35,606 nt of DNA from Hyphomicrobiales bacterium (GTDB lineage Bacteria > Pseudomonadota > Alphaproteobacteria > Rhizobiales > Methyloligellaceae): the NCBI GenBank assembly GCA_021775575.1, contig JAJFHO010000273.1:1-35606 (forward strand), read 5' to 3'. A program made the translations under genes and the position numbers. The notes under the pieces were generated by a model. The model did no database searches, was not told where the DNA came from, and was given only the letters and a program-made list of their open reading frames with translations. Shown here piece by piece: positions 1-35,606 of this stretch. The first letter of the stretch is position 1. Every line of letters begins with the position of its first letter.

Positions 1-203
1 CCCTTGGTGACGTCTCCGCGCTCGGCCCCGAGAAGATTGGAGATGGCCTTGAGCGTTGTCGACTTGCCGGCTCCATTGGCGCCGAGAATAGCCACAACGC
101 CACCCTTGGGCACATTAAGAGAAACGCCCTTCAGCACCAGGATCACGTGATCGTAAATGACCTCGATATTATTTACATCGAGCAAAGGGTCAGGTTGGCT
201 CAC
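1..203 (-). CDS. livF: ABC transporter ATP-binding protein, LivF type (3' part outside window)
   Basis: This is the N-terminal 67 residues of a cytoplasmic ATPase that would power the branched-chain-amino-acid-type importer encoded upstream. The Walker A motif GANGAGKST is present at about residues 42-50, preceded by the LivF-like stretch NNIEVIYDHVILVLKGVSL. I chose the GTG at 203-201. The frame is closed by a TGA a few codons upstream, the ATG at 219 gives only three codons, and a GAGG lies about 10 nt before the GTG. The gene is the last of the Liv operon visible here and is separated from the binding-protein gene by a strong hairpin. The signature and Walker B motifs lie beyond the window edge, so the family call rests on the N-terminus and the context. 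Confidence 0.85.
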   Translation of the reverse strand, partial: MSQPDPLLDVNNIEVIYDHVILVLKGVSLNVPKGGVVAILGANGAGKSTTLKAISNLLGAERGDVTK

Positions 204-240
204 GGGCTCAAAGCCTCATATGGGAATCGGGAAAGAGGCT

Positions 241-271
241 CGCGCCCCGAGGGAAATTCCCACGGGGCGCG
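241..271 (-). promoter_or_regulatory. GC-rich hairpin between binding-protein gene and livF
   Basis: CGCGCCCCG and CGGGGCGCG form a perfect 9-bp stem, with a further GGG/CCC pairing inside the loop. It lies 16 nt after the stop codon of the binding-protein gene. On the transcribed strand it is followed by a weak CTCTTTCC and not by a proper T-run. It is therefore more likely a partial terminator or 3'-end stabiliser that lets the binding protein be made in excess over LivF. That role is inferred. Confidence 0.6.
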
Positions 272-286
272 ACATGTCGTATCGGA

Positions 287-1606
287 TCAGCTGCAGTTAT
301 CGCGTTTCTTATAACCGAGCTTTTCGCCTTCTGTAACAGCAGCGGCTTCGAGCATCGGGCGCACGACGTCTGTGAGAGGCTTGACGTCACGCTTGATGAT
401 CACCCACTTCTCGCCATCCCACTCCTGGATCACGACCGGGCCCGAGCCCTCGTGATCGGCGCAGGATACCTTGATCGGAGAAGTGAAACCTTCGAAGCCA
501 ATTCCTTTGAGGCGGGCGGCGTCGATGCTCATCTTCTCCATGGCATCACGCACTTGCTCGCCGTTGACGGCTTTGCCGCCATTGGCCTTGATGGCATCGC
601 GCACCGCTTCGGTAATATACATCGCCGTTACAACGCCGCGATTGTAGAGCACCTGGCCAACCATCGCCTTGTCGTGGCCGTTGCCCTTGTCATAGACGTG
701 CTTGAGAATGTCCTTATGGACGTCGCAGCACGCATCGGGAGCATGCCAGTTACCGGCCCGGTAGCCTTTGGCGAGCTTACCGAGGGGCTTGGTGTCGGAG
801 TCGGCACCCGACCACCACACGCCGATGAACTTGTTGAGCGGGAAGCCGAACTCGGTGGCACGACGAATGGCCACGCGGTTCATATTACCCCAGCCCCACA
901 TCAGCATATAGTCAGGCTTCCACTTGACGATCTTGCGCCACTGCGCCTGCTGCTTCTCCATTTCCTTGCCCGGCACGGAGTAGTCCTTGAACTCGTATCC
1001 ATATTTTTCCGCCAGTTTCTTCAGAAGCGGAATAGGCTCGCGGCCATAGCCGGATTCCAGGAAGATCAGGCCGATCTTCTTGCCTTTCAGCTTGTCGAGA
1101 CCACCTTCCAGCTCACCAATGTAGCGAACGAATGCAGAGGCCTGGCTCCAATAGCTGGTCGGGAAGTTGAAAACCCATGGGAACCAACGGCCATCGGCCG
1201 CGGCGCTCATACCATAACCCGACGACAGCACCGGGATCTTGTCCACGGCCGCCTTGGGCACCAGCTTGTAGGTGACACCCGTTGAGAGCGGTGTATAGGC
1301 GACGGGTTTCTTGGACTTGAAGCGCTCATAACACTCCACACCCTTATCCGTCACATAACCGAATTCGCATTCCTCGGTGTCGATTGTCACGCCTTCGATG
1401 CCGCCGTCGCGGACATTGAGCATAGCAAGATAATCGTCAAAACCGTTGGCAAATGGCGTGCCATTCACGGAATATTTGCCCGTCCGATACGACGCCTGAG
1501 GAATAAAGATAGAGTCTGCCTGGGCCGCGGTTACCGAAGCCTCCCAAACAGGGACAGCAACGAAAGCCGCCGCCAATATCCTCAATCCGAGTTTTCGGAT
1601 GTTCAT
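287..1606 (-). CDS. Periplasmic substrate-binding protein, LivK-like ABC type
   Basis: This 439-residue exported protein of the leucine-binding fold (Peripla_BP_6 type) would capture substrate for the LivHM permease. Residues 1-30 form a signal peptide with a basic start (MNIRKLG), a hydrophobic core, and a likely cut after AQA. A conserved Cys pair appears in the segment EECEFGYVTDKGVECYERFK. As I recall, this is typical of the longer 430-residue subgroup that sits in operons with an acyl-CoA ligase, as here. It is longer than classic LivK (about 370). The ligand cannot be read from sequence; amino acids, aromatic acids and short fatty acids are all plausible. It begins with ATG and a good GGGAGGAATT ribosome site. 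A promoter and repeats lie upstream, so it can be transcribed independently of livM. Confidence 0.88.
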   Translation of the reverse strand: MNIRKLGLRILAAAFVAVPVWEASVTAAQADSIFIPQASYRTGKYSVNGTPFANGFDDYLAMLNVRDGGIEGVTIDTEECEFGYVTDKGVECYERFKSKKPVAYTPLSTGVTYKLVPKAAVDKIPVLSSGYGMSAAADGRWFPWVFNFPTSYWSQASAFVRYIGELEGGLDKLKGKKIGLIFLESGYGREPIPLLKKLAEKYGYEFKDYSVPGKEMEKQQAQWRKIVKWKPDYMLMWGWGNMNRVAIRRATEFGFPLNKFIGVWWSGADSDTKPLGKLAKGYRAGNWHAPDACCDVHKDILKHVYDKGNGHDKAMVGQVLYNRGVVTAMYITEAVRDAIKANGGKAVNGEQVRDAMEKMSIDAARLKGIGFEGFTSPIKVSCADHEGSGPVVIQEWDGEKWVIIKRDVKPLTDVVRPMLEAAAVTEGEKLGYKKRDNCS

Positions 1607-1647
1607 TCCAATTCCTCCCTTACTGCTTATGCTTATTAGAATTTTTC

Positions 1648-1676
1648 AGTCTACTCGCTGCTCATAATGCGTGCAA
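1648..1676 (-). promoter_or_regulatory. Sigma70-like promoter for the binding-protein gene
   Basis: Read on the minus strand, TTGCAC (1676-1671) and TAGACT (1653-1648) are spaced by exactly 17 nt. This would place the transcript start near 1641, about 35 nt before the ATG of the binding-protein gene. It matches the consensus in 4 of 6 positions at both boxes. The three phased repeats lie immediately upstream of the -35 box. This is a prediction from pattern only. Confidence 0.5.
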
Positions 1677-1688
1677 CCGGGCCTTGGG

Positions 1689-1745
1689 TCACATAGTTAT
1701 GCGTTAAAATCATATGGTTATGCGACCACGTCATATCGTTTTAGA
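1689..1745. repeat. Three 21-bp phased direct repeats upstream of the binding-protein promoter
   Basis: Copies start at 1689, 1710 and 1731, exactly 21 nt apart (two helical turns). On the plus strand they share TCAYATNGTT; the first two also share the following ATGCG, and the third copy is weaker. They lie just upstream of the predicted -35 box of the binding-protein gene, where an activator would bind in tandem on one face of the helix. I do not recognise the regulator. Confidence 0.6.
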
Positions 1746-1766
1746 GTCAATTTTGGAGATCCCCCT

Positions 1767-2960
1767 CTAATAGGGGTATGGCCACAAACGAAATTTCTCT
1801 TTCGCGATCTGCCACAGCCGCGCCAGGCCATTGGGTTCGAAAATGAGCACGAGCACGATAGACAGGCCGAAAAACATCAGCACGATATGTTCAGCGGTGT
1901 TTGACGCGAATTTCTGGAAGAAAACGAAAACCGCCAGCGGCACGCCGATCACGAGCGGCACCCAGCGCCAAACACCATATTTGGTCAGCCAGGCGACCGA
2001 TAATCCCGCCAGGACAAGGATCACCGAGGCGGTCGTTAACTCCGGGAAGTTCTTGATAAAGACCGGTGTGCCGATAATGAAAACGGCACCGAATATCGAT
2101 CCCATGACCGATCCGAGCCCCCCGACGATGACCATGAACAGGACCGGGAATGAGATGGCAATGATGTCGAAGGCTTCCATTTCCAGAGAGATGCGCATCA
2201 GGAACAGGAACAGTGCACCGGAAACCCCGGCGATATAGGAGCTGATGGCAAAAGCCAGCAGCTTGGTTTGCAACGGCTTGATACCGATGATTTCAGCGGC
2301 GATATCCATATCGCGGATCGCCATCCATGAGCGCCCGATATGGGAGCGAACGAGGTTCTTGACGACGATACAGAAGAAAACAAGGAAGGTCAGGCCGATC
2401 AGATATTTAACCACACCAGTAGCGCTTGGCCCCGAGATCACGACACCCATGAACTCCTGGCTCGGCGCGGTAATCGTGCCCGACGGAGCATAGTTCGAGA
2501 ACCAGCCGACCTGTTGGAACCACCACTCGAAGAAGAACTGCGAGGCCAATGTCGCCACGGCGAGATAGAAGCCCTTAATGCGCAGACTTGGAATACCGAA
2601 AATAACACCGGCGAACGCGGCGAACAGGCCACTGATCAGGAAGACGATGATCACATTCAATTCCGGGAATGCGGTTGCGATCTTGAAAGCGGCAAAAGCG
2701 CCAACTGCCATGAACCCGCCATGACCCAGCGATATCTGGCCGCAATATCCCGTCAAAACGTTGAGACCGAGCGCCGACAGAGACATCACGACTACAGGCG
2801 TGAGGATCACCTCATACCAGTAACTGTTGGCCACAAGCGGAACCACCAGATAAGCGGCGGCCACTACCGCTAGGACAAACCATTTGTCCTGGGCAATCGG
2901 GAAAATGGCCTGATCGGTACCGTAGCTCGCCTTGAACTGGCCCGCTTCGCGGTAGAACAT
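1767..2960 (-). CDS. livM: ABC transporter inner-membrane permease, LivM type
   Basis: A 397-residue integral membrane protein with about ten hydrophobic segments. It carries the LivM/LivH-family stretch ALGLNVLTGYCGQISLGHGGFMAVGA (about residues 62-87) and, near the C-terminus, IFEPNGLARLW, a typical LivM ending. It would pair with LivH to form the channel of the importer. Its start is 2 nt after the stop of livH, so the two are translationally linked. After its stop, a 160-bp gap with its own promoter and repeats separates it from the binding-protein gene. It is slightly longer than many LivM proteins (about 330-360) because of a hydrophilic N-terminus and an additional membrane segment near the C-terminus. 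Confidence 0.9.
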   Translation of the reverse strand: MFYREAGQFKASYGTDQAIFPIAQDKWFVLAVVAAAYLVVPLVANSYWYEVILTPVVVMSLSALGLNVLTGYCGQISLGHGGFMAVGAFAAFKIATAFPELNVIIVFLISGLFAAFAGVIFGIPSLRIKGFYLAVATLASQFFFEWWFQQVGWFSNYAPSGTITAPSQEFMGVVISGPSATGVVKYLIGLTFLVFFCIVVKNLVRSHIGRSWMAIRDMDIAAEIIGIKPLQTKLLAFAISSYIAGVSGALFLFLMRISLEMEAFDIIAISFPVLFMVIVGGLGSVMGSIFGAVFIIGTPVFIKNFPELTTASVILVLAGLSVAWLTKYGVWRWVPLVIGVPLAVFVFFQKFASNTAEHIVLMFFGLSIVLVLIFEPNGLARLWQIAKEKFRLWPYPY

Positions 2961-2962
2961 GC

Positions 2963-3958
2963 TTAAATCCTTTCGATCAGTTTTTCACCGAACAGGCCCT
3001 CTGGCCGGTAAATCAAAACGATGAGAGCCAGGATGTAGGCGAACCAGCTCTCGATGGAGTCGCCGAGGTAAGGGCTCCAATAAATTTCCGCGATCCGCTC
3101 GCCGACGCCAATAATCAGACCGCCAATAATCACACCCGGGATCGAGGTGAAGCCGCCGAGAATGAGAACCGGCAGTGCCTTGAGGGCTACGAACACCATG
3201 CCGAAATCGACCGCACCGGCGCTGGCGCCCCACATCAAACCTGACACCAGAGCTACTGCGCCCGCCACGACCCACACGACGACCCACATAACGCTAAGCG
3301 GAATACCAACCGAGAGTGCGGCCTGATGGTCGTCCGCCACAGCGCGCAGCGCGCGTCCGACGGACGTCTTCTGGAACATCACGGCCAACAGAATGACCAT
3401 GACCGCGGCAACAGCGGCGGCTGTCGCATCGACCTTCTGGAACATCACGCCACCGACGAAGAAGGGTCCGATCTCCATGCCAAGTGACTCCATGGGAACC
3501 GGGCTGTTGGCGATTTTGTTGAACATGGTTTCGCCGAACCCTTCGAGGAAGTAGTAGAGTCCGATCGTCGCCATGAAGAGAATGATCTCGGGCTGGTTTA
3601 CCAGAGGGCGCAGCATCAGGCGCTCCACGAGCAGGGCCAATATGAGCATCATCACCATACTGCCGATGATGGCCAGGACGATGGTGAGGCCATAGCCCGT
3701 GCCAATCGCCGGAAACAGTACTTTGTCGTGGAACATGATGAGCGCCAACGTCGCGAAAATCGCCATCATGGGCTGGGCAAAATTGAAGACGCCCGAGGCC
3801 TTGTAGATCAGCACATAACCAAGCGCGACTAGAGAGTAGAGAATACCGACCATAAGGCCGCCGGCAACATTCTGAATGAAGTAGGCCGGGTCTTGCCATA
3901 TCTCGACGGCAGGATTGGCCAGAAAGCCTTCATATAGGCCGATAATGAATTCCAGCAT
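2963..3958 (-). CDS. livH: ABC transporter inner-membrane permease, LivH type
   Basis: A 331-residue membrane protein. The segment GGLMVGILYSLVALGYVLIY and the following KASGVFNFAQ (about residues 34-63) are the LivH hallmark. The C-terminal part includes GGFTSIPGVIIGGLIIGVGE and ends with ALIVLIYRPEGLFGE, also typical. An AAGGAGTGGAG ribosome site lies before the ATG. It lies 32 nt downstream of livG and 2 nt upstream of livM in one operon, and would form the heterodimeric channel with LivM. Confidence 0.92.
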   Translation of the reverse strand: MLEFIIGLYEGFLANPAVEIWQDPAYFIQNVAGGLMVGILYSLVALGYVLIYKASGVFNFAQPMMAIFATLALIMFHDKVLFPAIGTGYGLTIVLAIIGSMVMMLILALLVERLMLRPLVNQPEIILFMATIGLYYFLEGFGETMFNKIANSPVPMESLGMEIGPFFVGGVMFQKVDATAAAVAAVMVILLAVMFQKTSVGRALRAVADDHQAALSVGIPLSVMWVVVWVVAGAVALVSGLMWGASAGAVDFGMVFVALKALPVLILGGFTSIPGVIIGGLIIGVGERIAEIYWSPYLGDSIESWFAYILALIVLIYRPEGLFGEKLIERI

Positions 3959-3990
3959 ATGCAGGCTCCACTCCTTGCCTTGCTACCGCG

Positions 3991-4794
3991 CTAATGTGAA
4001 ATGCCCAGATAGGCGTCGATCACATCCTGATTGCTCTGCACCTCATCCGGCGTCCCATCGGCGATGAGCACACCGTGATCGAGCACGACCACGCGGTCGG
4101 ACAAATCCATGACCACGCCCATGTCATGCTCGATCAGCGCGACCGTGGTTCCAAATTCCTCGCTCACGTCGATGACAAAACGCGACATGTCTTCCTTTTC
4201 TTCCAGATTCATGCCGGCCATCGGCTCGTCGAGCAGCAGCAAATCCGGCTCCATGGCCAATGCGCGGCCAAGCTCCACGCGCTTTTGCAGTCCGTAGGGC
4301 AGTTTTCCCACGGGCTGGCGCCGGATATGCTGAATCTCGAGAAAATCTATGACCTCCTCGACATATTCCCGGTGCTCAAGCTCTTCGCGCCGGGCCGGCC
4401 CAAAATAGAGCGCCTGCCAGAACATGTTCCGCTTCATCCTCAGCGTGCGGCCTGACATGATATTGTCGAGCGTCGTCATGCCCTTGAACAGCGCGACATT
4501 CTGAAATGTCCGGGCAATACCCTGCGTGGCGGCAATATGCGGGCGCATGTCGCTCCGCTTTTCACCCTTGAAGGTGATGGTGCCTTCCTGGGGGTGATAA
4601 AATCCGTTGATGACATTGAGCATCGAGGTCTTGCCCGCGCCATTGGGGCCGATGATCGCGCGGATTTCCCCCTTGCGAATATCGAAGCTGACATTGCGGA
4701 TCGCCTTGACGCCGCCAAAGGACAGCGACACGTGCTCCACCGACAGCATTGTCTCGGCGTTTTCGTTCGCTTTCTTCCTCGCGGTTGCGTTCAC
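3991..4794 (-). CDS. livG: ABC transporter ATP-binding protein, LivG type
   Basis: A 267-residue cytoplasmic ATPase with Walker A GPNGAGKTS at residues 49-57, the LivG-style signature LPYGLQKRVELGRALA, Walker B LLLLDEPMAGM and the switch histidine in ALIEHDMGVVM. The start is a GTG whose four bases GTGA overlap the stop codon of the acyl-CoA ligase gene, which indicates translational coupling. With LivF it would power the LivHM permease. The first 15 residues are a hydrophilic extension before the usual MLSVEHVSLSFGG start; an internal ATG at residue 16 is an alternative start. Confidence 0.92.
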   Translation of the reverse strand: MNATARKKANENAETMLSVEHVSLSFGGVKAIRNVSFDIRKGEIRAIIGPNGAGKTSMLNVINGFYHPQEGTITFKGEKRSDMRPHIAATQGIARTFQNVALFKGMTTLDNIMSGRTLRMKRNMFWQALYFGPARREELEHREYVEEVIDFLEIQHIRRQPVGKLPYGLQKRVELGRALAMEPDLLLLDEPMAGMNLEEKEDMSRFVIDVSEEFGTTVALIEHDMGVVMDLSDRVVVLDHGVLIADGTPDEVQSNQDVIDAYLGISH

Positions 4795-6773
4795 TCTGCC
4801 GCCTCCTTGGCCATTTCCGCCGGGTAAGGCTTCATATCGACAATTTTTACGTCCCCTGTGATGCTCCCCTTGCCTCCATCCTCGAATGTGACTTCCGTGG
4901 AAATCCTGTACGACGACGTCTTGCTGTAGAGTGCCTTGAGCAACTCCGCATAGCGGTCGGCGATGAAACCGCGCCGCACTTTCTGAGTGCGGGTCAATTC
5001 ACCATCATCCGCGTCCAGTTCCTTGTGCAGGATAAGGAATCGATGGATTTGCGATCCCGCAATATCGGATTCAGCGGCAAGGCTCCGGTTCACCTCGTCC
5101 ACATGCTCTTTAACCATCTTGTAAACGTCGGGATGAGCGGCGAGTTCCTGGTAACCGGCATAGATAATATTATTGCGTTCGGCCCAATTGCTCACGGCCA
5201 CGAGATCGATATTGATCATGACCGCGCAATAGTCGCGTCGATCTCCAAAGGCGACGACCTCCTTCACATTGGGGTAAAATTTCAGCTTGTTTTCAATGTA
5301 TTTCGGCGCGAACAGGGTGCCGTCCTTCAGTTTGCCGACATCCTTGGCACGGTCGATGATTTTGAGATGCCCATGTGAATCGAACAAGCCCGCGTCGCCC
5401 GTATGGACCCAGCCATCCCTGGTCTTGGTCGCGCGCGTGGCAGCGGCATTCTTGTAATATTCGACGAACACGCCTGGGCTTTTATATTGAACCTCGCCAT
5501 TCTTGGTGATCCGGATGTCGACGCCGATGGAGGGCTTGCCGACCGTCTCGGCAAAGATTTCGCCATCGGGCTGTGCCGTTACATAGACGGCCGCTTCGGT
5601 TTGGCCGTAAAGTTGCTTCAGGTTCAGTCCGAACGAGCGATAGAAGCGGAATATTTCGGGACCGATCGCCTCACCGGCCGTATAGCCGACCTTGAGACGG
5701 GATAGGCCCATCCGGTTGCGCAGCGGCCCATAAACCAGAAAGTCGCCGATCGCATAAAGAAGCCGGTCGCCGAACCCCACCTGATTGCCGTTCAGAATAT
5801 CCTCGCCGCAGCGCCGCGCCACTTTCAGAAAGGCGTCGAACATCATCTTTTTGATAGGTCCGGCATCTTCCATTCGCACCATGATCTGGGTCAACATGTT
5901 TTCATACACGCGCGGCGGGGCGAAGAAGTAGGTCGGGCCGATCTCGCGGCGGTCGTCGAGAACAGTCTCGGGGCTCTCCGGGCAGGAAACGCAGAAGCCG
6001 GCGTCGTAGGACTGACCGTAGGAGAAGACGTGATCGCCGACCCAGGCCATCGGCAGATAGGCAATCATTTCCTCATGCTCGTCGAGGTTGTCGAATTTGT
6101 TGCCGTTATGGGCGGTGATTATGATGTTGTCATGGGAGAGAACGACACCTTTCGGCGTTCCCGTGGTCCCCGACGTATACAGGATGACCGAGGTGTCGCT
6201 GCCCTTGCCCTTGGCGATTTCCTTGAGCCAGCTCTCCTCGGCGCTCTTGCCCTTCTCCAGCTCGTTGCGGCCAAGTGCCTGAACGTCTTCAAAACTCCGG
6301 ATATGGCCATGACCGTAATTCTGCAGGCCGCGCGGTTCGTCAAAAATGATCTCCTTGATGGTTTTGACATCCTCGGAAATCGACAGCACCTTGTCGACCT
6401 GCTCCTGATCCTGCGCCAGGATGTATTTCACTTCGGCATGGCGGAGGACATAGGTCATCTCTTCGGCGACGGCGTCCTGATAGACCGGCACGGGGATCGC
6501 GCCGAGGCTCTGAGTGGCCACGAATGTCCAGTAGAGCCGCGGCTTGTTGTCACCGACGATTGCGACCGCATCGCCACGTTTCAGGCCCATCTTTTTCAGG
6601 CCGATAGCAAAAGCGCGCACTTCGTCCAGCACGTCGGCCCAGGTCCAACTCTGCCAGATCCCCAAATCCTTTTCGCGGATCGCGGGACGATCGGTGAATT
6701 TCTTCGCGTTGCGAAGCAACAGCTTCGGGAACGTGTCGTCCGTCGGCGTCGCCTTGGCGGCGGCTCTTGCCAT
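4791..6773 (-). CDS. AMP-forming acyl-CoA ligase (long-chain fatty-acid/aryl acid type)
   Basis: A 660-residue adenylate-forming enzyme that would activate a carboxylic acid to its CoA thioester with ATP. Visible motifs are the phosphate-binding loop ILYTSGTTGTPKG (about residues 196-209), YGQTEAAVY (about 388), and the hinge region HTGDAGLFDSHGHLKIIDR (about 459-477) followed by KYIEN. The length and layout are those of bacterial long-chain acyl-CoA synthetases and not of the shorter PaaK (about 430 residues). This kind of ligase is commonly found inside Liv-type operons in alphaproteobacteria, so substrate uptake and CoA activation are probably coupled. It starts at ATG with an AGGGGGG ribosome site and overlaps livG by 4 nt. 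The acid it uses cannot be fixed from sequence; fatty acids and phenylacetate- or indoleacetate-like acids are candidates. Confidence 0.88.
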   Translation of the reverse strand: MARAAAKATPTDDTFPKLLLRNAKKFTDRPAIREKDLGIWQSWTWADVLDEVRAFAIGLKKMGLKRGDAVAIVGDNKPRLYWTFVATQSLGAIPVPVYQDAVAEEMTYVLRHAEVKYILAQDQEQVDKVLSISEDVKTIKEIIFDEPRGLQNYGHGHIRSFEDVQALGRNELEKGKSAEESWLKEIAKGKGSDTSVILYTSGTTGTPKGVVLSHDNIIITAHNGNKFDNLDEHEEMIAYLPMAWVGDHVFSYGQSYDAGFCVSCPESPETVLDDRREIGPTYFFAPPRVYENMLTQIMVRMEDAGPIKKMMFDAFLKVARRCGEDILNGNQVGFGDRLLYAIGDFLVYGPLRNRMGLSRLKVGYTAGEAIGPEIFRFYRSFGLNLKQLYGQTEAAVYVTAQPDGEIFAETVGKPSIGVDIRITKNGEVQYKSPGVFVEYYKNAAATRATKTRDGWVHTGDAGLFDSHGHLKIIDRAKDVGKLKDGTLFAPKYIENKLKFYPNVKEVVAFGDRRDYCAVMINIDLVAVSNWAERNNIIYAGYQELAAHPDVYKMVKEHVDEVNRSLAAESDIAGSQIHRFLILHKELDADDGELTRTQKVRRGFIADRYAELLKALYSKTSSYRISTEVTFEDGGKGSITGDVKIVDMKPYPAEMAKEAAE

Positions 6774-6903
6774 CTAATCCCCCCTACGCAATTGAACGCG
6801 TTTGCGGGACACTATGACCCAGATTGCTTGTCGTGCAAAGGAAAGTAGCTTTCGACTTTCGGCACAAACCACAAATTCCCCAGATGTGCGTGCGCGGGAT
6901 TTA

Positions 6904-9900
6904 TTACGCGGCGCGGGCGGTCCGCGATACGCTGTCCCGAAAGGCGGCAAGCAGCTCTTCGCGGCGGATTTCCATGGCCGAGATCGCATCGGCCTTTACC
7001 GGGCCGAATCCGCGAATTTGTTCCGGGAGACCAGCGAGTTCGACGGCGGCTTCGTAGTTGCCCGCTGTCAACCCTTCCGCGATTTCGTCGAGGTTGGCTT
7101 CATAGTCGCTGAGAAGCTTGCGTTCTCGTTTTCTCTCGCTGCTGTACCCGAATGGATCGAATGCGGTCCCACGCAAACCTTTCAGCCGCGCCATTACCTT
7201 GAACAATGTCATGACCCACGGTCCGAAAGTGCGTTTGACCGGCCGTCCCGTCAATGCATCGGTGCGTGAGAGAACCGGCGGAGCAAGATGAAACTCAAGC
7301 CGGTAATCGCCGGTGAATGTGCGTTTGAGCTGCTGTTCGAACGAACCATCCGTGAATAGACGCGCGACCTCATACTCGTCCTTGCAGGCCATCAACTTGA
7401 ACAGGCCATGGGTGGCCGCGCCAGTCAGCCTGCTGTGGCCGGGTGCCCGATCCTGTTCCAGAGCGCAGATTGCCGCGATGCGCGACCGGTAGCCCTCCGC
7501 ATAGGACGCGTTCTGATAACCGGTCAGAAACGCCGCCCGCCTTTCGATCGCTTCGTCCAGGGTCGCCGACAGCTTGTGCACGGGCGGCGGCTTGAAAAGA
7601 GGCTCGACGATAGCAGCGAAGGCTTCCGGGTCATGGGCCGCCAGCCGGCCCCAGCGGAAGGCGTGATGGTTCCGCTCTACCGACACCGCATTCAGCGCGA
7701 TAGCCTGCTCCAGCGCCTCCGCCGAAACAGGAACGCGGCCAAGCTGCCAAGCGTAGCCGAGCAGGAACAGGTTGGCTGCAATAGTGTCGCCAAGCAGCAG
7801 GTTGGCCGTCCGCGTCGCATCGACGAAATAGCTGTTTCCGGCGCCCGCGCGCGACTGCAGGGCCAGCTTGAGCTCCTCCGTCGGCAGAGCCAGATCGGGT
7901 TTGGACGTGAAGTCGCCGGTCATCGCCTCATGGCTGTTGGCAATCACCGACGTTACTCCCTCACGCACAACGCCAAGCACCGAGTCGGAAGCCGTGACCA
8001 CGAGGTCGCAGCCCAGAACCAGGTCCGCGCCCGCCGCCGAAGCACGGATCGCATGAATCTGATCGGCCCTGGCGGCGATACGCAGGTGAACCGATACCGC
8101 GCCGCCCTTCTGGGCAATTCCCGACATGTCGATGACGCCAACACCCTTCTCTTCGATATGCGCCGCCATGGCGATGAGTGCGCCGACGGTAACGACACCG
8201 GTCCCGCCGATCCCCGTTACGACCATCGAAAAAGGCCTGTCGAGTCCAGGCAGCTCGGGTGTGGGAAGCGTTGCCGCATCCGGCGCTTGAGCCGATGCCG
8301 CTTTGTCCTCCCCGGCGCCCTTGCGCAGCGCGCCGCCATTCACGGTAACAAAGCTCGGGCAAAACCCTTTCACGCAGGAAAAATCCTTGTTGCAGGCGGC
8401 CTGGTCGATCGACCGCTTGCGGCCGAATTCGGTATCCACCGGTGCGATGGCGACGCAATTCGACTGCACACCGCAATCGCCGCACCCCTCGCAAACCAGA
8501 TCGTTGATGATGACGCGTTTGGCCGGATCGGGATATTGGCCCCGGCGCCGGCGGCGGCGTTTCTCGGCCGCACAGGTCTGATCGTAGATCAACACTGTAA
8601 CGCCGTCACTTTCCGCCAGTTCGCGTTGAACCTTGTCGATCTCCGTGCGCGGGTAAACGCGCACGCCGTCGGGAAACGGATTATTTGCGGGATAATGGCG
8701 GGGATCCTCGGCGACGACGGCGACCTTCTTGGCGCCGTCCGCGACCATCTGACCGGCTAGCCCGGGCACCGTCAGGCCGCCGTCAAGCCGTTGGCCGCCG
8801 GTCATGGCGACCGCGTCATTGTAGAGCAGCTTGAAGGTCATGGTCGTGCCGGCGGCAATAGCGGCCTTGATCGCGAGCGCACCGGAATGGACATAGGTTC
8901 CGTCACCCAGATTCTGGTAGACGTGCCGCCGCTTGGAGAAAGGCGCCTCGCCAATCCAGTTCGCCCCTTCCCCGCCCATCTGGGTAAAACCTTCCGTGGA
9001 ACGCCCCATCCACTGCACCATGTAATGGCAGCCAATGCCTGCATAGGCGCGCGCGCCATCGGGCACGATTGTCGATGAATTATGCGGACAGCCGGCGCAG
9101 AAATACGCGACGCGCGAAGCCAAGTGCGGTGTGTTGCGCGCACGCGACTGCGCAGCGTTTAGGTCCTTGAGCTTTGCACGGACCGCTTCGTCGCCGCTAC
9201 GCGCAAGCAGCCGCTCCCCGATCGCAACCGCGATCTGAACAGGCTCCAGCGCGCCTTCCGGCTGAAACAGAATTTTACTCTTCTCATCCTGTTTGCCGAC
9301 GATCGCCGGAGCATTCGATTGACCGTAAAGCTGTTCCTTGAGCTGCGTCTCGATCAAAGAGCGTTTCTCTTCCACAACAATAATGAGATCGAGTCCCCTG
9401 GCAAAGCGGGCCACGCCCTGGGGCTCGAGCGGCCATGTCATTGCCACCTTGTAGAGCCGCAGCCCCAAGCGCGCCGAGGCCCTCTCGTCTATCCCAAGGA
9501 GATTGAACGCTTCCTCCACATCGAGGTAGCTCTTGCCGGTAGTGATAATGCCGACTTTCGGCGCCCTTCCTCCGGACAGGACAATCTTGTCCAGAGCGTT
9601 GGCACGGGCGAATTCAAGCACCGCCGGGCGCTTGTACTGGTGGAGTCGGGCTTCCTTCTCCAGCGGAGTATCGCCAAGGCGGATATTGAGCCCGCCCTCC
9701 GGCATGGTGAAACCGTCCGGCGTGACGATCTCAACCCGGTTGAGCGAGCCGTCTATCGACGCGGTTTGCTCGATATTGTCCTTGACGCATTTGATACCGG
9801 CCCACACGCCTGCAAAACGCGACAGCGCGAAACCATACAGACCATAGTCAAGAACCTCCTGAACGCCGGCTGGATTAAGCACCGGCATCATGGCGTCGAC

Positions 9901-10383
9901 GAAAGCGAATTCCGACTGGTGTGCGGATGTCGACGATTCACAGGTGTGGTCATCACCCATCAACGCGATCACGCCACCATTTTTCGAGGTGCCCGCATGA
10001 TTGGCATGGCGGAATATATCGCCGGAGCGGTCCACGCCTGGCCCTTTGCCGTACCAGATGCCGAATACACCGTCATATTTTCCTTCGCCCCTGAGCTCCG
10101 CCTGCTGAGCACCCCACAGCGCCGTAGCGGCCAGGTCTTCATTAAGGCCTGGCTGGAACACGATGGAGCTTGCATCGAGAAAATGTCGTGCCGCCGCCAG
10201 TTGAACATCCAGCGTGCCGATCGGGGAACCGCGATAGCCGGTGATATAGCCGGCCGTGTCGAGACCGGATTGCGCGTCGCGGGCATGCTGCATCAGCGCC
10301 AGGCGGATAACAGCCTGTGCCCCGGTTACAAGGATCCGTTTCCGCCTCAGATCAAAACGGTCGTTCAGAGTGACCTGTCTCAT
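6904..10383 (-). CDS. Indolepyruvate ferredoxin oxidoreductase, fused alpha-beta form
   Basis: A 1159-residue single-chain enzyme expected to decarboxylate 2-oxo acids oxidatively (indolepyruvate, phenylpyruvate or branched-chain oxo acids), giving acyl-CoA. The N-terminal IorA-like region includes GYRGSPIGTLD and GKGPGVDRSGD. The thiamine-diphosphate motif begins with GDG near residue 490, with its Asn in LLYND. An iron-sulfur motif of the form Cx2Cx2Cx5C lies near residue 630 (CEGCGDCGVQSNC), followed by a second Cys group. The IorB/gamma-type domain starts with GIGGTGVVTVGAL near residue 724, and a C-terminal DUF6537-like region completes it. I chose the ATG at 10383 because family members begin close to VTLNDRFDL. 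The frame extends to a TTG at 10419, and the ribosome site before the ATG is close (GGAG, 2 nt away), so the start is uncertain. The next gene is the CoA ligase, 130 nt on. Confidence 0.9.
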   Translation of the reverse strand: MRQVTLNDRFDLRRKRILVTGAQAVIRLALMQHARDAQSGLDTAGYITGYRGSPIGTLDVQLAAARHFLDASSIVFQPGLNEDLAATALWGAQQAELRGEGKYDGVFGIWYGKGPGVDRSGDIFRHANHAGTSKNGGVIALMGDDHTCESSTSAHQSEFAFVDAMMPVLNPAGVQEVLDYGLYGFALSRFAGVWAGIKCVKDNIEQTASIDGSLNRVEIVTPDGFTMPEGGLNIRLGDTPLEKEARLHQYKRPAVLEFARANALDKIVLSGGRAPKVGIITTGKSYLDVEEAFNLLGIDERASARLGLRLYKVAMTWPLEPQGVARFARGLDLIIVVEEKRSLIETQLKEQLYGQSNAPAIVGKQDEKSKILFQPEGALEPVQIAVAIGERLLARSGDEAVRAKLKDLNAAQSRARNTPHLASRVAYFCAGCPHNSSTIVPDGARAYAGIGCHYMVQWMGRSTEGFTQMGGEGANWIGEAPFSKRRHVYQNLGDGTYVHSGALAIKAAIAAGTTMTFKLLYNDAVAMTGGQRLDGGLTVPGLAGQMVADGAKKVAVVAEDPRHYPANNPFPDGVRVYPRTEIDKVQRELAESDGVTVLIYDQTCAAEKRRRRRRGQYPDPAKRVIINDLVCEGCGDCGVQSNCVAIAPVDTEFGRKRSIDQAACNKDFSCVKGFCPSFVTVNGGALRKGAGEDKAASAQAPDAATLPTPELPGLDRPFSMVVTGIGGTGVVTVGALIAMAAHIEEKGVGVIDMSGIAQKGGAVSVHLRIAARADQIHAIRASAAGADLVLGCDLVVTASDSVLGVVREGVTSVIANSHEAMTGDFTSKPDLALPTEELKLALQSRAGAGNSYFVDATRTANLLLGDTIAANLFLLGYAWQLGRVPVSAEALEQAIALNAVSVERNHHAFRWGRLAAHDPEAFAAIVEPLFKPPPVHKLSATLDEAIERRAAFLTGYQNASYAEGYRSRIAAICALEQDRAPGHSRLTGAATHGLFKLMACKDEYEVARLFTDGSFEQQLKRTFTGDYRLEFHLAPPVLSRTDALTGRPVKRTFGPWVMTLFKVMARLKGLRGTAFDPFGYSSERKRERKLLSDYEANLDEIAEGLTAGNYEAAVELAGLPEQIRGFGPVKADAISAMEIRREELLAAFRDSVSRTARAA

Positions 10384-10462
10384 GACTCCAATCTGGGTGC
10401 GAAAGGGCTTTGCGCGCAAGTCGTGCGCTCAATCAAGTTTTTGCCATGCTTGGCATTATTAG

Positions 10463-10477
10463 GTCAGTAATACTGAC
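10463..10477. promoter_or_regulatory. Perfect 15-bp palindrome upstream of the oxidoreductase gene
   Basis: GTCAGTAATACTGAC is a perfect odd palindrome (7-bp arms) 80 nt upstream of the chosen start of the oxidoreductase gene, in the gap after the TRAP operon. A shorter inverted repeat, TGCCA-n4-TGGCA (10442-10455), lies next to it. Such symmetry is typical of a dimeric regulator site; the regulator is unknown. A weak -35/-10 pair (TTGTAC, 17 nt, CAGTAT on the minus strand) would put the palindrome across the -10 box. Confidence 0.45.
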
Positions 10478-10550
10478 ATATATGGGCCCATCGTACAAGC
10501 CTGCAGGGCAACCGCTGGTGTCAGCAGCTTCCTGCGGGCGAGGAGGCTCC

Positions 10551-13208
10551 TTAAAAACTCAGCGAGATATCGCGGTGATGTGCCATGCAATTGGCGACAC
10601 CGGCGGCCTGATCTTCAGGCAGCCTCGCCTGCTGCCGCAGGCCGATCGTATCGCGGATTGTTGACTCGTAAGCCATCAGCCCGGGAAGCATGGCCTTGGC
10701 CGCCGCCTGGCGCCATTCGACCTCCTTGGCATGCTCATCAAGCGCCTTGTCCAGGGCCTTCAGGGATTTCTCCTTGTCGGGTGAACGCCCGCGCAGCGCC
10801 CGGCGCACCTTACTGACCAAAGATCTGATCTTCCGAGCGCCAGCGACCGCACCAACCTTGGCGGAGACTTCCTTGACCTTCGCTGCTCCCTCTTCAAAGC
10901 TGAGCTTGGAAACGCTTTCACGAAGCCCTTCGATATCCGGCCTCACCGCGGCCAGAGCGTCGGCACCGCTAATAATGGTCACCGCTTCACCGACCGGCGA
11001 ATAGGCCTCGTCCACGTTGCGGCGATAGACGCTGCGAGCCTTCTTCTCGGCCGCCAGCAAACCGGCAAACTTTTTGTGCTTCTCTTCCCACTCCGCCGGA
11101 ATGGTGGCTTCAAGCGCCTTCTTCTCGGCTTCCAGCCTGGCGAGTTCGGCTTCCAGTTCCTTTTTCAGCCCGGCCGCGGCCTCTCCTGATGCCCGGTTAA
11201 TGTCAGCGCTTGTATCCTTGATCCGCGCATCGACCCCCCGGATAACGGTTTGGATTTCCCTGACTTGCCTGTGCAGTGGCCGATACGAATCCCTGGCTGC
11301 GGCGACCGCATCCTGCGTCTTGCGCACATCCTGAATAAGCTTGGCGGTCTTGTCCGCCTTGTCAAAGCTGCCGCTTACAGATTTCCCAATCTTGGTGGGC
11401 AGGCTCGAAAGGTCGAGTCTCCGCGCCTCGCCGATGGCTGTGGCGATGGCATCCCCGCGAGTCTGGAACTGGTCGTAAATATTTTCCTCGATGCAGAATT
11501 GCAGCTTTGGATTGACCGGCGGCGGCGCGGTCTCGCCCGTTAGCGATAGGCGCAGCGGCAAATAATTCACCAGTCTTGGCGAATAAGCGACAACGACCAG
11601 CGCCAAGAGCTGCATAATGATAAAGGCGATCACGCCCTTATACATCGAGACAGTCTTGACGACCTTCGGCGCAACGCCGCGCAGATAGAACAGGGCAAAA
11701 CCGAAAGGCGGTGTCAGGAAAGATGTCTGGATGTTGAGACCGATCATCACGCCCAGCCAGACGGCGGTCACGTTGGCAGAGGGGTCGGCAAGAAGGATGG
11801 GCGCCACGATCGGGACCACCACAACGGCGATCTCGATGAAGTCCAGAAAAAACCCAAGGACGAAGATCACCGCCATGACAATGACGAACTGGCCCCAGAA
11901 CCCGCCGGGCAGACCGGTAAGGAAATTCTTGACGAGTTCTTCGCCGCCAAAGGCGCGGAAAGCGGCCGTCAACATCGCGGCGCCGAGCAGAATGATGAAT
12001 ACCAGCGAGGTCGTTTTTGCGGTTTCAACCATCACGCCGCTCAGCGTGTCCTCGATCGTGTAGGCACGCCAGCCGCTCCAGACCAGGGCGACAACTAACG
12101 CTGCAACAGCGATCAGCGCAGCCACGAGCCAGATAACATCAGCCGTGTCACCCAACTTCTTTATGTTGATCGGATGAATCTGGGTGATGGTGATGATGGC
12201 GGCCACGGACAGGAATGCCAGAATAGCCGGCCAGTAGGCGCGTCGGTGCCCGTCGCGAAGGCGGTAGCCCCCCATGATCATGGCGCCGACGGCGCCGATC
12301 GCTCCCGCCTGGTTGACGGTGGCTATACCCATGATGATCGAACCCAGAACGATGAATATGAGTGCCAACGGCGGAACCAGCGCCATCACAACGCGGACAG
12401 CGAAGCGCGCGTCAAATTTGCCTTCATAATGCACCGCTGGCGCAACGTCGGGTCTGAGAAATGCAATGACCGCAATAAAAATCATGTAGACGGCGACGAG
12501 GACGAGCCCCGGAACAAACGCGCCGAGGAACATTTCACCGGCACTGGTGGAAGTCACATCGAAGGCGGAGGGCATCGACAATTCGCCAGTCGTTGCTTTG
12601 TAAAGCGCCTTGCGCGCGGTACTGGCCTGGTCGGTGGCGCTTGCCAGCTGGTCGGCGAGAATGATCAACACTATAGAAGGCGGAATGATTTGCCCCAGCG
12701 TTCCAGAGGCGGCGATCGTTCCGGTGGCCAGCGGGTGCGAGTAATTGTTGCGCAGCATCGCGGGCAGCGAAATCAGGCCCATGGCGACCACGGTCGCGCC
12801 GACGATGCCCGTCGTTGCGGCAAGAAGCGCGCCGACGAACACGACCGACATGCCGAGCCCGCCACGCACGGGACCAAAGAGCTGCGCCATCGTGACCAGC
12901 AAATCCTCCGCGATCCGCGAGCGCTGCAGCATAATCCCCATGAAGACGAAAAGCGGAATCGCTATCAGCGTATCCCGTTCCGCTTCCCAGTAAACGCCGC
13001 GGAAGTTGGTCACGCCCGCATTCAGCCATTCGGTCGGACCGGCCTGCGTGAAAAAGGCGTCCGGGCCGCCCGCGAACAGCCAGCCGGAGAGCGCCGCCAA
13101 GCCAACGCTGATAATGGCCGAGCCGGGCAAGGCAAAGGCCACGGGGAAGCCGGAACCCAGTGCAATGGCCATGAGCAGGACCAGCAGAAAGAGAAAAAAG
13201 AGCTCCAT
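10551..13208 (-). CDS. TRAP transporter large permease (DctM/FcbT3-like) with C-terminal coiled-coil domain
   Basis: An 885-residue protein. Residues 1 to about 555 are the 12-or-more-helix sodium/substrate permease of a TRAP system. It carries the DctM hallmark segments IPLFVFMGIMLQRSRIAEDL, LGQIIPPSIVLIILADQ and LTPPFGFALFYLRGVAP. From about residue 565 to the end there are roughly 320 hydrophilic residues with no membrane segment. These include a strongly heptad-like Ala/Glu/Lys/Leu stretch (about 640-720, containing LKKELEAELARLEAEKKALE) and a second basic part. Ordinary DctM proteins have about 430 residues and the larger class about 600, so the tail is an addition. The gene begins 9 nt after the small permease. 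Its reading frame is continuous, with no sign that the tail comes from a frameshift. The function of the tail is unknown. Confidence 0.88.
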   Translation of the reverse strand: MELFFLFLLVLLMAIALGSGFPVAFALPGSAIISVGLAALSGWLFAGGPDAFFTQAGPTEWLNAGVTNFRGVYWEAERDTLIAIPLFVFMGIMLQRSRIAEDLLVTMAQLFGPVRGGLGMSVVFVGALLAATTGIVGATVVAMGLISLPAMLRNNYSHPLATGTIAASGTLGQIIPPSIVLIILADQLASATDQASTARKALYKATTGELSMPSAFDVTSTSAGEMFLGAFVPGLVLVAVYMIFIAVIAFLRPDVAPAVHYEGKFDARFAVRVVMALVPPLALIFIVLGSIIMGIATVNQAGAIGAVGAMIMGGYRLRDGHRRAYWPAILAFLSVAAIITITQIHPINIKKLGDTADVIWLVAALIAVAALVVALVWSGWRAYTIEDTLSGVMVETAKTTSLVFIILLGAAMLTAAFRAFGGEELVKNFLTGLPGGFWGQFVIVMAVIFVLGFFLDFIEIAVVVVPIVAPILLADPSANVTAVWLGVMIGLNIQTSFLTPPFGFALFYLRGVAPKVVKTVSMYKGVIAFIIMQLLALVVVAYSPRLVNYLPLRLSLTGETAPPPVNPKLQFCIEENIYDQFQTRGDAIATAIGEARRLDLSSLPTKIGKSVSGSFDKADKTAKLIQDVRKTQDAVAAARDSYRPLHRQVREIQTVIRGVDARIKDTSADINRASGEAAAGLKKELEAELARLEAEKKALEATIPAEWEEKHKKFAGLLAAEKKARSVYRRNVDEAYSPVGEAVTIISGADALAAVRPDIEGLRESVSKLSFEEGAAKVKEVSAKVGAVAGARKIRSLVSKVRRALRGRSPDKEKSLKALDKALDEHAKEVEWRQAAAKAMLPGLMAYESTIRDTIGLRQQARLPEDQAAGVANCMAHHRDISLSF

Positions 13209-13217
13209 GATCCCGGA

Positions 13218-14249
13218 CTAGGCCTCCAATGCACCTTCAGACTCGATGACCCGTTTGCCGGGGTCCCCACGGTAGTCGGCAATGCTTTCGAGGAAATAGC
13301 CCGAGAACTGGATCAGCATGGAAATGGCGAAAATTCCAAGGAAACCGGCCATCCAGTATTTCACATACATTCCGAACCCGGTCTGGGTGGTCTCGAATAT
13401 CAGCAGGGGGCCGTTGATGACGGTCGATTTGCCGGCCATGCCGAAATAAATGACGACGGCGCAGAGCGACATTCCGAGCAGGACGCACCCCAGCGCATTG
13501 ACGACGCCTCTCGTGCGGTCGCTAAAGCCCGAATAGAGCACGTCGACACGGACATGGCCTTCTTCGAGCAGCGTATAGGCGCTCGCAAAAAGGAACAGAG
13601 CGGCATACCAGAAGCGCACAAGGTCGGCCATGAAGGCTTGTTCATAGGAAAAAATGAATCGCGTCAGTACGATCAGTAATTCCGCGCCGACAACCAGGAG
13701 CGCCAGCCAGGGAAATCCCAAGCCGCGATGGTAGACCGCCAGCGCACAACCAAGCGCAAGCATCGGGAAGTGGACCCACAGACCGCGGTAGACGGAACGT
13801 CCCAGATCGATCGCCATCTTGTCCCCGAACAGGGCTGGCAAAAGACCTTCCACCCGCAGGAAGGAAATGACCATATCGGACAGCCCGATAAAGAAGACCG
13901 CCCAGAAGGACGCGCGAATAATATAGGCGGTGATGGCGTATAGCGTCTCGCTGTCCGGCCGCAGGGAGCGGGTTTTGGTGGTGAGCACATAGGCCACAGC
14001 GGCAGCCGGTCCAGTGGCATAGAGTAGCATCTGCCCCAATGCGAAGCCGGTCTGACCCGCCGCCAGACCATCGAAAATGGAGGAGGCCCCTGGCCAGCCA
14101 CGCCAATGGGTCAGGTAATTATTCAACAGAAAAACGGACATGGTGGCGACGACGCACCAGGCGAAACAGCGGGACAGAAGCACGAGCGAGTCCTGCCCGC
14201 CCGGAGATGACGGCGGAGGCGCGACATTTGCGCGACTCTTTCCGGCCAT
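13218..14249 (-). CDS. TRAP transporter small permease (DctQ/FcbT2-like), enlarged
   Basis: A 343-residue membrane protein. The C-terminal half (about residues 175-335) is the DctQ domain, with FSYEQAFMADLVRFWYAALF, the motif EEGHVRVDVLY and a C-terminal helix. The first 170 residues carry about four further hydrophobic segments that are absent from the usual 160-200-residue small permease. It would anchor and assist the large permease. The start is ATG with GGGGGG upstream, after the hairpin that follows the binding-protein gene; the large-permease gene follows 9 nt after its stop. Confidence 0.87.
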   Translation of the reverse strand: MAGKSRANVAPPPSSPGGQDSLVLLSRCFAWCVVATMSVFLLNNYLTHWRGWPGASSIFDGLAAGQTGFALGQMLLYATGPAAAVAYVLTTKTRSLRPDSETLYAITAYIIRASFWAVFFIGLSDMVISFLRVEGLLPALFGDKMAIDLGRSVYRGLWVHFPMLALGCALAVYHRGLGFPWLALLVVGAELLIVLTRFIFSYEQAFMADLVRFWYAALFLFASAYTLLEEGHVRVDVLYSGFSDRTRGVVNALGCVLLGMSLCAVVIYFGMAGKSTVINGPLLIFETTQTGFGMYVKYWMAGFLGIFAISMLIQFSGYFLESIADYRGDPGKRVIESEGALEA

Positions 14250-14270
14250 ACCTTGTATCCCCCCAAGGAA

Positions 14271-14293
14271 GAACGGGGCGCAATGCCCCGTTC
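14271..14293 (-). promoter_or_regulatory. GC-rich hairpin between TRAP binding-protein and small-permease genes
   Basis: GAACGGGGC and GCCCCGTTC form a perfect 9-bp stem with a 5-nt loop, 34 nt after the stop of the binding-protein gene and 22 nt before the small-permease start. Downstream on the transcript it is followed by TTCCTT only. It is best read as a partial terminator or mRNA stabiliser giving more binding protein than permease. That role is inferred. Confidence 0.6.
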
Positions 14294-14326
14294 CCTATTT
14301 TTGTTTGTAAAGCTGTATTTGCCTTA

Positions 14327-15421
14327 CTAGCCGATTTCCAGCACGCGGTTGCGCTGCAGCGTATAGGCGGTGTCGGACAGGCCGTTCCACGCGCCAACGT
14401 CAACGCGCACCTTGGCGAAGCTGTCGTGGATCTTCGCCGCAAGCTTGGAATGCTGACGAACCTCGTCGAAGACCTCTTTGGCGGCTCCACCGAAGCTGTC
14501 ATAGATGTCGTCGTTGAATTTGCGCAGCTTGACGCCGTGATCCTTGATCAGCTTGTCGAGGAATGCACCGTTATTGGCGTTGGTTTCGGCCATCTGGCGC
14601 GAGTTCTCTTCGTTACACGCGGCTTCGATGATCGCCTGATCGGTCTTGGACAGGCCTTCCCACCAGGATTTGTTCATGCCCATGCAAAGCTGCGAGGCCG
14701 GCTCGTGCATGCCTGGATAGTAATAATATTTGGCTGCCTCGTAGAATTTCATGAAATAGTCATTGTACGGGCCAACCCATTCGGTCGCGTCAACCGCGCC
14801 GGAGACCAGGTTTTCATAAATCTGGCTGCCAGGCAGTGATACAGGCGAGGCACCAAGCTTGGCGAGCACGTCGCCGCCAAGGCCCGGGATGCGCATCTTC
14901 AAACCCTTGAAGTCGTCCGCGCTCTCCATCTCCTTGTTGAACCAGCCGCCCATCTGCACGCCTGTGTTACCGCAAGGGAAGCCCTTGATGCCGAACTCGG
15001 CGCCGATTTCGTCCAGCAATTGCTGGCCACCGGCAAATTTCATCCAGGCTTCCATCTCCGAAAATACGAGACCGAAGGGAACGGCCGTAAAGTAAGCCCA
15101 GCCCGGATGCTTGCCTTTCCAGTAATAGTCGGCCGCAATATAGGCCTGCGATTTGCCCGAAGCGACTTCGTCGAATGAGTCGAATGCACCGACTTTTTCA
15201 CCAGAGGCGAAATAAGTGACGTTGATGCGGCCTTCGGTCAGTTCGGTAATTCGCTTGGCAAGCCGCTGCGCGCTAATGCCAAGGCCGGGGAAATCCCGTG
15301 GCCATGTCGATACGATGGCCATTTCCGTTTTCGCTTGCACGATAGCCGGTGTGGCGAAAGTCGCGGCTGCTGCGGTGCCCGCAACGGCGCCTGATTTTTT
15401 CAAAAACGAACGACGATCCAT
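14327..15421 (-). CDS. TRAP transporter substrate-binding protein (TakP/FcbT1 type), Tat-exported
   Basis: A 364-residue periplasmic binding protein. The N-terminus MDRRSFLKKSGAV is a twin-arginine signal, followed by an Ala-rich core and ATPAIVQA before the mature protein. The segments PCGNTGVQMGGWF, LKMRIPGLGG and SGAVDATEWVGPYNDYF match the TakP subfamily. There the Gln, the Arg of MRIPG and the Glu-Trp pair line the 2-oxo acid and metal site. This suggests a 2-oxo acid or related monocarboxylate ligand, although the same subgroup also includes mannitol/chloroaromatic transporters. The ATG follows a strong GGGAGGAAATTAA site. It is the first gene of the TRAP operon, 259 nt after the haloacid dehalogenase gene. 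Confidence 0.9.
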   Translation of the reverse strand: MDRRSFLKKSGAVAGTAAAATFATPAIVQAKTEMAIVSTWPRDFPGLGISAQRLAKRITELTEGRINVTYFASGEKVGAFDSFDEVASGKSQAYIAADYYWKGKHPGWAYFTAVPFGLVFSEMEAWMKFAGGQQLLDEIGAEFGIKGFPCGNTGVQMGGWFNKEMESADDFKGLKMRIPGLGGDVLAKLGASPVSLPGSQIYENLVSGAVDATEWVGPYNDYFMKFYEAAKYYYYPGMHEPASQLCMGMNKSWWEGLSKTDQAIIEAACNEENSRQMAETNANNGAFLDKLIKDHGVKLRKFNDDIYDSFGGAAKEVFDEVRQHSKLAAKIHDSFAKVRVDVGAWNGLSDTAYTLQRNRVLEIG

Positions 15422-15680
15422 TTAATTTCCTCCCAGTTCACAGAACTTCACTCGCAAGTGCCGGATATCTCTGAAAAACGGTCGAGACCAGCACCGGCAC
15501 ACTGCAACAGTCGGCAACATATAGCACATTCAAATCTGCGCAACTCGGTTCGGCACGGAGCGAAAAAATCGTAACCTTTTTGGTGAATTGCACATGTCCA
15601 AATACGCAAGCCAGCTGTATTTTTCTAACCCTGCATTTTCCCTTTCTCGGCCACCCATCGCTTGAGCCTTGGGCCCCCGC

Positions 15681-16364
15681 TCATCGTTGCGCCAGAAGCG
15701 GCAGAAGGTCCGAAAGGCTCTTGATGACCGCTCGCGGCGCGCCGGGAAGACGTTCGGGCGGCTGACTGAAGCGATTTATGTGCGCGTTCTGGAACCCGAA
15801 ATTCGCCCCTGCGGAACAGTCCCAGGCATTCGCGGAAACAAAGCAGATCTGGTCCGGGCTCGCCTCCATATGATCGACGGCGAGCTGATACACTCTCTTG
15901 TCCGGCTTGTAGATACCGACCTCCTCGACCGAGAGAAGCTTGTCGAGGAGAGGCTCAAGACCAGAACTCTTTACAGCGGAATCCAGCATCTTCCGAGACC
16001 CGTTGGAGAGAATGGCGGTCGCGTAACCGCGTTCCTTCAGCGCGGTCAGCGTGGGCACCGCGTCCTCATAGGCATCGATCGTAAGATAGAGATTCTGCAT
16101 GCGCTGGCGAATATCCGGATCGTCGATACCGTGCGCGGCCAATGCATAATCGAGCCCGTCTCCGGTCACCTGCCAGAAATCGACATATTCATTCATCAGG
16201 CTGCGAAGCCAGGTGTACTGCAGCTGCTTGAGACGCCATAAGTCGGAAATCGATTGCGACTTCTCGCCCAGTTCGTCCGCGACCCGTGCTGTCGGGGAGT
16301 GAATATCGAACAGCGTGCCATACGCGTCGAAAACACATGCCCTAATACCTGTCCATTCCGTCAT
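15681..16364 (-). CDS. Haloacid dehalogenase, type II (L-2-haloacid dehalogenase family)
   Basis: A 227-residue cytoplasmic HAD-superfamily hydrolase, the usual family length. Residues aligning with the characterised L-2-haloacid dehalogenase site are all visible: nucleophile D13 in FDAYGTLFD, T17, R44, S120-N121 in LSNGS, K153 and Y159 in KPDKRVY, and S177, N179 and D182 in SANAWD. The SANAWD motif separates this group from phosphatase-type HAD proteins. I chose the ATG at 16364 because GGAGA lies 7 nt upstream and the family begins just before the first motif. The frame remains open 34 codons further upstream without a good ribosome site. Predicted reaction: hydrolysis of 2-haloalkanoic acids to 2-hydroxy acids. 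It is on the same strand as the TRAP operon but has its own gap. Confidence 0.88.
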   Translation of the reverse strand: MTEWTGIRACVFDAYGTLFDIHSPTARVADELGEKSQSISDLWRLKQLQYTWLRSLMNEYVDFWQVTGDGLDYALAAHGIDDPDIRQRMQNLYLTIDAYEDAVPTLTALKERGYATAILSNGSRKMLDSAVKSSGLEPLLDKLLSVEEVGIYKPDKRVYQLAVDHMEASPDQICFVSANAWDCSAGANFGFQNAHINRFSQPPERLPGAPRAVIKSLSDLLPLLAQR

Positions 16365-16501
16365 GGATCTGTCTCCAGCTTCAAAACGTAGTGATACTAT
16401 GTCAACGACAGCCAATAGAGTAGCGGCCCTCGAGGCAAAGGCGTATGGATGGATTGGACTAAACACCTGTGCTCTTGGCAGTCAATCAGAAGACAATTCA
16501 G

Positions 16502-17407
16502 ATGGATACACGCGCGCTTGATAACCGCTATTTGCGGAAGGTTAACGACCTCGGATCCGTGACCCAGCCGCTGCTGATCTGCGGTGGCGCTTATTCGAAT
16601 CTGGAGGCCTTGAAGATGGTTCTGGAGATAGCGGCAGGGCTCGACATTCCGAATGAGCGCGTTATTCACACAGGAGATGTCATCGCCTACTGCGCCGATC
16701 CCGTTAAAACAGCCTGTCTGCTGCGCGAGGCCCGTGTCCAAGCGATCCAGGGGAATGTCGAGGAAAGCCTGTGGGCCAGCATGCCCGACTGCGGATGCGG
16801 TTACGATGAAGGAACCTTATGCGAAAAACTGTCGGCGGAGTGGTTTGCCTATGCCGACTCCCTGATTGACAACGAGTTGCGCACCTGGATGGGACGCCTG
16901 CCCTACCAATTGGCATTTACGATGCAGGGGCGCAGGGTCCGCGTCGTGCATGGCGGCGTTCGCGAGATCAACACATTCTTTTATGCATCGACCCCGGCAG
17001 ACAAGCTGGCCGCCGAATTTGAAGCGGGCGACGCCGACATCGTCATCGCCGGGCATAGCGGTCTTCCCTTTACGCGGCAGGAGGGAATGAGGGTCTGGCA
17101 TAATTCAGGCCCGTTGGGGCTTCCGGCCAATGACGGGACGCCGCGCGTCTGGTTTTCGCTGATGATCCCGGAGAATGGTATTGTCCGCTTCGAGCACCAC
17201 GCCTTGCGCTACGACCATGAGGCGGCGCATGCCAAGGTGGTCAAGGCGGGTCTGCCGGGCGGATATGCCGAAGCTCTCCTGAACGGCCTTTGGCCGAGCC
17301 TTGATATCCTGCCTAAGCGGGAACGCGCGATGACTGGTGTCCCGCTCACGCCGAAAATGTTTGAGATTTCAAACAGCGAGTCAATGATCGCCAGTCGAGC
17401 CGTTTAA
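16502..17407 (+). CDS. Metallophosphoesterase-like protein with altered metal-binding motifs
   Basis: A 301-residue protein with the order of motifs of YfcE-type calcineurin-like phosphoesterases: GGAYSNLEAL (28-37), HTGDVIAY (56-63), QGNVEE (83-88), VHGG (149-152) and GHSGLPF (184-190). The first motif normally reads DxHGNLEAL and here lacks both Asp and His. The last normally reads GHTH and lacks the final His. A Cys-containing insert DCGCGYDEGTLC (96-107) is also present. I recall similar proteins in other alphaproteobacteria, so this is probably a distinct subfamily and not decay. The ATG at 16502 is preferred over the GTG at 16469 because it gives a family-like N-terminus. It diverges from the dehalogenase gene and converges on zevB, with 8 nt between stops. 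The substrate is unknown. Confidence 0.72.
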   Translation: MDTRALDNRYLRKVNDLGSVTQPLLICGGAYSNLEALKMVLEIAAGLDIPNERVIHTGDVIAYCADPVKTACLLREARVQAIQGNVEESLWASMPDCGCGYDEGTLCEKLSAEWFAYADSLIDNELRTWMGRLPYQLAFTMQGRRVRVVHGGVREINTFFYASTPADKLAAEFEAGDADIVIAGHSGLPFTRQEGMRVWHNSGPLGLPANDGTPRVWFSLMIPENGIVRFEHHALRYDHEAAHAKVVKAGLPGGYAEALLNGLWPSLDILPKRERAMTGVPLTPKMFEISNSESMIASRAV

Positions 17408-17415
17408 ACAGTCCC

Positions 17416-18456
17416 TCAGAACGGCCGGGCGGTCGTGAGTGAACCGGCAAACAACACCACTCCCAGAAGTAGAACCAGGCCTGCCCCGGTCAAGGCGGCA
17501 ATATTGAAGACAGTGTCCGCCACCCGGCTTCCCGGTCCAGCCAGCTTTACCGCCAGTTCGCGCGAGCCGACAGCCAGGATTGCCAGGGTCGAGACTGTGA
17601 TCGCGGTCCCGAGTGCCATGGCAAATGTTGCGCCAACGCCAGCAAAATAAAGACCGTTGGCGAATGCGAATACCAGCACCAGAATGGCGCCGGTGCATGG
17701 CCTCAGCCCCACGGCCAAAATAATTGCCGCCGCGCTCTTCCAGTCTTGTGCCTGCTCGACGTCCTGCGCACCCGGCATATGGGCGTGACCGCAACAATCG
17801 TCAGCCTGATCATGCGCATGGTGATGATTTCCTACAGCCGAGGCGTGAATACCGCTATGCCCCCTGTACCGCATTCTACGTAGTTGGCTAAAGAGCAACC
17901 AGGCCCCTACCAGAGTAACCAGTGCATAGCTGGCCGATTCCAAATTACGAGCCGCGCTACTGATCTGAACGCCCACAGCGTTCAGGAGGACTGCGAGGAT
18001 GCTAACAAGGACGATTGCGGAGACAGCCTGCATAAGCGAGGCGAGAAAGCTCAAAACGACGCCCCGCCGCACGGTGCGCTCATTGGCCAGAACATAGGAT
18101 GAGATGACGGCCTTGCCATGGCCCGGCCCGGCGGCGTGAACCACGCCGTAAAAAAAGCTCAAACTCACAAGGAGCCAGGCGGCTGTTAGCCCCTCGCCTT
18201 TCTTGAGTTTTTGGATGGCCGATGCCAGCTGCCGGTGAAGGTCTCGCTGCGTTGTTTGCACCCAAATCCAGAATTTCCCGATTGCGGCGGATAAGGGATT
18301 GGCAGATCGAGAGGCGGGAAGCGCGCTCGGCGCAACTTTTTCCGTCGCCGGTTGAGCAACACCGAAGGGTGACTTCTGGGCACATGCCGGAACCGCGTCG
18401 AACAGGCAAAATGCAAGCGACGCCAAAAACACGAAAAGCGACAAACGGTTCGGCAT
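17416..18456 (-). CDS. zevB: NicO-family metal permease, ZevB-like
   Basis: A 346-residue membrane protein. After a signal-like first helix and a Pro/Ala-rich segment there are about six membrane helices. The NicO hallmark HAAGPGHGKAVISSY is near residue 108, and a second motif, GLRPCTGAI, is near 252. Between them lies a His-rich loop (about residues 198-226, with HHHAHDQADDCCGHAH) suited to metal binding. NicO proteins are often labelled nickel/cobalt exporters. Next to a DUF1007 protein they form ZevAB, described in Haemophilus influenzae as a zinc uptake system. The Zur-type operator and the ZnuA-like gene here support zinc. It starts 19 nt after zevA with AGGGG 7 nt before the ATG, so the two are one transcript. 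Confidence 0.82.
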   Translation of the reverse strand: MPNRLSLFVFLASLAFCLFDAVPACAQKSPFGVAQPATEKVAPSALPASRSANPLSAAIGKFWIWVQTTQRDLHRQLASAIQKLKKGEGLTAAWLLVSLSFFYGVVHAAGPGHGKAVISSYVLANERTVRRGVVLSFLASLMQAVSAIVLVSILAVLLNAVGVQISSAARNLESASYALVTLVGAWLLFSQLRRMRYRGHSGIHASAVGNHHHAHDQADDCCGHAHMPGAQDVEQAQDWKSAAAIILAVGLRPCTGAILVLVFAFANGLYFAGVGATFAMALGTAITVSTLAILAVGSRELAVKLAGPGSRVADTVFNIAALTGAGLVLLLGVVLFAGSLTTARPF

Positions 18457-18475
18457 AAATAGACCCCTGCTTCCG

Positions 18476-19132
18476 CTAGCGATCCTGGCAGGTTATGACG
18501 ACGTCGCGCGCGAATTGCTTGCCGTAATCGTTGGCGTTGCCGAGTCCCTGAAAAAAGGCCTCGCTGAGGGCGGTCTCCCCGGTGGACTTGACCGGTTCGG
18601 CCAGAGTCGCGGCGCAGCTGGGCGGGGCCTGCTTGGCGAGGCGAATAGGCGCACTCTTGGCATAGGCGAAGTCGACGTAAATCGTCGGATCGTAAACGGA
18701 ATAGCGCAATTTCGCGTTGTGGCCATCGACAGGCTTCTTCAATGGTAGCGTAAAATGCAGCGTCAGCAGTCCGCCTTCAAATTTCAGAAAATAATCCTTC
18801 AGCGGGTCGGTGAATTCAACAGCCGAATCCTCGGATGCGGGGAAGGTGAAATAATCGAACTCATGCAAGGAAGAGATATTCTCATCCGCCAGAGGGGCGA
18901 GTTCCGCTGGGTCGAGCTTACCATTGCCGTTCTGGTCCAGGCCCTGGGTTGCAAAGGCGCTGAAAAATTCGTCGAATGTCCAGTGATGACGAATTCCCGT
19001 GATGCGTTTCTGCGCATCGTACAAGATCTCGGATTGAACAGTGACCCAGACATGCGGATGCGACTGAACGACGCTTGGCCATGCGGTTATCACAATGGGA
19101 GCCAAAATTCCCGCTATCCATCGTCTCGACAT
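18476..19132 (-). CDS. zevA: DUF1007 periplasmic metal-associated protein, ZevA-like
   Basis: A 218-residue exported protein. Residues 1-24 form a signal peptide, and the mature part begins with SHPHVWVTVQSEILYD, the typical DUF1007 start. A textbook 12-residue EF-hand loop lies at residues 66-77 (DQNGNGKLDPAE), so calcium or another divalent ion is probably bound. I chose the ATG at 19132, not the longer frame back to 19387. A GAGAGGG site lies 9 nt upstream, and only this start gives a signal peptide at the N-terminus. It is the first gene of the zevA-zevB pair and lies divergent to the ZnuA-like gene across the Zur box. The role in zinc uptake is by homology to ZevA of Haemophilus and by context. 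Confidence 0.83.
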   Translation of the reverse strand: MSRRWIAGILAPIVITAWPSVVQSHPHVWVTVQSEILYDAQKRITGIRHHWTFDEFFSAFATQGLDQNGNGKLDPAELAPLADENISSLHEFDYFTFPASEDSAVEFTDPLKDYFLKFEGGLLTLHFTLPLKKPVDGHNAKLRYSVYDPTIYVDFAYAKSAPIRLAKQAPPSCAATLAEPVKSTGETALSEAFFQGLGNANDYGKQFARDVVITCQDR

Positions 19133-19326
19133 CACAAAATACCCTCTCGCAATTGTTCCCGCCAGTTCCTGCGGCGCCCTCAGTGTGGTGGACCAGAAGC
19201 GCCGGAGAAATAGAAAAATCAGATAATCCGGCACCGTAGCCAGCATCGGCATAAACAGGGGTTGAAATTGCGGCTCAATGACGGCGCTTCGCGGAAATTT
19301 GTCCGATCTTCCTTTCCCTTTTTGAT

Positions 19327-19343
19327 ATGTTATAATATAACAT
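19327..19343. promoter_or_regulatory. Zur-type operator between zevAB and the znuA-like gene
   Basis: ATGTTATAATATAACAT is a perfect odd palindrome and matches the core of the enterobacterial Zur site (ATGTTATANTATAACAT). It contains a TATAAT on the plus strand at 19331-19336, so it overlaps the likely -10 box of the znuA-like gene, and AT-rich -10-like hexamers on the minus strand too. Binding of Zur-Zn would block both directions. The position also argues against the ATG at 19347 as the znuA start. Confidence 0.85.
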
Positions 19344-19376
19344 AATATGCCACACCGAAAAGAAAACAGGTTCGCA

Positions 19377-20300
19377 ATGCCATCCATTCATTTAAGGCAG
19401 ATTCTGCTCGCCGGCGCCGCGGTTTTCGCGATGGTGCCAAGAACCCATGCCGAGACGCCCAAAGTTGTCGTTACGATCAAACCGATCCATTCGCTCGTTG
19501 CCGGTGTGATGGAGGGCGTAGCCCGGCCCGGTCTGTTGATGACGGGGGGTGGGTCTCCACACTCCTACGCGCTGCGCCCGTCGCAAGCGCGCAGCCTTGC
19601 CGAGGCCGCGTTGGCGGTTCGGGTCAGCGAGGGTCTGGAAGTTTTTCTCAACCGGTCGATCGAAAACCTCGCGTCGGGCGCCCGAATTCTGACACTCGAC
19701 GAAACTGCGGGGCTGACTTTATTCGAGGCGCGCGCGGGCGGCCTGTGGAAGCATCATGACAACGCTCATGAGCACGCGGAACGCGATCCTCATCTGTGGC
19801 TCGACCCGGAAAACGCAATAAGGCTCACGGCGCGGATCGCCGGCACACTGGCGGACATTTTTCCAGAGCATGCGACCGCCTTCGCCGCCAACGCGCACGA
19901 CCTGCAGAGGCGGTTAGGTGCGCTCGATCTGGAAATCAGCGAAGCGATCGGGCCAATAAAAGGCATCCCGTATATCGTCTTTCATGACGCCTATCGTTAT
20001 TTCGAGGAGCATTATGGGCTTCTGCCGGCCGGCGCCGTTTCCGTCACTCCGGACCGCCCGCCGGGCGCACGGCGTCTGGTTGACATGCGTGAGCACATCC
20101 GACGGGAGCAGGCGGTCTGCGTTTTCTCCGAACCGCAGTTCCAGCCCCGTATGGTCTCGACACTGATCGAGGGCACCAGGGCGCGGCGCGGCACGCTCGA
20201 TCCGCTGGGTGCGGAATTGGCGCCTGGTGCCGATCTCTATTTCACGTTGATGCGCAACCTCGCCCGAAACCTGAAGGAATGCCTGGAGCCGGCTTCATGA
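19377..20300 (+). CDS. znuA: Zinc ABC-type substrate-binding protein, ZnuA-like, without adjacent znuBC
   Basis: A 307-residue periplasmic protein of the cluster A-I metal-binding family. The signal peptide covers residues 1-25 (cut near THA/E). Candidate zinc ligands are H62 in GGGSPHSYALRPS, H139 in DPHLWLDPEN, H203 in VFHDAYRYFE and D275 in TLDPLGAE. A short His-rich loop, HHDNAHEHAERD, lies at 126-137. I chose the ATG at 19377 because it gives a proper signal peptide and a 34-nt leader after the TATAAT inside the Zur box; the upstream ATG at 19347 would be almost leaderless. No znuB or znuC follows: the next gene is an L,D-transpeptidase on the opposite strand. It either serves an importer encoded elsewhere or works with ZevAB. 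Confidence 0.85.
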   Translation: MPSIHLRQILLAGAAVFAMVPRTHAETPKVVVTIKPIHSLVAGVMEGVARPGLLMTGGGSPHSYALRPSQARSLAEAALAVRVSEGLEVFLNRSIENLASGARILTLDETAGLTLFEARAGGLWKHHDNAHEHAERDPHLWLDPENAIRLTARIAGTLADIFPEHATAFAANAHDLQRRLGALDLEISEAIGPIKGIPYIVFHDAYRYFEEHYGLLPAGAVSVTPDRPPGARRLVDMREHIRREQAVCVFSEPQFQPRMVSTLIEGTRARRGTLDPLGAELAPGADLYFTLMRNLARNLKECLEPAS

Positions 20301-20323
20301 CAGGTTGGGCACGGCCGGCGCCA

Positions 20324-20357
20324 ATAAAAACCGGACGGCCAATCCAGCCGTCCGGTT
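20324..20357 (-). terminator. Intrinsic terminator for the L,D-transpeptidase genes
   Basis: AACCGGACGGC and GCCGTCCGGTT make a perfect 11-bp stem with a 7-nt loop (20329-20357). On the minus strand it is followed directly by TTTTTATT. It lies 33 nt after the stop of the transpeptidase gene and 28 nt from the stop of the convergent znuA-like gene. On the plus strand no T-run follows, so it acts mainly on the minus strand. Confidence 0.85.
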
Positions 20358-20390
20358 CCAAAAATCATGAGGATCAATAGTTCGGCGGAG

Positions 20391-20978
20391 TTAGATTCTT
20401 CCGCGGAAGCTCTTGTTTGTCGCGATGACCCTCGCACCTACGCGTGTCCGGTTATAGACGTCGATCACGTCCGCATTATACATCCGGATGCACCCATGGG
20501 TCACATTCTGACCGACGGTCCACGGCGCGTCAGTCCCGTGAATCCGGTACAGGGTGCTGCCGAGATAGAGCGCTCGCACGCCGAGCGGATTGCGCGGATG
20601 GCCGCCTGGAACATGCCCCGGAAGACTTGGGTTCTCGCGGCGCATCGACGCTGTCGGCGTCCAGCCCGGATTTACGGCCTTGCGGCTGACATGCAGCGTG
20701 CCCGCCCAGCGCGCCTTGCCGGAGGGAACACCGATCGGATAACTCATTGCGACGCCGCGCTTGACGACCTGATACAGGCGGCGGTCGCTAAAGCTGACGA
20801 TAATCGTGCCAACCCCGTAAGACTTGCTGAAAGCGACCTCGCTGCGACCGCTTTGACCGGCGCCAAAGAACAGTGAAAACAGCCCCTGAGCCGACGCCCT
20901 AGTGGGCGCAAAAGTGCTCAGCATCATGGCTACGGCCAATACCGTAAGCCCAAATTTGATAAAGGAAAACTTTTTCAT
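20391..20978 (-). CDS. L,D-transpeptidase, YkuD family (first of a tandem pair in coordinates)
   Basis: A 195-residue exported protein predicted to cross-link or remodel peptidoglycan, or to attach proteins to it. The signal peptide spans residues 1-30 (cut after ASA). The YkuD catalytic motif is complete, with H147 in YRIHGTDAPW and C163 and R165 in THGCIRM. I chose the ATG at 20978 because AGGGGG lies 6 nt upstream; the frame extends 8 codons further. It follows the second transpeptidase gene after 58 nt on the same strand and ends in a clear terminator. The two proteins are clearly related in their catalytic halves (PGWTP/SPTA, RNPLG, YRIHGT, GCIRM) but differ in the N-terminal third. Confidence 0.9.
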   Translation of the reverse strand: MKKFSFIKFGLTVLAVAMMLSTFAPTRASAQGLFSLFFGAGQSGRSEVAFSKSYGVGTIIVSFSDRRLYQVVKRGVAMSYPIGVPSGKARWAGTLHVSRKAVNPGWTPTASMRRENPSLPGHVPGGHPRNPLGVRALYLGSTLYRIHGTDAPWTVGQNVTHGCIRMYNADVIDVYNRTRVGARVIATNKSFRGRI

Positions 20979-21036
20979 CGCAGACCCCCTATCGATCCTC
21001 ATGGTTCCACATAAATACTCAATTTTGAATCCATTG

Positions 21037-21621
21037 TCAGCGGTTCAGCGCCGTTTTTGGCATTGATCGCGCCGTCTCCAGCTTCTTGACGACATAAACT
21101 GGCGCGCCGATATGAATCCGTTCAAAGAGATCGGCGACATCCTTGTTGTGCATGCGAATGCACCCGCTTGACGCAGCCCGTCCAATTGAGGATGGCGCGT
21201 TGGTGCCGTGAATTCTGTATTCCGTCCAGCCCAGATAAATGGCGCGAATACCCAGCGGATTGCGCGGCCCGGGCGGAACATAGCGCGGTGCGCCCATCCG
21301 CCGCATACGAGCCGTTGGCGACCAGCCGGGATCTTTCTTCTTTTTCTGGACGAAGGATTGTCCGTACCACTCAAAGCCGCGCTTACCGACCGCCACCTTG
21401 TATTTGATCGCATGGCCATTGCCGAGCGCATAGTAGAGGTCCCGCTTGCCGGTATCGACGACGATCGACCCCATCGGATAACTGAATTTCACCTCGACGA
21501 TTTCGCGCGTCACCGCGTCGCGTGCCTGCGCCGGAACAGCTGACAAAGTGGCCAGCGTGCCGACTACCGTGACGGCAATCACATTTCGAATTCCGCACAA
21601 TCCAGTGCAAATAAACCGCAT
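21037..21621 (-). CDS. L,D-transpeptidase, YkuD family (second of a tandem pair)
   Basis: A 194-residue exported protein with a signal peptide over residues 1-33 (AQA before RDAV). The catalytic motif comprises H138 in YRIHGTNAPSSIG and C154 and R156 in SSGCIRM. A Lys-rich insert, FVQKKKKDPGW, precedes the conserved WSPTARMRR segment. It is the upstream member of the pair transcribed towards lower coordinates. The mature protein is basic. A paralogous duplication is likely, since the two share the same motif order and spacing; their divergence suggests different substrates or expression. Predicted role: 3-3 cross-linking of peptidoglycan or anchoring of an envelope protein. Confidence 0.9.
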   Translation of the reverse strand: MRFICTGLCGIRNVIAVTVVGTLATLSAVPAQARDAVTREIVEVKFSYPMGSIVVDTGKRDLYYALGNGHAIKYKVAVGKRGFEWYGQSFVQKKKKDPGWSPTARMRRMGAPRYVPPGPRNPLGIRAIYLGWTEYRIHGTNAPSSIGRAASSGCIRMHNKDVADLFERIHIGAPVYVVKKLETARSMPKTALNR

Positions 21622-21819
21622 GTCTGCCCCTTAGCCTCCAACGCATCTACTTTTGAGACTGAACCCGCCTAAAAATCATGACACTTGACGCGACAGTTTA
21701 CCGAATTCGCCTGTTTGTCCGGCATTTTGCCACACCGAGAACAAAATTATAGTGGTCCGCGTCACGGACCTGTTCAAGGGGGCGCCGGTAACAATTGAAC
21801 TATCTGCTTGTGAAATTGA

Positions 21820-22092
21820 GAATTTATGAAACCGGTGTGGGAATTTCGCAACAGTATGTGATGTCTCGGGCACCGATTGCCGCTGTACTGCGAAACGGTC
21901 ACGCCCCCACGTTGCCGGCGGCCGGCATAACAGTCTCGAATTGCTGCCCTGGGCCAGGGAGACGGCGAACTGGATCTCGCAATCGGAATTCCGTCCGCAA
22001 AATTCAACTGCTCCGGCGGGCGGTGCTGGGCGACAACCTGCTCTTGCACCATGAATCGCGGCGGGTGCGGCTGTGGATGCGCGTGAGGTGAA
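21820..22092 (+). pseudogene. Possible remnant of a LysR-type regulator (effector-binding domain only)
   Basis: No single intact frame is present, but three pieces in order and in different frames resemble the start of a LysR effector domain. They are ISQQYVMSRAPIAAVLRNGHAP (21843 onward), GDGELDLAIGIP (about 21959-21994, another frame) and LLRRAVLGDNLLLHHESRRV (about 22008-22067, back in the first frame). Family members read like IAASDYVxxxLLPxLLxxLRxxAP, then GELDLAIG, then LRRRxLxxDxLV. The DNA-binding N-terminus is missing. If correct, it once read in the same direction as the TRAP operon that begins at 22333. This is pattern recognition by eye; several frameshifts must be assumed. Confidence 0.4.
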
Positions 22093-22095
22093 GGG

Positions 22096-22332
22096 GCGTT
22101 ACCCCGATAATCCTAAAAAGACCTGTTCTTATATATCTCCTATATGGCCAAATTTTAAGTTGCGCGCGAGCGCCGGATAGGCTGACATGCTGGTGGCCAA
22201 TGCGCGCAAGCCGATCCCTGTTTTCGAATTTTGGGGGCGATTGTCTGGCCTTTTTCTATCGCTCACCGGTGCCGGCGCAGCAGACTGCAGCCGACTTCGG
22301 TGTGTTTCATTGTTGTAATTGGGAGGAAATAC
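22096..22332 (+). other. Leader/promoter region of the second TRAP operon
   Basis: This 237-bp stretch has no convincing gene. It has an AT-rich patch around 22128-22160 with ATATATCTCCTATAT (arms ATATA and TATAT around a 5-nt centre) that could be a regulator site or hold the -10 box. I could not place a promoter with confidence. The operon's ribosome site GGGAGG is at its end (22321-22326). The 21622-21819 part of the wider gap also shows nothing I can name. Confidence 0.35.
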
Positions 22333-23463
22333 ATGTCCGCCAAAGAAACGAAAGTGTCGCGGCGCAAATTCCTGAAAGGGAGCGCGGTAGCGACGGGAGC
22401 TGCGGCTGCAACCGTAGCGTTTCCACAAGTCTCAAGGGCCCAGACCACCACTCTGAAAATGCAGAGTTCCTGGGGCGCCAAGTCCATTTTCCAGGATATG
22501 GCAAAGCAATATGCCGAACGCGTTGAGGCCATGTCCGGGGGCCGTCTGAAAGTCGACCTTCTGCCGTCGGGCGCCGTCGTCAAGGCGTTCCAGGTGCAGG
22601 ACGCCGCCCACAAGGGCGTTCTCGACGGTGCACACACCGTGACCGCCTACTGGTATGGCAAGAACAAGGCCGCGTCGTTGTTTGGCACAGGCCCCGTGTA
22701 CGGCGCCAACGCATCGCAGATCCTCGCCTGGGTCCACTATGGTGGCGGCAAAGAACTCTATCGCGAGCTTGTGCAGGACATTCTGAAGCTGAACCTCGTT
22801 GGTTTCTTCTGCATGCCGATGCCGACACAACCGCTCGGCTGGTTCACCGAACAGATCAAGTCCGCCGATCAGATGAAAGGCCTCAAATACCGCACGGTTG
22901 GTCTCGCGACCGACATCATGCAGGGTATGGGCGTCAAGGTAACCCAGCTTCCCGGCGGCGAAATCGTTCCCGCTCTGGAGCGTGGCGTTATCGAAGCCTT
23001 CGAGTTTAACAACCCGACTTCCGACCGCCAGTTTGGCGCACAGGATGTGCGCAAGGTCTACATGATGGGGTCCTACCATCAGGCAGCCGAGTTCTTCGAG
23101 GTCATCTTCAACAAGGACAAGTTCCAGTCGCTCGCGAAAGAGCAACAGGCCATCCTTGAATATTCCGCAGAGGCCGCGAACACAGCCAACTACGGCATGG
23201 CGATGGACAGCTACTCGAAAGACCTTCAAACGCTGACCACGAAGGATGGCGTCAAGGTGTACCGTACGCCGAGCGCCGTCATGCAGGCCCAGCTGGCGTC
23301 CTGGGACAAGGTCCTCGGCGATCTCACCAAGGATCCCTTCTTCAAGAAGGTCGTCGACAGCCAGAAAGCCTGGTCGCACCGCGTTGCATATTATGATCTC
23401 AACAACGCAGCCGACTACAAGCTCGCCTTCAAGCACTACTTCCCGGGCGAGATTGACTTCTAG
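22333..23463 (+). CDS. TRAP transporter substrate-binding protein (FcbT1/TakP type), Tat-exported
   Basis: A 376-residue periplasmic binding protein. A twin-arginine signal, SRRKFLKGSAVATG (residues 9-22), is followed by an Ala-rich core and PQVSRA before QTTTLKMQS. The subgroup hallmarks DLLPSGAVVKAFQVQDAAHKG, TAYWYGKNKAASLF and EAFEFNNPTSDRQFG are visible. I chose the ATG at 22333, with GGGAGGAAATAC before it; the frame is open 34 codons further upstream but without a signal peptide at its start. It belongs to the mannitol/chloroaromatic class of TRAP binding proteins, a label that says little about the actual ligand. The amidase gene at the end of the operon suggests that the ligand is an amide or is linked to amide breakdown. 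Confidence 0.9.
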   Translation: MSAKETKVSRRKFLKGSAVATGAAAATVAFPQVSRAQTTTLKMQSSWGAKSIFQDMAKQYAERVEAMSGGRLKVDLLPSGAVVKAFQVQDAAHKGVLDGAHTVTAYWYGKNKAASLFGTGPVYGANASQILAWVHYGGGKELYRELVQDILKLNLVGFFCMPMPTQPLGWFTEQIKSADQMKGLKYRTVGLATDIMQGMGVKVTQLPGGEIVPALERGVIEAFEFNNPTSDRQFGAQDVRKVYMMGSYHQAAEFFEVIFNKDKFQSLAKEQQAILEYSAEAANTANYGMAMDSYSKDLQTLTTKDGVKVYRTPSAVMQAQLASWDKVLGDLTKDPFFKKVVDSQKAWSHRVAYYDLNNAADYKLAFKHYFPGEIDF

Positions 23464-23487
23464 GGCTGGACTGCTGCAGCAATCATT

Positions 23488-23514
23488 GGGACGGCGCCCT
23501 TGCGGCGCCGTCCC
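23488..23514 (+). promoter_or_regulatory. GC-rich hairpin between TRAP binding-protein and small-permease genes
   Basis: GGGACGGCGCC and GGCGCCGTCCC form a perfect 11-bp stem with a 5-nt loop, 24 nt after the binding-protein stop. No T-run follows (GCCGCGTTCTGG). As in the other two transporter operons here, it is placed where it could lower permease expression relative to the binding protein or protect the 3' end of the upstream message. It also rules out the TTG at 23500, which lies in its loop, as the start of the next gene. Confidence 0.65.
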
Positions 23515-23553
23515 GCCGCGTTCTGGAGCTTTGCTCACGCGTTGGGGGGGAAA

Positions 23554-24165
23554 TTGGTTAATTTTATAAATTTCATCGATCAAATCACGTCCTGGGTCGG
23601 CAAGGCGTTTTCATGGTGCATCATGATCATGACCTTCGGCATGGCCTATGAGGTGTTTGTCCGCTATTTGCTGCGCGACCCGACATCCTGGGCCTTTGAT
23701 TTCAGCTACATGATGTACGGCACGCTGTTTATGATGGCGGGTGCTTATACACTCTCTCGCGACGGCCACGTCAGAGGCGATGTCTTGTACCGCCTTTGGA
23801 AGCCGCGAACCCAGGCCCGCGTCGAATTTGTTCTTTATTTCATTTTTTACTTCCCTGGCATCCTTGCGCTCATGTTCGCCGGTGCTGACTACGCCGGCGA
23901 GTCCTGGTTCTACAAGGAAGTGAGCGTCATGAGCCCGGCCAATGTACCGATCTTCCAGTTCAAGATGATCATTCCCGTGGCCGGGGCGCTCTGTTTCATC
24001 CAGGGGCTGGCGCAGGTCTGCCGTTGCGTGGTCTGCATGAAGACAGGCGAATGGCCGGCCCATCTGGAAGATGTCGAGGAAATGGAAACCATGCTGTTGC
24101 ACCAGCGTGAGGAGGAAGCGGTCATTGCCGAGAGTTCGGGCCTCGAAACCGGGGACAAGACATAA
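23554..24165 (+). CDS. TRAP transporter small permease (DctQ/FcbT2-like)
   Basis: A protein of about 203 residues with four hydrophobic segments, the normal DctQ size. The segments FSWCIMIMTFGMAYEVFVRY, PTSWAFDFSYMMYGTLFMMA and the motif SRDGHVRGDVLYRLW are typical. The C-terminal 40 residues are acidic and cytoplasmic (EDVEEMETMLLHQREEEA). No ATG or GTG fits the start. The best choice is the TTG at 23554, which has a run of seven G's (23544-23550) just upstream and begins MVNFINFIDQITSWVG, as the family does. The stop TAA shares its last base with the ATG of the large permease. Confidence 0.83.
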   Translation: MVNFINFIDQITSWVGKAFSWCIMIMTFGMAYEVFVRYLLRDPTSWAFDFSYMMYGTLFMMAGAYTLSRDGHVRGDVLYRLWKPRTQARVEFVLYFIFYFPGILALMFAGADYAGESWFYKEVSVMSPANVPIFQFKMIIPVAGALCFIQGLAQVCRCVVCMKTGEWPAHLEDVEEMETMLLHQREEEAVIAESSGLETGDKT

Positions 24166-26246
24166 TGACCGACCCTCAAATAGCAGTGTTCATGCTCGGG
24201 ATTTTCATCCTGACCATTCTATTTGGATTCCCTATCTGCTTTACACTTGTCGCGATGGGCGTGGCCTTCGGCTATTACGCTTATTGGGATCCCGAACGCA
24301 TGGGGCTTTTAAAAGCCGACGGTTTTTTCGAGCATTTCGATGCTCTTCTGAACAACCGGATTTTCGACCTGCTGGTCAACCAGACCTATTCGGTCATGGC
24401 CAATGACGTGCTGACGGCGGTACCGCTATTCCTGTTCATGGGCTACATCGTCGAACGCGCCAACATCGTCGACCGGTTGTTCCAGACGCTCTATATCGCG
24501 ACCCGGCGCTTGCCCGGTTCCATGGCGATTGCCGCGCTGGCCACCTGTGCCATGTTCGCGACCGCGACCGGCATTATCGGCGCGGTGGTGACGCTGATGG
24601 GTCTGCTCGCCTTCCCGGCCATGCTCAAGGCCCGCTATGATGTGAGCTTTGCCTCCGGCGTGCTCTGCGCCGGCGGTTGTCTCGGCATTCTCATTCCGCC
24701 AAGCATCATGCTGATCGTTTATTCGGCGACGTCCAACGTATCGGTGGTCAAGCTGTATGCGGGCGCAATTTTCCCGGGCTTCATGCTCGCCGGTCTCTAT
24801 ATCGTCTATGTGATGGGGCGCGCGCTGCTGAATCCCAAAATCGCGCCGAAGCCGCGCGCCGAGGACATTCCCGATGTAACACGCGGTCAGCTCGCGATAA
24901 TGATGGCAACCTCATTCTTCCCGCTGGCTTTCCTGATCTTCTCGGTCCTGGGCGCAATCCTGATGGGCCTGGCAACGCCATCGGAAGCGGCCTCCATGGG
25001 CGCGCTTGGTGGCATGATTTTGGCCATCGGCTACCGGTTGGGCAACATGGCGCAGGGCGTCACCGTTCCGGAATGGACAAACGCACCGGAGCACCCTTTT
25101 GAGGGGTGGCTCTTTGCGCTGGGTCAGGGGGGCATCGCAACTCTGGCGGGCACCGCGCTTTACATCCTTATGATCAGGTCGGGAATTGTTTTCTTCGGTG
25201 CTGATCTGCCCGACGAACCCGGGTTCCTGCTGCGACCCGGCGCCGCTATCGGTCTAACCGTCATAATCGCAATGATGAGCCGTAGCGCACCCGATCTTAT
25301 CAAAAAGATCCTCGGAACCATTTTCGCCTTCGGGGCAGCCGGCGTAATCGTCGTTGTCATGATGATGGGTTTTTCCATCGTCAAGGGACTGATCAACGTC
25401 ATTACCGGACTGAGTATTCCCAGTTTCTACGACCTTAGCATTGGCCCGATCATCGGTGTCGTAATGCTGCTCGCGGTGTTCGGCTATCTCATGAACCGGT
25501 ACGGACCTGTGGCCTTTTCCGCCTGGCTGTGGCCCTCTCAGAAGTCTCTCAATCGCGCCTATGCCTTTGCGGGCAAGGGCGTGGTCTGGGGTCTTTTCGG
25601 TGGTCTCGTATACACGTTGATGTTTACGGTGCTGGGATTAAATGAAACCTTCGCCGAGCATGTATTCAATCCGCTTGGCCCGGATATTGGTCTGATCATC
25701 GGCCTTGCCGCCTATTTCTGCTGGAAGGTGAACGACCAGGAAAAGCTCAGGGAATCGATTTATCTGGCCGTGCGAACTTCAGCCATGGTGTGCTGGCTGT
25801 TCGTTGGTTCCTGGACATTCGCATCCGTGTTCTCCTATCTCGGCGGAGAGAAGCTCATTGAGCATTTCGTGCTGTCCATGGATCTGTCGCCGGTCATGTT
25901 CCTGATCCTGGCGCAGGCCATCATCTTCCTGCTGGGCTGGCCGCTGGAATGGTCGGAAATCATCATCATCTTCGTGCCGATCTTCCTCCCGATGCTGCCG
26001 CATTTCGGCGTCGACCCGCTGTTCTTCGGCATCCTGGTGGCGATGAATTTGCAGACTTCATTCCTGACCCCGCCAATGGCCATGGCGGCCTACTATCTCA
26101 AGGGGGTGGCGCCCCCGCATGTTCAACTGATCCAGATTTTCAAGGGGGTCTTGCCGTTCCTCTCGATGATCTTCCTTTCAATGATTATGTTGTACGTGTT
26201 CCCGGGGATCGTGCTGTGGCTGCCCGACGCCATTTACGGGCGATAG
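24165..26246 (+). CDS. TRAP transporter large permease (DctM/FcbT3-like)
   Basis: A 693-residue integral membrane protein that drives substrate across the inner membrane with a sodium or proton gradient. The DctM segments AVPLFLFMGYIVERANIVDR, LGILIPPSIMLIVYSATS and LTPPMAMAAYYLKGVAPPHV are visible. It is larger than the 430-residue DctM type. Inserted membrane segments between about residues 300 and 520 are usual for the mannitol/chloroaromatic class. It has no soluble C-terminal domain, unlike the other large permease in this window. The start overlaps the small-permease stop by one base (TAATG), which indicates coupling, and the amidase gene starts 20 nt after its stop. Confidence 0.92.
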   Translation: MTDPQIAVFMLGIFILTILFGFPICFTLVAMGVAFGYYAYWDPERMGLLKADGFFEHFDALLNNRIFDLLVNQTYSVMANDVLTAVPLFLFMGYIVERANIVDRLFQTLYIATRRLPGSMAIAALATCAMFATATGIIGAVVTLMGLLAFPAMLKARYDVSFASGVLCAGGCLGILIPPSIMLIVYSATSNVSVVKLYAGAIFPGFMLAGLYIVYVMGRALLNPKIAPKPRAEDIPDVTRGQLAIMMATSFFPLAFLIFSVLGAILMGLATPSEAASMGALGGMILAIGYRLGNMAQGVTVPEWTNAPEHPFEGWLFALGQGGIATLAGTALYILMIRSGIVFFGADLPDEPGFLLRPGAAIGLTVIIAMMSRSAPDLIKKILGTIFAFGAAGVIVVVMMMGFSIVKGLINVITGLSIPSFYDLSIGPIIGVVMLLAVFGYLMNRYGPVAFSAWLWPSQKSLNRAYAFAGKGVVWGLFGGLVYTLMFTVLGLNETFAEHVFNPLGPDIGLIIGLAAYFCWKVNDQEKLRESIYLAVRTSAMVCWLFVGSWTFASVFSYLGGEKLIEHFVLSMDLSPVMFLILAQAIIFLLGWPLEWSEIIIIFVPIFLPMLPHFGVDPLFFGILVAMNLQTSFLTPPMAMAAYYLKGVAPPHVQLIQIFKGVLPFLSMIFLSMIMLYVFPGIVLWLPDAIYGR

Positions 26247-26266
26247 CGAAACGGGAGCTTGAAACG

Positions 26267-27625
26267 ATGGATGCGCATGTCACCAATCTCGCCTGGCTAA
26301 CCGCCGCGGATGCCGCCCGGCGGATGGCGGAGGGCGAGATCACCTCGCAGATGCTGGTTCAGGCCTGTTTGGAGCGTATCGCCGAGCGCGAGGATACGGT
26401 GAAGGCCTGGGCGCATCTTGACGCCGACTATGCCCTGGCCCAGGCGCGCGAGCGGGATGAATGGCGTGGCCAGGGGCGGAGCACAGGGCCGCTGCATGGC
26501 ATACCCGTCGGCATCAAGGACATCATAGACACCGCTGATATGCCGACCGAAAACGGCACGCCGATCCATGCCGGGCGGACGCCTGGCGACGACGCTGCCC
26601 TTGTCGCGGCGCTGCGCGATGCCGGCGCGGTGATCATGGGCAAGACGGTCACCACCGAACTGGCCGTCATGACGCCGAACAAGACGCATAACCCGGTTAA
26701 TCCCGACCATACGCCGGGTGGTTCTTCCAGCGGTTCGGCGGCTGCGGTCGCGGATGGAATGGTACATTTGGCAATCGGAACGCAAACCGGCGGATCGGTC
26801 ATCCGGCCTGCCGCCTTTTGCGGCGTCGTCGGCTTCAAGCCGACATTCGGGCTGATCTCGCGCGCCGGCGTTCTGAGCCAGTCGCCGGCACTCGACACGA
26901 TCGGGACAATGGGGCGTACCGTTGAAGATGCCGCACTGATGGCCGACTGCCTGACCGCTTATGACGGCCGCGACCGATCAATGTGGCCGCGAAGCCGGCC
27001 ACGGCTGCGCGACACGGTCTTGTCGGAGGTGCCCGTGACGCCGATGTTTGCTTTTGCGAAGACGCCCATGTGGGAGCAGGGCGAACCGGCGATGATGGAG
27101 GCCTTCGGCGAGTTGACGGATGTGCTGGGCGACATCTGCGACGAGGTTGAGCTGCCGTCAGTCTTTGATAAGGTTGCCGGCTGGCATGCCTGTCTCCAGA
27201 ATGGCGACATCGCGAAGAACTACGGTCCCCTGCTCGACAAATATCCCGACCTGATCAGCGACGGCCTGAAGGCGAGGATGGAGGAGGGGCGGAAATACAG
27301 CGCCATCGAATACAATACCGCACGTGAATTCCAGGAGATTCTCAACGGCGGGCTCGACGAGGTGTTCGATCGCTATGATGTTATCGTAACGCCGGCAACC
27401 GCAGGACCGGCGCCCAAAGGCCTCGAAACCACTGGCAGACCCATCTTCAATTCAATATGGACCTATCTGGGCGTGCCGGCGGTAACGCTGCCGCTGCTGG
27501 AGGTGGACGGTCTGCCGCTTGGAGTGCAGCTCATCGGCCGACGCCGCGACGACGGACGGCTGCTGAGAACCGCGCGCTGGCTTGTTGAACATCTTTCATC
27601 TGACGTTGATGACGCAGACGCCTGA
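26267..27625 (+). CDS. Amidase, amidase-signature family
   Basis: A 452-residue cytoplasmic hydrolase of C-N bonds. The Ser-cisSer-Lys triad is visible as K84 in HGIPVGIKDIID, S153 in TPGGSSSGSAAA and S177 in GTQTGGSVIRPAAFCG. The C-terminal part includes VIVTPATAGPAP and VPAVTLPLLEVDGLPLGVQL, which are typical of the family. I chose the ATG at 26267 with GGGAG 9 nt upstream; the frame is open much further upstream but overlaps the permease gene. Its place 20 nt after the TRAP permease genes suggests that it acts on the imported compound or a product of it. No signal peptide is seen. The substrate is not predictable; GatA is unlikely because no gatC or gatB is nearby. Confidence 0.9.
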   Translation: MDAHVTNLAWLTAADAARRMAEGEITSQMLVQACLERIAEREDTVKAWAHLDADYALAQARERDEWRGQGRSTGPLHGIPVGIKDIIDTADMPTENGTPIHAGRTPGDDAALVAALRDAGAVIMGKTVTTELAVMTPNKTHNPVNPDHTPGGSSSGSAAAVADGMVHLAIGTQTGGSVIRPAAFCGVVGFKPTFGLISRAGVLSQSPALDTIGTMGRTVEDAALMADCLTAYDGRDRSMWPRSRPRLRDTVLSEVPVTPMFAFAKTPMWEQGEPAMMEAFGELTDVLGDICDEVELPSVFDKVAGWHACLQNGDIAKNYGPLLDKYPDLISDGLKARMEEGRKYSAIEYNTAREFQEILNGGLDEVFDRYDVIVTPATAGPAPKGLETTGRPIFNSIWTYLGVPAVTLPLLEVDGLPLGVQLIGRRRDDGRLLRTARWLVEHLSSDVDDADA

Positions 27626-27645
27626 AGATTGTCAGGGGAAAACTT

Positions 27646-27933
27646 ATGCTCGATAGAATACTTGTCTTCATTTCACTGGTTGCGCTCATCGTTTTCTGCG
27701 GCGTGGTCGTCGGTTTCGTGGCCGAGCCCGATCTCGTCATCGTGACTGCCCTTATCCTGGCGCTGGCGAGCCATGACTTCTGGATTTCCGTGTTTCGGAA
27801 GCAGGAGCCCTCCAAACTGGACACAGACAGCAAGATCGAGGCACTCCCAACAGGCGTTTCAGGCAAACCTGTTGCCGGGAGCGCAACCAAGAAAGAAACA
27901 AAATCCCGCCGCAAGCCGGCCAGCAAAAAGTAA
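27646..27933 (+). CDS. Small membrane protein of unknown function
   Basis: A 95-residue protein with two hydrophobic segments (about residues 5-25 and 29-47), then a hydrophilic tail that ends very basic (KKETKSRRKPASKK). GGGG lies 7 nt before the ATG. It begins 20 nt after the amidase stop and so probably belongs to the TRAP-amidase transcript. It converges on the YyaL-like gene with 25 nt between stops. I do not recognise a family. The clean start, codon use and spacing make it likely to be real. Confidence 0.65.
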   Translation: MLDRILVFISLVALIVFCGVVVGFVAEPDLVIVTALILALASHDFWISVFRKQEPSKLDTDSKIEALPTGVSGKPVAGSATKKETKSRRKPASKK

Positions 27934-27958
27934 GCTGCGGCATCAAGCCGTCACTACG

Positions 27959-30199
<2,241 letters not shown>

Positions 30200-30526
30200 A
30201 AGATTTGCTCAATTTGATATTCTCACCGGAATTCAGACGCCGAAGCCTAAGGGGTTGCATGCCACACCGGCGAGTAAAAGTTGCGTGAGAGAAAGTTTGG
30301 CAAGCGGGAGGCCGGACGGCGTCTGCCGGCCCCGCTGCCATAACGGGCCAATTATCAAAACCGGCCTCAGTTGCGATCTCGGTGTCAACAGAATTTCCTC
30401 TACTTGGTCGTGACAGGCAATTTCGCGCAAGCTACCATCGCACCCGGTGCCGACCGTAAGCAAACGGGTCTCCAGGAGAAAGCCGTTTTGCGGGACACGG
30501 CGTAATGACGGGATTGCGGGATTCAA
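30200..30526. other. Divergent intergenic region between the YyaL-like and kinase genes
   Basis: This 327-bp stretch has no convincing gene; a 139-codon minus-strand frame across it runs into the kinase gene and has no recognisable sequence. At 30303-30336 a long imperfect hairpin is present: AGCGGG-AG-GCCGG paired with CCGGC-CCGCT, an 11-bp stem with a 2-nt bulge and a 10-nt loop. It lacks a T-run. Promoters for both genes should lie here, but none stands out. Confidence 0.4.
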
Positions 30527-32917
30527 ATGCCAGAGATCCGATATGCGTTGCCGAAGGGCGTGATTCTCGCCGGCGACTACAAGATAGAAGACTATCTGGG
30601 CTCTGGTGGCTTCGGCATTACATACCGCGCGACGGACATCGAGCTCGGCCACGAAGTCGCGATCAAGGAGTATTTTCCGAAGTCATTTGCCCACCGCGAG
30701 GACAGCACGACCGTTCGCGCCACGTCGCAAGGCGAGGAATCCGATTATGACTGGGGTCTCGACCGGTTCCTGAATGAAGCCCGAACTCTGGTCAAGCTCA
30801 ACCATCCCAACGTCGTGCGCGCAATCCGGTTCTTTCGTGAAAACAACACGGCCTACCTGGTGCAGGAATTCCTGCAGGGCCACGACATGGAAGACTGGCT
30901 GACATCGCGCAAGAGGACGCTCGATCAGGACGCGATCGACCGGTTGCTCGGACCGATCCTCAGCGCCATGGAAGAGGTTCACAACAGCAACATCCTGCAC
31001 CGTGACATCAAGCCCGCGAATATTTTCATCCGCAAAAGCGACAACGCGCCGCTCATCATTGATTTCGGCGCCTCGCGATATTCGATCGGAGAACATACCG
31101 GCACGACGGCGTTGATTGCCTCGCCGCACTATTCGCCGAACGAAGCCTTCGCGCGGCGGTCGAATTTGCAAGGAGAATGGACCGACATTTATTCCCTTGG
31201 CGCAACCTTCTACCGGGTCCTGACCGGCGCGCCGCCAAATGACTCGACCCTGCGAATGATCGAGGATGACTATGTGCCTTTGGGCAAGGCCCTCGATAAC
31301 GCAGAATCCTACAGGCCGTCATTCCTCGCCGCCATCGACAAGGCGCTGGCCGTCATGCCCAAGGATCGGCCTCAAACGATCGCGGAATTTCGCGATCTGC
31401 TTTTTTCCAGCGGAGCGGCCGAGCAACCAGAACCCGTGAAGCGGCCGGCAGGTGGCGGCAAGGATAATCTGAAATCGGGCAAAGAATCCGAAGCCCGCGA
31501 AACACCGGGAAAGAAGCCGGTCAACCTCGCCGGAATGGCGCATGGAAAAACCGACGGTGGTGGCGTGAAATGGGCCGCTGCCGCAGCCATAATCCTGGCA
31601 TTGACGGGCGGCGGCTACAGCTATTGGAAATACAAGCAGTCGCACGACCCCGTTGTTGCGGACCAGCAGAGCGCGGATGAAAACGGGAAAAGCGGCACGC
31701 AGGAGAAAACCAGGGAGAATTCGTCTGAAGGGACGAAGGAATTGGCCCGGGACGAACTCCCCAGCGACAACGGCAAGCCGCCCGATACCTCAGAGCCGAA
31801 GAGCGGCGAAGGCGAAGAGAGGGAACCAACGACTTCCGTAGCGCGCGATGCCGACCCGAGTGAAGTCAAATGTGACCGGCTGGCGGCCGACTGGCCGGAC
31901 CCTCAGGCTGTCGCCCGGTTTGTCGAGCTCGACGATATGCGCGCGATCAGGGCGATACGGGCCTGCGAAAAGGCCGTCAAGGAGTATCCGGATATTGCGC
32001 GCTTCAAACATCAGCTGGCTTATGCGCTCTATGGAGACCGCCGATACGACCATGCAATCGAACTGTTCGGGCAGCTCGCCGAACAGGGGTACCGCCCGGC
32101 GATGCGGCGCCTGGGGTATGCCTATTACAATGGCAATGGCGTTTCCAAGGATGAGGAAAAGGGTGTCGAATGGCTAACAAAGGCAGCCGAGGAGGGTGAC
32201 GGCGTCGCGGCCTTTGTCCTCGGGGAGCGTTATGAGAAAGGCGGCGATACGCTCACCGAAGATGCCGAAGCCGCGAAACGCTGGTACCTGCGGGCGCTGG
32301 AATTATACGAGCGTGGTGCGGAGGAGAAGCTTTACCACGCCGCGCATATGGTCGGCGAAATGCATGAATTCGGGAACGGCGTGGAAAAGAGCTACGAGAC
32401 GGCCCGGAGCTGGTATTTGCGCTCGGCGGAAGACGACGAGAACCCGGTGTCGATGGAGCGGCTGGGATTGATTTATCAGCACGCCCGGGGGACGGAGGAA
32501 AATTTCGAGGAAGCGTTTCGCTGGTACAAGGCTGCGGCGGAACGCGGCAGCGGTCTGGGAATGAACCAGACCGGCTATTTCTATCATCAGGGCCTCGGGG
32601 TCGGGAAAGACGAGCAAGAGGCGGTCGGCTGGTATCAGAAGGGCGCGGAGGCCGGGAACGGGGTAGCGATGTCCAACCTTGCCTGGTGCTACGACAATGG
32701 CAGCGGCTTGGAAACCAATCCTGAGGAGGCCGGATACTGGTATCTGGAATCCTATTTGCACGGCGAGGAGCTAGACGATATCAGCAAGGAAGCGACCAAG
32801 GCCATGCAGGAAAGAATGAAGGCCGAGGACATCTATGACGGCGAGACCGACGGCGAGCTGGACGGCGAAGACACTCAGACGGCCCTAAAATCCTATTACA
32901 GCAAGCATAATCCCTAG
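30527..32917 (+). CDS. Membrane-anchored Ser/Thr protein kinase with C-terminal Sel1 repeats
   Basis: A 796-residue protein. Residues about 18-290 form a complete Hanks-type kinase, with glycine loop GSGGFGITYRA (25-35), VAIK lysine K47, helix-C E84, catalytic HRDIKPAN (D160, K162, N165) and DFG D179, so it should be active. The stretch VAIKEYFPKSFAHR is typical of a bacterial kinase subgroup. A charged linker (about 295-345) leads to one membrane helix (about 348-366), then a second, very acidic linker (about 370-440). From about 495 on there are six Sel1-type repeats of the form YxxGxGVxxDxxxAxxWYxxAA, which would be in the periplasm. The likely role is sensing at the envelope by the repeats and signalling inside the cell. 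No phosphatase or FHA gene is adjacent. The ribosome site is weak (GCGGGATT). Confidence 0.9.
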   Translation: MPEIRYALPKGVILAGDYKIEDYLGSGGFGITYRATDIELGHEVAIKEYFPKSFAHREDSTTVRATSQGEESDYDWGLDRFLNEARTLVKLNHPNVVRAIRFFRENNTAYLVQEFLQGHDMEDWLTSRKRTLDQDAIDRLLGPILSAMEEVHNSNILHRDIKPANIFIRKSDNAPLIIDFGASRYSIGEHTGTTALIASPHYSPNEAFARRSNLQGEWTDIYSLGATFYRVLTGAPPNDSTLRMIEDDYVPLGKALDNAESYRPSFLAAIDKALAVMPKDRPQTIAEFRDLLFSSGAAEQPEPVKRPAGGGKDNLKSGKESEARETPGKKPVNLAGMAHGKTDGGGVKWAAAAAIILALTGGGYSYWKYKQSHDPVVADQQSADENGKSGTQEKTRENSSEGTKELARDELPSDNGKPPDTSEPKSGEGEEREPTTSVARDADPSEVKCDRLAADWPDPQAVARFVELDDMRAIRAIRACEKAVKEYPDIARFKHQLAYALYGDRRYDHAIELFGQLAEQGYRPAMRRLGYAYYNGNGVSKDEEKGVEWLTKAAEEGDGVAAFVLGERYEKGGDTLTEDAEAAKRWYLRALELYERGAEEKLYHAAHMVGEMHEFGNGVEKSYETARSWYLRSAEDDENPVSMERLGLIYQHARGTEENFEEAFRWYKAAAERGSGLGMNQTGYFYHQGLGVGKDEQEAVGWYQKGAEAGNGVAMSNLAWCYDNGSGLETNPEEAGYWYLESYLHGEELDDISKEATKAMQERMKAEDIYDGETDGELDGEDTQTALKSYYSKHNP

Positions 32918-32997
32918 GCGGCACCGGCGCTGCAGTTGGGGACGGCAGGGTGATGTCTTCCTCTCCCCATCTTGACTTTCTTCTTGATTCCGGATTA

Positions 32998-33012
32998 GAA
33001 CAAATCAAGAAC
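32998..33012. promoter_or_regulatory. LexA (SOS) box of imuAB, alphaproteobacterial type
   Basis: GAACAAATCAAGAAC is an exact GAAC-N7-GAAC direct repeat, the LexA site known for alphaproteobacteria (GTTC-N7-GTTC on the other strand). It lies 28 nt before the chosen imuA start, where bound LexA would block transcription until DNA damage. imuA-imuB-dnaE2 operons are known LexA targets in this group. Confidence 0.85.
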
Positions 33013-33039
33013 ATTTAATTGGCTGCTGGGGAGATTGAG

Positions 33040-34122
33040 GTGGAGTCGAAGAGGTTGGCCGGCATATGGGTGCGCAAGCGCGAGGCCGGCGATGGTCCCC
33101 CTGCCCCTGTGGCCTGCACGGAGTCAGTGCCGCGTGAAGCGTATGGTCCGCGTATCCGGACAGCAGGCGGGGTGGCCGCTCGTTCCAGCCTGATCGGGCG
33201 TCTGCGCGGAAAAATCCGCGCAATCGAACAGGCCCCTGTGTCCCTTGCAGCCCCCCCTGTGGTTGACACGGCGCGCGCGCTGCGCCGCCCCGCCTGTAAC
33301 GCTTCCACCCGCGGCACGGACACGCCTTCTTCCTGGACTTTCGGGGTGGAAGAGATTGACTGCGCCCTGCCCGGCGGCGGTCTCGATCCGGCCGGACTGC
33401 ACGAGGTGCGTGCACGCACCTATGGCGACAGCGGGGCAACGCTCGGTTTTGCTCTGGCGCTGCTGGCCCGGCGGCAACGGACGAGACCGGAACCGGGCTC
33501 AATTCTCTGGGTCTTCACGGAGAGGGATGTGCGCGAATTCGGCACGCCCTACGGGCCGGGCCTTGCCCATTTCGGGATCGATCCGAACAGGCTGCTGATG
33601 GTCCGGGTCCGGCGTGAGGGCGATCTTGCCTGGGCGCTGGAAGAGGGCATCAAGTCCCGCGCACTCGCCGCCACTTTCGGACAGGGAGACGCCCTGTCCG
33701 CAAAACTGCTCCGGCGGCTGGCTTTAGCTGCACGCGCCTGCCGCACGCCCTGTCTTTTTGTTTCAAGCTTCCGTGCCGCCGGCTTCGGCCCGGCGCTGAC
33801 CCGCTGGCGTGTCGCGGCGGCGCCAAGCGCACCCCACCCTTTCGATCGATCCGCACCCGGACCCCCGCGCTGGGCAGTCACGCTGGAGCGCTGCCGGCAC
33901 GGGCCAAGCGGGCGAAGCTGGGTATTGGAGTGGCAAGAGGCGAGGAGGGCTGAAAGCCCGACCGGGAAGGAAAACCAAGAGGCGAGGAGGGCAGAACGCC
34001 CGACCGGGAAACAAATGGAGTCCGTGTATGACGCGTATCGTTTCCGTCTGGCTGACCCACTGGCCGATCGAGCGGCTGAAATGGGCGGCGGCGCGGGGGC
34101 GGCGGCAACCGCCGCCGGATGA
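33040..34122 (+). CDS. imuA: ImuA-like SOS translesion-synthesis accessory protein, with in-frame repeat insertion
   Basis: A RecA-fold-like protein of about 360 residues that works with ImuB and DnaE2 in error-prone repair. Family segments are FGVEEIDCALPGGGLDPAGLHEV, ILWVFTERDVREFG and LYG-like YGPGLAHFGIDPNRLL. The C-terminal WAVTLERCRHGPSGRSWVLEW and FRLADPLADR are normally nearly continuous, but here they are separated by two 14-residue repeats. No ATG fits the start. The GTG at 33040 has GGGGAG 6 nt upstream; TTG at 33019 and TTG at 33055 are alternatives. The N-terminal 50 residues before LIGRLRGKIRAIEQ are longer than usual (the family has about 230-270 residues in all). The end overlaps imuB by 95 nt. 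A LexA box lies just upstream. Confidence 0.85.
   Translation: MESKRLAGIWVRKREAGDGPPAPVACTESVPREAYGPRIRTAGGVAARSSLIGRLRGKIRAIEQAPVSLAAPPVVDTARALRRPACNASTRGTDTPSSWTFGVEEIDCALPGGGLDPAGLHEVRARTYGDSGATLGFALALLARRQRTRPEPGSILWVFTERDVREFGTPYGPGLAHFGIDPNRLLMVRVRREGDLAWALEEGIKSRALAATFGQGDALSAKLLRRLALAARACRTPCLFVSSFRAAGFGPALTRWRVAAAPSAPHPFDRSAPGPPRWAVTLERCRHGPSGRSWVLEWQEARRAESPTGKENQEARRAERPTGKQMESVYDAYRFRLADPLADRAAEMGGGAGAAATAAG
33934..34017 (+). repeat. Two 42-bp tandem repeats inserted in frame in imuA
   Basis: Copies at 33934-33975 and 33976-34017 share CAAGAGGCGAGGAGGGC, then CCCGACCGGGAA, and differ at a few bases. Each contains a small hairpin (GGGCT-GAA-AGCCC in copy 1; GGGC-AGAAC-GCCC in copy 2). 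The length of 42 bp keeps the frame and encodes QEARRAESPTGKEN and QEARRAERPTGKQM. They sit within a conserved C-terminal part of ImuA, which suggests insertion of a small palindromic element followed by duplication. Confidence 0.75.
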
Positions 34123-35606
34123 GGCTCCTTTCGCACTTGCCGGCAGCGGACCGCGGGGCTTGAGCGTTACCGCGGCGAATGAGCCTGCACGCAAGGAAGG
34201 CATTTACCCCGGATTGGGTCTGGCGGACGCCCGGGCGCGGGTGCCGCATCTCCTTTCCGCACCTGCCGAGCCGGAAAGAGACGCGCGCGCGCTTGTCGCG
34301 CTCGCCCGCTGGTGCGAGCGCTATGCACCCTCCTTCAACATCGACGGGACGGACGGGCTATGGATCGATATAAAAGGCGCGGCACACCTTCTCGGCGGCG
34401 AACAGGTTTTGCTGGATGATCTCTGGAGCCGTCTCGCCCGTTCCGGATTCACCGCCCGCCTGGGCCTGGCCGATACGCTTGGGGCGGCCTGGGCTCTGGC
34501 GCGATATGGGCCTGACCGGCTGGCGGCCGTTCGGCCTTGCCTCGCTCCGCAAGGCCTCGAGCAGCGAAGCGGTAGGCCAAACCAAACCGGATTCGAAGAG
34601 CTCCTCTCGGCACTTGGCCCCTTGCCCGTAGAAGGTCTGCGGCTCGAGGCTGACGCGGTCACGCTGCTGAAGCGGCTGGGGCTGAAGCATATCGGACAAC
34701 TTGGCTGCCTGCCGCGCGCCAGCCTGAAGCGGCGCTTTCCCTCCAAAAAGGCTGCGCAGGCCGTCCTGACCCGGCTCGACCAGGCGCTGGGGACAATCCG
34801 CGAGCCGCTCACACCGCTCACTCCACCGCCTTACCATATGGCCCGCCTCGCCTTTGCTGAACCGCTGATCTCGAATGAAGGCTTCGAGGCCGCGCTCGGA
34901 GAACTGACCCGCAATCTGTGCGTGCGGCTTGTCCGCAGCCAGACCGGCGCCCGGGTTATCAACCTTACCGCCTATCGCACCGATGCGAGTCGCGCGAGCA
35001 TCCGTACCGGCTTTGCCACGCCCTGCCGGGCGGCGGAGCATATGGTGCGATTGCTGCGGAGAAAAATAGAAGAAATCGACGCAGGCGACGGCATTGATGT
35101 GATGACCCTCGCCGCCATCGCGGTGGAACATCTTCCGCCCGCGCAGACGGCCCTTGCTGAAAGGGACCACAAGGTTCCCGTCGGCGCTCTGATTGACAGG
35201 CTCACCAACCGGCTGTCGGCGTCTTGCGTCTATCACGCCGTTACCCGTGCGAGCCACATACCCGAGCGCGCCGAGATTTACCGGGCGGCGATCCGTTCGG
35301 ATTTTGTTGACGGCAATCTCACACCCCTCTTGAAACCGCCGCGTCCACCGCTCCTGCTGGAGCACCCCGAACCGATCGATGTCCTCGCCGAGATTCCCGA
35401 AGGACCGCCCGTCCGCTTCACCTGGCGGCGCGTGACCCACCGCATCCGGCGCTGGCAGGGACCCGAAAGGATCGCGCCGGAGTGGTGGCGGGTGAGTCCC
35501 TGTATCGGCGGAAACTCCACCTCCCCCCTTGAGGGGGAAGTCGGCAGACCCGGTTCCTTCACCCCCCTCCCCAACCCTCCCCCGCAAGGGGGGAGGGAGA
35601 AAACAA
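34028..35606 (+). CDS. imuB: ImuB, Y-family polymerase-like protein (runs off the right edge)
   Basis: At least 526 residues of the Y-family-related protein that links ImuA, the DnaE2 polymerase and the sliding clamp during mutagenic repair. The N-terminus MTRIVSVWLTHWPIERLKWA, the segment TAANEPARKEGIYPGLGLAD and DGTDGLWIDIKGAAHLLGGE are typical. The acidic residues used for catalysis by true Y-family polymerases are not conserved in ImuB, and I do not see them here. The C-terminal marker RWQGPERIAPEWWR is present near residues 476-489. The frame then enters a GC-rich palindromic element and stays open to the window edge, instead of continuing as the usual RTRDYYRVE-like ending. The ATG lies inside imuA, and the two genes overlap by 95 nt in different frames. 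dnaE2 would be expected next, outside the window. Confidence 0.9.
   Translation, partial: MTRIVSVWLTHWPIERLKWAAARGRRQPPPDEAPFALAGSGPRGLSVTAANEPARKEGIYPGLGLADARARVPHLLSAPAEPERDARALVALARWCERYAPSFNIDGTDGLWIDIKGAAHLLGGEQVLLDDLWSRLARSGFTARLGLADTLGAAWALARYGPDRLAAVRPCLAPQGLEQRSGRPNQTGFEELLSALGPLPVEGLRLEADAVTLLKRLGLKHIGQLGCLPRASLKRRFPSKKAAQAVLTRLDQALGTIREPLTPLTPPPYHMARLAFAEPLISNEGFEAALGELTRNLCVRLVRSQTGARVINLTAYRTDASRASIRTGFATPCRAAEHMVRLLRRKIEEIDAGDGIDVMTLAAIAVEHLPPAQTALAERDHKVPVGALIDRLTNRLSASCVYHAVTRASHIPERAEIYRAAIRSDFVDGNLTPLLKPPRPPLLLEHPEPIDVLAEIPEGPPVRFTWRRVTHRIRRWQGPERIAPEWWRVSPCIGGNSTSPLEGEVGRPGSFTPLPNPPPQGGREKT
34528..34585 (+). repeat. Possible palindromic insert within imuB
   Basis: GGCCTTGC and GCAAGGCC form an 8-bp perfect inverted repeat around CTCGCTCC, followed by CGAGCAGCGAAGCGGTAGGCC, which can pair partly with the first arm. 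It encodes about 20 residues (CLAPQGLEQRSGRPNQTGFE) between AAVRP and LLSALGPLPVEGLRL, where I recall ImuB proteins having only a short linker. In-frame insertion is inferred from that recollection. Confidence 0.45.
35517..35606 (+). repeat. Palindromic repeat element within the 3' part of imuB
   Basis: Two hairpins lie side by side: CCCCC-TTGA-GGGGG (35524-35537) and CCCTCCCCC-GCAA-GGGGGGAGGG (35575-35597). The sequence type (peptide PLPNPPPQGGREK in this frame) is the kind of dispersed palindromic element often met between genes in alphaproteobacteria. Here it falls inside the imuB reading frame directly after the conserved GPERIAPEWWR segment. Whether the gene resumes afterwards cannot be seen. 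Confidence 0.7.

Follow-up and report, generated by a model that had tools for sequence, protein, structure and literature searches.

The block at positions 33934-34017 of the window (the whole stretch of DNA analysed, 35,606 nucleotides) very probably represents two head-to-tail units of a short palindromic element of Alphaproteobacteria, one that is non-autonomous, dispersed in genomes, and tolerated within genes. We refer to this element family as F1 and to the genome that supplied the window as the host. F1 has dispersed copies with conserved arms and a variable yet paired stem; the in-gene copies are mostly in sense orientation and in one frame, and the corresponding sites of relatives are empty.

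The two copies (33934-33975 and 33976-34017, both on the + strand) lie near the C-terminus of imuA (33019-34122, +), listed among the open reading frames with a TTG start and 367 aa, and are translated as QEARRAESPTGKEN and QEARRAERPTGKQM, respectively. They share 36 of 42 bases, versus 25 of 42 for the runner-up 42-bp tandem match in the rest of the window; Tandem Repeats Finder was silent on the pair, even at a score of 30. Each copy has the layout CAAGAGGCGAGGAG-stem-loop-stem-CGACCGGGAA-tail. The hairpin of copy 1 (33947-33959, +), supported by covariation in the family, has a 5-bp stem (GGGCT/AGCCC) and the loop GAA. That of copy 2 (33989-34001, +) has a 4-bp stem (GGGC/GCCC) and a 5-nt loop, the innermost pair being lost and replaced by an A-C mismatch. 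An earlier note on this DNA had described tandem 42-bp hairpin repeats that differ at a few positions and preserve the frame. All of this is borne out, including the frame, which is uninterrupted across both copies (33019-34122).

The imuA product scored 53.8 bits against the NCBIfam model NF033429 (ImuA), under the curated cut-off of 150, and had no Pfam match. ImuA homologues were identified in 42 of 61 genomes, the host's own counted. We aligned the window with 29 other fetched loci, one of which (L163) stops short of the insertion region. Close relatives read W-SYDTH-RFRL or alike and do not have the block; the distance from W to FRL is 36 residues in the window and 6 in one relative (G026, L164), a difference of about 30 residues. 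The earlier note held that VLEW normally runs straight into FRLADPLADR. Relatives do lack the block, but about six residues intervene. Similarly, the 84-bp pair it delimited is real, but the extra block measured against relatives is slightly longer, about 90 bp. The 28 residues of the insert were sought in the ImuA of relatives and were absent, and the insertion reading stands. Judged by alignment, the relatives' genes are empty sites for the element.

The start codon of imuB (34028-35606, +), a gene for a Y-family polymerase-like protein, begins 10 bp past copy 2. The top NCBIfam match of its product is DNA polymerase IV (32.4 bits, below cut-off). Because a second contig (C150) starts with what reads, from its sequence, as the remainder of imuB and also bears dnaE2, the host locus looks like an imuA-imuB-dnaE2 mutasome cassette. 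F1 is present in dnaE2 as well: host DnaE2 has 13 extra residues at the F1 site, where many of the 29 aligned relatives have K-E (e.g., GCCAAGGAGGTGGGC). This copy is flanked on each side by AAAGAGGCG, and the relatives have Shine-Dalgarno (SD)-like sequence there. A second, unrelated type of palindromic repeat, the CCCTCCCCCGCAAGGGGGGAGGG type, occurs in frame in imuB (35517-35606, listed without strand), where the contig terminates, and in dnaE2 as LTPLSIPPPQGGREN. On C150 (L011) its positions are 1-40 and about 930-970, and the dnaE2 segment that spans it matches many places in another genome (G006).

A search of the host genome for further copies, proposed by the earlier note, was productive. 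The strict F1 pattern returned 16 copies, the window pair included, and 0 in the reversed control. A covariance model built on 58 copies returned at least 24 at E<2e-3, a count obtained from 150 of 5453 first-look candidates. The arms are conserved, (C)AAGAGGCGAGGAG...CGACNGGGA, around a variable but complementary stem. Among 297 genomes of the host's order, 40 had covariance-model matches; the per-genome counts are lower bounds from the best 21 candidates scored, and the host reached 21. A pattern scan of named genomes gave at least 118 stretches, of which 78 were scored with the model after 40 spurious-looking loci had been omitted. Loci with matches above 24 bits are titled Alphaproteobacteria or subgroups of it, except for four titled only Bacterium, Proteobacteria, or Pseudomonadota. 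The taxa at this level include Robiginitomaculum, Hellea, Bauldia, Methyloligella, Aestuariivirgaceae, Nitratireductor, Thalassospira, and Tokpelaia, among others. Planctomycetota and Vicinamibacteria loci gave two weaker matches. Verrucomicrobial and other pattern matches were rejected as unrelated, as they mostly have no AA ahead of the core and no stem.

F1 was also identified in the isolates Bauldia litoralis ATCC 35022 and Thalassospira profundimaris WP0211 and on Mesorhizobium plasmids, in one case with an annotated CDS spanning the element. Phage records yielded no F1 match. A scan of viral contigs yielded 23 stretches with 26 matches, 23 of which have a stem of at least 4 bp; several of these stretches are apparent duplicates, and one contig agrees in length and element with the Tokpelaia contig of L086. 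Given copies in phage-type genes and the viral contig matches, phages may carry F1 between lineages. Two 81-nt versions of F1 (G000:C89:5804-5884 and G000:C76:12302-12382; L206 and L214) are similar to each other and have the loop swapped for a longer sequence.

The structural evidence is comparative rather than based on the folding of single copies. Folded alone, the two window copies are ordinary relative to shuffled sequences (z of -0.66 and -1.42), and the folds of five copies are mildly stable (z of -0.66 to -2.61). Among distinct pattern matches not selected on pairing, a stem of at least 3 bp was present in 84 of 89 with AA ahead and in 7 of 56 others. In an alignment of 58 copies, whose rows were picked for pairing (and thus are 100% paired by construction) and whose arms were fixed largely by the search pattern, both sides change in four of five stem pairs, with 67 double-change cells versus 20.0 when shuffled and a covariation of 0.654 versus 0.157. 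Since the alignment rows were chosen in this way, the existence of the stem rests on the unselected comparison (84 of 89). The stem is about 4-6 bp with a loop of 3, in an alignment limited to cores of 11, and the first pair is G-C in 58 of 58 copies. GGAG occurs at the stem foot in 58 of 58, although the collecting pattern already prescribed most of these positions and rarer variants could be missed. The other end of F1 is TCC, and an A-rich tail follows GGGA.

We identified 25 in-gene loci with homology support, drawn from pattern or model matches and a crude gene caller and hence not a random sample. F1 is in sense orientation in 23 and antisense in 2 (p 2e-5 versus one-half). Of the 23 sense copies, 20 are in frame 0, in which the 5' arm is read CAA GAG GCG and the peptide is QEARSxxxxTG (p 2e-7 versus one-third). 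The excess shrinks (p 0.017 and 0.004, respectively) when the baseline is the strand and codon phase that AAGAG naturally shows in host genes; there, 37 of 63 sense occurrences are in the matching phase, element copies counted too. The AAGAG codon phase partly explains the frame bias. Frame 0 copies are in ImuA, DnaE2, UvrB (three species), UvrA (two), ThiC (two, the second assigned only through likeness to the first), IleRS, PurB, a HlyC-domain protein (N-terminal to the domain), a HyuB-like protein (caprolactamase models), a phage terminase, a TipJ tail protein, GcvPB, a PAS histidine kinase, GlyQ, a methyltransferase, and a plasmid strawberry-notch helicase. The three frame 1 copies are in ParB, MiaB, and DUF5131 proteins. 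Both antisense copies are in transposase genes, IS66 and ISNCY (L154 and L070), which are perhaps weakly constrained.

Relative to PDB chains, there is a gap at or around the element in IleRS, PurB, GlyQ, and UvrA. F1 is C-terminal, past the matched profile, in UvrB, ThiC, and the methyltransferase, and the GcvPB copies precede the best-matched stretch; most other in-gene copies are internal. In one UvrA (L088), the peptide PPLPLRERESRAEGEAGVRG beside the F1 copy looks like another repeat, so two repeat families may be stacked there. The crude gene caller reported 40 in-gene copies in total (26 sense in frame 0, 5 sense in frame 1, and 9 antisense). Four antisense calls (L049, L116, L118, and L208) were rejected as gene-caller errors, the ORFs being 753-1197 aa with 0 Pfam matches each, and L208 has a gyrase B-like ORF in the sense direction; with these four counted as real, sense copies would be 23 of 29. 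The tally also omits L133:+ and L229, both in frame 0 with 0 families matched, and L113, a frame 1 case whose element precedes the domain. We found no general and clean 3' target-site duplication. AAGAG occurs within 15 nt 3' of 13 of 79 terminal copies, versus 1 of 79 in each later window, a count that left out the 22 of 101 terminal copies with AGGCG following.

F1 also forms arrays. All 59 pairs up to 150 bp apart are head-to-tail, with 0 inverted, and the unit-to-unit spacing is mainly 39-47 bp. It is divisible by three for 7 of 8 pairs in coding arrays, versus 20 of 51 in the other arrays, a few of which are coding or unclear. The ThiC array has 1 copy in the host versus 2 in G001, and arrays at the Bauldia HyuB-like site differ from each other (L322, L323, and L071). 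These ThiC and Bauldia sites are common to several genomes, so the insertions are old, while the arrays are still changing; no recent polymorphic F1 insertion was seen. Decayed in-frame units are present in the Mesorhizobium plasmid strawberry-notch helicase gene (L350), and a like region of another plasmid with a different number of units (L351) has no CDS listed.

Other copies lie ahead of start codons. For the 145 copies with 100 bp downstream, an ATG occurs 7-8 nt past GGGA in 19, versus about 4.2 expected from positions 30-94, the 7-8 nt window having been picked after the histogram was seen; for 4-11 nt, the values are 28 and 16.9. In 14 copies an ATG follows GGGA immediately, apparently within the GGGAATGTA-type tail. 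In the host, four leader copies precede thiC and three precede a gene on C45, and leader copies also lie ahead of a ychF-like gene (C73) and a gyrase B-like gene (C108). Among 109 intergenic copies with a gene called on the 3' side by the crude caller, the nearest such gene shares the strand of F1 in 73. The ychF-like leader, recognised by eye, has F1 both in the host (L207) and in a genome of another family (G038, L228), at 7 and 9 nt, respectively, from the ATG. Most leader genes listed look mutually different.

These leader copies raise the possibility, which we consider unlikely, that F1 is primarily a functional RNA leader hairpin (a ribosome standby or translation element) and that in-gene copies are by-products. 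The start codon peak, sense orientation, purine-rich arms, stem covariation, and the ychF-like leader shared across families are consistent with this, but F1 is distributed patchily (in 40 of 297 genomes), dispersal is needed to account for its presence in essential-enzyme and phage genes, the window has 0 Rfam matches at the gathering threshold, and the leader genes are mostly dissimilar. For a dispersed element, the reading that we prefer, many copies place GGGA at SD distance from a start codon, and F1 at those sites probably acts, or was tolerated, as a leader hairpin.

A sister family, F2 (CAAGNAG-stem-loop-stem-CGGTAGGGCA), was identified in 10 of 17 genomes of genus g3, which belongs to the host's family, at 45 places, some of them tandem; the reversed control gave 1 match. 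The foot of its stem is GTAG or GCAG. F2 is part of the ImuA reading frame in six loci of relatives and of the DnaE2 frame in G014 and G020; in G020 it also lies immediately 5' of the dnaE2 start. The ImuA hairpins (L173-L176, L180, and L181) are mostly tandem, encode the peptide AQxxQxxVGQ, and lie about 10 residues before the host's site. Within the mutasome cassette are 9 of 45 F2 places, versus about 0.09 expected; as tandem and inherited copies inflate this number, we reckon that there are at least 3 separate sites. Two families have thus struck the cassette, F1 (host ImuA and DnaE2) and F2 (g3). This echoes the bias of intragenic REPs toward repair genes noted, and left unexplained in the text consulted, by Di Nocera et al. 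(2013, PMC3733652).

Two further alternatives concern REPs. The first, which we regard as doubtful, is that F1 is a REP-type element moved by a RAYT (TnpA-REP, Y1/HUH), with GGAG replacing the GTAG guide. In the text of PMC3733652, GTAG REPs carry an unpaired GTAG (GYAG, GYRG, GTRG, GTMG, or GTGG) at one end, and the dependence of REP cleavage on GTAG varies among the systems covered in the part of PMC8266576 used here. F1 resembles GTAG REPs in hairpin size and in the purine tag at the stem foot, where F2 of g3 has GTAG or GCAG, and the host has one Y1_Tnp match. However, the F1 tag is GGAG rather than GTAG in all 58 aligned copies (most bases being fixed by the pattern), long conserved arms are present on both sides, and inverted pairs are absent, in contrast to the mainly HH or TT dimers that the same text gives for REPs (PMC3733652). 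RAYT mobilisation was also set aside as a candidate because Y1_Tnp presence does not track F1, no RAYT association being found. Y1_Tnp was identified in 47 genomes out of 297; among the 40 that bear F1 it occurs in 9, versus 6.3 expected (p 0.16, both 297-genome draws being assumed the same). The host's one match has no F1 copy beside it, and none was obtained in G039, which is rich in copies, or in five g3 genomes (G002, G007, G010, G014, and G018).

The second alternative, improbable in our view, is that F1 is a divergent REP of the CGTC superfamily read on the other strand. As given in the text of PMC3733652, CGTC REPs have a CGTC (or TGTC or CCTC) tag by the stem and CCA at the other end, a stem of 8-9 bp whose first two pairs are AT, a loop of 4-5, and dimers that are mainly HH, with HT negligible. 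The reverse strand of F1 has NGTC before the stem; CGTC (1) and TGTC (25) together account for 26 of 58 copies, but GGTC is commonest (30), and the remaining 2 have AGTC. A mainly alphaproteobacterial distribution, intragenic copies, many of them in repair genes, and the lack of a dedicated or linked transposase are shared by both (PMC3733652, as far as its text goes). F1 differs in its stem of 4-6 bp, which opens with G-C, in TCC rather than CCA at the other end, and in exclusively head-to-tail pairs.

That the insert is an adaptive ImuA linker modulating the mutasome is very unlikely. F1 and F2 did enter ImuA and DnaE2 in different genera, above chance (inherited and tandem copies counted), but the peptide is generic and is the same in unrelated proteins, ImuA is variable at this segment, and many relatives do without an insert. 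An assembly or MAG artefact is scarcely credible, for although the window comes from a 281-contig assembly, F1 is present in the Bauldia and Thalassospira isolates and on the Mesorhizobium plasmids.

Returning to a dispersed, tolerated element, we suggest that imuA received a single copy, at a segment tolerant of insertion, and that tandem duplication followed. The ImuA insertion is a putative passenger, expected to be near-neutral. F1 may be kept because its frame gives a hydrophilic linker (E-A-R-S/R-x-x-x-x-T-G) and a number of bases that is a multiple of three. Its dispersal, together with arms that are conserved and a stem that varies while staying paired, suggests that the arms and hairpin could be recognised by a putative trans-acting factor. 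Drift of the stem with pairing kept would fit structural recognition or, alternatively, template-switch correction of both arms. Mobility, also proposed in the earlier note, we infer from dispersal; neither a transposition event nor an enzyme was seen. Points contrary to this main reading are the lack of a linked transposase, the age of the shared insertions with no recent polymorphic one seen, the three off-frame loci, and the two antisense loci. A more specific version, which we offer tentatively, is that F1 inserts with a single orientation at SD-like purine tracts (AAGAGG), giving a leader hairpin before starts or a frame-locked linker (K/Q-E-A phase) in genes, with repair and mutasome genes as recurrent sites in separate lineages and a mover that is not a RAYT.

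Palindromic DNA within proteins is best known from Rickettsia. What marks an RPE, an in-frame palindrome in several unrelated genes, is what we found for F1 (23 sense and 2 antisense loci). In the text of PMC3733652, RPE-1, RPE-4, and RPE-6 of Rickettsia are palindromes placed in frame in protein genes and tolerated there, as is F1, which occurs in a different taxon and is likened to RPEs by behaviour, not sequence. The likeness drawn in the earlier note thus holds, as F1 behaves like an RPE or an intragenic REP. The idea of a mobile palindrome within coding sequence outside Rickettsiales is upheld as to dispersal and in-frame presence in many unrelated genes, but elements of this kind were already known there. 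Intragenic GTAG and CGTC REPs, including copies in DnaE2 and uvr genes, are described from several species, and RPE-6 and RPE-4 are assigned to CGTC families (PMC3733652, in the text consulted). The novelty appears to lie in F1 and its behaviour, not in in-gene palindromes outside Rickettsiales. No description of F1 was found in the literature, where PMC3733652 alone dealt directly with intragenic REPs; of 51 papers containing the raw DNA strings, the 20 considered look unrelated. The families of PMC3733652 were compared through its text and not its consensus figures, and F1 could be one of them.

Overall, one defined family enters proteins, essential enzymes included, in Alphaproteobacteria other than Rickettsia, with nearly strict orientation and frame. 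Orthologous arrays unequal in copy number or sequence (ThiC, Bauldia HyuB-like, and Mesorhizobium strawberry notch) provide material for studying peptide expansion and contraction. Repeated insertions in ImuA, DnaE2, UvrA, and UvrB strengthen the bias that Di Nocera et al. noted (PMC3733652, as its text presents it). Like MITEs (e.g., those of Coxiella, for which the part of PMC5896051 used here states implications for proteins), F1 is a non-autonomous repeat, but at about 40 bp it differs from the 70-300 bp with terminal inverted repeats given for MITEs in the text of PMC3733652. F1 falls outside the GTAG REP definition as tested, by tag, RAYT association, and dimer orientation. It also departs from CGTC REPs in stem and dimer features, and, with an ambiguous tag, may be related to them distantly.
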